Shown: positions 1 to 64,000 of the stretch, one piece after another
Position numbering within the stretch: position 1 is the stretch's first letter
Layout: the number at the start of each line of letters is the position of its first letter
Source: Clostridia bacterium
GTDB lineage: Bacteria > Bacillota > Clostridia > Oscillospirales > CAG-272
Direction of reading: 5' to 3'
NCBI GenBank assembly: GCA_017463485.1
Contig: JAFTPD010000007.1
Location: 94,000-157,999 of the forward strand
Length of the DNA: 64,000 bases
Made by a program: the position numbers and the translations under genes
Notes under the pieces: generated by a model
Databases searched by the model: none
What the model saw: the letters and a program-made list of their open reading frames with translations, nothing else
Told to the model about the DNA's origin: nothing

Positions 1-35
1 CGTTACTGTAAAGTTAATCTTAACTCAAAGTCACG

Positions 36-86
36 CAGGCTCCTTCCACCGCTAACGCGGTCCCCCTCCCTCTCGGAGGGAGGCTC
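36..86. repeat. GC-rich palindromic intergenic repeat
   Basis: A short compound palindrome: CCACCGCTAACGCGGT followed by CCCTCCCTCTCGGAGGGAGG. Its layout (GCAGGCTCC, a first hairpin, then a CCTCCC/GGGAGG hairpin) resembles the repeats at 36241-36410, so it looks like a dispersed intergenic family of this genome. No coding potential is seen. Confidence 0.5.
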
Positions 87-112
87 TTGGCTAGTTCCAT
101 TATATCACAAAA

Positions 113-146
113 TCGGCAGAAAGAAAAGTCCTTCTGCCGAAATTTG
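113..146 (-). terminator. Intrinsic terminator of the mreC-mreD-gyrA-lipoprotein run
   Basis: TCGGCAGAA at 113-121 pairs with TTCTGCCGA at 132-140 (9 bp, 10-nt loop). Read on the minus strand the stem is followed by TTTTGTG. It lies about 90 nt beyond the stop codon of the leftmost minus-strand gene. Confidence 0.5.
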
Positions 147-231
147 TTTGTCATGGACCGTCGGGGATGCCGGTTCCTACAATTTGTAAATATTCCTTAT
201 GAAAACCAACATAATGCTCGCGCTTTTTATT

Positions 232-861
232 TTAACACGGAGAATTGAGATACCAATCTCCGTTTTCGTATACGAATGAAAGCGTCAGCGTAAATCTTTC
301 GTCCGCATCATCTTCGTCGTATGCCTCGATCTCCACCCGCACAGTCGTTTCGGTGCTGTCGGACAGGATAGTCATTGTCGCGTAGTCGTAAACCTTCGCG
401 CCACTCGTCAGCGGTGTGACTGTCGAATTCTGATAAAGGCTTTTTTCGTCCTCTGAATATTTGGGAAGCAGTACCGTTCCAAGCTCCTCTGCGGTGTAAC
501 CCGTGAAAAGCGACTCGTACAACGACTCAAGATATTCGTCGCAATACACCTGCTCTGCCGCCGCCTTTATTTCGTCAATGCTTGAAAACATGGCGTACGG
601 CTTTACGTATTCGTTACCGTCATCCGCTGCTCCGTAGTACATATTCTGCTTTTGCGCTTCTTCGCCGTCGCGTGAATAAACGGGCAACCCCTCGCCGAAA
701 AACACGGTATTTATGTCAGTGGCATTTTCGATAAGGTAAACAAATCTGTCATAAACCGCTGACAGCTGGGGCGGCTGTGGGGCTGAACAGCCCGTGGACA
801 GGAGCAGACACCCCCCCACAACCAACGTCAAAAAGCTTTTGATAAATATGAGCTTTTTCAA
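232..861 (-). CDS. Small secreted lipoprotein of unknown function
   Basis: A 209-residue protein with an N-terminal Lys-rich signal, a hydrophobic stretch and a lipobox LSTGC (Cys at about residue 25), so it should be lipidated and held on the outer face of the membrane. The rest is acidic and soluble, with a C-terminal half that reads as beta strands (TVRVEIEAYDEDD, LTLSFVYENGDWYL), a pattern seen in NTF2-like or DUF4878-like lipoproteins, but I do not recognise the family. The start codon lies 1 nt after the gyrA stop codon, so it is probably translated from the gyrA mRNA. No link to gyrase is known; the arrangement probably reflects shared transcription only. Confidence 0.8.
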   Translation of the reverse strand: MKKLIFIKSFLTLVVGGCLLLSTGCSAPQPPQLSAVYDRFVYLIENATDINTVFFGEGLPVYSRDGEEAQKQNMYYGAADDGNEYVKPYAMFSSIDEIKAAAEQVYCDEYLESLYESLFTGYTAEELGTVLLPKYSEDEKSLYQNSTVTPLTSGAKVYDYATMTILSDSTETTVRVEIEAYDEDDADERFTLTLSFVYENGDWYLNSPC

Positions 862-862
862 T

Positions 863-3541
863 TTAATTCTCTCCGTTTACGTCAGCCTCGGTCACAAGCA
901 AGCCATCATTTTCGGGAGCTTCGGTTGCATCAACTGCTTCTGTGGGAGCAGGCTCCTCGCCCTCAACTGCATCACCGACATTCTCCCCGTCCTTTTCCTC
1001 CGCCTTTGCGACCTTGGTAAAGTTAACGATATTCTGTCCCTCGCCAAGACGCATTACGATAACGCCTGCGGCACTTCTGGAAAGCAGCGATACGCCCGCC
1101 GCAGGAGTGCGGATGATAGTACCCAGATTTGTTATCATCATCAGGTCGTCGTCCTCGGCAACTGCGGCGATACCCGCAAGTGCGCCCGTCTTTTCGGTGA
1201 TGTTCTGGCAGATAACACCCATACCGCCGCGGCTCTTCATTACGCGGAAGTTATCAAAGGGTGAACGCTTACCGTAACCGTTTTCGGTAATGGTAACAAG
1301 AGTTTTAGTGTCGTCAACGATAACAGCGCCAACTACGTAGTCGTCGTCGCGCAAGGAAATTCCGCGCACACCGCGAGCAGTTCTGCCCATAGGTCTTACG
1401 TTCTCCTCGGAGAATCTTACGGCACTTCCGTTATGCGTTGCCAGCATGATATCCGACGCGCCCTGCGTATGCATTACGTAAAGCAGCTCGTCGCCCTCGT
1501 CAAGATTGATGGCGATCTTTCCGCCCTTGCGCTGATACTCATACTCGGACAGCAGCGTGCGCTTGATAACACCCCGCTTGGTTATCATGGTAAGGTACTC
1601 GCCCTCAGGGAATCCACCCACGCTGATAAGTGCGGTAACTCGCTCACCGTCGGTAAGCTGAATAAGATTTACGACGTTAGTTCCCTTGGACGTTCTGGAC
1701 GCCTCAGGGATCTGGAACGCGCGCATAGCCTGAACGCGACCGGTATTGGTAAACAGCATTACGGTGGAGTGAGAATGAACCTCCATTACCTTTTCAATGA
1801 AGTCCTCCTCCTTGGTGGACATACCGATAATACCCTTTCCGCCGCGGTGCTGTGCGGAATATACGTCAGAGGGCTGACGCTTGATGTAGCCCGCGTTGGT
1901 AAGAGTGAGCACGCAGTTGTGCTTATCAACAAGATCCTCGTCAAATATCTCGTCGGCAACAGCCTCTATATTGGTGCGACGCTCGTCGGCATACTTATTC
2001 TTTATTTCAATGATCTCTTCCTTAATGATCTCTCTGATGCGGTTGATATCACCGAGTATCGCACGGTATTCCTTGATAGCCGCAAACAGCGAATCCAGTT
2101 TTTCCTGTATCTTCTGTCTTTCAAGTCCCGAAAGGCGTCCGAGAGTCATGGAAACTATCGCCTGCGCCTGCTCCTCCGAAAGTCCGGGCTTGTCCGAGCC
2201 TGCAAACTCCGCAAGGTCGATCTCGCCTACCTTGATAGGTCCGTCGAAGCGCTTCATAAGGTTTATTTTCGCCGTGGGAGTATCGGGAGATGAGCGAATG
2301 ATGCTGATGACCTCGTCGATATTGTCGATAGCTACCTTGTATCCCTCGTAGATATGGGCGTCATGCAGTGCAGATTCAAGATAATACTTAGTTCTGCGGG
2401 TAATAACGTCCTCCTGATGGGCGATATAGTGGTCAAGCACCTGCGCAAGATTGAGAATTTTCGGCTCGTTATTGACGAGAGCCAGCATATTGACAGCACA
2501 GGTATCCTGAAGCTGTGAGTAGCGGTAGAGCTGATTAAGCAGCACGTGACCGTTAACGTCACGTCTGAACTCAACAACGATACGGATACCGTCCTTGTCC
2601 GACTCGTCACGCAGATCGATAATTCCGTCAACCTTCTTATCCTTGGCAAGTCCCGCAATAGCCTCGCAAAGCAGACTCTTGTTGACGCCGAAGGGGATCT
2701 CCGTAACTACGATACGGTGCTTTTCCTCCTCGACCTCTGCCTTTGCACGCACGCTGATGCGTCCCTTGCCCGTCATGTAAGCGTCCTTGATTCCGTTTAC
2801 ACCGTAAATGGTAGCGTATGTGGGGAAATCGGGACCCTTTACAAACTGCATAAGCTCGGGGATAGTACACTCGGGGTTCTCCATACGGTAAACGGTAGCG
2901 TCAATGACCTCACCAAGGTTATGGGGAGGAATATTGGTCGCCATACCTACGGCGATACCCATAGATCCGTTTACAAGGAGGTTCGGAAAGCGCGAAGGCA
3001 GAACGGAGGGCTCTTTAAGACGGTTATCAAAGTTTGGAACCATCTTGACGACGTTCTTGTCGATATCCCTCATCATTTCGTCCGCGATCTTGTCCATCTT
3101 TGCCTCGGTATAACGGTAAGCTGCAGGCGGGTCACCGTCCACCGAACCGAAGTTACCCTTTCCTCGGATAAGAGTATATCTCATAGAGAAGGGCTGGGCA
3201 AGTCTTACCATAGTTCCGTAAACGGACGCATCACCGTGAGGATGGTATCTACCAAGCACGTTACCTACCGTGGTCGCCGACTTGCGGAATTCCTTATCGT
3301 AGGTAAGATGATCCTCGTACATAGCGTACATAATACGGCGCTGTCCGGGCTTCATACCGTCGCGCACGTCGGGAAGTGCACGCGACATGATTACGGACAT
3401 GGAGTATTCGATAAAGGATTTCTTTACCTCCTTCTCCATATCAATATCAACTATTTTCTGATTTTCAAAAAGCAAGCTTTCCTGTTCCTTCAGCTTTTCT
3501 CTTTCTTTTCTGTCCACTTTGCTTTTACCCGTTCCTTTCAA
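863..3541 (-). CDS. gyrA: DNA gyrase subunit A
   Basis: An 892-residue GyrA, the breakage-reunion subunit that makes the double-strand cut and, with GyrB, introduces negative supercoils. The catalytic tyrosine is Tyr144 in the RYTEAK motif; the C-terminal pinwheel carries a GyrA box, QHRGGKG, near residue 565. The length is normal, with an extra charged N-terminus of about 30 residues and an acidic tail. The quinolone-resistance-determining segment reads [17 protein letters not shown], so the positions equal to E. coli Ser83 and Asp87 are Ala105 and Gly109. It follows mreD by 18 nt and is not next to gyrB, which lies 2 kb away beyond mreC and an AT-rich gap on the same strand. Confidence 0.97.
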
Positions 3542-3559
3542 AAATTGCTTTGGAATTGT

Positions 3560-4108
3560 TTATTGTTTATTTGAAGCTTTCGCGTATAGCCTTACTAAAA
3601 GATATATTGGAATTGAGAGTACGACCGTCAGCACAATACCCGCTACCAATGATAGCAGCGCGTTTTTGTAAAATCCGCCAGTGACTGTTGCCGTCAGCAA
3701 AATATCAGCGCCAAACGACACGAGTGCCGCCACCGCCAAAAATACGAGATATGACGCAAGATTTTTTCCGAGTATTCTGTCTGTCAGTATTCCCGTAAGA
3801 TAACCGAGGGCAAAATACAAAAGAGGAAAAATAAATATTCCGTCCCCCTCGGCGCACTCACAAAGAAAGCCGGAAAAAAGTCCTGTGACTCCGCCCTCGC
3901 TCTCCCCCATCAGAAATCCAACCGCCACCGACATTCCAAGGCACAGCATAGGCGAGGAATATCCAAGCAGGGGCAGCTCTATTGAAGAAAACCACGTGCT
4001 TTCAATTGCGCACAGAGCGCATGCGAGTATGACACCGAAAATTATGGCTTTTATTCTTGCCGCGTACACGTCGGCGTTGCGTGAGAACGCAGATCTTCCG
4101 CCTGCCAT
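3560..4108 (-). CDS. mreD: Rod-shape-determining protein MreD-like membrane protein
   Basis: A 182-residue, very hydrophobic protein with about five predicted membrane segments, matching the size and topology of MreD, which links MreC and MreB in the lateral-wall elongasome. MreD diverges quickly in sequence, so the call rests mainly on context: its ATG overlaps the mreC stop codon in a TAATG junction, giving the usual mreC-mreD coupling. mreB is not next to the pair. A Lys-rich C-terminal tail (LYAKASNKQ) ends the protein before an 18-nt gap to gyrA. Confidence 0.8.
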   Translation of the reverse strand: MAGGRSAFSRNADVYAARIKAIIFGVILACALCAIESTWFSSIELPLLGYSSPMLCLGMSVAVGFLMGESEGGVTGLFSGFLCECAEGDGIFIFPLLYFALGYLTGILTDRILGKNLASYLVFLAVAALVSFGADILLTATVTGGFYKNALLSLVAGIVLTVVLSIPIYLLVRLYAKASNKQ

Positions 4109-4974
4109 TACTCCGCCTCCGTTTCGCTCTCGGGCAGTCTTGTTTCAAAGCCGGTTATGACCATAACGTGACTGTCAGAGGAAAAGTCCATATCCACGAA
4201 TGGCTGACACACTGCCTCCACCGTTCGGTTGAGGGCGTTTTTCTCTACCGACACCACTCGTCCGACAGGCACGGAATAAGGATACAGCTTGCCGTCGCCG
4301 CGGGTGACGATTATCTCTCCCACCTCAAGCTCTGCGTCGCCGCTGATTTCCGTGAGTCGAAAATATCCTTCATCCACAAGGGAATAATCCCCTACTGCCA
4401 TACCACTTTCGCCGCTTGTGACACAAAGCGCGCTGACAACGCAGGAGCTTGACATCAGCGTTTTCACTCTGCACCACTCACTGCTGACCTCGCAAACGTA
4501 GCCGACGAGTCCCGTCTGCGTTACGACGGGCATATTTACCTCAACTCCACTTGATGAGCCGCAGGACAGCGTTATGTACACGGCATTCTCGCTCTGCACC
4601 TTTTCGGTCGATATGACCGTAGCCTGACACAGCTCGAAATCTGTGAACAGCTCCTTCATTGAAAGGTAGCCGTAAAGCCGCATATTTTCCTCGGCGATTA
4701 TCTCCGCCTCGATAAGCTGCCCCTTCATCTCCTCGTTTTCGGCACGCAGGCTTTCGTTTTCTTCTATCAGCTCATCAATTGACGTAAAGTACCTCGCCGC
4801 GCCGTCAAAGGACTCTCCCACCGTGGTAAAAAGCCACTGAAAAGGATACAAGAGGGTTGCACCAACCTCGCGCAACAAATTAGCTCTGCCCATAGCGGCA
4901 AAGGTGGCAGAAAACAGTGCGACCGCCACCGCAAGGCTTATACAAACTATCAGAAATTTGTTAACTTTACGCAT
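4108..4974 (-). CDS. mreC: Rod-shape-determining protein MreC
   Basis: MreC, a bitopic membrane protein of about 288 residues that forms an extracellular scaffold for wall elongation enzymes. The N-terminus gives one membrane anchor (LIVCISLAVAVALFSATFAA), then a coiled coil (roughly residues 70-105, SIDELIEENESLRAENEEMK) and the beta-rich domain with typical MreC phrases (NMPVVTQTGLVGYVCEVS, VITRGDGKLYPYSVPVGRVV-like). I chose ATG at 4974, preceded by GAGG; a GTG three codons upstream (4983) is also possible. It heads the mreC-mreD-gyrA run. No clear promoter was found directly upstream. Confidence 0.93.
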   Translation of the reverse strand: MRKVNKFLIVCISLAVAVALFSATFAAMGRANLLREVGATLLYPFQWLFTTVGESFDGAARYFTSIDELIEENESLRAENEEMKGQLIEAEIIAEENMRLYGYLSMKELFTDFELCQATVISTEKVQSENAVYITLSCGSSSGVEVNMPVVTQTGLVGYVCEVSSEWCRVKTLMSSSCVVSALCVTSGESGMAVGDYSLVDEGYFRLTEISGDAELEVGEIIVTRGDGKLYPYSVPVGRVVSVEKNALNRTVEAVCQPFVDMDFSSDSHVMVITGFETRLPESETEAE

Positions 4975-4983
4975 GATCCTCAC

Positions 4984-5574
4984 TCAAAGATCCTTTGCCG
5001 AAAAATTTTCCACAGGGGTAAACCGCTCGGATATTGGAGAAAACGAGCGTCTTTTTTGATTGTTAAAATGTCGTTGTAAATGTCGTGGTAAAAATACCCG
5101 ACTTTTTTATCACATTTTTTCCATTTTTCGATTTTTCACGACTTTTTACGGCTTTTTTCAATTTACAAACGAATTGTAAATTTTGTTTTCCACAGCCTCC
5201 AAAAATTTGATTTTACGATTTTAGCAGGTTAAACACCCTTGAAACCAAAGAAAAATTTTTGGAAAAGTCCGAAAAGTTCAAAATAAGGTCAAAAATAACC
5301 GCTTGATTATTTACTTTTCCACACAGTTTTCCACAACCTGTGGAAAACTTTTTGAGTGGAATTTTCGTATGTGCAAATTGCATGATTAAAATGTCGGCGC
5401 AAATGTCGTCGGTTCACATTCTTTTCAAAAATTACCGCTCCACGAGTGCGACATTAATGCGACATTTTACGACACGAAATCTGCAAATTTCTGCAAAAAT
5501 CTACATTATTTTTACAAATTCAATAGAAATACGCACGTTTTCCACAGGTTGTGGAAAACTGCTGTGGAAAATCC
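4984..5574. other. AT-rich gap with eight DnaA-box-like sites (origin-type region)
   Basis: A 591-bp gene-free gap between gyrB and mreC. It holds eight exact TTTTCCACA/TGTGGAAAA sites (5006, 5186, 5315, 5327, 5339, 5538, 5550, 5563), several in opposed pairs only 3 to 4 bp apart. This 9-mer is one base from the DnaA box TTATCCACA. It also holds three pairs of AATGTCG/CGACATT (5067+5079, 5390+5402, 5449+5460). A small stem, CGCTCG 5024-5029 with CGAGCG 5044-5049, precedes a plus-strand T run. The composition suggests a DnaA-binding locus: part of a split origin, or a DnaA-titrating site. Confidence 0.65.
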
Positions 5575-7596
<2,022 letters not shown>

Positions 7597-7629
7597 TTAT
7601 GTGTGATATGAATATGTGTTGATTGTATT

Positions 7630-7677
7630 TGGGGCGCTGCCCCAAGCCCCGCAAAACTTTCTTGAAAGAAAGTTTTG
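7630..7677. repeat. Dispersed GGGGCGCTGCCCC repeat plus near-perfect palindrome
   Basis: GGGGCGCTGCCCC at 7631-7643 is itself a hairpin. It is followed by CAAAACTTTCTT (7652-7663) and its exact complement AAGAAAGTTTTG (7666-7677), a 12-bp stem with a 2-base centre. Similar 'GGGGCGCTGCCCCAAGCCCCGC' modules are, from memory, common intergenic repeats in Clostridia. It could also end transcription of remB on the minus strand. Confidence 0.55.
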
Positions 7678-7790
7678 ATCAAAGAACTTTACTGCAAAAT
7701 TATTTTTTGATAAATTTGTTTCGCTATTTTATAACTAAATCCATCTCTATAACCCCCGTGGGTCCCTTACCCACTGCGGTATTTACTAAC

Positions 7791-7882
7791 GCGCCGCAGG
7801 CGCATATCACTGCGTAGCAATATCACTCGCCGCAAGGCGAATATCACTTGCCCGCAGGGCAAATATCACTCCGCGTAGCGGA
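7791..7882. repeat. Array of five different mini-hairpins separated by invariant ATATCAC
   Basis: Five palindromes follow one another: GCGCCGCAGGCGC (7791), TGCGTAGCA (7811), TCGCCGCAAGGCGA (7827), TTGCCCGCAGGGCAA (7848), TCCGCGTAGCGGA (7870). Each of the first four is followed by exactly ATATCAC. The stems differ in sequence but keep pairing, and the loop is always CGCA-like or GTAG-like. The array ends one base before the remB stop codon, in the remB-gyrB gap. Confidence 0.8.
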
Positions 7883-8161
7883 CTACCCCATGGTTCCGTC
7901 GTCCTCGCCGCCCGACATACGTCCGTACAGTGCGGCTGTGGAGAGCTGTGAAAATACTATTCTGTATTTTTTGCTCGCCCTATCTCTATACAAAACGAAG
8001 GATTTAGGGATCTCCTCCACGGCAGAGCTTACAAGTCCACGCCGCTCGGATGCGGCAAGATATTTTCTCGTTATGGACGAGGTAGTAGTCCTGTCCGCGT
8101 CGAAAATGCCGATTATATCCCGACGGCGTATATTCTGTTTACTTCCTATATGCAGATACAT
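7883..8161 (-). CDS. remB: Extracellular-matrix regulator RemB-like (DUF370 family)
   Basis: A 92-residue protein starting MYLHIGSKQNIRRRDIIGIFD, typical of the RemA/RemB (YaaB, DUF370) family of small DNA-binding regulators; in Bacillus RemA activates biofilm-matrix genes by wrapping DNA. The position between recF and gyrB is the same as remB (yaaB) in Bacillus subtilis, which supports RemB over RemA. The start lies 12 nt after the recF stop codon, so the two are cotranscribed. The acidic C-terminal tail (GGEDDGTMG) is not part of the conserved domain. What it controls here cannot be read from the sequence. Confidence 0.88.
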   Translation of the reverse strand: MYLHIGSKQNIRRRDIIGIFDADRTTTSSITRKYLAASERRGLVSSAVEEIPKSFVLYRDRASKKYRIVFSQLSTAALYGRMSGGEDDGTMG

Positions 8162-8173
8162 ACAAGTCCTCCG

Positions 8174-9313
8174 TCACGAAAAATATCTTCCGCCCTCGAC
8201 CTTTATGAGATTTATTCCCGCCGATACGTCCTGCGACAGCTCGCAGGTGCTCATAATGACCTGACGGGAATCCATTTTTTCCATAAGGTACGCGCGTCTG
8301 TGAGCGTCAAGCTCGGATAGCACGTCGTCAAATAAAAACACAGGCATATCTCCACCGAAATCCGCCGCAGATATATCTCCCTCGGCAAGCTTCATGGCAA
8401 GAGCCAGCGATCTTTGCTGTCCCTGGGACGCGAAAATTCGCGCAGGACGACCGCAAAGACTTATTTTGATGTCGTCCCTGTGTACGCCGTAAAGGGTGCT
8501 TCCCGCCAAAATTTCGCGCTCCTTGCGCGTTGTCAGCAGCTCAAGGTACTTATCCCTGACAGCGCCCACGTCGGACAGAATGCTCTCGTCATCCTGCGCC
8601 GCGCGGCTGGCGTACTCAAGCTTTGGCACTTCCCCGCCTTCGGTTGCATTTGGAAAGCAGCTCGACATATCCGCAAATATCTCGGCTACAAGCCCGTCCG
8701 CACGCCTTACGTATTCCGCTCTTGCACATGTGATGCGCGCTGCCTCCTCGGCAAGCTGCTCCGACCAGAAATCAATGGTGGCGTCAAAGGTACGTCTGTC
8801 CTCCTCTGCACGTCGGATAAGCGAATTGCGCTCCTTGAGTATCTGGTTATACCTTTGCAGGGATCGCAGATACATGGGACGGAGCTGGGAAATCGCCACG
8901 TTGAGGTAATTGCGGCGCATTTCAGGCCCGCCCTGAACCAGCGACAGATGCTCGGGACAGAACAAAACCACCCGAAACTGTCCGACAAGCTCGGACATAC
9001 GGGACAGCTTTATCCCGTTATGCTCCACGACTCGCTTTGCTCGTCCCGACGACAGCCGCACGGATATCCTTTGCTCCCGCACGCTGTCCTCAAAAACGTT
9101 TTCAAGTCTTGCGCCCTCACAGCCAAAGCGGACGAGCTCCGCCTCCTTGACGGGACGAAAGCTCTTTCCGAGCGCCGTGAAATATATTGCTTCAAGCAGG
9201 TTGGTCTTTCCCTGCGCGTTGTCCCCCGCCAAGACGTTTACTCCGCGGGTAAGCTCCACGCTGCAGCTCTCGATATTGCGAAAGTCTGCCGCGCTTATCT
9301 TTTTTATTACCAT
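8174..9313 (-). CDS. recF: DNA replication and repair protein RecF
   Basis: A 379-residue RecF, an SMC-like ATPase that with RecO and RecR loads RecA on gapped DNA. Walker A is AGDNAQGKTN (residues about 31-40), the following LLEAIYFTALGKSFR is characteristic, and Walker B with signature lies in FLFDDVLSELDAHRR near residue 330. The N-terminal phrase DFRNIESCSVEL is also typical. It starts 12 nt after dnaN. The small S4-domain gene yaaA/rlbA, often found between dnaN and recF in Firmicutes, is absent here. Confidence 0.96.
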   Translation of the reverse strand: MVIKKISAADFRNIESCSVELTRGVNVLAGDNAQGKTNLLEAIYFTALGKSFRPVKEAELVRFGCEGARLENVFEDSVREQRISVRLSSGRAKRVVEHNGIKLSRMSELVGQFRVVLFCPEHLSLVQGGPEMRRNYLNVAISQLRPMYLRSLQRYNQILKERNSLIRRAEEDRRTFDATIDFWSEQLAEEAARITCARAEYVRRADGLVAEIFADMSSCFPNATEGGEVPKLEYASRAAQDDESILSDVGAVRDKYLELLTTRKEREILAGSTLYGVHRDDIKISLCGRPARIFASQGQQRSLALAMKLAEGDISAADFGGDMPVFLFDDVLSELDAHRRAYLMEKMDSRQVIMSTCELSQDVSAGINLIKVEGGRYFS

Positions 9314-9325
9314 AAGGTGAAATTA

Positions 9326-10477
9326 TCAGTCCTTCATTCTGACGGGGAGCAGCATGAACAGCTCCTTATCGTCACCACTGTCCTCGTCGGGCTCGATATT
9401 CATGCTGGTGAGCGGAGAAGAGAGGGACAGCTTTACTCTGTCCGCAGTGCATGCGCGGAGAGTGTCCATAAGATAACGGTTGTTGAACGCAATAACGATA
9501 TCGTCGCCCTCGTGGTCCACAAGCAGCTCGTCGTAAGCCGAGCCAATTCCCGAGGTCGCGCTGACCTTGAGAATGCTTCCGCTAACCTCTACCTTAACGT
9601 GAGGACGCACGCTTCCCGCAACCTTTTCCTCGGTAATGAGCGCACTTCTTTCAAGAGCGGACACCAAAGCGTCCTTATCAACGTAAACGCCGATCTTATG
9701 ATTGCGCACGATAATGCGGTCGTAGTTGATGTATTCGCCCTCAATGAGCTTGGAGAAAAACAGAATATCGCCAAAGGAGAAAATAATGTTCTTTCTGTTC
9801 ATGAAAATAGTCACAGTCGCTTCGTCGTCGCCGTCGAGCAGCTTGTAAAGCTCGGTTACAGACTTGTTAGGCAGAATGAACTTGAAATCAAGACCGTCAC
9901 TGCCGTCATTAAGATTTTTCAGTTCAGTCTGCGTCGAGCAAACAGCCATTTTGAAGGAGTCGCAGGAAACCAGCGACAGCTCGTTTCCGTTGACGGTAAA
10001 GTACATACCGTTGAGCACAGGGCGCTGATCGTTTACACCCATAGCAAAGGTACATTTGGAGATCATGGATTTAAATACGCCGAGATTTGCGATAAATCCG
10101 TTCTGGGATGTCAGTCTCGGAATCTCGGGAAAATCACTGCCCGGCAGAGCGCTCATGGTATGCGATGCCTTTCCGCTCTGGATTCCGACCTTCATACGGC
10201 TGTCAACGGTGAGAGTGATATCAGCTCCGTCCATAGCGCGAATGGTCTGATTGAATTTCGTAGCGTTGATGATAGCGCTTCCCTCCTCGATAACGTCAGC
10301 CTTGACGGTGATGCGTACACCCTTTTCAAGGTCAAAGGTGGTCATAACGCAGGTGTCGGGAGCGGTAGCCTCAATAAGAATACCCTCCGCAGCAGGAAGT
10401 GTCATTTTGGATGAAACGCCGCTCATAAGAGGGGCAACTGCCGTACAAAGCTCGTTTTTGTTGAATACTATTTTCAT
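9326..10477 (-). CDS. dnaN: DNA polymerase III beta sliding clamp
   Basis: A 383-residue beta clamp, the ring that tethers the replicative polymerase to DNA. The three-repeat structure is evident: N-terminal MKIVFNKNELCTAVAPLMSGVSSK, central FTMGVNDQRPVLNGMYF-like segment, and the C-terminal peptide-binding end LPVRMKD, which matches the usual LPVRL ending. Two acidic insertions (DGSDGLDFKF and DEDSGDDKELF) are slightly longer than in Bacillus. The order dnaA-dnaN-recF is the standard origin arrangement. The 580-bp gap upstream contains DnaA-box-like sites. Confidence 0.97.
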   Translation of the reverse strand: MKIVFNKNELCTAVAPLMSGVSSKMTLPAAEGILIEATAPDTCVMTTFDLEKGVRITVKADVIEEGSAIINATKFNQTIRAMDGADITLTVDSRMKVGIQSGKASHTMSALPGSDFPEIPRLTSQNGFIANLGVFKSMISKCTFAMGVNDQRPVLNGMYFTVNGNELSLVSCDSFKMAVCSTQTELKNLNDGSDGLDFKFILPNKSVTELYKLLDGDDEATVTIFMNRKNIIFSFGDILFFSKLIEGEYINYDRIIVRNHKIGVYVDKDALVSALERSALITEEKVAGSVRPHVKVEVSGSILKVSATSGIGSAYDELLVDHEGDDIVIAFNNRYLMDTLRACTADRVKLSLSSPLTSMNIEPDEDSGDDKELFMLLPVRMKD

Positions 10478-11057
10478 TATCGTCGTCCTTTCTTTTCAAG
10501 TCGCGCCTCTCTCTGCGGACTTGATTTCTGATTTTTTTGGGGCGGTGTCAGCGACACTCTCACGCGCGCACGCGCAAGAGAACAAACACAACAAACTTAA
10601 CATACAAAACAAGTAATAGCACCAGTAGGGGCTGTTGAAATTGTGGAAAGCGGGAAAAGCTTTACCGCCAAAGGAAAATTTTTCGCGAAAATGCGAGAAA
10701 TGCTGTTGATATCCTGCTAAAAAGCTGTTGGACTTTTGTGGAAAAGTGTTTTTTGTCGGATTCTGTCGTTATCACAAGCGATTTTTTTACTACGACATTT
10801 GTGTCGTTGTTGATTTTGGGACTGTTTAAAAGTCCCGTCGGTCTCTCACTCAATTGCCGTCGTATAAGTAGGCTTCCACACCCCTTGCGCTTGTCGGGCT
10901 GTGGAAAAAATATTCTTTATCGCAAAAGGAAAAATCAAATCAAGCTCAAATTTTTCAACAGACTTTTCCACAACGTCTTGTCGGCTTTTCAAAGCTGTTG
11001 AAAAATATGATGAAAACCGTTTGGAAACAAGTTTTTCCCTATCTGACTATAAAAAAA
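10478..11057. other. dnaA-dnaN intergenic region, probable oriC core
   Basis: 580 bp without a gene. Exact TTTTCCACA/TGTGGAAAA sites lie at 10737, 10900 and 10964, with near matches TGTGGAAAG at 10642 and CTTCCACA at 10873. TGTCG-type motifs also recur (10755, 10764, CGACATT at 10793, 10802), as in the 4984-5574 region. In Bacillus the unwinding element and several DnaA boxes sit in this same gap. The replication origin is therefore likely to include it; the exact unwinding site was not identified. Confidence 0.7.
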
Positions 11058-12434
11058 TTACTTTCCCTTTATTTCCTTGATAAGCTCGTCGATCTCAGCG
11101 GCGAACAGCGGGCTTTGAGCCATCTTTTTCTTTATCAGCTCCTCGGATGCGTGAACGGTAGAGTGATCCCGACCGAACAGACGTCCTACACTTGGGAGTG
11201 ACATCTCTGCTATGGAGCGCAAAAGGTAAATTGAAATATGCCTTGCACTTGCTATCTCCTTATTGCGCTTGGAGCTGAGGATATCCTCGCGGCGGATATT
11301 GTATTTCTTGTATATAGCCGCGAATATCTTGTCAAGCGTGACAGCAATAGGCTCTGTATCTCCCAGAAGCTCTGCGATACACTTTCGAGCCACCTCCATG
11401 GTGATGTTGTTACCTTCAAGGAATGACATAGCGCCCAGCTTTTTGATAGCGCCCTCTATCTGTCGGATATTGGAGCGGAGATTTTCGGCAAGGAAGGTGA
11501 GCACCTCGTCGGGAATGTTGACGTGTACCTGCTCTGCCTTCTTCTTGATAATAGCAATTCTCAGCTCAAGATCGGGCGGCTGAATGTCCGCGACTATTCC
11601 CCACTCGAATCTCGTGACAAGTCGCTCCTCCAGATCCTTTATCTCACGCGGCGAGCGGTCAGAGGTCAGAATTATCTGTCCGCCGCTTTCGCGGATGGCG
11701 TTGAAGGTGTGGAAGAACTCCTCCTGCGTTGAGTTCTTGCCCGCAATAAACTGAATATCGTCGACAAGCAACACGTCGCACGACCGGTACTTCTCGCGGA
11801 AATCAGCCATAGCCTGCCTTGCAAGGCTGTCTATCATCTGATTTGTGAAATCCTCGCTCTTTATGTAGATAACGTTGATGTCCTTCTTTTTCTTTTGAAG
11901 CTCGTTTGTGATAGCGTAAAGCAGGTGAGTTTTTCCAAGTCCACTCGGACCGTAAATAAAGAGCGGGTTGTAGTCGTGCGACAGCCTGTCTGCAATTGCA
12001 AGGCAGGCGGCGTGAACGAATTTGTTGGACTCGCCTACGATAAAGTTTTCGAAGGTGTATTCAAAATTGAACGGGGGCATGGTTGAGCCTATTGTAGTTG
12101 CCCGCGTTACCGTTTCCTCGCCGTTTCTTATCTTCTGATAGTTCGCGGCAACACGTATGGCGTCAAGCTCCTCGGAGGATTCGGCGCAAACAAATTCGAC
12201 GGTGATATCAAAGCCGAGCATATCGCCGAAGCGCCGCTCAATGTCCTCCTTGTATTTCATGGTAAGGACCTTGGTTTTGATTTCGGAATCTGCCGCCATG
12301 GTGAGCTTGTTGTCGGAGAATGATACGATCTCAAGTCCGGTAAACCACAAGTCGATAATGGCGTCACACAGTCCGTCGCGGAATGATTCTTTTACCATCT
12401 GCCATACACGGCAGATATCGTCAAGATGCGACAT
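11058..12434 (-). CDS. dnaA: Chromosomal replication initiator DnaA
   Basis: A 458-residue DnaA, the AAA+ ATPase that binds DnaA boxes and opens the origin. Domain I is N-terminal (DICRVWQMVKESFRDGL), followed by a linker and the AAA+ domain III with Walker A YGPSGLGKTHLL and Walker B VLLVDDIQFIAGK; sensor and arginine-finger phrases (LTSDRSPREIKDLEERL, RFEWGIVADIQPPD) are intact. Domain IV carries the DNA-binding signature GRDHSTVHASEELIKKK. The length is normal. RBS GAAAGGACG lies ahead of the ATG, and a sigma-A promoter with 17-bp spacing lies at 12495-12523 in an extremely AT-rich stretch. Confidence 0.98.
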   Translation of the reverse strand: MSHLDDICRVWQMVKESFRDGLCDAIIDLWFTGLEIVSFSDNKLTMAADSEIKTKVLTMKYKEDIERRFGDMLGFDITVEFVCAESSEELDAIRVAANYQKIRNGEETVTRATTIGSTMPPFNFEYTFENFIVGESNKFVHAACLAIADRLSHDYNPLFIYGPSGLGKTHLLYAITNELQKKKKDINVIYIKSEDFTNQMIDSLARQAMADFREKYRSCDVLLVDDIQFIAGKNSTQEEFFHTFNAIRESGGQIILTSDRSPREIKDLEERLVTRFEWGIVADIQPPDLELRIAIIKKKAEQVHVNIPDEVLTFLAENLRSNIRQIEGAIKKLGAMSFLEGNNITMEVARKCIAELLGDTEPIAVTLDKIFAAIYKKYNIRREDILSSKRNKEIASARHISIYLLRSIAEMSLPSVGRLFGRDHSTVHASEELIKKKMAQSPLFAAEIDELIKEIKGK

Positions 12435-12494
12435 TTTTTCGTCCTTTCTTACTATTTTAAGTTATCTAAAATCGAAAAATTATATATATAATAT

Positions 12495-12523
12495 ATTATA
12501 AAATATTATAAATTAAAAAGCAA
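12495..12523 (-). promoter_or_regulatory. Probable dnaA promoter
   Basis: On the minus strand TTGCTT (12518-12523) and TATAAT (12495-12500) are 17 bp apart, about 60 bp before the dnaA ATG. The surrounding 12465-12520 stretch is nearly pure A/T, so it could also act as an unwinding element. No TTTTCCACA box was seen in this leader. Confidence 0.6.
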
Positions 12524-12590
12524 CCCACATTTTCATAAATTTACAGCACAACGACAAAAAATTTAAAATTGTATTTTGATTTTTATGCTT

Positions 12591-13171
12591 TAATGCCACT
12601 TTCTGTTGATACAGAAAGTGGCATTAATACTGTAATAGTTTTTTATATTACTTTCTGTCTTAACAGAAAGTAACCAAAGAGTAACCAAAGGTTGGGAGGA
12701 TGAGTCGTGATTTCAATTTTTACAAAATTGAAATTTCACTCCTCAATTCCTCCCTCCCTTTGGAATCCCACCCACCTTGGGGTTTGGTTCGTAGGTGGAG
12801 AACCGTCATACAAACGCTCTTACAAATTATACCGAAAGGTTGCAAATTGGAAATCAGACACGACCGATGTACGCGGCAATTTGTTGGGGGAACAACGCCG
12901 AAAAAGATTTGAAATTTTTCGCCGTTAACTTTCAAATCTCATACGGCTTTAAAACAACTGCCCGCCTAAGGCGTACTCTTACCGACCAAGTTGTCGTCGC
13001 TCCGACGGGAACTTGGCGAGAAGGGTATGTGACAACTTTGGCGCGCAATCATGCCTTGCCGCAGGCTTGCGGCAAGGCGGCGCGCAGAGGAATGAGGGTT
13101 TATTAAGGGAGAAAACCGTGGGTTTTCTCCCTTAATTCGTTCTTGGTTACTTCTGTCGATACAGAAGTAAC
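12591..13171. mobile_element. Hairpin-bounded non-coding element upstream of dnaA
   Basis: About 580 bp bounded by related hairpins: TAATGCCACTTTCTGT/ACAGAAAGTGGCATTA (12591-12626, 16-bp perfect stem), TTACTTTCTGT/ACAGAAAGTAA (12648-12673) and GTTACTTCTGT/ACAGAAGTAAC (13146-13171). The second is followed by CCAAAG and the third is preceded by its complement CTTGG, so they look like inverted ends. Inside are a GC-rich nested stem (GCCTTGCCGCA 13053-13063 with TGCGGCAAGGC 13068-13078, flanked by GCGCGC on both sides) and a 15-bp perfect stem (13103-13117 with 13121-13135). Reading frames inside have no recognisable protein. A non-autonomous insertion or a large structured RNA are both possible. 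Confidence 0.45.
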
Positions 13172-13276
13172 ATAAAGAAGTAACATAAAAACAATTACAC
13201 CATCAACAAAGTGCAGACTGAACAATGCGCGTTTTTATAACGAAAAATTATTGATAATAATATTTTTGAAAATGTG

Positions 13277-13305
13277 TTGAAAAATATTTTTCTGTGTGGT
13301 ATAAT
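13277..13305 (+). promoter_or_regulatory. Sigma-A promoter of a small RNA
   Basis: TTGAAA (13277-13282), 17-bp spacer, TATAAT (13300-13305), with the upstream extension TGTGG. Transcription should begin near 13311, exactly at the first base of the long closing stem of the downstream RNA. No coding sequence follows on this strand before a terminator. Confidence 0.75.
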
Positions 13306-13310
13306 AAACG

Positions 13311-13471
13311 TGCGACACAAGTGAATATTATCGTATTATGCACGGTATGCTATTTTATCATTTGATAAAATGCATACTCTTGTTTCGCATATCGTTGCAT
13401 TACGATCGAAACACTTGTGTCGCAGCAAGGAGTTATGCGTTTTTGTGCGCAGCTTCGGTTGCGCACTTTTT
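13311..13471 (+). ncRNA. Candidate small structured RNA (three-way junction)
   Basis: A predicted transcript of about 160 nt. P1: TGCGACACAAGTG (13311-13323) pairs perfectly with CACTTGTGTCGCA (13412-13424). It encloses P2, GTATGC plus ATTTTATCA (13345-13360) with TGATAAAATGCATAC (13363-13377), and P3, TTTCG and ATCGT (13383-13395) with ACGAT and CGAAA (13402-13411). Between P1 and the terminator is an unpaired GCAAGGAGTTATGCG, whose TGCG could compete with P1. A terminator ends the transcript. It lies between dnaA and an RHH gene and matches no RNA class I know; 6S RNA, SRP RNA and tmRNA do not fit. Confidence 0.65.
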
Positions 13472-13475
13472 ATTT
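13445..13475 (+). terminator. UUCG-capped intrinsic terminator of the small RNA
   Basis: GTGCGCAGC (13445-13453) pairs with GTTGCGCAC (13458-13466) around a TTCG tetraloop, followed by TTTTTATTT. The T run is only on the plus strand, which shows that a plus-strand transcript ends here and not the minus-strand RHH gene. Confidence 0.85.
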
Positions 13476-13658
13476 GCTTTCATCAGCGGGAAACTTGATA
13501 GCACCCTCTTGTGCTTCGAATTCCTTTATAGATTGTCTTATCAGATACAATATATGACCGTTTGCAGAACGTCCGTAATATTTGGATATAAAACGAAGCT
13601 TATAGTGCAATTCGGGATCAACTTCTATTCCAAGATGCTTGTTATTTTTATTTCTCAT
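13470..13658 (-). CDS. Ribbon-helix-helix (Arc-type) DNA-binding protein
   Basis: A 62-residue protein, MRNKNNKHLGIEVDPELH then LRFISKYYGRSANGHILYLI. The strand-helix-helix order and the GRSANGHILYLIRQ phrase match the small Arc-like RHH proteins common in Clostridia. Such proteins bind DNA as dimers and often repress their own or neighbouring genes. The ATG at 13658 is preceded by GGAGG with a 5-nt gap. It is divergent from the SLOG gene, and two copies of a palindrome lie between them, so it is a plausible regulator of that gene (inference). Its 3' end overlaps the terminator of the plus-strand small RNA. Confidence 0.8.
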   Translation of the reverse strand: MRNKNNKHLGIEVDPELHYKLRFISKYYGRSANGHILYLIRQSIKEFEAQEGAIKFPADESK

Positions 13659-13710
13659 AAAAACCTCCAAAAAAATCTTAATTTAAGTACATTTTAAGAT
13701 AATTTTGTGG

Positions 13711-13746
13711 TATAATGGGGTAAGTATACTTGAAATAAGTATACTA
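13711..13746 (+). promoter_or_regulatory. Promoter and twin palindromic operators of the SLOG gene
   Basis: TATAAT at 13711-13716 with upstream TGTGG (extended -10); the -35 (TACATT, 13688-13693) is weak. Immediately downstream are AAGTATACTT (13722-13731, perfect palindrome) and AAGTATACTA (13737-13746), 15 bp centre to centre. Tandem short palindromes over a start site are the usual form of an RHH repressor operator. Confidence 0.6.
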
Positions 13747-13771
13747 AATTTTAAAAAAATGGAGGAAAATT

Positions 13772-14119
13772 ATGAAAATCGCGATAATAGGAAGTCGGAC
13801 GGTGACTGTTAACAACATGGGAGATTATCTGCCCGACGGCTGTGATGAGATCGTGTCGGGCGGTGCGGCGGGGATAGACACCTGCGCTGCGGAATACGCT
13901 GTTCAAAACGGCATCAAGCTGACGGTTTTTAAGCCCGAATACTCAAAATACGGGCGCGCCGCGCCTATCGTGCGCAACAAACAGATAGTTGATTACAGCG
14001 ACATTGTTATAGCCTTTTGGGACGGAAAATCAAGGGGGACGAAGTCTGTGATAGACTACTGCGAAAAGACGGGAAAGCCTTGCAAAATAGTGTTGTCAGA
14101 GCAGGATGTTTTGGCTTAA
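13772..14119 (+). CDS. SLOG-superfamily (DprA/YpsA-like) protein
   Basis: A 115-residue protein with a compact Rossmann-like core: MKIAIIGSRT at the start, VSGGAAGIDTCAAEYA (residues about 30-45), KPEYSKYGRAAPIVRNKQIVDYSD and VIAFWDGKSRGTKSVIDYC. The GSRT...GGAxGID...RN...DxxIAFWDGxSxGT pattern is that of SLOG / DUF2493-like proteins, thought to bind nucleotides or nucleotide-derived ligands. The single domain has no partner fused to it. RBS GGAGG lies 9 nt before the ATG. The function is unknown; homologues occur in phages, integrative elements and bacterial stress loci. Confidence 0.8.
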   Translation: MKIAIIGSRTVTVNNMGDYLPDGCDEIVSGGAAGIDTCAAEYAVQNGIKLTVFKPEYSKYGRAAPIVRNKQIVDYSDIVIAFWDGKSRGTKSVIDYCEKTGKPCKIVLSEQDVLA

Positions 14120-14137
14120 ATTAACCATAAACCGTAA

Positions 14138-14162
14138 GGGCGGATTCCATATCCGCCCGTTT
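14138..14162 (+). terminator. Probable terminator of the SLOG gene
   Basis: GGGCGGAT (14138-14145) pairs with ATCCGCCC (14151-14158) over a TCCAT loop, followed by only GTTTG. The poor T run makes this a weak call. Confidence 0.45.
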
Positions 14163-14236
14163 GCATCTCACACAATACCGTGGTAGCATATATAATGCTC
14201 CCCTACGACGGTTGGATATGCGAAATGCGTAACTCA

Positions 14237-14277
14237 AAAAAGCACGGCTCGTTTTATCGACGAGCCGTGCTTTTTAT
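14237..14277 (-). terminator. Bidirectional terminator after the 46-residue lipoprotein
   Basis: AAAAAGCACGGCTCG (14237-14251) pairs perfectly with CGAGCCGTGCTTTTT (14261-14275), a 15-bp stem including A and T runs on both sides. It ends the minus-strand lipoprotein gene and can also stop plus-strand transcription from the SLOG gene. Confidence 0.9.
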
Positions 14278-14294
14278 TTACGTTGATATTATAT

Positions 14295-14435
14295 TTATTC
14301 TGTAATTCCTGCAACTGCTGCAGTAATGTCATCAGCAAGGTTATCTATTGAAAAATCGTAATTGTTGCATGCAACCATAACGATACAAGCCAGAACAAGT
14401 GCTACGATTGCGCTGATGAATCTGAATCTTCTCAT
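14295..14435 (-). CDS. 46-residue lipoprotein of unknown function
   Basis: A very short gene: MRRFRFISAIVALVLACIVM, then VACNNYDFSIDNLADDI, ending AVAGITE. The Arg-rich start, hydrophobic core and VMVAC give a lipoprotein signal, although an earlier Cys (LVLAC) could also be a lipobox. The mature part would be only about 25 residues and acidic. AAAGGAAACG lies upstream as RBS. A perfect sigma-A promoter (14511-14539) and a strong terminator (14237-14277) frame it as an independent transcription unit, which supports a real gene despite its size. No family is recognised; it could be a small envelope peptide or a signal-like lipopeptide. Confidence 0.7.
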   Translation of the reverse strand: MRRFRFISAIVALVLACIVMVACNNYDFSIDNLADDITAAVAGITE

Positions 14436-14510
14436 TTTCCGCGTTTCCTTTCGTGTAATATTCGGTACAAGCTGCCGCCGTAGCGGTTGCCGCCGAACTT
14501 GCCGCGGGAT

Positions 14511-14539
14511 ATTATACCATTTTAAAATTTTTTTGTCAA
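14511..14539 (-). promoter_or_regulatory. Consensus promoter of the 46-residue lipoprotein gene
   Basis: On the minus strand TTGACA (14534-14539) and TATAAT (14511-14516) are separated by 17 bp: both hexamers match the consensus exactly. The leader of about 70 nt contains three CGGCGGCA-like repeats. Confidence 0.85.
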
Positions 14540-14646
14540 CGTAAATTCTATGTGTATTTTACACACTTTTTTAATGAATTTTTGTTATCTTTGACTAAAA
14601 ATCGGATGCTTTTGAGAGATTTAGATTTTTATTGACCGCTTTACGA

Positions 14647-16953
14647 TCACTTTCTGCGTTTGAGTCTGAGGGCGTTGCAAACTACGCTGACAGACGAAAA
14701 GCTCATTGCTGCCGCGGCTATCATGGGACTGAGCGCGATACCGAATGCAGGGAAAAGTACGCCTGCTGCTACGGGAATTCCAACGCTGTTATAAAACATT
14801 GCCCAAAAAAGATTCTGACGGATTATACGCATTGTTCTGCGCGACAGACGCACTGCGCGAACAAGCGAATTTACGCTATCTCCCGTCAGCACCACGTCGG
14901 CGGAGTCGATAGCCACCTCCGTACCCGTACCCATAGCCACGCCTACGTCGGCGCGGGCAAGGGCGGGCGCGTCGTTTATACCGTCGCCAACCATAGCCAC
15001 AAGCGACTTGCGGTGCTTACCGTCCTTCTCAACTTCAACAGCTTCGCGCACTATCCTCTCCTTATCCTCGGGGAGCAAAGATGCGCGATAATCGTCAATG
15101 CCCGCCGCACGCGACATAGCCGCCGCCGTGCGCTCATTATCCCCTGTCAGCATTACGGTTTTAACACCCAGCTTGTGAAGCTGTTCGATAGCCTCGCGGG
15201 TGTCCTCGCGAATAGTGTCACTGATGCACAAGATACCTGCCGCACTGCCGTCAATCGAAACGGCAACAACGGTCTTACCCTTGTCCTCCTCGGCTTCAAA
15301 AGCCGCTGTAAAGGCGGAATTTAAGTTTACTCCTCTGTCGCAAAGAAGGTCAGGCTTGCCGATAAGAACGGTTTTCCCGTCCACCACAGCGCCTATTCCC
15401 TGCCCTGTGACCGAGAAAAAGCCTTCGGTGGGAAGCTCGGCGGCTGAAATTTCCTCCGCATAGCTGCAAACTGCGGCGGATAGCGGATGTGACGACATTT
15501 TTTCTACCGAATAAGCAACACTTACAAGCTCGCCCTCGGATATTTCCGCGCCGTCGGCGACTATTACGTCGCTGAGCGTCGGCTTTCCGCAGGTGACTGT
15601 ACCCGTTTTATCAAAGAAAACAGTCCTTACCTGACCGAGATATTCAAGCGCCTCGGCGTTGCGGAAGAACACGCCCTCACGCGCGCCTCTGCCCGTACCG
15701 ATAAGCACGGCGGTAGGCGTTGCAAGTCCGAGAGCGCAGGGGCAGGATATGACAAGCACGCACACGGCACTCCTGAGTGCGGCTGAAAAATCGCCGCTGA
15801 AGATCATCCAAGAACCAAACGTGACAATGGAAATTCCTATTACAACGGGAACGAAAATTCCGCTTACTCTGTCCGCAAGACGGGATATGGGTGCCTTAGT
15901 GGCTGACGCTTCTTCAAGCAGTTTAATTATGCGTGAAAATGCGGTATCCTCGCCTATTTTTTCAACCCTTGCGCGGATATATCCCGACACAAGGGTGCAA
16001 GAGCCGCTTACCTTTGCACCGATAGCCTTAGAAACGGGTATGCTCTCTCCCGTCAGCGAGGATTCGTCAGCTCCTCCCTCGCCCTCGATAACGACGGCGT
16101 CGGCGGGAATGACCTCACCGCTCTTTACGATTATAATATCACCCATCTCAAGCTGTTCGGCGGGTATTTGCATCTCCGCTCCGTCCCGAAGCACGCGGGC
16201 GGTGACGGGCAGCATTGCCGTCAGAGCCGCTACTGCATCAGCGGCATTCTTTTTTGCTTTTCCTTCAAGGGTTTTTCCAAGGCTGACGAGCGCGAGTATC
16301 ATAGCCGCCGACTCGAAATAAAGGTCATGCACGTAAGTGTGGACGAGCTGTGTATCTCCCGTGTGCTTGCCGTAAAATATCATGACGGTGGCGACGATAC
16401 CGTAGAGCATTGACGAGCCTGAGCCTATGGCTATCAGCGTATCCATATTGGGTGCGCCGTGGAAAAGCGAGAACATTCCGCGAGAGTAAAATCCGAAATT
16501 CAGCACGACCACAGCAAGCGAAATAACGAACTGCACCAAGGCAAAATTCTGCGGATTTACGTCACTTGAAATAACGTCGGGCAGGTGAAGTCCCACCATG
16601 TGACCCATGGAAACCGCCATGAGCAGTAAGGTTAGCGCAAGCGAGATTATAAGCCGCGTAACGGGTGAGATAAGTCCTTTTTTGTCCGCCTCTGCTCCGT
16701 TGTCGGAGGTGTGGTCCTTCATGACGTAGCCGCCCTTTTTTATCGCCTTTTTTAATTTATCTTCAATTTCCGAAATTTCCTTTTTAGTCATTCCGTCGGG
16801 GTACGACACCGTCATTGAATTTGACAAAAGTACAACGGTGGCAACGATCTTTCCTTCGTATCCCGTCTCCGAAATAACGGCGTCAGCACTCCTTTGCACG
16901 TGCGCCGAGCAGGCGGCACAGGACATTCCGCTGACTGTGTATCTGACGTTCAT
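14647..16953 (-). CDS. copA: Copper(I)-exporting P1B-type ATPase
   Basis: A 768-residue P-type ATPase expected to export Cu(I) (or Ag(I)) across the membrane. In order: one N-terminal HMA domain with the metal site GMSCAAC; membrane helices; actuator loop with TGES; the ion-binding CPC in VISCPCALGLATPTAV; phosphorylation site DKTGTVTCGKP; the HP motif SSHPLS; and MVGDGINDAPALARADVGVA. CPC and the C-terminal helices are those of the Cu(I) subgroup. I chose ATG 16953, with GGGAGG 7 nt upstream; the ATG at 16968 would overlap this RBS. No copper chaperone or CsoR repressor gene is adjacent. Confidence 0.93.
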   Translation of the reverse strand: MNVRYTVSGMSCAACSAHVQRSADAVISETGYEGKIVATVVLLSNSMTVSYPDGMTKKEISEIEDKLKKAIKKGGYVMKDHTSDNGAEADKKGLISPVTRLIISLALTLLLMAVSMGHMVGLHLPDVISSDVNPQNFALVQFVISLAVVVLNFGFYSRGMFSLFHGAPNMDTLIAIGSGSSMLYGIVATVMIFYGKHTGDTQLVHTYVHDLYFESAAMILALVSLGKTLEGKAKKNAADAVAALTAMLPVTARVLRDGAEMQIPAEQLEMGDIIIVKSGEVIPADAVVIEGEGGADESSLTGESIPVSKAIGAKVSGSCTLVSGYIRARVEKIGEDTAFSRIIKLLEEASATKAPISRLADRVSGIFVPVVIGISIVTFGSWMIFSGDFSAALRSAVCVLVISCPCALGLATPTAVLIGTGRGAREGVFFRNAEALEYLGQVRTVFFDKTGTVTCGKPTLSDVIVADGAEISEGELVSVAYSVEKMSSHPLSAAVCSYAEEISAAELPTEGFFSVTGQGIGAVVDGKTVLIGKPDLLCDRGVNLNSAFTAAFEAEEDKGKTVVAVSIDGSAAGILCISDTIREDTREAIEQLHKLGVKTVMLTGDNERTAAAMSRAAGIDDYRASLLPEDKERIVREAVEVEKDGKHRKSLVAMVGDGINDAPALARADVGVAMGTGTEVAIDSADVVLTGDSVNSLVRAVRLSRRTMRIIRQNLFWAMFYNSVGIPVAAGVLFPAFGIALSPMIAAAAMSFSSVSVVCNALRLKRRK

Positions 16954-16988
16954 TTTCCGTCCTCCCATATCTTTTTTCTCTACTTAAT

Positions 16989-17016
16989 ATGATACCACTT
17001 TTTGTCCAAAAGTCAA
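16989..17016 (-). promoter_or_regulatory. Probable copA promoter
   Basis: Minus strand TTGACT (17011-17016), 16-bp spacer, TATCAT (16989-16994), 36 bp before the chosen start. No obvious CsoR or CopY operator was recognised. Confidence 0.55.
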
Positions 17017-17061
17017 GACGGTGATAAAAAATCATTATTACTATATTGTAGAGTTTTCAGC

Positions 17062-17100
17062 AAAAAAATCAAGGGGACGGCTCACTTGAGCCGTCCCCTT
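17062..17100 (-). terminator. Terminator of nifJ
   Basis: AAGGGGACGGCTC (17071-17083) pairs with GAGCCGTCCCCTT (17088-17100). On the minus strand the stem is followed by GATTTTTTTG (17061-17070). It lies 17 nt after the nifJ stop codon. Confidence 0.88.
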
Positions 17101-17116
17101 TCGGGACTATTCAGAA

Positions 17117-20100
17117 TCAGTTGTTATACAGATCCTTCATCTTTTCAAGACGAGCGTACTTCGCAGCAGCATTCTCACGAGCCTGAGCGAACAGCTTTTC
17201 TGCGCGCTCGGGGTTGGACTGTGCAAGGCGAGCGTAACGGTTCTCGGACTTGATAAAGTCAACGTAGTCAGCCGTAGGAGCCTTGGAGTCAATGGTGAGA
17301 TTTCCACTCTCAAGAGTAGGATTGTATCTGAACAACTGCCAGTAACCCGACTCAACAGCCTTCTTCATCTCGAGCTGGCAGTTCTGCATGCCGCCCTTTA
17401 CGCCGTGCATTTCGCAAGGAGCGTAACCAATGATAAGGGAAGGACCGTTGTATGCCTCAGCCTCGGTAAGAGCCTTGAGGAGCTGGTTCATGTCAGCGCC
17501 CATAGCAACCTGTGCTACGTATACGTAACCGTAGGACATAGCGATCTCTGCAAGATTCTTCTTGCCGATTGCCTTACCTGCAGCCGCAAACTGTGCAACC
17601 TGTCCGAGGTTGGAAGCCTTGGATGCCTGTCCGCCGGTGTTGGAGTAAACCTCGGTATCGAATACGAATACGTTTACGTTTTCGCCGGTAGCAAGAACGT
17701 GGTCAAGACCGCCAAATCCGATATCGTATGCCCATCCGTCACCACCAAGGATCCATACGGACTTCTTGGAGAGGTATGCCTTCTCGTCAAGGATAGCGGG
17801 AGCTGTGGGGCAACCTGCAGCTGCAGCCTTTTCAAGCTCAGCTACGAGAACCTTGGTAGCTGCCTCGTTAGCCTTACCGTCGTCAGCAGTTGCAAAGTAA
17901 TTCTCAGCAGCAGCCTTGAACTCTGCAGTTGCCTTGTCGGACTCTGCCATCTCGCGTACCTTGCCCATCAGCTTCTCACGGATAGCCTTCTGTGCAAGAG
18001 CCATACCCAGACCGTGCTCTGCGTTGTCCTCAAACAGGGAGTTAGCCCATGCAGGACCTCTGCCGCTTTCACGGTTTACGGTGTAAGGAGTTGCGGGAGC
18101 GGAGCCACCCCAGATGGAAGAACATCCGGTAGCGTTGGAGATATACATTCTCTCACCGAACAGCTGGGTGATAAGACGTGCGTAAGAGGTCTCTGCACAA
18201 CCTGCGCAAGAGCCGGAGAATTCAAGCAGAGGCTGCTTGAACTGGCTTCCCTTTACGGAATCCTCCTTGAAAGGAAGTTCCTTGGAGGAAACGTTTGCTA
18301 CACAGTAGTCGAAGGGAGCCTGCTGGTCTGCCTGAGTTGCCTGAGGAACCATGCGGATAGCCATATCCTCTGCCTTTACCTTCTCGCCTGCTGCAGCTGC
18401 CTTCTTCTCTGCGGTTGCATTTACGGGACAAGCCTTAACGCAGAGGGTACAACCCATACAGTCAAGAGGAGATACGGCGATGGTGAACTTGTAGCCCTCG
18501 CAACCCTTACCTGTCATCTTAGCCGCGAACTTGGTGGATTCGGGAGCGTTTGCAGCCTCCTCCTCGTTGAGCGCGTAAGGACGGATGGTAGCGTGAGGAC
18601 ATACGAAGGAACAGTTGTTACACTGGATACACTTGTTAGGATTCCACTCGGGAACGTAAACAGCAACACCGCGCTTCTCGAATGCGGAAGATCCCTGGGG
18701 GAACTGACCGTCAACGTACTCGGTGAATGCGGAAACAGGCAGGCTGTCACCCTTCATCTCGTTTACGGGAACAACGACGTTGTTTACGAATGCCTCGAGG
18801 TCCTTTCTGTCAGCTGTCTTTGCAGCCGTGGGAGTGTCTGCGGGGCAGGTCTTCCAAGCCTCGGGAACGTTGATCTCTACGTAAGCGTCTGCGCCTGCGT
18901 CGATAGCGGCATAGTTGAGGTCAACCATTGCCTGTCCCTTCTTAATGTAGGACTTGTATGCCATCTTCTTCATGTACTCGATAGCGTCTGCCTTGGGCAG
19001 GATGGAAGCGAGTGCAAAGAACGCGGACTGAAGAATGGTGTTCTTAACCTTTGCGTTACCGATCTTCTTGGTTGCGAGGTCGGTTGCGTTGATGGTGTAG
19101 AACTTGATACCGTTGTTAGCGATATACTGCTTAACGGTTGCGGGAAGCTGAGCGTCAAGCTCGTCAGCAGACCACTGGCAGTCAAGCAGGAAGGTTCCGC
19201 CGGGCTTGAGGTCCTGAACGATATCGTACTTGTTGATGTAGGACTGGTTGTGGCAAGCTACGAAGTCAGCCTTGTTGATGTAGTAAGGAGACTTGATAAC
19301 GGTGTCACCGAAGCGCAGGTGGGAAATGGTAATACCACCGGTTTTCTTGGAGTCATACTGGAAGTACGCCTGAATGTACTTGTCGGTGTGGTCACCGATA
19401 ATCTTGATGGAGTTCTTGTTTGCGCCAACGGTACCGTCGCCGCCGAGACCCCAGAACTTGCAGGATACAGTACCTGCTGCCGCGGTATCGGGAGCGGGAA
19501 CCTCGTCCAGCGAGCAGTTGGTAACGTCATCAACGATTCCGATGGTAAAGTTAGCCTTGGGCTCGTCCTTAGCAAGGTTTGCGTAAACTGCGAAAATGGA
19601 AGCGGGAGTGGTGTCCTTGGAGCCAAGGCCATAACGTCCGCCAACAACCTTCTTGGACACGCCGTTAGTAGCAAGAGCGGTAACAACGTCAAGGAACAGA
19701 GGCTCACCGAGAGAGCCGGGCTCCTTGGTGCGGTCGAGAACTGCGATCTTCTGTGCAGTTGCAGGGATAGCCGCGATAAGCTTTTCAGCAGAGAAGGGAC
19801 GGTAAAGTCTTACCTTTACAAGACCAACCTTCTCACCGTTAGCGTTCATGTAATCGATAACCTCTTCGATAACGTCACATACAGAGCCCATAGCAACGAT
19901 TACGCGGTCAGCGTCGGGTGCGCCGTAGTAGTTGAAGAGCTGGTAGTTAGTGCCGATCTTAGCGTTGACCTTCTCCATGTACTCCTCAACGATAGCGGGA
20001 AGATCATTGTAGAACTTGTTGCAAGCCTCTCTGTGCTGGAAGAAGATATCGCCGTTCTCTGCAGAACCGCGGAGAGAGGGATGCTCGGGGTTGATACAAT

Positions 20101-20722
20101 GGTCGCGGAATGCCTTAACAGCATCCATGTCAACCATTTCAGCAAGATCGTTGTAGTCCCATACCTCGATCTTCTGGATCTCGTGAGAGGTACGGAAGCC
20201 GTCAAAGAAGTTCAGGAAAGGAACGCGACCCTTGATAGCTGCAAGGTGTGCAACTGCGCCGAGGTCCATAACCTCCTGTGCGTTGGTGTTAGCCAGCATA
20301 GCGAAACCGGTCTGGCGGCAAGCGTAAACGTCGGAGTGATCTCCGAAGATGTTCAGCGCGTGAGATGCAACACAACGTGCAGAAACGTGGAATACGCAGG
20401 GGAGAAGCTCACCCGCGATCTTATACATGTTGGGGATCATCAACAGAAGACCCTGAGATGCTGTGTAGGTGGTTGTGATAGCACCTGCAGCAAGTGAACC
20501 GTGAACGGTTCCGGCAGCGCCTGCCTCGGACTCCATCTCCATTACCTTTACGGTAGTGCCGAAGATGTTTTTCAGTCCCTGTGCGGACCACATATCAACG
20601 TAGTCAGCCATGGGGCTGGAAGGGGTAATGGGGTAAATACCTGCAACCTCGGTAAATGCGTAGCTTACCGTAGCGGCGGCCTGGTTACCGTCCATTGACA
20701 CCTTTTTTCTTTCAATAGCCAT
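17117..20722 (-). CDS. nifJ: Pyruvate:ferredoxin (flavodoxin) oxidoreductase
   Basis: A 1201-residue single-chain PFOR that converts pyruvate and CoA to acetyl-CoA and CO2 and reduces ferredoxin, a central step in anaerobic fermentation. The N-terminal domain has YPITPSSPMADYVD; the middle has two 4Fe-4S ferredoxin clusters (CIQCNNCSFVCPH and CMGCTLCVKACPVNA); the TPP-binding region shows CAGCAETSYARLITQLFG, ISNATGCSSIWGGSAP and GGDGWAYDIGFGGLDH, and NVFVFDTEVYSNTGGQASK. I chose ATG 20722 (MAIERKKVSMDGN) with GGAGG upstream. It is a single-gene unit with its own promoter and terminator and is oriented against the expected fork direction. Confidence 0.97.
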   Translation of the reverse strand: MAIERKKVSMDGNQAAATVSYAFTEVAGIYPITPSSPMADYVDMWSAQGLKNIFGTTVKVMEMESEAGAAGTVHGSLAAGAITTTYTASQGLLLMIPNMYKIAGELLPCVFHVSARCVASHALNIFGDHSDVYACRQTGFAMLANTNAQEVMDLGAVAHLAAIKGRVPFLNFFDGFRTSHEIQKIEVWDYNDLAEMVDMDAVKAFRDHCINPEHPSLRGSAENGDIFFQHREACNKFYNDLPAIVEEYMEKVNAKIGTNYQLFNYYGAPDADRVIVAMGSVCDVIEEVIDYMNANGEKVGLVKVRLYRPFSAEKLIAAIPATAQKIAVLDRTKEPGSLGEPLFLDVVTALATNGVSKKVVGGRYGLGSKDTTPASIFAVYANLAKDEPKANFTIGIVDDVTNCSLDEVPAPDTAAAGTVSCKFWGLGGDGTVGANKNSIKIIGDHTDKYIQAYFQYDSKKTGGITISHLRFGDTVIKSPYYINKADFVACHNQSYINKYDIVQDLKPGGTFLLDCQWSADELDAQLPATVKQYIANNGIKFYTINATDLATKKIGNAKVKNTILQSAFFALASILPKADAIEYMKKMAYKSYIKKGQAMVDLNYAAIDAGADAYVEINVPEAWKTCPADTPTAAKTADRKDLEAFVNNVVVPVNEMKGDSLPVSAFTEYVDGQFPQGSSAFEKRGVAVYVPEWNPNKCIQCNNCSFVCPHATIRPYALNEEEAANAPESTKFAAKMTGKGCEGYKFTIAVSPLDCMGCTLCVKACPVNATAEKKAAAAGEKVKAEDMAIRMVPQATQADQQAPFDYCVANVSSKELPFKEDSVKGSQFKQPLLEFSGSCAGCAETSYARLITQLFGERMYISNATGCSSIWGGSAPATPYTVNRESGRGPAWANSLFEDNAEHGLGMALAQKAIREKLMGKVREMAESDKATAEFKAAAENYFATADDGKANEAATKVLVAELEKAAAAGCPTAPAILDEKAYLSKKSVWILGGDGWAYDIGFGGLDHVLATGENVNVFVFDTEVYSNTGGQASKASNLGQVAQFAAAGKAIGKKNLAEIAMSYGYVYVAQVAMGADMNQLLKALTEAEAYNGPSLIIGYAPCEMHGVKGGMQNCQLEMKKAVESGYWQLFRYNPTLESGNLTIDSKAPTADYVDFIKSENRYARLAQSNPERAEKLFAQARENAAAKYARLEKMKDLYNN

Positions 20723-20798
20723 TGGAATATTCCTCCTGTATTTTTTTCGTCCCTGCCGATATTGCAAAATTTCGGACGGGAACTATTTTTACTCCTAT

Positions 20799-20827
20799 AT
20801 CATAACACATTTCTTTCAAAAAGTAAA
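20799..20827 (-). promoter_or_regulatory. Probable nifJ promoter
   Basis: Minus strand TTTACT (20822-20827), 17-bp spacer, TATGAT (20799-20804), giving a leader of about 70 nt ahead of the ATG. Confidence 0.65.
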
Positions 20828-20919
20828 GGGTTTTTTGAAATTTTCGTCGCATATTTTACAGAAAATATATATATTTATGCATTTTTTATCCACCACTGCC
20901 CTATTTCGGAGTCGACCTA

Positions 20920-20948
20920 TTGACGGATAAAGGATTTTGTGCTAAAAT
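20920..20948 (+). promoter_or_regulatory. Probable mnmG promoter
   Basis: TTGACG (20920-20925), 17-bp spacer, TAAAAT (20943-20948), about 75 bp before the mnmG ATG. It is divergent from the nifJ promoter. Confidence 0.65.
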
Positions 20949-21022
20949 ATAAAAAATCTTACCCATAAAAAGGCAAAAAATGGAAATTTATTCAAAATCC
21001 GAGCAAAAGGGGGACGAATGAT

Positions 21023-22909
21023 ATGAATACGGTAGCGGCACAGACTGTTGACGCGGCGATAATAGGCGCGGGACACGCGGGAATCGAAGCGGCACTCGCT
21101 TGTGCGCGACTGGGACTTAAAACCGCGCTGTTTACAATGTCCCTTGATGCAGTTGGAAATATGCCGTGCAATCCGTCTATTGGAGGCACGGCAAAGGGAC
21201 ACCTCGTTTACGAGATTGACGCTCTTGGCGGCGAGATGGGACGAGCGGCTGACAAAGTGACGCTCCAGAGTCGTACGCTCAACCTCGGCAAGGGTGCAGC
21301 GGTACATTCCAAGCGCATACAGGCAGACCGCCGAAAGTATCAGAATATAATGAAGCATACCCTCGAAACGTGCGAAAATCTTTTGCTCATTCAAGCGGAA
21401 ATTGTGGATATAATTACCGAAAAAAGCATTGATGGACAAAGAGTTTGCGGAGTTATCACCAAGCTTGGCGAGAGATTTGACTGCGGCGCTGTAATAATCG
21501 CTTGCGGTACTTTTCTCGAAGGCAGGGTTTTTGTGGGCGACGTCAACTATGAGGCGGGGCCCGACGGTATGCTCCCCGCAAAGGGACTGTCGGCAAGTCT
21601 TGAACGCCTCGGAATTCGGCTGATGAGGTTTAAAACGGGTACTCCCGCAAGAGTCAAGCGCGCGTCAATAAACCTTGATGCGCTTGAAGAACAGCCGGGT
21701 GAGGATGTGATAATCCCCTACTCTGCCCTCACTCCCGCCGATGCCTTTGACGGCTTTGTACAGACCCCTTGCCATATCGTTTACACCAACGCCGAAACGC
21801 ATAAAATCATCAAGGATAATATCCACCGAAGCGCTATGTATTCGGGACATATCCACGGCACGGGCCCGAGGTACTGCCCGTCCATTGAGGATAAGATCGT
21901 GCGCTTTGCAGACAAGGAGCGCCATCAGCTTTTCGTCGAACCCATGGGCGAGAAAAACGAGGAAATGTATATTCAGGGATTTTCCACTTCCCTTCCGACC
22001 GACGTTCAGCATAAGATGCTAAAATCCTTGTCAGGCTTTGAAAAAGCGGAGATTATGCGTTACGCATACGCTATCGAATACGATTGCGCAGACCCCACCC
22101 AGCTTGACGCAACGCTTGAATTCAAAGATATCAAAGGACTCTACGGCGCGGGACAGTTTAACGGCACGTCGGGATATGAGGAAGCGGCTGCGCAGGGACT
22201 TGTTGCGGGAATAAATGCGGCTTTGGCGCACTACGGGCGCGAAAAGCTGACACTTCCCCGTTCCTCGAGCTATATCGGCACGCTTATCGACGACCTTGTC
22301 ACCAAGGGAACTAACGAGCCGTATCGCATGATGACCTCGCGCTCTGAATTTCGGCTTTTGCTCCGTCAGGACAACGCCGATAGCCGTTTGACGCCTATCG
22401 GACACGACGTGGGACTGATAGACGACGAGCGATTTACAAATTACGAGGAAAAGCAAAAAAGTATTGATACAGAAAAGAAAAGGTTGGAGGATACACATCT
22501 GTCCCCTGCAAAGGTCAATCCCCTTCTTGATTCGCTCTGTGAGGAACATGTAAGCTCGGGCGTATCTCTTGCCGACCTGTTGCGCCGTCCGCGCGTGACC
22601 TACGCGGAGCTTGCCGTAATTGACGAAAAACGCCCCGATCTGCCGAGCGCAGTAGTTCGTACAGTTGAAATTGACGTAAAATACGCGGGATACATCAAGC
22701 GCGAGCTTGCGGAGGTTGCAAGACAGAAAAAATTAGAGGAAAAGCGATTGCCGGACGACATAAATTACGCAGAAATGCAGGGATTGCGTCTTGAAGCAAG
22801 ACAAAAATTGGAAAAAATACGTCCTTTGACGGTGGGACAAGCCGCACGCATAAGCGGAGTCAGCCCCGCAGATATCTCTGTCTTGCTGCTTTACCTCGGC
22901 ATGAAATAA
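21023..22909 (+). CDS. mnmG: tRNA uridine-5-carboxymethylaminomethyl modification enzyme MnmG
   Basis: A 628-residue MnmG (GidA), the FAD enzyme that with MnmE modifies U34 of certain tRNAs. The dinucleotide fold AAIIGAGHAGIEAALACARLG is at residues about 12-32, followed by NMPCNPSIGGTAKGHLVYEIDALGG split over the expected positions, and GAGQFNGTSGYEEAAAQG near residue 375. The C-terminal helical domain ends with ISGVSPADISVLLLYL, the typical finish. An RBS (AGGGGGA) lies 7 nt upstream. It leads into rsmG 15 nt downstream. mnmE is not in the window. Confidence 0.97.
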   Translation: MNTVAAQTVDAAIIGAGHAGIEAALACARLGLKTALFTMSLDAVGNMPCNPSIGGTAKGHLVYEIDALGGEMGRAADKVTLQSRTLNLGKGAAVHSKRIQADRRKYQNIMKHTLETCENLLLIQAEIVDIITEKSIDGQRVCGVITKLGERFDCGAVIIACGTFLEGRVFVGDVNYEAGPDGMLPAKGLSASLERLGIRLMRFKTGTPARVKRASINLDALEEQPGEDVIIPYSALTPADAFDGFVQTPCHIVYTNAETHKIIKDNIHRSAMYSGHIHGTGPRYCPSIEDKIVRFADKERHQLFVEPMGEKNEEMYIQGFSTSLPTDVQHKMLKSLSGFEKAEIMRYAYAIEYDCADPTQLDATLEFKDIKGLYGAGQFNGTSGYEEAAAQGLVAGINAALAHYGREKLTLPRSSSYIGTLIDDLVTKGTNEPYRMMTSRSEFRLLLRQDNADSRLTPIGHDVGLIDDERFTNYEEKQKSIDTEKKRLEDTHLSPAKVNPLLDSLCEEHVSSGVSLADLLRRPRVTYAELAVIDEKRPDLPSAVVRTVEIDVKYAGYIKRELAEVARQKKLEEKRLPDDINYAEMQGLRLEARQKLEKIRPLTVGQAARISGVSPADISVLLLYLGMK

Positions 22910-22924
22910 ATAAGGAATAAAACT

Positions 22925-23659
22925 ATGAACGACGTTCAATTTCAAGAATTTTGCCGAATTTTTGAGGATATTTTCGCAAAAAATAGAATATCGGAGTACG
23001 ATACACCAGAAAACCGACAAAAATTCGCAATACTCGCAGAATATTTAATAGAAGAAAGCCAAAAATACAACCTTACCGCGCTGTGCAGTATGGATAAAAT
23101 AATTCCCTTACATTTTGCGGATTGTGTGATTGCGGCAAAATATATTCCCACAGGTGCAAAAGTGCTTGACGTAGGCTGTGGAGGCGGCTTCCCTACCCTG
23201 CCGCTTGCCATAGTTCGCCCCGATATCACCGTCTATGGACTTGACAGTACGGCAAAAAAACTGGGATTTATTAATTCTGCCGCCCAACAGCTTCAAATTT
23301 CCAACGTATGCACGCTTACGGGCCGCGCAGAGGAGCTTGTTTGTGATAGACGCGAAAACTTTGATATTGTAATAAGCCGCGCAGTCGCAAGACTAAATAT
23401 TCTTTCCGAGCTATGCCTCCCCTTTGTAAAGGTTGGCGGAAGCTTTATCGCACTTAAAGGCTCGGCAGGCGCAGAGGAGCTTGCAGAAGCCCAGAAAGGC
23501 ATTAAAATTCTCGGCGGAAGGGTCGAAAAAACCGAAAAATATGATATTTTTACTTGTGTAGGCGAAGAAAAACGTGTAAATATTATAATTTGCAAACAAT
23601 CCACCACCCCCACCGCTTATCCACGACAGTTCGGAGCTATTAAGAAAAAGCCGTTGTAA
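22925..23659 (+). CDS. rsmG: 16S rRNA (guanine-527-N7)-methyltransferase RsmG
   Basis: A 244-residue RsmG (GidB), an AdoMet-dependent methyltransferase that acts on G527 of 16S rRNA. The motif I is LDVGCGGGFPTLPLAIVRPD, followed by VYGLDSTAKKLGFI, then FDIVISRAVARLNILSELCLPFVKVGGSFIALKG, all characteristic. The C-terminal extension CKQSTTPTAYPRQFGAIKKKPL is also typical. It forms a two-gene unit with mnmG and is followed by the parS cluster. Loss of this enzyme gives low-level streptomycin resistance in other bacteria. Confidence 0.95.
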   Translation: MNDVQFQEFCRIFEDIFAKNRISEYDTPENRQKFAILAEYLIEESQKYNLTALCSMDKIIPLHFADCVIAAKYIPTGAKVLDVGCGGGFPTLPLAIVRPDITVYGLDSTAKKLGFINSAAQQLQISNVCTLTGRAEELVCDRRENFDIVISRAVARLNILSELCLPFVKVGGSFIALKGSAGAEELAEAQKGIKILGGRVEKTEKYDIFTCVGEEKRVNIIICKQSTTPTAYPRQFGAIKKKPL

Positions 23660-23677
23660 TTCATTAAAAGCAACAAC

Positions 23678-23755
23678 GTTCCACGTGAAACATCATCTCA
23701 CAATGGTTTCACGTGGAACATTTTAATGATAGCGCGACCGTTTCACGTGGAACAC
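23678..23755. promoter_or_regulatory. parS: Three parS centromere sites
   Basis: CGTTCCACGTGAAACA (23678-23693), GGTTTCACGTGGAACA (23706-23721) and CGTTTCACGTGGAACA (23740-23755). Each differs from the Bacillus parS 16-mer TGTTCCACGTGAAACA, or its complement, only at an end position. ParB/Spo0J binds these to start chromosome segregation. They sit between rsmG and parA. Confidence 0.95.
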
Positions 23756-23895
23756 ATTAAAAAAGCAAAAAAATCTTAAAAAATATCAAATTGCTATTGA
23801 AAAAAGATAAAAAATATGTTATACTGTTTTACAGAGTCAATTTCTGTACGGTGTCGCGCAGAAAAAGGACAAATAAAACGTTACGGAGGTGCAAA

Positions 23896-24660
23896 TTGGG
23901 CAAAATCATATCATTTGCAAACCAGAAAGGCGGAGTTGGAAAGACCACGTCGGCTGTGAATATTGCGGCTTCTCTCGGAATTCTGGGATACAAAACCTTA
24001 CTTATAGACCTTGATCCTCAGGGTAACGCCACCAGCGGCGTCGGAGTTGCCAAGAGAAATCTTAAGCTTACCATAAAAGATGTTCTTGCGGGCGATTGTG
24101 TTGCAAAAGAGGCGATTTTGGAAACAAAATTCCAAAATCTCAGCGTTCTTCCTGCAAATATTACCCTTGCGGGCGCGGAATTTGACCTTTTTCAAGAGGA
24201 AGAAGCTCCTCACGAGGTCATAAAGAAAGCATTTGCCGAGATCAAGGACGAGTACGATTATCTTATCGTCGACTGTCCGCCCTCGCTTGGCATGCTGACA
24301 CTCAACTCGCTTTCCGCAAGTGACGGCGTTGTTATTCCTATGCAGTGCGAATTTTATGCGCTCGAGGGACTTTCCCAGCTTATGATAACCATTGGAAAGG
24401 TCAAAAATCACTACAACAACAGCCTTAACGTCACGGGAATCCTTATTACCATGTATACAAATCGACTTTTGCTGACTCAACAGGTAAAAAGCGAGCTAAA
24501 AAAGCACTATTCTGGCAAGCTGTTTGACACTCACATTTCTCGTGGAGTCAAGCTTTCTGAAGCTCCGGGCTTTGGTTGCCCTGTGTATTATCACGACAAG
24601 CGCTCCAAGGGGGCGGATGAATATTTGTCCGTAGCACACGAGCTTGCTACCCGAATTTAA
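23896..24660 (+). CDS. parA: Chromosome-partitioning ATPase ParA (Soj)
   Basis: A 254-residue ParA of the chromosomal Soj type, which works with ParB to move origins and, in Bacillus, to regulate DnaA. The deviant Walker A is FANQKGGVGKTTSAVN; motif A' is DYLIVDCPPSLGMLTLNSL, and DLDPQGNATSGVG is present. I chose the TTG at 23896 (reading MGKIISFANQKGG) because GGAGGT lies 5 nt upstream and this is where the family begins; longer in-frame extension to 23791 has no RBS and reads through the parS-proximal leader. It is followed 48 nt later by parB. Confidence 0.95.
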   Translation: MGKIISFANQKGGVGKTTSAVNIAASLGILGYKTLLIDLDPQGNATSGVGVAKRNLKLTIKDVLAGDCVAKEAILETKFQNLSVLPANITLAGAEFDLFQEEEAPHEVIKKAFAEIKDEYDYLIVDCPPSLGMLTLNSLSASDGVVIPMQCEFYALEGLSQLMITIGKVKNHYNNSLNVTGILITMYTNRLLLTQQVKSELKKHYSGKLFDTHISRGVKLSEAPGFGCPVYYHDKRSKGADEYLSVAHELATRI

Positions 24661-24708
24661 GCGAAAAAACGGCTATTTTCATCAATTTTATAGGAGGAAA
24701 CAGCAAAA

Positions 24709-25602
24709 ATGGCTAACAAAAGAGGTCTTGGACGTAATTTTTACGATATTCTGGACGATAATACCCTTGATTTGAATCAGGAGGGCGTGGCTTCCATATC
24801 CATTGGCAAGATAGAGCCTCGCCGCGACCAGCCCCGAAAGGACTTTGATCAGGCGGCGCTTCAGACTCTTGCCGATTCTATCGCTGAGCATGGCGTTATT
24901 CAGCCTATCGTTGTACGCGAGTACACCGATCCTTCCTTGGCAGGAAACTATGAGATAATTGCAGGTGAGCGCCGTTGGCGTGCCGCAAAAATGGCAGGAC
25001 TTAACGAGATTCCCGTTGTTGTTATGACGGGCGACGATCTTAAGATGGCTCAGGTTGCGCTGATTGAGAACCTTCAGCGCCAAGATCTGAACACCGTTGA
25101 AGAAGCGCTGGCTTATAAGGCGCTTATTGAAAAGTTCAATATGACGCAGGAGGAGCTTGCGCGTCAGGTCGGAAAAAACCGTTCTACCATAACGAATATT
25201 CTCCGATTGCTTGATCTTCCCGACGACGTTCTCGTGCTTTTGCGCGAGGGCAAGATCAGTATGGGACACGCACGTGCGCTCTTGGCGCTTGAGATGGAAG
25301 AGGATATGTCCGTTCTTGCTAACAGAATAGTTGAAAAGGAATATTCCGTCCGCGAGGTGGAGCGTGCGGTCAAGCTGATAAACAGCCGTTACCACGAAAC
25401 TCCCGAGGAAGAAGAGCCTGCTGAGCGCGTGCAAAAGCGCATATATATGAAGGACCTTGAGCAAAAGGCAATGAATGCTATGGGCAGAAAGGTCAAGATC
25501 AATCAGTCAGGCAAGAAAAAGACGGTCGAGCTTAGCTTTGAGGACGACGCAGACCTCGAAGAGCTGCTCACAAAGCTTTGCGGCAGTGCAATCTTTAATT
25601 GA
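24709..25602 (+). CDS. parB: Chromosome-partitioning protein ParB (Spo0J)
   Basis: A 297-residue ParB, a CTPase that loads at parS and slides on DNA. Domain order is normal: short N-terminal ParA-interacting segment MANKRGLGRNFYDILDDN; the ParB/sulfiredoxin domain with SIGKIEPRRDQPRKDFD and YEIIAGERRWRAAKMAGL (Arg-rich CTP-binding box); helix-turn-helix at EELARQVGKNRSTITNILRLL; and a C-terminal dimerisation domain after an acidic linker. A GGAGG RBS precedes the ATG. The three parS sites lie upstream of parA, close to this gene. Confidence 0.96.
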   Translation: MANKRGLGRNFYDILDDNTLDLNQEGVASISIGKIEPRRDQPRKDFDQAALQTLADSIAEHGVIQPIVVREYTDPSLAGNYEIIAGERRWRAAKMAGLNEIPVVVMTGDDLKMAQVALIENLQRQDLNTVEEALAYKALIEKFNMTQEELARQVGKNRSTITNILRLLDLPDDVLVLLREGKISMGHARALLALEMEEDMSVLANRIVEKEYSVREVERAVKLINSRYHETPEEEEPAERVQKRIYMKDLEQKAMNAMGRKVKINQSGKKKTVELSFEDDADLEELLTKLCGSAIFN

Positions 25603-25648
25603 AAAACAAACAAATTACCAAATATTACCAATCAGTGAGGTAAAAATT

Positions 25649-26926
25649 ATGATAGATATCAAATACATCAAGGAAAATCCCGACGAGGTCATAGCAAGAC
25701 TTGCAAAAAAAGGAAAGGATGCCCGCGAGGACATTGAAAACATTCTCCGACTTGACGGCGAGCGCCGTGCGCTTATCGCCGAAACGGAAGCAATGAAGGC
25801 GGAGCAGAACAAGACTAACAAGCTCATTCCTCAGTACAAAAAAGAGGGTAAGGACGTCAGCGAGCTGTTCGTCCGCATGAAGGAAATTTCCAACACCACC
25901 AAGGAAAATGACGCAAAGCTCAAGGCTATTGACACCGAGTTCAAGTCATGGATGCTGGGATTGCCAAACCTGCCCGACGAGGACCTGCTCGCGGGTGGCA
26001 AGGAGAACAACCAGCCTCTACGCTACTACGGTGAAGCGAGAACCTTTGATTTTGAACCCAAGAATCACGTTGATCTTTGCACCAACCTCGGTCTTATCGA
26101 CTATGAGCGCGGAACGAAGCTGTCCGGATCCGGCTTCTGGATCTATCGTGGAATGGGCGCACGCCTTGAGTGGGCGTTGCTCAATTACTTTATCGACACT
26201 CATATCGGCGACGGCTACGAGCTTGTGCTTGTTCCTCACATGCTCGGCTACGAGTGTGGACTTACTGCGGGTCAGTTCCCGAAGTTCCAAGACGAGGTTT
26301 ACTGGCTTGAAACTGCGGAGGATGAGCGCCGCCGTTTCATGCTTCCCACGGCTGAAACTGCGCTTGTTTCCCTTCATAGAGATGAGATTTTGACCGAGGC
26401 TGATTTGCCTCGCAAGTATATCAGCTACACCCCTTGCTTCCGTCGTGAGGCGGGATCTTACCGTGCCGACGAGCGCGGAATGGTGCGCGGACATCAGTTT
26501 AACAAGGTCGAAATGGTACAGTACACCTTGCCCGAGCAGAGTGACGCGGCATTTGAGGAGCTGGTAGGCAAGGCAGAGGCGCTTGTTCGCGGACTCGGCT
26601 TCCACTTCCGCACTGTAAAGCTTGCGGCAGAGGACTGCTCGGCGTCCATGGCGAGAACGTACGATATTGAGATAAATATCCCGTCCATGAACGGATATAA
26701 GGAGGTTTCCTCTGTATCCAACGCGCGCGATTACCAGGCTCGCCGCGGCATGATGAGAGTAAGACGCGCTGATGGCAGAATTGAGTATATGCACACGTTG
26801 AACGGCTCGGGACTTGCGACCAGCCGCGTGCTTCCTGCGCTCGTTGAGCAGAATCAGAACGCTGATGGCTCGATCAACGTCCCTGAGGTGCTTCAGAAGT
26901 ATATCGGTACGGATATCATCAAATAA
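25649..26926 (+). CDS. serS: Seryl-tRNA synthetase
   Basis: A 425-residue class II synthetase that charges tRNA-Ser. The N-terminal coiled-coil arm is clear (DGERRALIAETEAMKAEQNKT). Motif 2, CFRREAGSYRADERGMVRGHQFNKVEM, and motif 3, ending NGSGLATSRVLPALVEQNQ, are complete; TAETALVSLHRDEIL is the serine-recognition region. I chose ATG 25649 (MIDIKYIKENPDEVIARL), preceded by GTGAGG; the frame stays open upstream into parB but there it is a shadow. It follows parB by 46 nt, an order also seen near the origin of other Clostridia. Confidence 0.97.
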   Translation: MIDIKYIKENPDEVIARLAKKGKDAREDIENILRLDGERRALIAETEAMKAEQNKTNKLIPQYKKEGKDVSELFVRMKEISNTTKENDAKLKAIDTEFKSWMLGLPNLPDEDLLAGGKENNQPLRYYGEARTFDFEPKNHVDLCTNLGLIDYERGTKLSGSGFWIYRGMGARLEWALLNYFIDTHIGDGYELVLVPHMLGYECGLTAGQFPKFQDEVYWLETAEDERRRFMLPTAETALVSLHRDEILTEADLPRKYISYTPCFRREAGSYRADERGMVRGHQFNKVEMVQYTLPEQSDAAFEELVGKAEALVRGLGFHFRTVKLAAEDCSASMARTYDIEINIPSMNGYKEVSSVSNARDYQARRGMMRVRRADGRIEYMHTLNGSGLATSRVLPALVEQNQNADGSINVPEVLQKYIGTDIIK

Positions 26927-27120
26927 AATTCGCAAAACGGTCAGAAAAATTCAAGCTGTCTTTCAATATTGCACATCAAATTTTTGAAAAGGCGGAGTAA
27001 AATAGAGTTGCTCGTGAGGAAAGGGCACTCCTTTATATTGACGGCGGCGAGGCGGAGATGTTTACCGTCCCGCCGCCAATCGCAAATTTTCGTCCCGCGC
27101 GTGCGGGGAAAGGAATACTA

Positions 27121-27813
27121 ATGTCAGGTTTTCACTTGTCGGCGTTGATGCTTTCGACGGGGGATCAGTCCTTCTGGTCGGAGCTTTGGACGGCGATAGA
27201 GGATAGATATTTTTCGGTAAACGTCGGAAATTATCAGAATATAGATATAAACAGAAACTCATTTTTGTCGCTTCAGATCATAGTTCTCGGAATTTTTCTC
27301 GGGATAATAATATCAACGGTGTTCGTCGTCTACGATAAGCGCAAGCTCGGCGGATTTGTGCGGCAGGTGATATCCGAGGGCTGTCTTTCTCCTGAAAAGG
27401 CAAAAACCCTTGATGAGCTTGGGTATTTGAAGGACCCCGCAGTACGCGGAAATCTCAAACGCGGTGGCGTTTTGTCAAGAGCTGTGAAATGCGTGGAAAG
27501 AGACAAATTCCTTGAGGACGTCGAATTTATGCGTCAGAAATACATAGAGCAAAACGGCAACGACAAGGGCTTTTGCGAGCCGGAATTTCGAATCGACCTT
27601 GAAAATGCGCATTTTTATATCCCCGACGAGGAGCATTACAGGGCAGAGCTGCGATTTGATCAAAAGGGAACGGGCTGGCGATCTGTTTTGCTGGTGATAC
27701 TGATATCGGTGATAGGCGCGATAATGGTTTGCTTCCTGCTACCCGAAATGCTGCAGCTTGTGGACAATATGATTGGAATATTCAACGGTCAAAATAACGG
27801 AATAGTCACCTGA
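27121..27813 (+). CDS. Uncharacterised protein with two membrane segments
   Basis: A 230-residue protein of unknown family. It has two predicted membrane helices, one near residue 54 (LQIIVLGIFLGIIISTVFVV) and one near residue 195 (SVLLVILISVIGAIMVCFLL). Between them is a soluble, charged region of about 110 residues (LSPEKAKTLDELGYLKDPAVRG to ENAHFYIPDEEHYRAELRFD). I chose ATG 27121 with GGGAAAGGA upstream; a longer frame from 27058 has no RBS. It stands alone after serS, with a terminator right behind it. The arrangement suggests a small membrane protein with both soluble ends on the same side. Confidence 0.7.
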   Translation: MSGFHLSALMLSTGDQSFWSELWTAIEDRYFSVNVGNYQNIDINRNSFLSLQIIVLGIFLGIIISTVFVVYDKRKLGGFVRQVISEGCLSPEKAKTLDELGYLKDPAVRGNLKRGGVLSRAVKCVERDKFLEDVEFMRQKYIEQNGNDKGFCEPEFRIDLENAHFYIPDEEHYRAELRFDQKGTGWRSVLLVILISVIGAIMVCFLLPEMLQLVDNMIGIFNGQNNGIVT

Positions 27814-27835
27814 TGATAAAAAATCGAATATAATG

Positions 27836-27875
27836 GAATACCGACTGCAACGCAGTCGGTATTCTTCACTTTTTA
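27836..27875 (+). terminator. Intrinsic terminator
   Basis: GAATACCGACTGC (27836-27848) pairs perfectly with GCAGTCGGTATTC (27852-27864) over an AAC loop, followed by TTCACTTTTT. It ends transcription of the membrane-protein gene. Confidence 0.9.
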
Positions 27876-27973
27876 GAAAAAAATGCGAATTTTTGCATGA
27901 TTTGCCGCCACTTTTGGTGTTAAAATGTGAAAATATCGGCATTTTTCTCCCACTTTACAAGCGAGGTGGCAAT

Positions 27974-28660
27974 ATGACACGAAGACCCGTAATAGGAATA
28001 ACGCAAAGCAGAGGAAGGGAGGGAAGACTTGACGTCGGGGAAGGATATCTGTGCGCCGTTTGGGACGCAGGCGGCGTGGGTGTTACTCTGCCCTGTCTTG
28101 CGGAGAAAGCTGAGGAATATGCCGAATACTTTGATGGATTTATATTCGGAGGTGGCGGGGATATTTCTCCTTGGTACTACGGGGAAAACGAGTTTCCGAG
28201 GGAGCTTCTCGACATTGATGAAAAGCGGGATACTTTTGAATGGCGGTTGCTTGAATGTGCAATCAAAAAGCAAAAGCCTATACTTGGAATATGTCGCGGC
28301 GCGCAGGTGATGAACGTGTTTTTTGGCGGCACGCTATATCCGTACATAGAAGGGCATATTTCAAAAGCTCAAAATCGTGAAATATGGCATAATTTAAGCG
28401 TTTTTAAGGGAAATACGCTCCACAAATGCACCAAAAACGGCAAAATAACGGTAAATAGCCGCCACAAACAGAATATTAAGGCGAGAGGACGGGGCATCAA
28501 CGTCTGCGCGTTGAGCGACGACGGATTTATTGAAGCGATAGAGCTTGAGGGCTACCCGTCGTTTTTTCTCGGGGTGCAATTTCATCCCGAGCGATATTAC
28601 GAGAGCGACGCGGCAGCGAGGGGGATATTTGAGGAGCTGGTGGAAAGTGCGAAAAATTGA
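27974..28660 (+). CDS. Gamma-glutamyl-gamma-aminobutyrate hydrolase-like (class I GATase / peptidase C26)
   Basis: A 228-residue member of the peptidase C26 family (PuuD-like), which hydrolyses gamma-glutamyl amide bonds. The catalytic Cys is in LGICRGAQVMNVFFGG (residue about 104), the His-Glu pair is in GVQFHPERYYES near residue 205, and the oxyanion region is FGGGGDISPWYYGE. Members act on gamma-Glu-GABA in polyamine breakdown or on other gamma-glutamyl compounds; no polyamine genes are adjacent, so the substrate is open. ATG 27974 is preceded by GAGGTGG. The gene stands alone between a terminator and rpsO. Confidence 0.88.
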   Translation: MTRRPVIGITQSRGREGRLDVGEGYLCAVWDAGGVGVTLPCLAEKAEEYAEYFDGFIFGGGGDISPWYYGENEFPRELLDIDEKRDTFEWRLLECAIKKQKPILGICRGAQVMNVFFGGTLYPYIEGHISKAQNREIWHNLSVFKGNTLHKCTKNGKITVNSRHKQNIKARGRGINVCALSDDGFIEAIELEGYPSFFLGVQFHPERYYESDAAARGIFEELVESAKN

Positions 28661-28759
28661 AAATGGAAAATTGAAAATGGAAAATGGGGGTGCGGTGCGA
28701 GAGGGGAAAAATGCGTATATATAAAATAGTAAACAAAATGTGAATTTAGCAAATGCCCC

Positions 28760-28788
28760 TTTACAAATGAGGAAAGCTGTGGTATAAT
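28760..28788 (+). promoter_or_regulatory. Promoter of rpsO
   Basis: TTTACA (28760-28765), 17-bp spacer, TATAAT (28783-28788), with TGTGG directly upstream of the -10. Confidence 0.8.
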
Positions 28789-28795
28789 GGTTTAG

Positions 28796-28920
28796 CATGT
28801 GGGACTTTGGTCTTAATGCAAATGACGTCTGACACGGTGCGCGGACAAAGCTGTAATTCAGCACTTCACCAACCGCCTGCTGTGCCTACGCCGAAAAATT
28901 TAAAGAAAGGTGAAAAAACA
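28796..28920 (+). promoter_or_regulatory. rpsO leader, probable S15 autoregulatory RNA
   Basis: About 125 nt between the predicted start site and the rpsO ATG. S15 often represses its own mRNA by binding a leader structure. This leader contains several short complementary blocks (GCTGTAATTCAGC near 28850) but no S15-leader consensus could be confirmed by eye. Confidence 0.4.
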
Positions 28921-29184
28921 ATGACCAGTCAGGAAAAACAGGCGATTATTGAAAAATACGCCACACATGAGGGTGACACAGGCTCTCCCGAGGTTCAGAT
29001 TGCTGTTCTTACTTACAGAATCAACAATCTTACCCAGCATCTGAAGGCAAACGCGAAGGACCATCACAGCCGCCGCGGTCTGCTCAAGATGGTAGGTCAC
29101 AGACGTAACCTCCTCGGTTATCTGCAGAAGGTAGACATCAACCGCTACCGTGCGATCATCGAGAAGCTGAACCTGAGAAAGTAA
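28921..29184 (+). CDS. rpsO: 30S ribosomal protein S15
   Basis: An 87-residue S15, which binds the central domain of 16S rRNA. The whole protein is typical: [40 protein letters not shown], then [20 protein letters not shown] and [16 protein letters not shown] 28921 is preceded by GAAAGGTG 8 nt upstream; the frame is open further up but that part is leader. It is followed by pnp after 207 nt, the usual rpsO-pnp order. Confidence 0.97.
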
Positions 29185-29194
29185 TCCGACACAC

Positions 29195-29230
29195 GGGAGT
29201 GCGGAACGGCTTCGCCGCTCCCACTCCCTT
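29195..29230 (+). terminator. Hairpin after rpsO
   Basis: GGGAGTG (29195-29201) pairs with CACTCCC (29222-29228), with an inner CGGC-TTC-GCCG stem. The following TTGCG is a poor T run, so this may be a partial terminator or a 3'-end stabiliser. Confidence 0.4.
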
Positions 29231-29306
29231 GCGTTTACCCTTACGTCACAAGAAAATTCAAATTGTAAAAAACGTTTTACTGTACGAGGGATTAGTTCTT
29301 AACCCT

Positions 29307-29332
29307 GCGCCGCAGGGCGCGCCTTGCGGCGC
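29307..29332 (+). promoter_or_regulatory. Leader hairpin upstream of pnp
   Basis: GCGCCGCA (29307-29314) pairs with TGCGGCGC (29325-29332), flanked by CTTAAC and GTTAAG, 60 nt before the pnp ATG. In enterobacteria a pnp leader stem-loop is the RNase III site for autoregulation; a similar role here is only an analogy. Confidence 0.4.
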
Positions 29333-29391
29333 GGAGTTAAGTGCTAAACCTCCGATGGTGAAACAAAAAATAAAAAAACGGAGGTACAATT

Positions 29392-31533
29392 ATGTACAGC
29401 ATCACAAGTTCCGAAATGGAATTCAAGAACTACAAGAAGTTTGAGTACAACTTTGCAGGCAGACCTCTTGTAATCGAAACGGGCAAGGTAGCAGGCCTTG
29501 CAAACGGCTCTTGCCTTGCAAGATACGGTGAGACCGCAGTTCTTTGCTGCGCTACCGCATCCGAAAAACCCCGCGACGGTATTGATTTTCTCCCTCTGTC
29601 CGTAGACTTTGACGAGAGAATGTACGCTGCAGGTAAGATCCCCGGCGGCTACCTCAAAAGAGAGGGACGTCCTTCCGAGAAAGCGATTCTTACCGCTCGC
29701 GTTATTGACCGTCCTATCCGCCCTCTTTTCCCGAAGGATCTGCGTAACGATATCGCTCTTACCCTTACCGTAATGTCCCTCGATCCCGACTGCTCCGCAG
29801 AGATCACCGCAATGGTTGGCGCGTCTATCGCTCTTTCCATCTCGGATATTCCGTGGAACGGACCTATCGGCGGCGTATTTATGGGACTTTGCGACGGTCA
29901 AATCGTAGTAAACCCCACCGAAGCGCAGAGAAAGGTGAGCGATCTTGAGCTTACCGTTGCCGCTTCCATGGAAAAGGTAGTTATGATAGAGGCAGGCGCA
30001 CGCGAGGTTGACGACGATACTATGTACGACGCAATTATGCAGGCGCATGAGGAGATCAAGGGACTTCTCGGCTTCATCAACGGCATTATCGCCGAGATCG
30101 GTAAGCCCAAGTTCGACTATCCCTCGGGCGACCTCGACCACGATATGTTCGACAAGATCTTCGACTTCTGCGAGAAGGACGTTATGGCGGCGCTTGACAC
30201 CGACGACAAGAACGTAAGAGACGCAAGAATGGTGCCCGTTAAGGACGCTATCCTTGAAAAGTTCTCCGAGGAGTATCCCGATCTGCCCACACAGATGGAG
30301 GAGCTTGTTTACAAGATCCAAAAGAAGATCGTTCGCCGCTGGCTGCTTGTTGATAAGAAGCGTGTTGACGGACGAGCTATGAATCAGATCCGTCCCCTCA
30401 CCTCCGAGGTAGGACTTCTGCCTCGCGCTCACGGCTCGGGACTCTTTACCCGAGGTCAGACGCAGGTGCTTACCGTTGCGACTCTCGGCACTCTTTCCGA
30501 GGCACAGATGCTTGACGGTATGGACAGCGAGACCTCCAAGAGATATATGCATCATTACAATATGCCCGGCTTCTCCACAGGTGAAGCAAAGGCAGTTCGC
30601 TCTCCCGGACGCCGCGAGATCGGTCACGGCGCACTTGCAGAGCGCTCTCTCGTTCCCGTTCTTCCCTCCGAGGAGGAATTCCCCTACGCTATCCGTCTTG
30701 TTTCCGACGTAGTTTCCTCTAACGGTTCTACCTCTCAGGGCTCCGTTTGCGGATCTACCCTCGCACTTATGGACGCAGGCGTTCCGATCAAGGCTCCCGT
30801 TGCAGGTATTTCCTGCGGTCTTATCACCGACGAGGACGGTAGCTGGGATACCATGATCGACATTCAGGGACTTGAAGATTTCTACGGCGATATGGACTTC
30901 AAGGTTGCGGGAACTCACAAGGGTATCACCTCCATTCAGATGGACCTTAAGGTTGACGGACTTACTCCCGAGATCATCAGACAGGCACTCGATCAGACTC
31001 ACGCAGGCCGTGACTATATCATCGACGAGGTACTTCTCAAGGCTATCCCCGCACCCCGTGCAGAGGTTTCCAAGTACGCTCCTAAGATGACTACCATGAA
31101 GATCGACCCCGACAAGATCCGCGAGGTTATCGGTAAGGGCGGCGCTGTTATTCAGAAGATCGTTGCCGATACGGGCGCTAAGATCGACATTGAGGATGAC
31201 GGTACTATCCACATCGCGGCTGTAAACGGTGAGCAGGCAGAGGCGGCACACGCTGCTATCGCGGCTATCGTATTTGAGCCCGAGGTAGGCTGCACCTACA
31301 ACGCAAAGGTAGTAAAGATCCTTGCAAGCAAGGACAAGCCTAACGAGGATATCGGATGCTTCGTTGAGTACGCACCCGGTAAGGACGGTATGGTTCACAT
31401 CTCCAAGATCTGCAACCGCCGTATCAATAAGGTTACCGACGCGGGCATCGACGTAGGCTCTGAGGTCAAGGTCAAGTACATGGGTCTTGACAAGAAGGGA
31501 AGAATGGACTTCTCTATTAAGGATGCGGAATAA
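29392..31533 (+). CDS. pnp: Polyribonucleotide nucleotidyltransferase (PNPase)
   Basis: A 713-residue PNPase that degrades RNA from the 3' end using phosphate. Two RNase PH domains are present: the first with GETAVLCCATASEKPRDGIDFLPL-like start, the second with LPRAHGSGLFTRGQTQVLTV, ALAERSLVPVLPSEEEFPYAIR and the SNGSTSQGSVCGSTLALMDAGV region that carries the active-site loop. They are followed by a KH domain (IREVIGKGGAVIQKIVADTG) and an S1 domain (GKDGMVHISKICNRR). RBS GGAGG precedes the ATG. It follows rpsO, as in most Gram-positive genomes. Confidence 0.97.
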   Translation: MYSITSSEMEFKNYKKFEYNFAGRPLVIETGKVAGLANGSCLARYGETAVLCCATASEKPRDGIDFLPLSVDFDERMYAAGKIPGGYLKREGRPSEKAILTARVIDRPIRPLFPKDLRNDIALTLTVMSLDPDCSAEITAMVGASIALSISDIPWNGPIGGVFMGLCDGQIVVNPTEAQRKVSDLELTVAASMEKVVMIEAGAREVDDDTMYDAIMQAHEEIKGLLGFINGIIAEIGKPKFDYPSGDLDHDMFDKIFDFCEKDVMAALDTDDKNVRDARMVPVKDAILEKFSEEYPDLPTQMEELVYKIQKKIVRRWLLVDKKRVDGRAMNQIRPLTSEVGLLPRAHGSGLFTRGQTQVLTVATLGTLSEAQMLDGMDSETSKRYMHHYNMPGFSTGEAKAVRSPGRREIGHGALAERSLVPVLPSEEEFPYAIRLVSDVVSSNGSTSQGSVCGSTLALMDAGVPIKAPVAGISCGLITDEDGSWDTMIDIQGLEDFYGDMDFKVAGTHKGITSIQMDLKVDGLTPEIIRQALDQTHAGRDYIIDEVLLKAIPAPRAEVSKYAPKMTTMKIDPDKIREVIGKGGAVIQKIVADTGAKIDIEDDGTIHIAAVNGEQAEAAHAAIAAIVFEPEVGCTYNAKVVKILASKDKPNEDIGCFVEYAPGKDGMVHISKICNRRINKVTDAGIDVGSEVKVKYMGLDKKGRMDFSIKDAE

Positions 31534-31638
31534 AATTTGACTTACATCGCCGAGGAGAGCAGTTCCGTTCCCCTCGGCGAGTATTGCCTTTGGATGAATT
31601 GCCGCTATCGGGCGCGCGGCGGAAAGGAAAACGTTTTT

Positions 31639-32652
31639 ATGAGTATGAATAAGGATTTTCACGGTTTTAATACCGTAAACAACAGCAATCTTCCCAGAAG
31701 GGAGAGAAAGGCGCGCCAACAGAGAGTGGCTATTCTTGCCGCTTTTGCGGTGCTTGCACTTATGCTTATCATAGGTGTGGCTATCATTATCAGCTCACTG
31801 TCGGACGGTAAAAACGGCGGCGAGCTTGAAAGCAACGACAACAATTATGAGAATTCGGAGCTCATGGATGCGGCGAAGGATATCGTTTACGCTTCCGTGA
31901 CCTTGTCGGATGCAGACGCAAAAAAGGGTACGCTCGTGCTGGTCGACAGAGAACATGCTTACAGCTTCCCCGAGGATAACACGCATCTTGCACGTATATT
32001 CACCGTTTATTCCGCACATACCGACGCAAAGCCGTATATTCTTGGAATTTCGGAGTTTATGGAGGCGGAGGCGCTTGTCAATATGGATAAGCTGCTGACG
32101 GAATATTATAAGCAGACGGGCGACGACAATATCGTGCTCAACGAGGCGTACCGTACATACGAGGAGCAGGACAAGCTGTCCATTCCCGCAGGTCATTCGG
32201 ATCATCACACGGGACTTGGCTGCACATTGAAGATCGTTGGAGCGGATAACGAAAAGACAGACCTTAACGAGGATCCCGAGGCATACAAATGGATAGTTGA
32301 TAACGCTCATAAGTACGGATTTGTCGTCCGTTATCCAGAGAGCAAGACGGAAAAGACGGGAATTGAGGGATATGAGTACTATTTCAGATACGTTGGCGTT
32401 GCGCACGCCACTTATATGAAAACGAATGACCTCTGCCTTGAGGAATACGTCGAGCTTGTAAAGAATTATTCCTACGACGGCGAGCATCTGCGCGTGCTTG
32501 GCTATGACGGCAAGACCTACGAAATATATTACACCGCGGTTGACGGTGACACGGCTGTAAAATGCCCCACCAATTACAATTATACCGTTTCGGGCACTAA
32601 CGAGGGTGGAGTTATCGTCGCTGTCGACATCACCAAAAAGGTGACGGCGTGA
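31639..32652 (+). CDS. Membrane-anchored VanY-like protein lacking zinc ligands
   Basis: A 337-residue protein with a basic N-terminus, a single membrane anchor (about residues 30-55, AILAAFAVLALMLIIGVAII) and an extracellular domain that follows the D-Ala-D-Ala carboxypeptidase VanY (peptidase M15) pattern: AYRTYEEQ, GHSDHHTGLGCTLKI, WIVDNAHKYGFVVRYPESK and FRYVGVAHATYM. In active enzymes the second block is SxHxxGxAxD and the last begins PWHxRYVG. Here the metal-binding Asp is Thr and the metal-binding His is Tyr; only one zinc His remains. It is therefore probably inactive. A C-terminal region of about 70 residues is extra. I chose ATG 31639 with GGAAAGGAAA upstream. Its stop overlaps the next gene. 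Confidence 0.82.
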   Translation: MSMNKDFHGFNTVNNSNLPRRERKARQQRVAILAAFAVLALMLIIGVAIIISSLSDGKNGGELESNDNNYENSELMDAAKDIVYASVTLSDADAKKGTLVLVDREHAYSFPEDNTHLARIFTVYSAHTDAKPYILGISEFMEAEALVNMDKLLTEYYKQTGDDNIVLNEAYRTYEEQDKLSIPAGHSDHHTGLGCTLKIVGADNEKTDLNEDPEAYKWIVDNAHKYGFVVRYPESKTEKTGIEGYEYYFRYVGVAHATYMKTNDLCLEEYVELVKNYSYDGEHLRVLGYDGKTYEIYYTAVDGDTAVKCPTNYNYTVSGTNEGGVIVAVDITKKVTA

Positions 32653-33587
32653 GATCTTGCAAGATGACGAAAAACGCTTGCGCGAAAAGAGCTTTTGCGA
32701 TATTCTCCGCGCTTGTACTCACGCTTGGACTTGTGTCCTGCTCAGGCGAGCAGCTTGACGCTCCGTTATTCGGAACGGCAGGAGCGGAGTCGGACGTTGT
32801 CAACACCCCAGACAGCGAGGTGGATTACACCGTGACCTTTGACGGCACGGCGTACGCTGCTTCGGATTCCTCCGCGCTAGCCGTGGAGGAGGGAACGGGC
32901 GCGATAGTGTTCATCAAAGCAGGTGTTTACCGCTTGTCGGGATGTCGTGAGGGACAGATACAGGTCAGCGTGTCCAAGGAGCAGAGAGTAACTCTCATTC
33001 TTGAAAACTTAGACGTTGAATGTAAAAACTCTGCCGCCATATACGTAAAAAGCGCGGACAGAGTGTTTATAGAGGCGCACGAGGGAACGGTCAACACCTT
33101 GACCGACGGCGCGAAATACGACCTTCCCGATTACGAAACCAAGCCCAATGCCTGCATCTATTCATCAGAGGATCTGGTGATACGCGGCAGCGGTGCTTTG
33201 ACGGTTACGGGAAATTATAACAACGGAATCGGTTGCAAAAACGATCTGATGATCGGCGGCGTGAGCCTTACGGTGAGCGCGCCGAATAACGCCATCAAGG
33301 GAAATGAAAGCGTTACCCTGAGCGGCGGAGGATCGGTGACGGTAACGGCGGCGGAGGACGGCATAAAGTCGGACAGCACCGTTATCGGCAAAGGATTTGT
33401 AAGCGTTGAGAGCGGCGCGGAAATCTCCGTGACCTGCACGGATGACGCCATAACGGGACTGCAAAAGGTGACCGTGGCGGAGGGTGCAAAGGTCACCTGC
33501 GCTTGCGGAGGCAATCCCATAAACTGTGACGGACTTGACGGCGCCGGCGGACTTGTAGACGTAGCCGAGGGTGCACTGATAAGTTGA
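32649..33587 (+). CDS. Carbohydrate-binding beta-helix lipoprotein (Cthe_2159/PF14262-like)
   Basis: A 312-residue lipoprotein, lipobox LVSC near residue 30. The body matches the DUF4353 / Cthe_2159 family of right-handed beta-helix proteins, which bind cellulose or pectin-like polymers in Clostridium thermocellum: VYRLSGCREGQIQVSVSKEQ, AAIYVKSADRVFIEAHEGTVN, PNACIYSSEDLVIRGSG and AIKGNESVTLSGGGSVTVTA. The GTG start at 32649 overlaps the TGA of the VanY-like gene (GTGA), with AAAGGTGA upstream, so translation is probably coupled. It is paralogous to the next gene. The C-terminus is shorter than in that paralogue. Confidence 0.82.
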   Translation: MRSCKMTKNACAKRAFAIFSALVLTLGLVSCSGEQLDAPLFGTAGAESDVVNTPDSEVDYTVTFDGTAYAASDSSALAVEEGTGAIVFIKAGVYRLSGCREGQIQVSVSKEQRVTLILENLDVECKNSAAIYVKSADRVFIEAHEGTVNTLTDGAKYDLPDYETKPNACIYSSEDLVIRGSGALTVTGNYNNGIGCKNDLMIGGVSLTVSAPNNAIKGNESVTLSGGGSVTVTAAEDGIKSDSTVIGKGFVSVESGAEISVTCTDDAITGLQKVTVAEGAKVTCACGGNPINCDGLDGAGGLVDVAEGALIS

Positions 33588-33618
33588 TAGATCGAAAGTA
33601 TTTTAGGAGGTACGAAAA

Positions 33619-34737
33619 ATGAAATTTGTTAGACCCATTGCAATACTTCTGTGTGTACTTATGACAATTTCAGTATTCGCCGCTTGTAACACGGGTGATA
33701 ACGGCGGCACGACCACTGCCGACAAGACGGGAACGGGCGAGCCTGCGGCTACGACGGGAACGTCAACAGATTCCACAGGAACAGAATCCGGAAATGCCAC
33801 CACGGGCGACGAAAGCACCCCCGTTATAGTAGACACGTCGACGGGCGAGGGCGAAACCGAGTCCGAGCCGAGCACAGATAAGGGCGGCGATAGTACCACG
33901 GACTCCACTACCGCGGGTGACGAAACAACGACTACTACCACAACCCCCGATACAAACGAACCGATAGAAGCAACGCTTACCTTCAGCGGTACGAAATGCA
34001 CTCCCTCCCAATCGGGAGTCGTGTCCATTTCTGAGGGCGCGTTCCTTATCAGCCGCGCGGGAACTTATACCCTTACGGGTGACCTGAGCAACGGACAGAT
34101 ACGTGTTGCTGTCGCAAAGACGGAGGAGGTAACGCTGATATTCAGCGGCTTTACCGCGTCGTCCACCAAAACTGCGCCCATTTATATCATGAGCGCGGAT
34201 AAGGTGACTATCGAGCTGGCGGCGGGAACGGTGAATACCCTTGAGGACGCTGAGGTTTACGTGTTCTCAAACCCCGCAGAAACCAAGCCTAACGCCTGTA
34301 TCTATTCGTCCGACGACCTGACTATCAAGGGCGATGGAACTCTTATCGTCACGGCTCACTATAACAACGGAATCGGCGGCAAGAACGACGTGCGAATTCG
34401 CGGAGGAAACGTGACCGTTACCGCGCCCAACAATATTATCAAGGGCAACGACAGCGTGACGATCACGGACGCAACGGTTAATCTGTCGGGTGGCGAGGAC
34501 GCTATAAAGACGGATAATATCGACGAGCAGGGTAAGGGATATATCCTTATCGGCGAAGGCGCAGAGGTGACTATCGAATGTTCCGACGACGCGCTTCAGG
34601 CAGATCAGGCTCTGACCGTGGACGCTACCGCTAAGATCAGCGGAACATGCGGCGGCGACGTTATCAACTGCCCCGGTGTTATCAACGTGGCAGACGGTGC
34701 CGTGACCGTAGAATCTACGGCAACCCCTGCGGCTTAA
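33619..34737 (+). CDS. Second carbohydrate-binding beta-helix lipoprotein (PF14262-like)
   Basis: A 372-residue lipoprotein, lipobox FAAC near residue 18, followed by a linker of about 100 residues made of T, S, G, E and D, which would hold the domain away from the wall. The beta-helix matches the preceding paralogue: GTYTLTGDLSNGQIRVAVAK, APIYIMSADKVTIELAAGTVN, PNACIYSSDDLTIKGDGTL, NNIIKGNDSVTITDATVNL and DAIKTDNIDEQGKGYILIGE. AGGAGG lies 8 nt before the ATG. A strong terminator follows, so the VanY-like gene and the two paralogues form one operon. An EF-like role in binding calcium is possible but not shown. Confidence 0.85.
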   Translation: MKFVRPIAILLCVLMTISVFAACNTGDNGGTTTADKTGTGEPAATTGTSTDSTGTESGNATTGDESTPVIVDTSTGEGETESEPSTDKGGDSTTDSTTAGDETTTTTTTPDTNEPIEATLTFSGTKCTPSQSGVVSISEGAFLISRAGTYTLTGDLSNGQIRVAVAKTEEVTLIFSGFTASSTKTAPIYIMSADKVTIELAAGTVNTLEDAEVYVFSNPAETKPNACIYSSDDLTIKGDGTLIVTAHYNNGIGGKNDVRIRGGNVTVTAPNNIIKGNDSVTITDATVNLSGGEDAIKTDNIDEQGKGYILIGEGAEVTIECSDDALQADQALTVDATAKISGTCGGDVINCPGVINVADGAVTVESTATPAA

Positions 34738-34759
34738 TATGGCTTTTAATTTAATATTT

Positions 34760-34796
34760 AAGGAGCTTGCGTTTTTGCAAGCTCCTTTCTATTTTT
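34760..34796 (+). terminator. Intrinsic terminator
   Basis: AAGGAGCTTGC (34760-34770) pairs with GCAAGCTCCTT (34777-34787) over GTTTTT, followed by TCTATTTTT. It ends the VanY-like and beta-helix lipoprotein operon. Confidence 0.92.
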
Positions 34797-34833
34797 ACTC
34801 GCGCGCGCATAGAATGTAATGAAAGGAGGGAGT

Positions 34834-35610
34834 ATGCGCGGACTTGCTGTAAGACTGTGCGGGGCGGCGCTGGCGGTGGCGTTGCTTCTGAATTGTTGGT
34901 GCGTAACGAAAATTTCAGCAGAGAACGCCGAAGGCTGCGACGTAAAGCTAAGCTTTGGACTTTGGAGTCAGACAGACGGCGTGTTTACACTACCCCTGAG
35001 GGTAACGGTGGGCGAGCGGGGACTGTGCGCGCTGATCTTGGAAATATTTCTGCCCGAGGGGTGCGACATTATCGACGTGTCGGCTGTGGGCTTGGGGGAC
35101 GCCGCGGCAAGTGCCTTTCTGACCGTGAAGCACCGCGCGGCAGTGACCCTGACTCTCCCCGAAAGTCCGCCACCGGGGACAAATATCCCCCTCCTTGTCC
35201 GCTTCACGGCGAAAGGCGGCGCAAAAGGGAAGGCGTCGGTGAAAGGGGCAGGGGACTCGGAAAATTTTTGCGCCGCCGCGGCGTGGGAAAACGGAAAAGC
35301 TGTCCCCTTGACGGTGGGAGCGGCGGAAAGGAACATTGATATTGACGGCGTGGAAGAGGTAATTTACCTCGGACAAAAGACGTGGACGGACGAAAACGGA
35401 CGAATTTGCACGCGCTTTCTCTTCCTTTTAATATATATAGAGCCGCGACAGCGGGACGAGCCACCGCCCGCCACCGTTTACGTGGTGAAAGGGGAAGGAA
35501 CGCTTGACCTCCGAGTGACGGAAATTGAGGGCGAGCGATATGCGTTTTTGGCGTATACGTTTGAGGGACTCAAAGAGGGCAAAGAGTACGAGTTTGTAGT
35601 GGAGAGTTGA
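34834..35610 (+). CDS. Secreted protein with cohesin-like features, unknown function
   Basis: A 258-residue protein with an N-terminal signal (LAVRLCGAALAVALLLNCWC). Residues about 30-130 (VKLSFGLWSQTDGVFTLPLRV, LEIFLPEGCDIIDVSAVGLG, PGTNIPLLVRFTAKGGAKG) resemble the cohesin-like beta-sandwich in pattern only; a confident family call is not possible by eye. The C-terminal 80 residues are beta-rich (ATVYVVKGEGTLDLRVTEIEG). I chose ATG 34834, with AAAGGAGG 5 nt upstream; an ATG 15 nt further up lies within this RBS. It has no partner downstream, where a repeat-rich gap begins. The GC content is clearly higher than that of its neighbours. Confidence 0.6.
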   Translation: MRGLAVRLCGAALAVALLLNCWCVTKISAENAEGCDVKLSFGLWSQTDGVFTLPLRVTVGERGLCALILEIFLPEGCDIIDVSAVGLGDAAASAFLTVKHRAAVTLTLPESPPPGTNIPLLVRFTAKGGAKGKASVKGAGDSENFCAAAAWENGKAVPLTVGAAERNIDIDGVEEVIYLGQKTWTDENGRICTRFLFLLIYIEPRQRDEPPPATVYVVKGEGTLDLRVTEIEGERYAFLAYTFEGLKEGKEYEFVVES

Positions 35611-35713
35611 AAATTTACAATTGAAAATCGCACCACGCTTCGCGTGTGCAAAAATTGAAAATTGAGAATGGAAAATTGAAAATTAGGAAACCGCTGACGA
35701 AAAAATTAAAATT

Positions 35714-35759
35714 GGTAGGGGATGGCGCCCACGACATCCCGTAATATCGCAGAAATCAT
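35714..35759 (+). repeat. 46-bp direct repeat, copy 1
   Basis: Begins GGTAGGGGATGGCGCCCACG and ends TCGCAGAAATCAT. Copy 2 at 36115-36160 differs by one base (A to G). The two copies flank the MITE-like element, and a related start (GGTAGGGGAGGAGACC) appears at 39966. Confidence 0.85.
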
Positions 35760-35799
35760 TAATAAACCGAAATACGAATAAATGCATTTTACATAATGG

Positions 35800-36001
35800 A
35801 AAAACACCTCATCCGTCACGGCTTCGCCGCGCCACCTTCTCCCACTGGAGAAGGCTTGGGGATAATTCAATACGCGGCGTTTACAGAAATCCCCCGCATG
35901 TATACGCTCTTGGATGAAAAATAACCGTGTGATAATTGCTACATTAAGCCTTCTCCGGTGGGAGAAGGTGGCAGCCGCAGGCTGACGGATGAGGTGTTTT
36001 T
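35800..36001. mobile_element. 202-bp MITE-like element with long terminal inverted repeats
   Basis: AAAAACACCTCATCCGTCA (35800-35818) is exactly complementary to TGACGGATGAGGTGTTTTT (35983-36001). The ends continue as an imperfect inverted repeat for about 56 bp (CACCTTCTCCCACTGGAGAAGGCTT against AAGCCTTCTCCGGTGGGAGAAGG, written in two parts). The 87-bp core has no gene. A miniature with the same tips lies at 39815-39858. This is the form of a non-autonomous transposable element; no transposase was seen in the window. Confidence 0.65.
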
Positions 36002-36114
36002 GGATATCAAAAAAATCAACACACAAACGACGGGGAACACCCATTTCGGCTTTGCCCAAATACGTCACCCTGCGGTGATAATATAGTCCACAACGGTTTT
36101 TTCAAATCTCCCTC

Positions 36115-36160
36115 GGTAGGGGATGGCGCCCACGACATCCCGTAATGTCGCAGAAATCAT
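36115..36160 (+). repeat. 46-bp direct repeat, copy 2
   Basis: Identical to 35714-35759 except for one base. The spacing of 401 bp encloses the MITE-like element. Confidence 0.85.
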
Positions 36161-36240
36161 CAAAACGCAAGCGGAATCTCGGCGGGACTACGCTCAGAAT
36201 GACACGTGAGGGGCGCATTTCATTCTGCGAGCGGCTCTCG

Positions 36241-36410
36241 TGCTTTGAGCCTCCCTCCGGGAGGGAGGTGGCATTTTCGTTAGAAAATGACGGAAGGAGA
36301 ATGCGAAACGCAATAAAATCACAATACTTTTAGCACGCAGGCTCCTCCCTGTCTCATTTTCGCTTTGCTTCAATGAGACATCCCTCCTCCCGGAAGAGGG
36401 CTTTACAAGG
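36241..36410. repeat. Palindrome cluster related to the repeat at 36-86
   Basis: CCTCCCTCC/GGAGGGAGG hairpin at 36250-36268, CATTTTC/GAAAATG at 36272-36289, GTCTCATT/AATGAGAC around 36350-36384 and a CCTCC/GGAAG arm near 36390. The blocks match the GCAGGCTCC...GGGAGG layout at the start of the window. Confidence 0.5.
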
Positions 36411-36612
36411 AATCTTTTCGCCGTAGCGAAAAGCCACATCAATTTTCCATTTTTGCACACGCTTCGCGTAGCGCGATTTTCCATTGATTATCCTCTTTGG
36501 TTTTTATTGTCAAAAAACGCCATAAAAAAATATGTTATCCACAAAATTTTCACACCGCTTTTATCTAAAATGCCGAAAATTGATTTCAAAATAAAAAAAT
36601 TTCGAAAATCAC

Positions 36613-36641
36613 TTGACGATTTGGTAAAAGTGGTGTAAAAT
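36613..36641 (+). promoter_or_regulatory. Promoter of the four-module surface protein
   Basis: TTGACG (36613-36618), 17-bp spacer, TAAAAT (36636-36641), giving a leader of about 77 nt. Confidence 0.75.
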
Positions 36642-36724
36642 GTAAGGTGCTTAGTTGTCTTTTGCTATGGGTGTACTATACCCTCATGCAAAAAACAACA
36701 AAAAATAAAATAAGGAGAAAAACT

Positions 36725-39568
36725 ATGAAAAAAGTTTTATCAGTTCTGCTGTCACTTTTGATGGTCGTTTCCTGCATGGCAGGCATCACCTTCAGCGTAG
36801 CAGCAGAGGAAACCACCGTAGACCTGTACGGCGGTAGTAGCACCGGCAACATTGCTTGGTCTACCAACGGTTCTGTTACTTCCTTTGGTCAGATCCTCAC
36901 CGTTGCTGAAGGCAAAGCTGCAACCGCACTTCAGGTTATGCTTGGCGGTAGTGCAGGAAATCAGCTTAAGCTGAGCGTTTACCGTTATGACTCCTCCAAG
37001 AGCATTCTGGCAAACGTTGCGGCTACCCCTCTGTACACCGAGCTTTTCTCGGTTAACCCCAACGTCTATCAGACATTTACTTTTGATGAAGCGCTTACCG
37101 GTCCTCTCTATTGGGAGATCACTATGCCCGACGGCTTCAGCGGCTTGGTAAATATGGTGTTTGGTATGAACGCTGATCTTACAGAAACTGCTGACGGCTC
37201 CGTTACCGGTATCGACCACGTTATGAATGGTGATATCGGTGCAGCATTCGTAAGCTGGAACAGTGCATCCCAGTCTATCGCTGCAAAGCTCGTTCTTGAC
37301 AGCGAAGCAACCGCTACTGCTACCGATGCACAGTTGACCGAGGAGGTTAACCTCTACACCGGCAGTCTGGCGCATAACATTGCGATCGGTGGTAGCTGGA
37401 CCATTACAAGCTTCGCTCAGAAGTTCTCTGTTCCCACCAACAGACAGGTTTCCGTATGGTCTCAGCAGCTTGCAACCGCTAACAATGCTAGCGGTAACCT
37501 CGCTTTCTATAAGTGGAACACGGACTATGCTACTACTGTAGCAGCTGCCCCCCTGTACTCTGTTGACTTTAGTCTCTACAACAACTGTTTCCTCAGAGTG
37601 AAGATTCCCGAGACAGTTAAGATGACCGGCGACCTTCTTTGGGTAGTTACTCCCACGGCATCCGGTGACATCGTGCCCTACGGCGCAACCGGTCTTGGCA
37701 CGGGCTGTACCGACTTCGTTGACGGTACTGCAACCACTGCCTCCGGCGGATCCTACGACCTTTCCGGCTGGTCCGGTGCAGTAGCATTCTCCGCACAGAT
37801 CGCTCTTACCGAGTATCACTATGCTCCCACGGGCGAGGCTACTGTTGTTCCGCTTTTCAACACCGTTGGTAGCGGTCAGTATTATGCTAATTCAACATCT
37901 AAGGATACTATAGGACAAAGTCTTGTGGTTCCTGCGGGAAAGATCCTCACAGGTGTCAACATTCGTTATATGTGTACCCCTAATCATGGATCCGAAGCCG
38001 CTACCGGCACTTTCGCTCTCTATCAGTGGGCAGGCTCCTATGCAGAGACCGTAAACAGAACTCCTCTGTACACTCAGGCGGTATCTCATACTAACAATCA
38101 AACGAACATTACCTACGCAATTCCCAATACCCTTATGGTAGAGGGGGAGGTTCTTTGGCTCCTTATCCCTGACGAGAACAGCCCTGTTGGCTTTGCTCCT
38201 TGGGGTGCTAAGGACCAGATTGAAGGCGTGCATTCCTACTGCAACGGTGTTAAAGACAAAGGCTTGAACAACTATGGTGAGTACATCGAGTCCACCATCA
38301 GCGTTATCGATGGCGGTATCTATGCACCCGGCGAGTCTACCTCTACTAATCTGTTCAGTGGTGAATTGTCTTACAATGCGGCAATTTGGTCGAATAGAAG
38401 CCAGTACACCGGCGATGGCTACGGTCAGATTTTGATGCTTGATGACGGTCAGCGTCTTACCAGCATGTCCAACAACTGGATGGTATGGGGTGGTAACAAC
38501 GATATTACCATTGAATTCTTCCAGTATGCCGGTACCGACACGAATAACATTGCGACCGATGTGGCAGCCACTCTGGCAGGTGAGGCTCTTTATTCACAGA
38601 CTATTAATCCTGTACATAACGGCAATACCACGATTACTATCCCCAGTGACGTTCTTCTGACGGGTATGGTTATGTGGTACGTACGCGATCCCTTCGTTAA
38701 CGGCACCTATACTCAAAGTACTGTTCCCGGCGGTGCAAGCGGATATACGGGTAATGCAATCAACCTTGCAGGTGGATGTATACAGGGTACAGCGACAGGT
38801 GTTACCGGTTGGGCGAATAAGGCTGCTACCGATACCATTGCAACTTGGATCACCACCGAGGACGTAGGCTACACCTACATCAACTCTATCGACAAGAGCA
38901 TCATCTACTCCGGCACTATGCTTTATCAGGAAATGTACCCTGTTTCTCAGGAGGCATTCGCTGCAAAGGCTAACTCTTGTGCAAATGGCGAATGGGGTGC
39001 TTGGGACGGTTCCTTCACTCAGGTTGGTAACGTTTACTACACCAACCACACCTACGAGAACAACGTAACCGTTGACGGTGCGGCTACTACTCTTGACGGC
39101 AACAGCGTTACCGTTGAGGCTGCTCCTTACAAGGATGAGGCTAAGTTCCTCTACTGGGCAGATGCAAACGGCAACGTAGTTACCGACGCACCCACCTTCA
39201 AGTGGTTCCCCAAGAGCGCTGACGACGCTATCGTTGCTGTATACGAGGGCGAGGCTGCAACTCTTAAGGCTCCCACCGTTGAGGCAGAGCGCGTTGACGG
39301 CGACACCGTTAAGCTGGTCGTTACCGTAACTCCTTCTCACCTCAGCACCTATGAGGTTACCGAGTACGGTTACTACATCAGCGTTGGCACTGAGATCAGT
39401 GAAAGCAACGTTGCAGGCACCAAGGTTGCTGCTAACGAAGTAACCTCTGCATACCTGCAGCACAGCTACAACCTCAAGCCCGCAAGTGCTGCTCAGACTG
39501 TTTACGTAATGTCTTACGTAACCCTTGCAGACGGCACTACCATCTACGGTACTGCTGTTGCGGCGTAA
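36725..39568 (+). CDS. Large secreted protein with four repeated modules
   Basis: A 947-residue secreted protein with a signal peptide (MKKVLSVLLSLLMVVSCMAG). Four related modules of about 150 residues lie at roughly 34-192, 208-362, 375-528 and 541-725. Each has the pattern GQxLxVxxGK, then YxWxxxYxxTVxxxPLY, then a strand with G-LW and a WGA/YGA-like turn; for example LAFYKWNTDYATTVAAAPLY and FALYQWAGSYAETVNRTPLY. After them comes a divergent InlB-B-like domain (FLYWADANGNVVTDAPTFKW) and a final fibronectin-like segment. No sortase motif or S-layer domain was seen, so it is probably released. ATG 36725 is preceded by AAGGAG. The same module occurs in the 61522 protein. The ITTS-type peptide gene follows. 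Confidence 0.8.
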   Translation: MKKVLSVLLSLLMVVSCMAGITFSVAAEETTVDLYGGSSTGNIAWSTNGSVTSFGQILTVAEGKAATALQVMLGGSAGNQLKLSVYRYDSSKSILANVAATPLYTELFSVNPNVYQTFTFDEALTGPLYWEITMPDGFSGLVNMVFGMNADLTETADGSVTGIDHVMNGDIGAAFVSWNSASQSIAAKLVLDSEATATATDAQLTEEVNLYTGSLAHNIAIGGSWTITSFAQKFSVPTNRQVSVWSQQLATANNASGNLAFYKWNTDYATTVAAAPLYSVDFSLYNNCFLRVKIPETVKMTGDLLWVVTPTASGDIVPYGATGLGTGCTDFVDGTATTASGGSYDLSGWSGAVAFSAQIALTEYHYAPTGEATVVPLFNTVGSGQYYANSTSKDTIGQSLVVPAGKILTGVNIRYMCTPNHGSEAATGTFALYQWAGSYAETVNRTPLYTQAVSHTNNQTNITYAIPNTLMVEGEVLWLLIPDENSPVGFAPWGAKDQIEGVHSYCNGVKDKGLNNYGEYIESTISVIDGGIYAPGESTSTNLFSGELSYNAAIWSNRSQYTGDGYGQILMLDDGQRLTSMSNNWMVWGGNNDITIEFFQYAGTDTNNIATDVAATLAGEALYSQTINPVHNGNTTITIPSDVLLTGMVMWYVRDPFVNGTYTQSTVPGGASGYTGNAINLAGGCIQGTATGVTGWANKAATDTIATWITTEDVGYTYINSIDKSIIYSGTMLYQEMYPVSQEAFAAKANSCANGEWGAWDGSFTQVGNVYYTNHTYENNVTVDGAATTLDGNSVTVEAAPYKDEAKFLYWADANGNVVTDAPTFKWFPKSADDAIVAVYEGEAATLKAPTVEAERVDGDTVKLVVTVTPSHLSTYEVTEYGYYISVGTEISESNVAGTKVAANEVTSAYLQHSYNLKPASAAQTVYVMSYVTLADGTTIYGTAVAA

Positions 39569-39592
39569 ACAAGATTAAAGGAGGATATGAAC

Positions 39593-39712
39593 ATGAAACA
39601 GAATTATACTGCTCCCGAGATCCTTGTTTATGATATGGCAGAGGACGTGATCACAACGTCTCCCGTTGTTGACATCACCGACCCTGAGCTCGAGGATAAG
39701 GGCTGGATCTAA
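39593..39712 (+). CDS. 39-residue peptide of the 'PEI...DVITTS' type
   Basis: A very short gene starting MKQNYTAPEILVYDMAEDVI, followed by TTSPVVDITDPELEDKGWI. The layout Y-x-x-PEI-x-V, an acidic stretch, DVITTS and a D/E-rich end with a final W is one I recall from many small unnamed Clostridia peptides, so a real family is likely. AAAGGAGG is 8 nt before the ATG; an ATG two codons earlier is too close to it. It begins 25 nt after the surface-protein stop codon and is followed by a strong terminator, so both share an mRNA. It has no signal peptide and no Cys. A leader-type precursor peptide or a chaperone-like partner are possible. Confidence 0.7.
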   Translation: MKQNYTAPEILVYDMAEDVITTSPVVDITDPELEDKGWI

Positions 39713-39732
39713 TTTAAAAACAAAAGTTTTAA

Positions 39733-39761
39733 CCCCCGAGGCGAAAGCCTCGGGGGTTTTT
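39733..39761 (+). terminator. Strong intrinsic terminator after the peptide gene
   Basis: CCCCCGAGGC (39733-39742) pairs with GCCTCGGGGG (39747-39756) around GAAA, followed by TTTTT. Confidence 0.95.
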
Positions 39762-39814
39762 AGTGGAGAGTTGAGAGTTGAAAACCGCACCACGCTCCGC
39801 GCGTGCAAGAATTG

Positions 39815-39858
39815 AAAAACACCTCATCCACTGCGTTAGCGGTGGATGAGGTGTTTTT
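39815..39858. repeat. Miniature palindrome sharing the MITE tips
   Basis: AAAAACACCTCATCCAC (39815-39831) is exactly complementary to GTGGATGAGGTGTTTTT (39842-39858), with a 10-nt loop. The first 15 bases equal the tip of the 35800-36001 element; the flank TTTGATATCAAAAAAATCAACA is also shared with 36002 onward. Confidence 0.7.
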
Positions 39859-40014
39859 TTGATATCAAAAAAATCAACATACAAACGGCGGGAGCTCATT
39901 TGCAAGCAAATACCCCGCCCTACGGTGGAAAACACAATAATACCAACGTTTTTGAATCACCCACGGTAGGGGAGGAGACCATTTGCAAGCAAATGCGCTC
40001 CCCCCCGTAATATC

Positions 40015-41136
40015 TTATGCGTAGAATTTATGATTTCCTATGGTCATAATGTAGGGGCGGGTCCTGCCTATCCAAGACGAGGTAGCGATCTTGGGATTAT
40101 AGAAATACAGGGCGCGGGTGGAGAGGGAATAGCCCTCAAGGCATATCTTCGCCGCCATTACCGCCGAGCTTGTGGGGGTGTTATATATCGTTCCCGACGA
40201 CACGGGGGAGAATTGGACGCCGTACTTTTTGTCAAAGATAACGCCCTTGACGGTGTTCGGAAACTCGGAGCTTCGTTTCCGGTTGAGGACGACGTTACCA
40301 ACGGCGATCTGACCCTCAAAAGGCTCGCCCTTCGCCTCCGCCGAAATAATGCGCGAGAGCCAATAAAGGTCGGTGGAGTCGTAATAGGCGTCTGCCCAAG
40401 GGATGCTCTTTTTGCTTCCCGTTATATATGCCTCGTAATAGCCTTTTTTAACGGTAAGAGTCACGCCAAACGCCTTTGCCATGGATTCAAGGGGTGCAAA
40501 TATCCAACCGCCAAGACTCAAAACTGCTTTTCCTGTATAGAAAATTCGCTGATTAACGGTGATATATTTCTGCCCCACGCGCGCGATCAGCTCAAAGCCC
40601 TTGGAGTAGAGTTTTACCGTTTCGGTAGCGGCGTCGTAGGACGCGGAATCGTAGCCGAACATGTCCGCAAATCGCTGGACGGGGACGTAAATTGTGCCGT
40701 TTATCTCTGCGACCTGGCCGCGAAGCACGCGTGTGCCGTTGAGATAGAGATCAACAGCCATAGCACCCGACGGATAAGGATAGTAAATTCGGCTTCCTGC
40801 GCGGGCGTCGGGATCAATGGAGCGGGCAACGTAACGCGCGATCCCCTCCTGACTGCTTGTGTCAAGGACGATAGGCTCGTCAGTTTCGAGCTCTGCCTCG
40901 GTTTCCTCGGTTGCGGGCGTGCTGTCCAGGTATGTATCCTGCGTCGATTGTGCGTCGGAGGTATCCTCGACTTCGAGAAGTTGTTCCTCCCGCGTGTATA
41001 CGGTGGCTTGTTCGCTCTCTTGAATCGAGCTTTGACTTTGGTGTATAACTACCGGTGCCGTCAGCGTCGTCTGCAGCGCAAGTATGGCGGACAGACATGG
41101 CGTTACGGCTCGGAGAAGTATCGTTTTGTAGTTCAT
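40015..41136 (-). CDS. SleB-like cell-wall hydrolase with copper-amine-oxidase N domain
   Basis: A 373-residue secreted protein. After the signal peptide and a Glu/Thr-rich spacer, residues about 150-250 form a 'copper amine oxidase N-terminal' substrate-binding-type repeat (VPVQRFADMFGYDSASYDAATETVKLY and FAPLESMAKAFGVTLTVKKG), a module often found in Clostridia wall proteins. The C-terminal 120 residues match the hydrolase family of SleB/CwlJ: LYWLSRIISAEAKGEPFEGQ then IAVGNVVLNRKRSSEFPNTV, with the catalytic Glu in SAEAKGE, and a final GRTRPYIMTIGNHKFYA. SleB-type enzymes are lytic transglycosylases of spore cortex, but vegetative relatives exist. The promoter lies at 41216-41244; it is a lone gene. 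Confidence 0.88.
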   Translation of the reverse strand: MNYKTILLRAVTPCLSAILALQTTLTAPVVIHQSQSSIQESEQATVYTREEQLLEVEDTSDAQSTQDTYLDSTPATEETEAELETDEPIVLDTSSQEGIARYVARSIDPDARAGSRIYYPYPSGAMAVDLYLNGTRVLRGQVAEINGTIYVPVQRFADMFGYDSASYDAATETVKLYSKGFELIARVGQKYITVNQRIFYTGKAVLSLGGWIFAPLESMAKAFGVTLTVKKGYYEAYITGSKKSIPWADAYYDSTDLYWLSRIISAEAKGEPFEGQIAVGNVVLNRKRSSEFPNTVKGVIFDKKYGVQFSPVSSGTIYNTPTSSAVMAAKICLEGYSLSTRALYFYNPKIATSSWIGRTRPYIMTIGNHKFYA

Positions 41137-41215
41137 AATGTTCTTCCTTTCTGCTGCTTTTTCGTGCTACCTCTTTCTCTTAAAATTTGGCGGCTGCCGG
41201 CGCGCCTGCGGAAAG

Positions 41216-41244
41216 ATTGTAACATATATCTTTTTTTGTTTCAA
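41216..41244 (-). promoter_or_regulatory. Promoter of the SleB-like gene
   Basis: Minus strand TTGAAA (41239-41244), 17-bp spacer, TACAAT (41216-41221), 80 bp before the ATG. Confidence 0.75.
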
Positions 41245-41312
41245 GGCACAATATTTGGTAATTAAAAGGCAAAATGGGTGAAAATTTTATGGACAAAACC
41301 TAAAAAATCCTA

Positions 41313-41376
41313 TTGACAAAAGGAAAAAAGCGTGGTATAATTCTTTCGTATCAAAATTGAGAATCATTCTCAATTT
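41313..41376 (+). promoter_or_regulatory. Metal-ABC operon promoter with Fur/Zur operator
   Basis: TTGACA (41313-41318), 17-bp spacer, TATAAT (41336-41341): a full consensus sigma-A promoter with upstream TGTGG-like GTGG. Just downstream, 41354-41376 is a 23-bp palindrome with a single central base (11+1+11); its core is TGAGAATCATTCTCA, in line with the 7-1-7 Fur box TGATAATNATTATCA. The operator covers the start of the transcript, so a bound regulator would block transcription. Confidence 0.88.
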
Positions 41377-41404
41377 GCAAAAATTGGATGGGGAAAATGA
41401 GAAA

Positions 41405-41809
41405 ATGCCAGCAAAATACAACACCGAGGGGCGGGAGCGCCTTGTAAAATTTCTTTTGAATAATACCGACCGCCAACTCACCGCGGAGGAGATCACCGCC
41501 GCTCTCAATAGCGAGCAGAGCGCCGCATCAAAAAGCTCGGTGTACCGCCGCTTGTCCCGTATGTGCGAGGAGGGAAGCGTGCGAAAATTCCGCGCAGAGG
41601 GGCAAAATTCCTTTGTGTATCAATACGTTGGGGCGGGGGACTGCGGTCATCATTTTCATCTGAAATGCGTGCAGTGCGGTGGACTTGTTCACCTCGATTG
41701 CCATTTGAGCGACGAGCTTTTGGAGCATATTCGCAGCGAGCATCACTTCAAAATCGACAGCGGCCGCTCTATTTTGTACGGGCTTTGCGCTCGTTGCACG
41801 GCAAATTGA
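41405..41809 (+). CDS. Fur-family metal-dependent repressor (probably Zur)
   Basis: A 134-residue Fur-family protein. The winged helix (EEITAALNSEQSAASKSSVYRRLSRM) is followed by the dimerisation domain with metal sites: GHHFHLKCVQCGGLVHLDCH and a C-terminal CARC, giving two CxxC pairs for structural zinc. The first gene of an operon that encodes a zinc-type ABC importer, with a Fur-box palindrome at its promoter, it is most likely Zur that represses its own operon when zinc is plentiful. Fur or PerR cannot be excluded by sequence alone. I chose ATG 41405 with GGGGAA upstream; the longer frame from 41357 overlaps the operator. Confidence 0.88.
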   Translation: MPAKYNTEGRERLVKFLLNNTDRQLTAEEITAALNSEQSAASKSSVYRRLSRMCEEGSVRKFRAEGQNSFVYQYVGAGDCGHHFHLKCVQCGGLVHLDCHLSDELLEHIRSEHHFKIDSGRSILYGLCARCTAN

Positions 41810-41818
41810 AGGAGAAAT

Positions 41819-42778
41819 ATGCGAAAATTTATTTTGCTTGTTTTGATTATATGCCTGTCCTTGCCGATTATGACGCTTTCGGGCTGTAGCGAGGGCGAGA
41901 CGTTGCCGTCAGAGGACGGAAAATTGAATATCGTTTGTGCAGGATTCGTGGCGTACGACCTCTGTCGCGAGGTACTTGGCGGTGAAGACGGCCTCACCCT
42001 GCTCGGCAGGGCGGGCATGGATATGCACAGCTTTGAGCCGACCGCGGCGGATGTTGTCGCTCTTTCGAATGCGGACGTTTTCGTTTATGTGGGCGGCGAA
42101 TCCAGCAGGTGGGCGGACGGTATGATAGCCGCCGCTAAAAACAGTCAGCTTGTCACGGTGAAAATGACCGACTATGGACAAAAGCTTTGTTCGGATGAGC
42201 ATGCTCACGGCGAGGGCGGACACTCTGACCACGGCGCAGACGAGCATGTCTGGTTGTCGCTTGACAACGCAAAAGGAATCGTTGAAGCTATCCGCGCGGC
42301 GGCGGAGCGGGCGGCTATTGCCAACGGAATTAAGAAAAAAGTCGTTGATACGTATAATAAAAACGCTAAAGAATACACGGTGCAACTCGACGAATTGCAG
42401 GGCGATTACGAGAAGATGGTTGAGAGTGCGGAGCGTCGCGTTATTCTTGTGGCGGACAGATTTCCGTTTGTCCATCTGACTTGTGAGCTTGGACTTGAAT
42501 ATTACGCCGCTTTCCCGGGTTGCTCTACCGAAACTAACGCGAGCTTTGCCACGCAAGCGCGGCTTATCGAGGCGGTGCGCAAGCACGATCTTCCTTGCAT
42601 CTTTAAGATAGACGGCTCTGACGGAGCGGTAGCGCAAAAGGTGAGCGCAGAGACGGGCGCGAAGGTACTTGTGCTTGACTCCGCGCAGGTCGTCAGTTCT
42701 GACAGAATGGCGGCGGGTGAGAGCTATTTGAATATAATGAAGAAAAATTTTGATGCGCTGTCGGAGGCGTTGAATTGA
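41819..42778 (+). CDS. znuA: Metal ABC transporter substrate-binding lipoprotein (ZnuA/AdcA-like)
   Basis: A 319-residue cluster A-I binding protein. Lipobox TLSGC lies near residue 22. The DMHSFEPTAADVVALSNADVF phrase holds the first metal His, and EHAHGEGGHSDHGADEHVWLS is a His-rich loop plus the second site; ADRFPFVHLTCELGLEYYAAFPG and FKIDGSDGAVAQKVSAETGAK complete the family pattern. The His-rich loop is typical of zinc binders, less so of manganese binders. It starts 10 nt after the regulator gene and is followed by the ATPase gene. Confidence 0.92.
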   Translation: MRKFILLVLIICLSLPIMTLSGCSEGETLPSEDGKLNIVCAGFVAYDLCREVLGGEDGLTLLGRAGMDMHSFEPTAADVVALSNADVFVYVGGESSRWADGMIAAAKNSQLVTVKMTDYGQKLCSDEHAHGEGGHSDHGADEHVWLSLDNAKGIVEAIRAAAERAAIANGIKKKVVDTYNKNAKEYTVQLDELQGDYEKMVESAERRVILVADRFPFVHLTCELGLEYYAAFPGCSTETNASFATQARLIEAVRKHDLPCIFKIDGSDGAVAQKVSAETGAKVLVLDSAQVVSSDRMAAGESYLNIMKKNFDALSEALN

Positions 42779-42779
42779 T

Positions 42780-43526
42780 ATGAGCTTTTTTGGAAGGTTA
42801 AAAAATAGTAACGGTGGGGCGCAGCTTGCAGAAAACGTCATAATATCCGCGCGCGGCGTAAGTCTTTCATACGAGGGAAAAACAGTTGCGTCGGATCTGA
42901 ATTTTGAGGTGTGCGACGGCGACTACCTTTGTGTCGTCGGCGAGAACGGCTCAGGAAAGAGCACGTTGCTCAAGGCAATCATAGGACTCAAGGGCGTTAA
43001 TTCGGGCGAGCTTTTCGTTTCGGATAAAGCGCGTCGCGCGGGGCTCGGATATTTGCCGCAGACAACACCCGGAGAGAGCGACTTTCCTGCGTCAGTCAGA
43101 GAAATCGTGCTATCGGGTTGTCTAAACCGCATAGGGAACAAGCCGTTTTTCGGTAAGGCAGAACGGGCGGCGGCAGATGATATAATGGCGAGATTGGATA
43201 TTTTACAGCTTGCGGACAAGCCGTTTTCGCAGCTTTCGGGCGGTCAGTGTCAGCGCGTTCTGCTGGCTCGGGCGTATTGCGCGGCAGGTGCGGCGATCCT
43301 CCTTGACGAGCCTGTGTCGGGACTTGATCCCGAAGCGACGCAGGAGATGTACCGACTCATATCCGAGCTTAATCGTGAGGACGGAAAGACGGTGGTGATG
43401 GTGTCGCACGATACCGACACTGCGTTAAAATATGCATCAAAAATTTTGTACGTCGGAGGAACGGCGGGCGATAATTTCTTTGGTACTACAGAGGAATATA
43501 TCTCCGTCAAAAATAGCCTCGATTGA
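42780..43526 (+). CDS. znuC: Metal ABC transporter ATP-binding protein (ZnuC-like)
   Basis: A 248-residue ABC ATPase. Walker A is GENGSGKSTLLKAI, the signature is LSGGQCQRVLLARAY, and Walker B with the catalytic Glu is AAILLDEPVSGLDPE; the switch His is in VSHDTDTAL. It powers the adjacent permease. The ATG at 42780 begins 1 nt after the znuA stop codon, so translation is probably coupled. Confidence 0.93.
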   Translation: MSFFGRLKNSNGGAQLAENVIISARGVSLSYEGKTVASDLNFEVCDGDYLCVVGENGSGKSTLLKAIIGLKGVNSGELFVSDKARRAGLGYLPQTTPGESDFPASVREIVLSGCLNRIGNKPFFGKAERAAADDIMARLDILQLADKPFSQLSGGQCQRVLLARAYCAAGAAILLDEPVSGLDPEATQEMYRLISELNREDGKTVVMVSHDTDTALKYASKILYVGGTAGDNFFGTTEEYISVKNSLD

Positions 43527-43570
43527 TAAAAATCGTTGTGCATCAAGTGATTTGAAAGGTTTGTGTTACA

Positions 43571-44458
43571 GTGTATATGTCTTTGACGTTGAACTCGGCG
43601 GGGGAAATCTCCGTTTTCGAGGCTTTGAAAAAATATCTTGAATATGATTTTGTCCGCAACGCACTGCTCGTTGGACTCTTAATATCTCTTTGCGCTGGAT
43701 TGCTTGGAGTTATGCTGGTGCTGAAGCGATATTCCATGATAGGCGACGGACTTTCGCACGTGGCATTTGGCGCGATGGCGGTGGCGGCAGTGGCGGGGCT
43801 TGCGCCCATGACGGTTGCGCTTCCCATAACGGTGCTGGCGGCTATTCTCCTTTTGTGGGCAAACGAAAAAGGAATAATCAAGGGAGATGCGGCGATAGCC
43901 ATACTCTCGGCGGGCGCAATGGCGATAGGATACCTGCTTCTCAATATTTTCCCCTCCTCGGATACGGGAAGCATCAGTGGCGACGTTTGCTCGGCACTGT
44001 TTGGCTCGACATCCATGATGACGCTCTCGGAGAGTGACGTTTGGCTGTGTGTCGTGCTTTCGGCAGTGGTAATACTGTTTTTCCTTTTGTGCTACAACAG
44101 AATTTTTGCGGTGACGTTTGACTCGGATTTTGCGCGTGCGTCGGGAATCAGAACGTCGGCTTACAATCTTATTATATCTATCATCAGCGGAGTGGTGATA
44201 GTTCTCGCTATGAAGCTGGTGGGTGCGCTCCTCATATCCGCGCTGATAATTTTCCCTGCGCTCACGTCTATGCGGCTGTTCCGTAATTTCAGAGCAGTGG
44301 TAATATCGTCTGCTGTTGTGGCCGTTATAGGCTCGGGCGTTGGACTTTTGCTGTCGCTTATATACAGCTTCCCGACAGGGGCAACAGTGGTGGCGGTCCA
44401 TTTGATAATATTTATGGTTTGCGCTGCTATTGGGGCGGCGACATACAAAAAAGAATGA
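43571..44458 (+). CDS. znuB: Metal ABC transporter permease (ZnuB-like)
   Basis: A 295-residue, very hydrophobic permease with about eight membrane segments. LLGVMLVLKRYSMIGDGLSHVAFGAMAVAAV (in two parts) is the conserved ABC-3 family core, and ISIISGVVIVLAMKLVGALLISALIIFPALTSM matches the C-terminal half. A GTG at 43571 has GAAAGG about 12 nt upstream; an ATG two codons later is the alternative. A strong terminator ends the four-gene operon. Confidence 0.92.
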   Translation: MYMSLTLNSAGEISVFEALKKYLEYDFVRNALLVGLLISLCAGLLGVMLVLKRYSMIGDGLSHVAFGAMAVAAVAGLAPMTVALPITVLAAILLLWANEKGIIKGDAAIAILSAGAMAIGYLLLNIFPSSDTGSISGDVCSALFGSTSMMTLSESDVWLCVVLSAVVILFFLLCYNRIFAVTFDSDFARASGIRTSAYNLIISIISGVVIVLAMKLVGALLISALIIFPALTSMRLFRNFRAVVISSAVVAVIGSGVGLLLSLIYSFPTGATVVAVHLIIFMVCAAIGAATYKKE

Positions 44459-44469
44459 ATGTATATTTA

Positions 44470-44514
44470 AACAATTCGGGGTAGAGAGTGGTTTCTCTGC
44501 CCCGATTGTTTATT
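44470..44514 (+). terminator. Terminator of the metal-ABC operon
   Basis: AACAAT, CGGGG and AGAGA (44470-44487) pair with TCTCT, CCCCG and ATTGTT (44494-44510), followed by TATTTG. The interrupted stem is about 16 bp. Confidence 0.85.
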
Positions 44515-45283
44515 TGAAAGACAACGGTGTATTGCATTATAAACATAATGTTAATAAAAAACCGAGTGCTTGGCGCTGTGTCGGGTATGCACGCGGCAAA
44601 TGATCGCTCAGACGTTTTAATAATAACAGATGAATAATTCTTTTGCTTTCCGTTGCGGAGAACTTGCAAATCATATCTCAAAGCTACTCGGAATCGCAGC
44701 AATAATAATTCCCCTCGTGTAGTCGGCATCCGCATAACGACATCAGAACGACATATACAGCGACATTTGGCGTTCTCCTTGGTTACATAAAGGGAGAAAA
44801 TGATGCCAACAGCAGTGGCGTCGCGGTAAAACTCGTTGACAGGGAAGGCTAAATCCAAAATACAAGAATGTTGTCGCAAAAATAGTAACCGAGGCGGGAA
44901 TACAGCGTTTTTTTGCTCCAAAATAATTTTTGGTGATTTTGTACACATGTAGAAAATTTGCCTCAATTTTTGTGCAAGTTGACGAACGAAAAGCGGAAAA
45001 TTTGAGTTTTGGGCGCGGATGGCGCAAAGCTTAATTGTGAACTTTTAGTAAATTCAAAGCAAAACATTTGTAAAAAACGACATCAGTAACAAAAAGGAAA
45101 CAAAAAGGTCACAAAAACACGCGAATTAATTTACTGTTTGGAAACAAGTTCAACACCTCGACGAGAGCAACGGCAAAATTTTTTTAAAAAATCGACTTTT
45201 CAAAACACCTGTGAACAAACTGTTAAGACAACTTTAAACCCCCAAAAACCACTGATACAGCTACTTTTAAGGCTTTTACTCGC
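44515..45283. other. Gap with nothing recognised
   Basis: About 770 bp of low-complexity, A-rich sequence between the terminator and the next promoter. Frames on either strand have no RBS or recognisable protein, and no stable RNA fold stands out by eye. Confidence 0.6.
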
Positions 45284-45312
45284 TTGACAAAATTGCTCTT
45301 TTGTGGTATGAT
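45284..45312 (+). promoter_or_regulatory. Promoter of the glycan-import locus
   Basis: TTGACA (45284-45289), 17-bp spacer, TATGAT (45307-45312), with TGTGG upstream of the -10. The next gene starts 430 bp downstream. Confidence 0.8.
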
Positions 45313-45318
45313 ATAGAC

Positions 45319-45745
45319 GTTGATTCAGCGCTTTTTGGATTTTTGATCGAATTTTACCTTTACTTTCGCGCCGCACATCAGAATTGTCGGCGCGGATTTG
45401 CTTGCTTCTGAACGATAAACTGTCGCCAAAGGACAAGCGCATGTCACGGGGTGCCTTGGGAGAATCGCCCTTGATGCAAAAGGTTTTTTTGGTATATTCA
45501 ATGCCGAATTTGTCGCCACTGTCCCGCGCTCCCCCAAAGGCGGGCTTTGTGCCGAGTTACGGAAGGCTGAAATGGGCGGGCGCATTATGCGTTCCGCTTA
45601 CGTGTGTCGCGCGCGTGAGCGCGGTGCGCGTGTACTTATTAGAGTGCTATGACTCATCTTTAGCGCAGTTCACCCGCTGCGCTCCCTGCTCGGCGCGGCA
45701 GTTCCCATGTGCGCCGTGCCGAAATTTTACCAGGAGGAAAACTTA
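45319..45745 (+). promoter_or_regulatory. Long untranslated leader (about 425 nt)
   Basis: A GC-rich leader with several possible stems, for example CGCGCC around 45369 with GGCGCG around 45390, and GCGCGC/GCGCGG blocks at 45608-45630. Its length and structure suggest control of the locus at the RNA level, but no known riboswitch class is recognised, and no short leader peptide with an RBS was found. Confidence 0.45.
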
Positions 45746-48700
45746 ATGAGGGAAACAAGATTTTCAAGGTTTACAGCCCTTGTTCTCTGCCTTGCTATGC
45801 TGATGGCGGGTATGACCGTGTTTGCGTCTGCCGCGTCGTCCGGTGGCTCTGGCTCGGGTTCTGTTACCGACACGGATTTCGCCGAAATCCAGGAATTGCT
45901 TAACGCTATTTCCTACGACGATTACACCGAAAAATACGACGACGTTCTTGCCGGCGAGGAGGTAATATCCGTTGATATCACGGATTTCTCCGTTGATTAC
46001 GGCGAAAAGGATGAAGCGTCACTTGGCGAAGGTGCGCGTGCGGAGATAACCGACGCGCATGGCTTTGAGGGCGTTTTCACGCCTCAGGACGGTTCTGTGA
46101 CCTGGACGGTCGAGGTGCCCGAAACCGCCAAGTATGCTATCAAGATCGAATATTGGCCTGACGCTAACCGCACCACCTCCATTGAGCGTGTGCTTTACGT
46201 GAACGGCAAGGTTCCTTTTGCCGAGGCGCGTTATCTGACGCTTGCAAAGCATTGGACTAACCAATACGAGGATGCGGTGCTTGTTCCCGAAGGAAAGGAA
46301 ACGCTTGCGTCTATAAAATCGGCGGCTGAAAAGCACGGATTTAAGGAAGTAAGCATACAGACGCTTACAAAGAACGGCGAGAAATATCAGGGTGTGGTTA
46401 TCCCGTTCCTTCCCAACTCCACTATGACTGCTGACATGACGAAATTCTGTGAGAAATACAGCGTGCGCTATTTCCTCACCGATATACATAATAACGAGCT
46501 TCGCCCCGTTGCGGTTGAAGATCCTACCTTGATGGAATACTACGTCAAGGACTCCACGGGATATTACAGTTCGAATTTTGAGTTCGTATTCAACAAGGGC
46601 GTTAACACTCTTACTCTTGAAGGCAAAAACGAGCCTATGACCATCAAGTCCATTACTCTTCTGCCTGTTGAGGAAACTCCTTCCTACGAGGAGTACATGA
46701 AGAAGTACAAGGGCGCAGCTAAGGGCTCGGACTACATCAAGATCGAGGGCGAGTTTCCGACGGCTATGTCCAATAAGACCATCTACCCGATTGAAGAGCG
46801 TTCTAACGCTATCAACTCTCCTACCAGCAGTGACAGAGTCGTGCTCAACACCATTGGCGGTGAAAAGTGGGCTACTGCGGGACAGTGGGTAGAGTACACC
46901 TTCTCGGTTGAAACGTCGGGTATGTACGACGTTGTGACCCGCTTCAGACAGAACGTGCTTGACGGTATGTCTACCTGTCGTTCCTTCTACGTTTTCTCGG
47001 AGGGTATCAAGGAGGGCGAGAAGGGATATTACGACGGCGTTCCTTTTGAGGAAGCGCTCAAAACTACGTACAACTATAACGCAAACTGGCAGGTCACCGC
47101 GCTGTCTACGGGTGATAAATACGACAGCAACGGCGACGGCAAGATCGACGGTGACGACGAGTACGTGTCCTATCCCATCTACCTCTCTAAGGATGCAGTC
47201 TACACCATCCGCTACGAGGTAACTCTCGGTAAGATGGGCGATATCGTCCGCGAGGTCGAGGACATTCTTAATCACGTCAACAACGACTATCTTGAAATCA
47301 TTAAGCTGACGGGTACGACTCCCGACCAGTACCGCGACTACGGCTTCAGAACTATTATGCTTGGTACGCTGAAGGACATGGTAAGACAGTCCATCAGACT
47401 TGAAAACCTTGCAGTTCAGCTCACCGAGATCGCAGGTGAAAAATCCTCCAGCGTAGGTACTCTGCAGAAGATTTCCGTGCTGCTTGAGGAAATGGGAACG
47501 GACGACGACGAGATTGCAAAGAATCTCTCACAGCTTAAATCCCATATCGGTACGCTCGGTACGTTCTTGTCCGACGTGCGTACACAGCCTCTTCAAATTG
47601 ATTATATTACGATCCAGCCCGCAGACAGTGAGCTGCCCGCGGCAAACCCCTCCTTCTTCCAGTCGCTCGGTCACGAGGTAAGCAGCTTCTTCCAGAGCTT
47701 CTTCCGTGACTACAACGCGCTCGGAACGCTGAACGAGACCGACGAAGATGCGTGCGAGGTCTGGATCGCTACCGGTCGTGACCAGTCGCAGGTTATCCGT
47801 AACCTCGTTAACAGTGATTTCTCACCCGCTACCGATATTGCGGTAGACTTGAAGCTTGTTGCAGGCGGAACACTGTTGCCTTCCATTCTTGCAAATTCGG
47901 GCCCCGACGTTTATCTCGGACTCGATCAGAACTCGGTAATCAACTACGCTATCCGTTCTGCTCTTATCAACATTGAGGGTATGAAGGATTTTGAATCCTT
48001 TACAAACGAAAACTTCAACGAGGCGGCTATTCAGGTTCTCGGTATAGAGGACGCCGACGAAAATATGCACTATTACGGCCTGCCCGAAACGCAGAACTTC
48101 GCTATGATGTTCGTGCGTATCGACATTCTTGCCGAGCTGGGACTTGATATCCCCAAGACATGGGACGACGTTGAAGCTTGCGTTCCCGTGCTTCAGGCAA
48201 ATAACATGCAGATCGGTCTTCCTACCGACTACAACATCTTCCTCTACCAGTCCGGCGGAAACCTGTTCGCTGACGACGGTATGAGAATAAACCTCGGCTC
48301 TTCTCTCGGAGGCGCTGCGTTTGAAAAGATGTGTAACTTCTTTACTATGTACTCCTACCCCTACTCCTACAACGCGGCAAACCGTTTCCGTACTGGAGAA
48401 ATGCCTATAATTATTGGTGATTACACGGGTACGTACAACCAGCTGAAGGTATTTGCGACCGAGATTGAGGGCTCGTGGAACTTCTACCCGCTGCCCGGTG
48501 AGATCGACGAGAACGGCGACATCAATAACGTGTCCGTTTCGAGCGTTACCGCATCCGTAATGGTTAAGGGCTGCGATACCGAAAAGGCACAGCAGAATGC
48601 ATGGGAGTTCATGAAGTGGTATACGGGCAAGGATACCCAGATCAACTACGCAAACGAAATGGTTGCTATTATGGGTCCCTCTGCAAAGCACAGCACGGCT

Positions 48701-49357
48701 AATATGCAGGCTTTGGAAAGCTTGCCTTGGACGACCGAGGAAGCAAAGCAGGTGCTTTACCAGTTCAGCAACCTCGCATCTATCCCCAACTACCCCGGTA
48801 CGTACATCATTGGTCGTTACACTAACTTCGCATTTCTCAGTGCGTACAACGATAAGGTCGATCCCGTTGACGCATTGAACGAATACCTTTCTACCATTGA
48901 TAAAGAAATCGCGAGAAAGCGAGATGAGTTCGACCTTGAAACTCTCGCGGAGGGCGATGACGACTACAAGGATCTTACGACAAAGCGCTTGGCACAGCTT
49001 GAAAAGCTTGTTGGCTACATCAAAGAAAACAAGGATTACAGCTCCAAGTACGATTCACTTATCAGACAGATTGAAACGGCTATAAAGAGCGACGATATGG
49101 CATATCTTATCGCGGCTCAGGAGGCTGTTGAAGCGCTCTATCAAGAGCTTGACCCCACGGGCAGTAAATTTATTGCCGATAGAACCAAGGTCATGGGCTA
49201 CGATATGACGGATACCTCCCTTACCAAGGCAGAGAAGAAGACGCTCCGCAAGTGCTTCTCCTACGAGGTATACGCGAACACCGACAGCATTGTGACACAG
49301 TTCAAGTGCTGCTCCGATTTCCTCGCTGACGTCATTCGTCTGATGAATCAGGTATAA
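45746..49357 (+). CDS. Sugar ABC transporter binding protein fused to carbohydrate-binding-like domains
   Basis: A 1203-residue secreted protein, two to three times the usual size. After the signal peptide (residues 1-30), two beta-sandwich-like domains lie at about 75-330 (VEVPETAKYAIKIEYWPDAN) and 330-500 (WVEYTFSVETSGMYDVVTRF); the second has an EF-hand-like calcium loop, DSNGDGKIDGDDE, near 458. A helical stretch follows. From about 670 to 1050 it is a cluster-D sugar-binding protein: SGPDVYLGLDQ, GLPETQNFAMMFVRIDILAE and GSWNFYPLPGEIDENG. The C-terminal 150 residues are again helical. No lipobox was seen, so it must be retained in another way. RBS CAGGAGG precedes the ATG. It leads two permease genes. 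Confidence 0.85.
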   Translation: MRETRFSRFTALVLCLAMLMAGMTVFASAASSGGSGSGSVTDTDFAEIQELLNAISYDDYTEKYDDVLAGEEVISVDITDFSVDYGEKDEASLGEGARAEITDAHGFEGVFTPQDGSVTWTVEVPETAKYAIKIEYWPDANRTTSIERVLYVNGKVPFAEARYLTLAKHWTNQYEDAVLVPEGKETLASIKSAAEKHGFKEVSIQTLTKNGEKYQGVVIPFLPNSTMTADMTKFCEKYSVRYFLTDIHNNELRPVAVEDPTLMEYYVKDSTGYYSSNFEFVFNKGVNTLTLEGKNEPMTIKSITLLPVEETPSYEEYMKKYKGAAKGSDYIKIEGEFPTAMSNKTIYPIEERSNAINSPTSSDRVVLNTIGGEKWATAGQWVEYTFSVETSGMYDVVTRFRQNVLDGMSTCRSFYVFSEGIKEGEKGYYDGVPFEEALKTTYNYNANWQVTALSTGDKYDSNGDGKIDGDDEYVSYPIYLSKDAVYTIRYEVTLGKMGDIVREVEDILNHVNNDYLEIIKLTGTTPDQYRDYGFRTIMLGTLKDMVRQSIRLENLAVQLTEIAGEKSSSVGTLQKISVLLEEMGTDDDEIAKNLSQLKSHIGTLGTFLSDVRTQPLQIDYITIQPADSELPAANPSFFQSLGHEVSSFFQSFFRDYNALGTLNETDEDACEVWIATGRDQSQVIRNLVNSDFSPATDIAVDLKLVAGGTLLPSILANSGPDVYLGLDQNSVINYAIRSALINIEGMKDFESFTNENFNEAAIQVLGIEDADENMHYYGLPETQNFAMMFVRIDILAELGLDIPKTWDDVEACVPVLQANNMQIGLPTDYNIFLYQSGGNLFADDGMRINLGSSLGGAAFEKMCNFFTMYSYPYSYNAANRFRTGEMPIIIGDYTGTYNQLKVFATEIEGSWNFYPLPGEIDENGDINNVSVSSVTASVMVKGCDTEKAQQNAWEFMKWYTGKDTQINYANEMVAIMGPSAKHSTANMQALESLPWTTEEAKQVLYQFSNLASIPNYPGTYIIGRYTNFAFLSAYNDKVDPVDALNEYLSTIDKEIARKRDEFDLETLAEGDDDYKDLTTKRLAQLEKLVGYIKENKDYSSKYDSLIRQIETAIKSDDMAYLIAAQEAVEALYQELDPTGSKFIADRTKVMGYDMTDTSLTKAEKKTLRKCFSYEVYANTDSIVTQFKCCSDFLADVIRLMNQV

Positions 49358-49430
49358 CTTCAAGCTGAAAATGCTTTTTTGAGAGTGAATTTGCTATATA
49401 TAATTAAATATGTAGGAAATTTGCTCGGCG

Positions 49431-49490
49431 TCGCCGGTCACTCCGTCGGGAAAGGGAAGTAAGCGATCCCGCCGACGGTGTGCCCACGGC
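49431..49490 (+). other. Large intercistronic stem-loop between binding protein and permease genes
   Basis: CCGTCGGGA (49443-49451) pairs with TCCC and CCGACGG (49467-49478, one bulged G), extended by GCCG/CGGC outside. No T run follows. Stem-loops after a binding-protein gene commonly stabilise its mRNA and lower permease expression. Confidence 0.6.
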
Positions 49491-49519
49491 TTTCAAATCA
49501 ATATAAGGAGAGAAAGTAA

Positions 49520-50464
49520 ATGGCTACAAAAAAGGCTGCAAAAAAAGCCGCCACGCGCGAGTTGACGCTTCGCCAGTGGAAGATCAAAGAGATGAAGCAG
49601 AATAAAATAGCTTACCTCATGGTAGCGCCGTATATGATTCTGTTTACTATCTTTACAGTCCTCCCTGTGCTGCTGTCAATATTCCTCAGCTTTACGGACT
49701 TCAATATGCTTGAGGTTCCGAATATCGTGTGGATGAAAAACTACGTAACGCTGTTCTTTGATGATGACATTTTCCTCATCGCCATCAAGAATACGTTCAT
49801 ATTCGCCGTGATCGTAGGACCTGCATCATACCTGATGTCATTCCTGATCGCATGGTTTATCAACGAGCTGTCTCCGAAGGTTCGTGCGGTAGTAACGCTT
49901 ATATTCTACGCACCCTCCATCTCGGGTCAGGCTTACCTCATTTTCCAGACGCTGTTCTCGTCCGACTCCTACGGTTGGGCAAACGCAACGCTCATGGAGC
50001 TTGGTATCATAGATACGGAAATACTGTGGTTCCAAGATGAAACGTACGTAATGCCGCTGTGTATTTTCGTTGCACTGTGGACATCTCTCGGAACGTCCTT
50101 CCTTGCCTTTATCGCGGGACTTCAGGGTATCGACTCGGCTCAATTTGAAGCGGGAGCCGTTGACGGTATCAAGAACCGTTGGCAGGAGCTTTACTACATC
50201 ACGCTGCCAAACATGAAGCCGCAGCTCATGTTCGGTGCTATCATGGCTATTACGGGATCCTTCGGATTCGGAGGAATCGTTACAGCGCTTGCCGGCTTCC
50301 CGTCGGTAAACTACTGCGCGCATACCATCATGCACCATCTTGAGGACTACGGTGGACAAAGATACGAGATCGGTTATTCCTCCGCTATCGCGGTGGTGCT
50401 GTTCGCGATAATGTTCGGCGCGAATATGTTGGTCAAGAAAATAATTTCAAGGTTGGGTACATAA
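49520..50464 (+). CDS. Sugar ABC transporter permease, MalF/UgpA type
   Basis: A 314-residue membrane protein with six predicted helices. The EAA loop that docks the ATPase is FEAGAVDGIKNRWQELYYIT followed by LPNMKPQ. A Lys/Ala-rich N-terminal tail (ATKKAAKKAATRELTLRQWK) is cytoplasmic. RBS AAGGAGAG lies upstream. It forms a pair with the next gene and should import whatever the 45746 protein binds. Confidence 0.93.
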   Translation: MATKKAAKKAATRELTLRQWKIKEMKQNKIAYLMVAPYMILFTIFTVLPVLLSIFLSFTDFNMLEVPNIVWMKNYVTLFFDDDIFLIAIKNTFIFAVIVGPASYLMSFLIAWFINELSPKVRAVVTLIFYAPSISGQAYLIFQTLFSSDSYGWANATLMELGIIDTEILWFQDETYVMPLCIFVALWTSLGTSFLAFIAGLQGIDSAQFEAGAVDGIKNRWQELYYITLPNMKPQLMFGAIMAITGSFGFGGIVTALAGFPSVNYCAHTIMHHLEDYGGQRYEIGYSSAIAVVLFAIMFGANMLVKKIISRLGT

Positions 50465-50465
50465 C

Positions 50466-51338
50466 ATGGCAAAATTAAGAACAAGAAAGCATAAGGTCGT
50501 ACTCGCCCGCTCTCGCGGCGGTGACGTAGGTATTGCCATTATTCTCTTCATCCTTGGCGCGATCATGTTCCTGCCCATGCTGTATATAGTAATGCAGTCA
50601 CTCAAGCCTCTTGACGAGCTGTGGATGTATCCCCCCCGCTTCTACGTTATCAATCCTACACTTAAAAACTACTCCGATCTGTTTACTCTGATGAACATTT
50701 CGTGGGTTCCGTTCTCCCGTTACATATTCAATACTGTGCTGACGTCCGTTTCGGGTACCTTTGGTCACCTGGTGCTTGCATCCCTTGCGGCTTACGCTAT
50801 CGCAAAGATCAAGTTCCCCGGCAGAAACGGTATGTTCCAGATGGTTCAGATGTCGCTGATGTTCCACTCCACGGTAACGGCTATCACGTCCTTTATTATC
50901 ATTTCGTCCTTCAAGATGCTTGATACGTATTGGGCAATAATCGTTCCCGCATGGTGCTCTTCGCTCGGTCTGTACCTCATGAAGCAGTTTATGGATACCA
51001 ACGTAAACGACTCCGTCCTTGAGTCTGCAAGACTTGACGGTGCGGGAGAATTCCGCTGCTATTGGACGATCGCTATGCCTATGGTTAAGCCCGCGTGGCT
51101 GACGCTTATCATTTACAGCTTCCAGGGACTCTGGAACGCAGGCGCGTCCACGTATATCCATTCCGAGCAGCTTAAATCCTTTAACTACGCAATAGGTCAG
51201 ATCCTTGCCGGCGGTGTAAAGCGTGCCGGTGCGTCGGGAGCCGCGCAGGTTATCATGATGCTTGTGCCGATATCGGTATTCGTTATCTCACAGTCAAATA
51301 TCATTGAAACCATGGGCTCCAGCGGTATGAAAGATTAA
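50466..51338 (+). CDS. Sugar ABC transporter permease, MalG/UgpE type
   Basis: A 290-residue partner permease with six helices. The EAA loop is LESARLDGAGEFRCYWTIAM followed by PMVKP. It begins 1 nt after the previous stop codon, so translation is probably coupled. No ATPase gene is present in the locus. Confidence 0.93.
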   Translation: MAKLRTRKHKVVLARSRGGDVGIAIILFILGAIMFLPMLYIVMQSLKPLDELWMYPPRFYVINPTLKNYSDLFTLMNISWVPFSRYIFNTVLTSVSGTFGHLVLASLAAYAIAKIKFPGRNGMFQMVQMSLMFHSTVTAITSFIIISSFKMLDTYWAIIVPAWCSSLGLYLMKQFMDTNVNDSVLESARLDGAGEFRCYWTIAMPMVKPAWLTLIIYSFQGLWNAGASTYIHSEQLKSFNYAIGQILAGGVKRAGASGAAQVIMMLVPISVFVISQSNIIETMGSSGMKD

Positions 51339-51353
51339 ACGGAGGGTGAATGT

Positions 51354-53531
51354 ATGCAGAACAACAAAATGAAATGCCTTAAAGTCATCCTCTGTACAGT
51401 GTTCGCCTGTGTGATGATCTTTGGCGCGGTAATTCCCGCGTCCGCAGGCTCGGCTTACCAGACCTACACCTACGGTCTTGGCGGATACGCGCTGTATTCT
51501 CCGGATGCTTATACGGCATGGGACAGCATCGACGCCGCCGATATGGGACTTGAGGTTGGACTGGAAAACCCCGGCGACCTTATAACCGACGCCGATAAGA
51601 ACGTGTATATTGCGGATACGGGCAACAACCGTATCGTGGTGCTTGACCGTTATTATAAGCTGAAGTTCACTATCTCCACCTTTGATAACGATCAGGGCGT
51701 ACCGGATGCACTTTCCGCTCCTCAGGGCGTGTTCGTCAGCGAAGCGAACAACAAGAGCGAAAAGACCATTTGGGTATGCGACACCGCAAAAAACCGAATC
51801 GTTGTATTTGATGCGGAAGGTAACTTCAAGCGCATTATCGAGCAGCCCGAAAGTGCATTGTTCGAGGATGACGCAGTATACCGTCCCGTCGCTATCGCAG
51901 TAGACCAGTACAACAGAATCTACGTTGTATCTTCTACTACCTATCAGGGTGTTATCGTGCTTACCGAGGAAGGCAAGTTCACCGGATTTATCGGTGCGCA
52001 GGCGGTTTCTCTTACACCTTGGGAGATCATTTGGCGACGCTTCCAGACCGACGAGCAGAGAGAAGCTCAGGCGCAGAATATCTCCTCTGAGTTCAACAAT
52101 ATCACCATCAACGCAGAGCTTGGACTTATATACGTTACGACTTCCTCCATAAAGGAATCCGACGTCGCAAGCGCCATCACGAGCAAGAGTACCGAAGGTA
52201 CTTATTCTCCCGTTAAGCTGCTCAACGCAAACGGTGACGAGATCATGCGTCGTAACGGTTTCTGGATGCCTGCAGGTGAAATTGACTATTCCACTCTCTC
52301 TACCAGTGAGATCACGGGTGTATCCAAGATCATTGACGCGGCGGTAGGACCTGAGAATACCTGGTCTATTATCGACGAGAAAAGACAGCGCGTCTATACC
52401 TACGACTTTGACGGTAATCTGCTGTTCGCATTCGGCGATACGGGCAGACAGCTTGGCAATATCGGAAGCATAGAGGCAATCGCTTATCAGGGCGACAATA
52501 TGCTGATCCTCGATAAGTCCAACAAAAACTTTACCGTTTTCCAGAGAACGGAGTACGGCGACATCCTCCTGTCGGCTATTGAGGCGGAGAACGATCAGGA
52601 CTTTGATCTCGCGATCAACCTGTGGACGGAGGTACTCAAGCGTAACTCTAACTTTGACGCGGCTTACGTAGGAATCGGTCAGGCAATGTACCGTAACAAG
52701 GACTACGTAAACTCTCTTGAATATTTCGAATCCGCTTACGACACCGCCAACTGGTCCAACTCCTATAAGGAGATCAGAAAGCAGTGGATGTCGGATTACT
52801 TCCTTGTTCTTATCATTATTATAGTAGCTCTTATCATAGGAGTGCTGTTCTTCTTCAGAGCTATGGGTAAGATCAACAAGCGCGTTGCCGTTTCGGGCAA
52901 GAAGCGTACCTTCGGTCACGAGATAGCTTACGGCTTCTACATAATATTCCATCCGTTTGACGGCTTCTGGGATCTGAAGCATGAGAAGCGCGGCTCTATT
53001 CGCGGAGCATTGTTCTTCATAGGATTAGCTATCGCGACCTTCTTCTATCAGTCTGTCGGTCAGGGATATCTGTTCACCGGCGGATACGGCTCCACCTATT
53101 CCGGATTTATGACGCAGGTGCTGGGCGTGCTGGTTCCTCTGCTTCTGTTCGTGCTTGCAAACTGGTGTCTTACCACTCTGTTTGAGGGCGAAGGAAGCTT
53201 CAAGGACGTCTTTATCGCAAGCTCCTACTGTCTTGTTCCCATTCCGTTGCTCGTTATCCCCGCAACGGTATACTCTAACTTCTGTATTTCCACCGAGGTT
53301 GAGATCATTACCATGATTACCTCACTGGCGTTTATCTGGCTTGGACTCCTTCTGTTCTTCGGAACGATGGTCACCCACGATTACACCATGGGCAAGAACG
53401 TAATTACCATACTCGGAACGGTCGTTGCAATGGTATTTATTATGTTTATTGCTATCCTGTTCACAACGCTGGTAGGTAAGATCGTAAGCCTTATTACCAA
53501 TATCGTTACGGAAATTCAGTACAGAATGTAA
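51354..53531 (+). CDS. Beta-propeller, TPR and Yip1-domain membrane protein
   Basis: A 725-residue protein with three parts. After a signal peptide, residues about 60-400 form an NHL-type propeller (repeats such as LITDADKNVYIADTGNNRIV and IWVCDTAKNRIVVFDAEGNF, VAIAVDQYNRIYVVSS). Residues about 405-475 are a TPR pair (FDLAINLWTEVLKRNSNFDA, YVNSLEYFESAYDTANWSNS). A first membrane helix is near 482 (FLVLIIIIVALIIGVLFFF) and the C-terminal 180 residues have five more, matching the Yip1 family fold (HPFDGFWDLKHEKRGSIRGA). The propeller would be outside the cell, the Yip1 part in the membrane. I recall Yip1 proteins beside DUF5696 and sugar permeases in other Firmicutes. Its role is unknown. Confidence 0.85.
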   Translation: MQNNKMKCLKVILCTVFACVMIFGAVIPASAGSAYQTYTYGLGGYALYSPDAYTAWDSIDAADMGLEVGLENPGDLITDADKNVYIADTGNNRIVVLDRYYKLKFTISTFDNDQGVPDALSAPQGVFVSEANNKSEKTIWVCDTAKNRIVVFDAEGNFKRIIEQPESALFEDDAVYRPVAIAVDQYNRIYVVSSTTYQGVIVLTEEGKFTGFIGAQAVSLTPWEIIWRRFQTDEQREAQAQNISSEFNNITINAELGLIYVTTSSIKESDVASAITSKSTEGTYSPVKLLNANGDEIMRRNGFWMPAGEIDYSTLSTSEITGVSKIIDAAVGPENTWSIIDEKRQRVYTYDFDGNLLFAFGDTGRQLGNIGSIEAIAYQGDNMLILDKSNKNFTVFQRTEYGDILLSAIEAENDQDFDLAINLWTEVLKRNSNFDAAYVGIGQAMYRNKDYVNSLEYFESAYDTANWSNSYKEIRKQWMSDYFLVLIIIIVALIIGVLFFFRAMGKINKRVAVSGKKRTFGHEIAYGFYIIFHPFDGFWDLKHEKRGSIRGALFFIGLAIATFFYQSVGQGYLFTGGYGSTYSGFMTQVLGVLVPLLLFVLANWCLTTLFEGEGSFKDVFIASSYCLVPIPLLVIPATVYSNFCISTEVEIITMITSLAFIWLGLLLFFGTMVTHDYTMGKNVITILGTVVAMVFIMFIAILFTTLVGKIVSLITNIVTEIQYRM

Positions 53532-53549
53532 GTCGAGAGGAGAGATTAA

Positions 53550-56500
53550 ATGAAATTGAATATTAAGATCATATCCGCCCTCTTGGCTTTCGTAACGCTG
53601 CTGGGTACTTTTTCGGGTCTGTTCACCGTATCGGTGTTCGCGGCTGAGGAAACGGCTGCGGATAACGCCGCTACGACAACGGAAGAAGAGGAAGTGGATT
53701 ACACAAAGGTTATATACGCTACTCCCGAGGAAAAGCTGGCTTCCATGAAGCTGATGACCACCAAGGCAGGATATCAGCTTTACGCTGATGCCGTAACGGG
53801 AGAGGTGGCTATAAAGAATACCACCACTGATGAGATCCTGTTCACCAACCCCTATGACGTCGCAACGTCCAAGGGCTCGGAGGACACAAAATACGAGATC
53901 CTGTCACAGATTATCGTAAACTATATCGACAACGGAAGCAAGAAAACCTTTACCAGCTACGAAATGGCGGCTCTGCGCGACCAGATCAAGGTAAAGAATA
54001 TCAAAAACGGTATCCGTGTCGAGTACACTATCGGTCGTGAGGAAGCAAGACGCTTGGTTCCCAGACTTATAGAAAAATCCGACTTTGAGACCGCTATCGT
54101 TGCTCCTATGCTGGAGTACTACGACAACGACCCCGAAAACTTCTGGTATAAGAAGTTTATGGCATATTACACATTCCAGAGCCTTAAGGATGCTGATACC
54201 GACAAGCTCCGCGCGGATATGCTGAGAAACTTCCCCATTACCGAGAAGTACGACGTGTACGTGTTCGACCCCAACGCTTCTACCGTAGAGCTTGAGGAGC
54301 GCGAGGAGCAGATCAAGACCGCCTGCCCCAACTACTCCTACGAGGAAATGGACGCGCACCATCAGAAAACGGAATATCAGGGCGAGGACGAAAATCCCCC
54401 CGTATTCAAAATGGCTCTTGAATATACCATTGGCAACGACGGCGCGGTAAGTGTTCGTCTGCCCGCTAACGGTCTGCGATTCAACGAGTCCATGTATCAG
54501 CTTGAGAATATCTCCATCCTGCCCTACATGGGTGCGGGTAACAACGCCTACGAAGGATATACCTTCTATCCCGACGGAAGCGGCGCGCTGTTTACCTTTG
54601 ATGATCTCAATACCGATACGACCACTACCATCAGCGGTAAGGTATACGGAGTTGACTATGCGTACCATAAGATAACGGGTACGTATCAGGAAAATATCAC
54701 GTATCCCGTATTCGGTGTGGTAGAGGATACCGAATATTACGATATCACTCTGTACGACGAGCTTGCGGGTGAGGAGAGAATCGTCCGTATCGACGGCGCT
54801 ATCTATAACAAGATCATGGACGCCAGAGCAGCGGAGGAGACCGTTCCCACCGACTATCAGATATATGAAAGCTACATTGCAAATGCCGCTTCCATTACAA
54901 AGGTAGATAAGAGCCGCGGCTACGTCGGAATCATTGAGGAAGGCGACGCTATGGCGGATATCGCCACCTATCACGCGGGCGCAAAGAGCAACTACAATAC
55001 CATTCAGATGTACTTTAACCCCCGTCCCAAGGACTCCTATAACCTTGCGGATGCGATTTCGGTAGGTACGAACAGTGAGTGGACGGTAGTTTCCTCAAGA
55101 AAATACGTAGGTAACTATAAGATCCGTTATCTTATGCTTACCGACGACCAGGTTGCGGCGGATAAGGGACTTGCTGCTGCCGATTATTACAAGACTACCT
55201 GGCTGGGTATGGCATTCGCATACCGCGATTACCTTATCGAAAAGGGTGTTCTTTCCAAGCTCTCCGCCGACGCTACCTCGGGTGATATTCCCATGTACGT
55301 TGAGGCATTCGGAGCTATGGACGCGGTAGAGAAGATCATGTCCATTCCCGTTGAGGTTACAAAGCCCCTGACATCCTTCGAGAACGTTATGACCATGTAT
55401 AAGGAGCTGGCGGATAAGGGTGTTTCGGACATCAACTTTAAGCTCACGGGCTATGCAAACGGCGGTATCTACTCCACCATGCCCTCCAAGATCGACTGGG
55501 AAAAGGTCGTAGAGGAGGATATGGACTTCCAGGAGCTTTTGGATTACGCCGCAGGTCTTGAGGACGGAAATCTCGGAGTATTCCCCGATTTCGAATTCTC
55601 CTACATCAAGGAGAATACACTGTTTGACGCGGTAGTGCTGAGCAAGCATGCCATCAAGACCATCGACGACCGCTATACCACCAAGCGCGTATACAGTGCT
55701 ACTCAACAGAGATATATGGGCTACGGTGAGCTGGCGATCTCTCCCGCATACTTCAACGAGTTCTACGAAAGCCTTGTAACCGACTACACCGAGTTCGAGA
55801 ACATTCAGGGTATGTCAGTGGGCTCTCTCGGTAACGCGCTCAACTCCGATTTTGATGAGGATGAGCCTTACAACCGCGAGGACTCCAAGGGCTTTATCAC
55901 CAAGGCGCTTGAATATCTGTCCTCCGACAAGAACGGCGACATGGAGATCATGGTGGACGGCGGCAACGCTTATACTTGGGAATACGTTGACCATATTCTC
56001 GGCGTATCTCTTGACTCCAGCCGCTACATTCAGGCAAGCTACAGCGTTCCGTTTATCGGCGTTGTGCTCCACGGCTATATGAACTTTGCGGGCGATCCTC
56101 TCAACATGGAGGGTGACGTTGACTACGCAATGCTTAAGGCTATAGAAAACGGCGCATCCATCTACTTCACTCTCTCCTATGACAACACGGAGATATTGAA
56201 GGAGGATATGGAGCTCAGCAAGTATTATTCTATCAGATACGATATCTGGAAGGATGACGTCGTTGAGATCTATAACGAGCTCAATGCGGCAACCAAGGAC
56301 GTTCAGGATAAGCTGATCATTGACCATCAGTATCTGTCGGGCGTGCGAATTCCCGATTCCGACGAGCTGTATACCGATATCGTGACCGAATACAATGCTG
56401 TTCTCGATTACCAGAAGAACAAGGCTGAATATGAGGCAAAGAAGAAGACTCAAGAGGTTGCCGACGCGCGCGAGCTTATTGCTAACGTTGAGGACGTAGC

Positions 56501-59219
56501 CAAGGACTTCATCCAGACCTGTCTTAACTATTACAGCGGTCAGCTTGGCTCGGCGTACAACTACGCAAACAGCTACGACAGCGCGCTTTCCGCATACGTC
56601 GAGGCAAATTGCGCGTATACACAGCTGAAGGCTGTATACGAAGCGGCTGACGAGGACGGTAAGGCGGCGCTCAAGTCTCGCTACGAGGCGGCAGAGAAGC
56701 TGAATGGCACCACCTATACCAAGCTCAAAAACGCGGTAAAAACTATCTCCAACTATATTTACACGTTGGAGGCAGCGCATGAAAATCTTACCAAGCTTTA
56801 TGCTGACGCTCAGGCGGGCAAGCTGGTAATAGATGCTACGGGCGACTGCCCTGAAAGCATTCTCCTTGAAATTGAGGAGCAGATCACCAATATCGAGCAT
56901 TATATGACGCTTGAGATCGGTATCAACCTTAACGTATCCGTTGAGGCTCTGGCTGTGGATACCTTTATCCAAACTCACCTGTCGCTTGTCCTCAATAAGC
57001 AGCACGGTGCGTACGTAGAGGATTACGCAGAGAGCATTCTCCGCATGATGGAGGAGGGAACGTTCGGTCTGAATTCCGACGAGCTTGACCTGCTCAGATA
57101 TCTTGAAGCAAATAAGAAGCTTACCGACAAGCAGCTTATCAGCAAGTATAAGATCGATAAGGACGGAAAGAATCTCTACGGTATCGTTCTCTACATCAGA
57201 GAGCTGATAGGCAACGTAAAGGGTCAGACCGACGAGCCCAAGTATTCCTTTGACCCCGCACTCAGCGACGAGGCGGCAGAGGGAGAAATGAGCGAGGTGG
57301 ACGAAGAGGTTCTTGCATACTATATGCATGCTCTTTATTCCAAGGTCTCCGGTCTTTACGACAGCGTGCTTCTGCCGACTCTTAACTTCGTTCCTACCCG
57401 CGTAGTAGACGGAGAGCTGGTATCCAACTCCGCAAATATCGGAGTAGTTACCAATGCCGCAAAGGCAGCTATCAAGGCGAAATTTGCTGACCTGACGAAG
57501 GGCAAGTCGTCGTACAACCACAACGATCCTGCTACCAAGTCGAAGCTTGAGGCCGGTATTGCAGAGGCTGTAAGTATTATCGAAAAGGATAATACTGTCA
57601 AGTACGCAACTCCCGAAACTCTTGAGGATGACGTAAGAGCATACGCTATCTCCTGCTTCTATCAGGAGGTAATTGATCAGAATTACAAGGCAACCGGTAA
57701 GGCATCCTTGCCTCTGGTTACCAAGGATTACGACGTAAAGGACAGTATTTCTCTCCTTTATAAGAACCGTATCGAGCCTGCGATCTCCGAAAAGGGAGTT
57801 ACTAACGTATATCATTACGTATTCTCTCTCATGGAGAACGACGAGGATATTGTCAGCACTCTGGACAATATGGCGGCTGTTCTTGAGCCCGCTTACGGTG
57901 ACGCAAGAGAGAACCTTGAGAACTATCTGCTCTCTCTCATTTCCAAGGGACTCAACGGCAAGCAGAAGGAAACCTCGCTTAAATTCCACTTCTCGTTGGA
58001 GGACGGAGCAAACGTTCCTACCGACGACGAGGAAAAGCAGATCAAGACTGCTATCAAGGAGGCGGCGGTAGCAATTACCGATTCCGCAACTCAGCTTGAC
58101 GCGCTTATTGCTGCAATCGTGGCAGAGCTTGACGATTACGATTACAGAGATGACAAGTTCAGCCTTGAGGATGATGTTGCGGCTATGGTATATTACTACT
58201 ACTATACTGAGCTTATCAACGTAGCTAAGAACTATCCCGTCGCAAGCTACTATTACGACGAGATGCTTGGCAAGGTTGACTGTGAGCTGGACACTTTGCT
58301 TGCAGAGCATAAAGTGATCCTCGACGAGCTTATTTCCGACGACGCGACTGCAACCGAGAAGTTTGATATTATTCTCGAGCTGTTCGCGGACGAGGATTAT
58401 AAGGTTGTTGAGCTTACGAAGCAGTTCGCCGAGATAATCACGTATTATCCCACCAAAAACGGCAATCTGGCGGACGATACGCTGTCCATGTATCTGTACG
58501 GCACGCTGAACGCTTACGGACTTACCGGTGTTAAGGCGGTAATTCCGAAGGTGAGCGAGGACACAGCAGAGCAGAGAGCAGCGCAGATCGTAATTGTCGG
58601 AAACGTCAATTCCAAGGTTGATGCACTCATTAAGACTGCATCTGTCAGCGGCAACGCGGCAGGATGTCTGCCCAACTATGCATTGAGCAGCATGATGACA
58701 GATAAGCAGCTTGACGCTTACGTTGACGAGATTATTGCGGCACTTGAAGCTAACAAGGTGGCTCTTCCTGAGGATAAGGAAGCGCTTGCTGAGCTGAAGA
58801 CAGCTATCAAGACGTATGTGACCGATATGTACTACTCTAAGGTGCTTACCAAGATAGGTGCGGCTCGCGCGTCGTCCTTCAGCGTAGCTGACTTCTACAG
58901 TGACGGACTTTATGCCGAGAGTATGAAGCTCAAGAGCATGCTCAGATACTACGCTACCACCTTTACTCCTCTTACCGAGTATGAGATCGACAATATGATC
59001 AGAAAAGAAGGAGCGAATGAGGAGGAAGACGAGTATTCCAAGTATGCAACCGATAAGGGCAAGCTGGTAGCTGTAACCTACGGTACTCAGAATGAAGACG
59101 GAAGCTACAGCGCATACAAGACGTTCCTGCTCAATTACAACAGCTTCTCCGCGAAGGTCAAGTTTGGAGAGGTCGAGTATACCATCACTCCTTACGGTTT
59201 CGTGACCGTAATGCACTAA
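53550..59219 (+). CDS. Giant secreted DUF5696-like protein with a helical insertion
   Basis: An 1889-residue protein with a signal peptide (residues 1-31, ending VSVFAAEE). Residues about 50-930 resemble the DUF5696 family: a beta-rich N-terminal part (MKLMTTKAGYQLYADAVTGE, AYEGYTFYPDGSGALFTFDD) and a TIM-barrel-like part (LTSFENVMTMYKELADKGVS, DINFKLTGYANGGIYSTMPS, MEIMVDGGNAYTWEYVDHIL). The C-terminal 60 residues (LVAVTYGTQNEDGSYSAYKT) look like the end of that same domain. Between them, about 945-1825 is an acidic, Ala/Glu/Lys/Leu-rich helical stretch with no known fold. The catalytic residues of the barrel cannot be named. RBS GAGAGGAGAG lies upstream; the gene is 18 nt after the Yip1 gene. 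Confidence 0.75.
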   Translation: MKLNIKIISALLAFVTLLGTFSGLFTVSVFAAEETAADNAATTTEEEEVDYTKVIYATPEEKLASMKLMTTKAGYQLYADAVTGEVAIKNTTTDEILFTNPYDVATSKGSEDTKYEILSQIIVNYIDNGSKKTFTSYEMAALRDQIKVKNIKNGIRVEYTIGREEARRLVPRLIEKSDFETAIVAPMLEYYDNDPENFWYKKFMAYYTFQSLKDADTDKLRADMLRNFPITEKYDVYVFDPNASTVELEEREEQIKTACPNYSYEEMDAHHQKTEYQGEDENPPVFKMALEYTIGNDGAVSVRLPANGLRFNESMYQLENISILPYMGAGNNAYEGYTFYPDGSGALFTFDDLNTDTTTTISGKVYGVDYAYHKITGTYQENITYPVFGVVEDTEYYDITLYDELAGEERIVRIDGAIYNKIMDARAAEETVPTDYQIYESYIANAASITKVDKSRGYVGIIEEGDAMADIATYHAGAKSNYNTIQMYFNPRPKDSYNLADAISVGTNSEWTVVSSRKYVGNYKIRYLMLTDDQVAADKGLAAADYYKTTWLGMAFAYRDYLIEKGVLSKLSADATSGDIPMYVEAFGAMDAVEKIMSIPVEVTKPLTSFENVMTMYKELADKGVSDINFKLTGYANGGIYSTMPSKIDWEKVVEEDMDFQELLDYAAGLEDGNLGVFPDFEFSYIKENTLFDAVVLSKHAIKTIDDRYTTKRVYSATQQRYMGYGELAISPAYFNEFYESLVTDYTEFENIQGMSVGSLGNALNSDFDEDEPYNREDSKGFITKALEYLSSDKNGDMEIMVDGGNAYTWEYVDHILGVSLDSSRYIQASYSVPFIGVVLHGYMNFAGDPLNMEGDVDYAMLKAIENGASIYFTLSYDNTEILKEDMELSKYYSIRYDIWKDDVVEIYNELNAATKDVQDKLIIDHQYLSGVRIPDSDELYTDIVTEYNAVLDYQKNKAEYEAKKKTQEVADARELIANVEDVAKDFIQTCLNYYSGQLGSAYNYANSYDSALSAYVEANCAYTQLKAVYEAADEDGKAALKSRYEAAEKLNGTTYTKLKNAVKTISNYIYTLEAAHENLTKLYADAQAGKLVIDATGDCPESILLEIEEQITNIEHYMTLEIGINLNVSVEALAVDTFIQTHLSLVLNKQHGAYVEDYAESILRMMEEGTFGLNSDELDLLRYLEANKKLTDKQLISKYKIDKDGKNLYGIVLYIRELIGNVKGQTDEPKYSFDPALSDEAAEGEMSEVDEEVLAYYMHALYSKVSGLYDSVLLPTLNFVPTRVVDGELVSNSANIGVVTNAAKAAIKAKFADLTKGKSSYNHNDPATKSKLEAGIAEAVSIIEKDNTVKYATPETLEDDVRAYAISCFYQEVIDQNYKATGKASLPLVTKDYDVKDSISLLYKNRIEPAISEKGVTNVYHYVFSLMENDEDIVSTLDNMAAVLEPAYGDARENLENYLLSLISKGLNGKQKETSLKFHFSLEDGANVPTDDEEKQIKTAIKEAAVAITDSATQLDALIAAIVAELDDYDYRDDKFSLEDDVAAMVYYYYYTELINVAKNYPVASYYYDEMLGKVDCELDTLLAEHKVILDELISDDATATEKFDIILELFADEDYKVVELTKQFAEIITYYPTKNGNLADDTLSMYLYGTLNAYGLTGVKAVIPKVSEDTAEQRAAQIVIVGNVNSKVDALIKTASVSGNAAGCLPNYALSSMMTDKQLDAYVDEIIAALEANKVALPEDKEALAELKTAIKTYVTDMYYSKVLTKIGAARASSFSVADFYSDGLYAESMKLKSMLRYYATTFTPLTEYEIDNMIRKEGANEEEDEYSKYATDKGKLVAVTYGTQNEDGSYSAYKTFLLNYNSFSAKVKFGEVEYTITPYGFVTVMH

Positions 59220-59240
59220 TCAGAAAAGGAGGTAATAAAA

Positions 59241-60224
59241 ATGACAAAACAAGCTGTTAGCGCAGCTCCCGAGATCAACGAAAAAACGTTGAAGCGTCGT
59301 AAAATCGCGTCGCTTGACAAGCGCAAGGCTCGCTCGGGCTGGCTGTTCGTATTACCCTTCCTGATTGGATTTTTGTTCGTATATGTTCCGATCATCTGGA
59401 ACTCTATCTGGATGAGCTTCCACACTCTGAGCATTGTGCCCGGAGGAGGCTACACGCTGGAATGGGTGGGTTTAGAAAACTATGAGTACGCCCTGTTCAG
59501 TGACCCCAAGTTTGTGGAGACCCTTGTAACGGGTCTCCAGGAGCTGGCGTTTGATATTCCTGCGATCCTTATATTCTCACTGTTCCTTGCAGTGCTTCTC
59601 AACCAGAAGATGGTGGGAAGAGCCGCATTCCGTGCGATATTCTTTATCCCCGTAGTTCTGGCGACGGGTATTATGGAGAGTATCGAGGGACAGAACATTC
59701 TCGGCTCCTACATGGAGGAAACGGGAGGAATTGAGGATGGCTCGGGTTCCAGCGCGGCGACGCAGATCGTGTCCGCTCTGGATATCGAACAGCTGTTCGC
59801 ATCCATGAAAATGGGTGAGGGACTTGTAACGTACGTAGTTGACATCATCAACAACATTTACGACATAGTAAACCGTTCCGGCGTACAGATGCTGATATTC
59901 CTTGCGGGACTTCAGTCCATCTCGCCCGCTATCTACGAGGCGTGCAAGATCGACGGTGCAACGTCGTGGGAGACCTTCTGGAAGATAACCTTCCCCATGA
60001 TAAGCCCTATGATCCTTGTAAACGGAATATACACTATTATCGACTCGTTTACGACTGAGTCCAACTCGGTAATGGCATACATTCAGGGTGTATACCGAGG
60101 CGGCACGGACGGTCAGGTCCATTCATCTGCGATGGCATGGATATATTTCATTATCGTACTGCTGATAATTGCGGCGGTATCGGGAATATTCTCTGCCTAT
60201 GTATTCTACCAAAAACGTGATTAA
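59241..60224 (+). CDS. Sugar ABC transporter permease, LplB/UgpA type with extra loop
   Basis: A 327-residue permease. The EAA loop is YEACKIDGATSWETFWKITF followed by PMISP. An extra stretch of about 70 residues (NILGSYMEETGGIEDGSGSS to EGLVTYVVDIINNI) lies between helices and should be extracytoplasmic, which is unusual. A long cytoplasmic N-tail is rich in Lys and Arg. It begins 21 nt after the DUF5696-like gene and shares an operon with the next gene. Confidence 0.92.
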   Translation: MTKQAVSAAPEINEKTLKRRKIASLDKRKARSGWLFVLPFLIGFLFVYVPIIWNSIWMSFHTLSIVPGGGYTLEWVGLENYEYALFSDPKFVETLVTGLQELAFDIPAILIFSLFLAVLLNQKMVGRAAFRAIFFIPVVLATGIMESIEGQNILGSYMEETGGIEDGSGSSAATQIVSALDIEQLFASMKMGEGLVTYVVDIINNIYDIVNRSGVQMLIFLAGLQSISPAIYEACKIDGATSWETFWKITFPMISPMILVNGIYTIIDSFTTESNSVMAYIQGVYRGGTDGQVHSSAMAWIYFIIVLLIIAAVSGIFSAYVFYQKRD

Positions 60225-60237
60225 GGAGGCTTGAAAA

Positions 60238-61329
60238 ATGGATAATATCGAAACAAAGCCGAAGATCACGAAGGAAACCAAGAACAAGATCAAGGTGGAA
60301 TTTGACAGAACACCCTTGAAGGAAAGAATGAAGGCTAAATTCCTTAACCTCTACTTCCTCGGCAACGTGATCTGGTACATATTCCGACTGGTCCTTCTTA
60401 TCGGCGTATCATATATCGTGCTTTACCCCTTCCTGACGAAGATAGCGGGCTCGTTCATGTCGCCCGACGACTTCGTGGACGTAACGGTACGACTGATTCC
60501 GAAGAATTTTACGCTTGATACGTATAAAGCGGTGCTGACAGAGCTGGGCTATTTTGAAGCGTTTGGAAACACTCTGCTTCTGTCTCTGTCCAGTGCATTT
60601 ATTCAGACGTTTGTGTGCTGTCTTATCGGCTACGGACTTGCAAAATTCCGCTTCAGCGGAAACAAGCTGGTATTTTTGCTGGTGGTGCTTACCATGGTAA
60701 TCCCTCATCAGACTATTCAGCTTGCAATGTTCATGCACTTCAGATATTTTGACGTCTGGGGAATTCTGTCCCTGCTTTCTGGCGGCGCGAGCGTAGGCGT
60801 TGAGGCGATCGACGCAATTCTCGGCAATATACACATTTTGGATCTTCCCGAGCATTCGGTGAAGCTGCTTGACAGCTTTGGACCTATGATAATTTTGTCT
60901 GCTACGGGACTTGGATTTAAGAATGGCTTGTATATCTTTATGCTTCGTCAGTTCTTTACGGGTGTTCCGGACGCGCTTGAAGAGTCTGCATATATCGACG
61001 GCTCGGGCGTATTCCGCACCTTCTTCACCATCATTTTGCCTCTGTCCATTCCTATGATGGTGACGGTATTCCTGTTCGCATTCTGTTGGCAGTGGACGGA
61101 CGACTTCTACACGAATTTGTTCTTCACAGACCCCGACTTTATGCTGATGCCGAATATAGTCGAGATCCCGCCGTCGCTGGAAACCGACTATCCCGGACAG
61201 AATATGTATTATGCCGCGATCAAAAACACGTGCGGTATCTGTATTATCGCACCGCTGGTCATTCTTTATCTGTTCTGCCAGAAATTCCTGGTACAGGGTA
61301 TTGAACGCTCCGGTCTTACTGCGGACTAA
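60238..61329 (+). CDS. Sugar ABC transporter permease, YtcP/MalG type with extra loop
   Basis: A 363-residue partner permease, longer than the usual 280-300. The EAA loop is LEESAYIDGSGVFRTFFTII followed by LPLSIPMM. The extra length comes from a charged N-terminus and an extracytoplasmic insertion of about 45 residues (SLLSGGASVGVEAIDAILGN and following) between central helices. Both second-pair permeases have an extra loop, suggesting a shared partner, perhaps the 53550 protein. A strong terminator ends the operon 12 nt after the stop codon. Confidence 0.92.
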   Translation: MDNIETKPKITKETKNKIKVEFDRTPLKERMKAKFLNLYFLGNVIWYIFRLVLLIGVSYIVLYPFLTKIAGSFMSPDDFVDVTVRLIPKNFTLDTYKAVLTELGYFEAFGNTLLLSLSSAFIQTFVCCLIGYGLAKFRFSGNKLVFLLVVLTMVIPHQTIQLAMFMHFRYFDVWGILSLLSGGASVGVEAIDAILGNIHILDLPEHSVKLLDSFGPMIILSATGLGFKNGLYIFMLRQFFTGVPDALEESAYIDGSGVFRTFFTIILPLSIPMMVTVFLFAFCWQWTDDFYTNLFFTDPDFMLMPNIVEIPPSLETDYPGQNMYYAAIKNTCGICIIAPLVILYLFCQKFLVQGIERSGLTAD

Positions 61330-61341
61330 TGCCAAAAATTC

Positions 61342-61376
61342 GCAAGCCCTTCCAAAATGGAAGGGCTTGCTTTTTG
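61342..61376 (+). terminator. Terminator of the glycan-import operon
   Basis: GCAAGCCCTTCC (61342-61353) pairs with GGAAGGGCTTGC (61359-61370) over AAAAT, followed by TTTTT. Confidence 0.95.
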
Positions 61377-61426
61377 CATTATTTTCCTTACTTTTTGCAT
61401 TATTTTCCCTATTTCCCTTGTGGGGG

Positions 61427-61455
61427 TTGATAAAAAGATTAAAATATGGTAAAGT
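61427..61455 (+). promoter_or_regulatory. Promoter of the GH99-like gene
   Basis: TTGATA (61427-61432), 17-bp spacer, TAAAGT (61450-61455), 67 bp before the ATG. Confidence 0.65.
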
Positions 61456-61521
61456 GATAAGGGGAAATTTGTATTTTACCCACAGTACGCTTTGCGATCT
61501 TAATGAACAAAGGAGGACACA

Positions 61522-64000
61522 ATGAAACGAAACAGATCCAAGATTTGCAGATGTTTTGCCCTGCTTTTGGCGATGATTATGTTTATGTCGAGCGCTGCGG
61601 TAATTGCAGCTTCCGCAGAGGAAACGCTGTACGTGGTGCAAGCATACAGCAATCAAAATGCAAACTATTCTGTAAAGGCTGACGCGCCTATTGGATATCA
61701 CTTTAAGGTGAAGGGCGCGTTTGCGGCGTTTGAGGTAAGAATACCTACCTATAACACCTCGCAAAACGGTCTTACGGTATCTTTTTACAAATGGGAAAAG
61801 AATGTAGAGACGACCATCGCGGGTACACCTCTCTACGCCGAAAAGCTAGAGAACTGCCCCGACTGGGCGTGGCACAAGTTTGATCTTGCGGAGATAGCGT
61901 CTGCGGGCGACTATTTCATTTATCTGCACGATCCCGTGATAAATGAGAACAAAAACGCCCACAATATTGGTGTATATGCTTCCACAGATAATTCTAAGGG
62001 AATGGGTTGCATGTACATAAAGGGTGTTGAAACCAAAGCAGATATGGCTGTAAAGCTGCACATGACCGAGGATATCAGCGATCCCTTCGTAGATCTTGTT
62101 ACCTTCCAGAACGTATCTCCTGACAACAGCGATGCTGCGTCGGATACCTGGGAGGCGGTAGGTGAAAGCAAGATAATCGGTCAGCGCGTTAAGGTAAGCG
62201 CACCTATTCTCGGCTTTGCTTTTGCTATGCCTACGTGGGGAAATACGAATTGCTCTGCCGATCTTGTAGCTTACAAGTGGAATGAGAACTTTGAAAAGAC
62301 GGTTGCGGGTACGCCCATTGCCAAAGTATCCCTGACAGATCTTAAGGATAACGCGACCAACTGGCTCATTTTTGAAGAGGCGCAGCCAGCGGGAGAATAT
62401 CTGTTCACCGTTGAAAACGTGAAGGGAACACGAGTCGGTGTTTATTACAAGACAACCAATAATTCAGGCGGATATTCTTATATCGATGGCGCTGAAATGA
62501 GAAACGACATTGGCTTTACCGTCCGCTTTGAGAATAAGCTCACGACGGGTCAGGTTCCGTTCCTTGATTGTGAGGGACACGACGACCGCTCCGACGGAAC
62601 TGTAACCGTTCCCGAGCAGTGGGTTGCTCCCGAGGACAGCCTTATCAATAGTCACAAGGTACAGCCTACCACGTGGGTATTCACCGACGGTCTGGGCAGA
62701 GAGTCCGTTCAGTACGGTGACGAGGGCGTTGACGCGCTGAATGAGGATAAAATCCTTGCTATGTTCTATTGGGATTGGCATCTGCGCGCTAACGATACCA
62801 CTCCCTCCACAAATCTTCAGGATACCTTCGATAAATATCCCGAGGCTATCAACGACTATGACAATGAAATATGGGGACAGTGGAATACGAGCAATTTCTA
62901 TTGGAATGAGCCTCTCTACGGCTACTACGCTACCACTGATGAGTGGGTGCTTCGCCGTCACGCCGAGCTGCTTGCGAACGCGGGCGTTGACGTTATATTT
63001 ACGGATAACTCCAACAGCATTTATACTTTTATAAACGGTTACAGATCCATGTATTCCGAGTGGACGAAGGCGCAGGAGCTGGGCGTAAATACTCCTAAGA
63101 TCTCCTATCATTTCCCCTTCCGCTCTGCAAGTAACGCAAGCGAGGGACTGTGGACGACGGAGCAGATAGAATCTGTTTACAGCGATATTTACAGAAGAGG
63201 GCTGTATCAGAATCTTTGGTTCTGGTTTGACGGCAAGCCCATGCTTATCGGAAACCCCGAGCATTTCGAGGATTCCACTGATATTGTCTATCAGGAAATA
63301 TCAAAGTTCTTCACCTTCCGCCCGGGTGTTGCTACATACAAGGATGCTGAGCTCAGAGAGAGTGCGGTAGACAGACTCTCTCAATGGGGATGGCTTGCAA
63401 AATATCCTCAAGCTACCTACTATGAAACAAGAAAAGACACGAACAAGGGTAACGTTGAGCAGATGTCTGTCGGCGTAGCGCAGAACTTTAACTACGTTAC
63501 TAACTCACTTTCTGCATCCAATGCCGGTTACGTGGTAATGGGACGTTCCTATACGTCTGTTAAACCCACCACCTTCGAGGATGCCGCCAAGGGAACAAGC
63601 ACTCCCTGGACCGCAGATACATCCAAATACGGCTACAACTTCGCAGAACAGTGGGAATACGCTCTCGAGGTCAATCCCAAGGTCGTATTCGTAACCGGCT
63701 GGAACGAATGGACTGTAACCAGATATTCGTCATGGAAGGGAACGGAGAACAGCTTCAACGACCTGTTTAACGACGAATATTCCCGTGATATCGAGCCTAC
63801 GAAAGGCGCGCTCAAGGATTATTACTACTATCAGTTGGTTAACTATTCCCGTAAGTTCCAGGGTGCCGAGGCTATGCCCGTGCCCAGCCATAAGACCACC
63901 ATTGACCTCTCTGCAGGTCAGGATCAGTGGGCGGCAGTTGAGCCTTACTACGCAGCTTATATCGGCAATACCATGGACAGAAACTACTACGGACGTGTAG
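61522..64000 (+). CDS. Secreted GH99/GH71-like protein with two N-terminal modules (cut by window end)
   Basis: The reading frame runs from ATG 61522 (RBS AAAGGAGG) to the end of the window without a stop, at least 826 residues. A signal peptide covers residues 1-32. Two modules, about 34-182 and 187-338, share the pattern of the repeats in the 36725 protein (LTVSFYKWEKNVETTIAGTP, DLVAYKWNENFEKTVAGTP). From about 375 comes a TIM-barrel-like domain: KILAMFYWDWHLR, DEWVLRRHAELLANAGVDVI and the WNEW of FVTGWNEWTV near 727. The WNEW strand and early FYWDWH are like GH71/GH99-type and WbsX-type proteins that act on alpha-linked polysaccharides. The C-terminus is unseen. Confidence 0.75.
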   Translation, partial: MKRNRSKICRCFALLLAMIMFMSSAAVIAASAEETLYVVQAYSNQNANYSVKADAPIGYHFKVKGAFAAFEVRIPTYNTSQNGLTVSFYKWEKNVETTIAGTPLYAEKLENCPDWAWHKFDLAEIASAGDYFIYLHDPVINENKNAHNIGVYASTDNSKGMGCMYIKGVETKADMAVKLHMTEDISDPFVDLVTFQNVSPDNSDAASDTWEAVGESKIIGQRVKVSAPILGFAFAMPTWGNTNCSADLVAYKWNENFEKTVAGTPIAKVSLTDLKDNATNWLIFEEAQPAGEYLFTVENVKGTRVGVYYKTTNNSGGYSYIDGAEMRNDIGFTVRFENKLTTGQVPFLDCEGHDDRSDGTVTVPEQWVAPEDSLINSHKVQPTTWVFTDGLGRESVQYGDEGVDALNEDKILAMFYWDWHLRANDTTPSTNLQDTFDKYPEAINDYDNEIWGQWNTSNFYWNEPLYGYYATTDEWVLRRHAELLANAGVDVIFTDNSNSIYTFINGYRSMYSEWTKAQELGVNTPKISYHFPFRSASNASEGLWTTEQIESVYSDIYRRGLYQNLWFWFDGKPMLIGNPEHFEDSTDIVYQEISKFFTFRPGVATYKDAELRESAVDRLSQWGWLAKYPQATYYETRKDTNKGNVEQMSVGVAQNFNYVTNSLSASNAGYVVMGRSYTSVKPTTFEDAAKGTSTPWTADTSKYGYNFAEQWEYALEVNPKVVFVTGWNEWTVTRYSSWKGTENSFNDLFNDEYSRDIEPTKGALKDYYYYQLVNYSRKFQGAEAMPVPSHKTTIDLSAGQDQWAAVEPYYAAYIGNTMDRNYYGRV

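Follow-up and report, generated by a model that had tools for sequence, protein, structure and literature searches.

What is the short, strongly structured segment that lies beside dnaA in a Clostridia genome of the order Oscillospirales (CAG-272), and does it belong to dnaA, to the small convergent gene that follows it or to neither? The window analyzed is 64,000 nucleotides of contig JAFTPD010000007.1 (assembly GCA_017463485.1, positions 94,000 to 157,999), and coordinates below are positions within it. The features at the locus are as follows.

13277..13305 (+), promoter: -35 TTGAAA at 13277-13282, TG, -10 TATAAT at 13300-13305
13311..13323 (+), P1 5' arm with the inferred transcription start (13311); fold and covariation
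13324..13327 (+), conserved unpaired AAUA at the joint of P1 and P2; 79 copies
13343..13350 (+), strand x, the P2 5' arm, which alternatively pairs with y1 and extends P3; covariation and energies
13352..13371 (+), P3 hairpin, AUUUUAUC/GAUAAAAU; minimum-energy fold
13366..13379 (+), strand y1 (UAAAAUGCAUACUC), pseudoknot partner of x', which lies outside P1; covariation
13387..13394 (+), strand y2, the P2 3' arm; covariation
13412..13424 (+), P1 3' arm; fold and covariation
13429..13444 (+), switch strand x' (GGAGUUAUGCGUUUUU), partner of y1 or of the terminator 5' arm; covariation and duplex energies
13445..13471 (+), UUCG intrinsic terminator, stem 13445-13466 and then a T run; hairpin scan and covariation
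13446..13456 (+), terminator 5' arm and loop, antiterminator partner of x' 13429-13439; covariation
13470..13670 (-), small convergent ribbon-helix-helix (RHH)-like gene; no Pfam or NCBIfam hit
13772..14119 (+), neighboring SLOG-family gene (YAcAr/DprA-like), past the RHH-like gene and outside the switch

The Window Copy and Its Neighborhood

The promoter, perfect stem, and UUCG-capped terminator described in the initial annotation are all present. TTGAAA and TATAAT, 17 nt apart and with TG preceding the -10 box, match the consensus at 11 of 12 positions, and the perfect 13-bp P1 (13311-13323/13412-13424) is part of the minimum-energy fold of a 165-nt segment that reaches -66.4 kcal/mol (z -8.3; 0/200 shuffles as stable). 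The T run downstream of the 13445-13466 hairpin is on the plus strand; the region contains about as many terminator-type hairpins overall as expected (4 vs. 3.5). The second small hairpin of the predicted fold comprises 3 bp and sits on the y1 strand, and the conserved core is not the three-way junction originally proposed but P1, P2, and P3 with a pseudoknot. A start site at AGGAGUUAUG was rejected, its spacing being apparently too short and relatives differing by eye.

The convergent gene is taken from resemblance to be RHH-like. A link through DnaA boxes was discarded, since the interval from dnaA to the RNA holds no TTATNCACA. Orthologues of the RHH-like gene were fetched from 11 relatives and the RNA was absent from their flanks (up to 1.5 kb), so that among the 12 loci compared only the window's own carries it; the link to dnaA and the RHH-like gene is therefore local, and the gene was dismissed as a fixed partner of the RNA. 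The window copy is unusual in having this convergent gene next to it and no sense gene.

Several other elements were noted nearby. Between dnaA and the RNA, at 12589-13197, lie repeats that contain TTCTGTNGATACAGAA cores and hairpins. The RHH-like and SLOG genes diverge from a stretch (13671-13771) that holds, by eye, palindromic AGTATACTT-type repeats and an TGTGGTATAAT box, a possible operator. A 46-aa lipoprotein-like small reading frame (14295-14435, minus strand) has a promoter matching the consensus at 12 of 12 positions (14539-14511, minus strand), and past its end lies a nearly symmetric terminator-like hairpin (14237-14275), listed on the plus strand. The only Rfam hit of the window at its gathering score is a Gut-1 RNA (RF01706, 53.1 bits) at 7799-7871 on the minus strand.

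Family Size and Distribution

The initial annotation called the RNA undescribed, and no Rfam 15 family reaches its gathering threshold at this position; the top sub-threshold match scores 17 bits against a cut-off of 52, and a scan at E up to 10 returned only weak matches far under their cut-offs. It had also been regarded as a lone small RNA tied to dnaA, and here the comparison gave a different picture, a dispersed family. With 13277-13475 as query, blastn found 6 places in the genome itself and matches in 29 of 97 genomes (own included). A covariance model (R1) built from 16 copies (alignment A2) identified 14 copies in the genome itself, and copies in 90/146 genomes of the family and 50/147 of the order (each count including its own genome), as well as in 1 of the 199 genomes of a phylum sample, namely its own; the strict filters used in these searches drop weak matches, and the E-values are rough. 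The copy number reaches 16 in one genome (G283).

An exact-pattern scan of named genomes returned at least 119 stretches. Eighty loci among the matches listed (L089-L168) carry Clostridia-type names, apart from one that is merely “Bacillota,” and many of these are labelled as ruminant or rabbit gut. A phage origin was set aside because viral contigs contained no exact match to this pattern and these 80 loci, among the matches listed, are all bacterial; two unannotated fecal “phage” scaffolds (MT835845.1 and MT837627.1) do match by blastn. The family would be a regulatory RNA class outside Rfam, and these searches met it in a single order of gut Clostridia only.

Conserved Alternative Pairings

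Strand x' (13429-13444) is complementary both to y1 (13366-13379) inside P1 and to the terminator 5' arm and loop (13446-13456). This bears on a suggestion that the AGGAG loop and TGCG (13436-13439) confer a switch or target-binding role, with TGCG competing for P1: both motifs do belong to a switch, and the partner of TGCG, as of AGGAGUUAUGCG, is y1 or the terminator 5' arm rather than P1. The alternatives were compared in an alignment (A5) of 68 copies, 37 of which came from loci picked by the x'-terminator pattern, a selection that fixes part of x' and the arm by construction in those rows; most of the first copies had come via blastn through the same 3' block.

Across these 68 copies, pairing in the OFF structure (P1, P2, y1:x', and terminator) holds in 92.6% of cells and drops to 32-58% once it is shifted by 1-3 columns, and 32 of its 43 pairs have two-sided changes; in 16 copies, with P3 left out of the count, the values were 93.4% and 29-62%. 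The compensatory changes named in advance as support for the stems are found in 11 of 13 pairs of P1 and in all 8 pairs of P2 (80.9% of cells paired). The pseudoknot y1:x' comprises 13 pairs with 92.5% of cells paired, 8 of them with two-sided changes, and the terminator stem is paired in 99.0% of cells. P3 contributes just its middle U-A pairs to the ON comparison below, its ends being poorly aligned. The AAUA joint is conserved at 84, 98, 100, and 97 per cent (79 copies).

The ON structure (P1, extended P3, and x' with the terminator arm) has 88.0% of cells paired against 37-57% slid. Its antiterminator helix of 11 pairs is paired in 95.3% of cells, mainly with one-sided changes and with two-sided changes in only 2 of 11 pairs, and for its extended P3 helix the paired share falls to 76.4%. 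Pairing the P1 3' arm with the terminator 3' arm was considered as an antiterminator and set aside, as copies with other P1 or terminator sequences disagree by eye. Among 118 distinct copies, x' is predicted to pair with its own terminator arm at -12.5 kcal/mol, with those of other copies at -11.0 and, when shuffled, at -7.8, and with its own sensor interior at -13.5 compared with -12.0 for others; neither preference was equaled in 5000 permutations, a test that ignores relatedness, which inflates it. An odd x' goes with a matching odd terminator arm, most clearly in L086 and L034.

In the window copy the antiterminator has one mismatch and, at -9.7 kcal/mol as a duplex, is weaker than the median of -12.6. 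Extended P3 (-13.9 kcal/mol) compares with -12.1 for P2 plus P3, and x:y1 is able to fold before y2 is synthesized. Taken in isolation, y1:x' has -14.1, the antiterminator -8.4, and the terminator -16.2 kcal/mol; because the isolated terminator is the more stable of the last two, the ON state must be kinetic or assisted.

Apparent Sensor Exchange

Sensors and flanks were compared in 132 copies with enough flanking sequence (8646 pairs). Sensor identity has a median of 0.54 and correlates with identity upstream at 0.01, downstream at 0.06, and in the terminator, weakly, at 0.28. Forty-two pairs with similar sensors were chosen on the sensor from +31 on (identity of at least 0.76), flanks disregarded; in 37 of them both flanks are at background, and the 5 others include L116/L135, which have the promoter side in common and not the downstream side. 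Over the 42 pairs, identity is 0.27 against a background of 0.26 far upstream (-100..-61), rises slightly above it from -28 on (0.42 vs. 0.33) and departs further within the RNA, with 0.62 vs. 0.40 at +11..+20 and 0.52 vs. 0.27 at +21..+30. In a first set of 31 pairs, selected by background flanks, terminator identity was 0.82 (background 0.80); a single cluster (L018, L080_245, L080_640, L104, L143_6230, and L161) supplies 12 of the 31, so the pairs lack independence. The edge of exchange is less sharp in the 42 pairs than in this set.

The strongest pair joins L139, on a G276 contig, to L011 of G077, from another family, with sensors 94% identical and promoter and gene unrelated. No near-identical sensor was present elsewhere in 12 genomes of the first family or 63 of the second, and the pair could be a binning error because G276 is listed with 4% contamination. 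The downstream gene start is common and the sensor different in 13 further pairs, 7 of which involve L002, with a sensor of short type.

Tandem copies give a closer view. The genome of the window has an array (contigs C11 and C9, which would form one array) of 5 readable units with sensors 60-74% identical, promoters 78-96% identical, and x', terminator, and first codons 93-100% identical; the fully read units before the last hold just 27-28 codons of an SLOG-like gene, and the complete gene stands at the end of the C11 array. The SLOG label of this gene is weak, a related protein at L143 having E 0.0046 and the one at L080 no Pfam hit. The array of leaders with 27-28-codon gene starts that run into stop codons, at L080 (1-1733) and L081 (5139-5852), extends to two contig ends and precedes a full SLOG-like gene. 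Two tandem copies in G276 are identical over 61 bases to just past the -10 box and 61% identical thereafter. At L217 (1752-2310; G283:C48 10251-10809), three leaders stand in direct series with no intervening gene; every one of them possesses promoter-like boxes and a terminator, and a single gene comes after the third.

From these comparisons the sensor domain appears to move largely independently of promoter and gene, either by DNA recombination through the conserved blocks or by way of cDNA. The cDNA route would make the sensor a promoterless cassette copied via its own transcript, the leader cDNA replacing the sensor of another copy. It predicts that the 5' edge of exchange falls close to +1, in rough agreement with the observed edge, which is located between about -28 and +4, and annealing at the conserved x' block would define the 3' edge; we nevertheless regard this route as highly improbable. 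If true, it would mean that leaders are re-sorted among surface and accessory genes. Swapping of sensors between promoters and genes would in itself make the family a natural model for RNA-sensor exchange.

Genomic Position and Proposed Mechanism

Two covariance-model searches (93 and 75 matches) left 140 copies after filtering, and 120 of these have a Shine-Dalgarno sequence and start codon within 150 nt downstream of the terminator stem, at a median distance of 26 nt, compared with 30/129 on the divergent side. This asymmetry points to a cis-acting leader. The scan found no such start downstream of the remaining 20, the window copy among them. The other 13 copies in the same genome end, by eye, about 19-32 nt ahead of a Shine-Dalgarno-bearing ATG start, 4 of them preceding shortened or contig-cut frames. 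The agreement of promoter and stem start pointed out for the window copy extends to the family: in 124 of 137 copies, against 29% of shuffles, a hexamer resembling the -10 box stands at the corresponding distance.

Twenty-eight downstream proteins, hand-picked for variety from the 120, were scanned; 16 had a Pfam match at E up to 0.01 and 12 had none. The matches comprise BspA-type leucine-rich repeats, S-layer homology, dockerin, CHAP plus lectin, AMP-binding enzyme, SPFH/zinc ribbon, TM2, DUF6809, radical SAM, and a few weak ones, and many downstream proteins begin, by eye, with a lipoprotein-like signal. The protein at L086 (8487-9527) scores above cut-off with TIGR02167, the PARCEL surface repeat of NCBIfam, and below cut-off with an LRR adhesin model. 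The family precedes surface lipoproteins, leucine-rich-repeat proteins, and many genes of unknown function. No pathway is common to the genes of the scanned proteins, so they suggest no ligand; the trigger, once found, would reveal a signal common to genes through which these bacteria deal with their environment.

Comparison between sequences establishes how widely the family is spread, where it lies relative to promoters and genes, and that its pairings are conserved and covary. It is probable, in our judgment, that the family is a class of cis-acting transcription attenuators, riboswitch-like in build, whose sensor behaves as an exchangeable cassette. Transcription would begin at the first base of P1, and the sensor domain (P1, P2, and P3) would govern whether y1 is free. 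In the OFF state, free y1 would bind x' in the pseudoknot, making x' unavailable to the terminator 5' arm, so that the terminator folds and transcription stops. In the ON state, y1 would be sequestered in the extended P3 hairpin (x:y1) and x' would join the terminator arm as antiterminator, letting polymerase read on into the gene. We infer both this ON/OFF assignment and the control of readthrough by the alternative states in cells. The window copy would yield a terminated RNA or, on readthrough, an RNA antisense to the RHH-like gene.

The promoter and strong terminator could instead bound a whole gene for a trans-acting small RNA, with a constitutive terminator and only incidental proximity to other genes. 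The 20 copies lacking a sense start in the scan fit that reading, as do three consecutive G283 copies with no gene between them, and the window copy on its own is compatible with a free-standing gene. The family is probably not such a gene, given the one-sided placement of Shine-Dalgarno starts, and in a free RNA the conserved complementarity of x' to its own terminator arm would serve no obvious purpose; we consider this explanation improbable. We see a similarly small chance that the family is a mobile or repeat sequence, akin to the IS-linked mobile attenuators of Naville and Gautheret (2010, PMC2965389), with the terminator before genes by chance. Many copies ahead of unrelated genes, similar sensors between unrelated flanks, and tandem arrays would follow from such mobility. 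Set against it, there was no transposase among the 28 hand-picked proteins and no match to the one exact pattern in viral contigs, and deep divergence of the sensors together with two-sided compensation points to a selected RNA function.

Compatible with attenuation, and unlikely though less so than these two, is the idea that the window copy regulates the RHH-like gene as a switchable antisense RNA. Its geometry is suitable, readthrough past 13471 running antisense through 13470-13670, and an RNA-RHH link is not unique to it: three copies in G054 (C10, C14, and C15) directly precede RHH-like paralogues, the one compared being 33% identical to the window's over 51 residues. The RNA is nevertheless missing from the flanks compared for the orthologues in the 11 relatives, leaving a single case, and the window antiterminator is weaker than the median. 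Antisense readthrough into the RHH-like gene by this copy is possible, and attenuation remains our preferred account of the family.

Comparison with Known Systems

Riboswitches with intrinsic-terminator platforms consist of a 5' leader with a structured sensor and mutually exclusive antiterminator and terminator. Judged on its sequences, the family would work like such a riboswitch or attenuator, being riboswitch-like in its 5' leader, P1-closed sensor, pseudoknot, antiterminator/terminator choice, and directly downstream gene. It has a conserved structured leader before coding genes, the window copy being without a sense gene, and covariation indicates mutually exclusive structures coupled to the terminator. 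It differs in having no Rfam match, in downstream genes of no common pathway, and in sensors that diverge to a median of 54% identity and appear to be swapped between loci. T-box leaders likewise make an antiterminator/terminator choice in Clostridia; unlike them, the window RNA has no T-box match in the Rfam scans, and the family's genes examined show, taken together, no relation to tRNAs or amino acids. As regards leader-peptide attenuators, no conserved start was visible by eye in the 68-copy alignment, and P1 starts at +1.

The family is apparently uncatalogued. No earlier description came up among the literature listings searched or in passages of PMC11109978, PMC8632094, PMC2965389, and PMC8040213, and an earlier unnamed prediction is possible. 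The family could be among the 3161 structured RNA candidates from human microbiomes, 508 of them directly ahead of genes, of Fremin and Bhatt (2021, PMC8040213), although it was not recognizable in passages of that paper. With the mobile attenuators of Naville and Gautheret (2010, PMC2965389) it has in common that similar attenuators stand ahead of unrelated genes. By comparison, no transposon link was noticed here, the sensors occur with unrelated promoters, and a complex sensor is combined with two conserved alternative folds.
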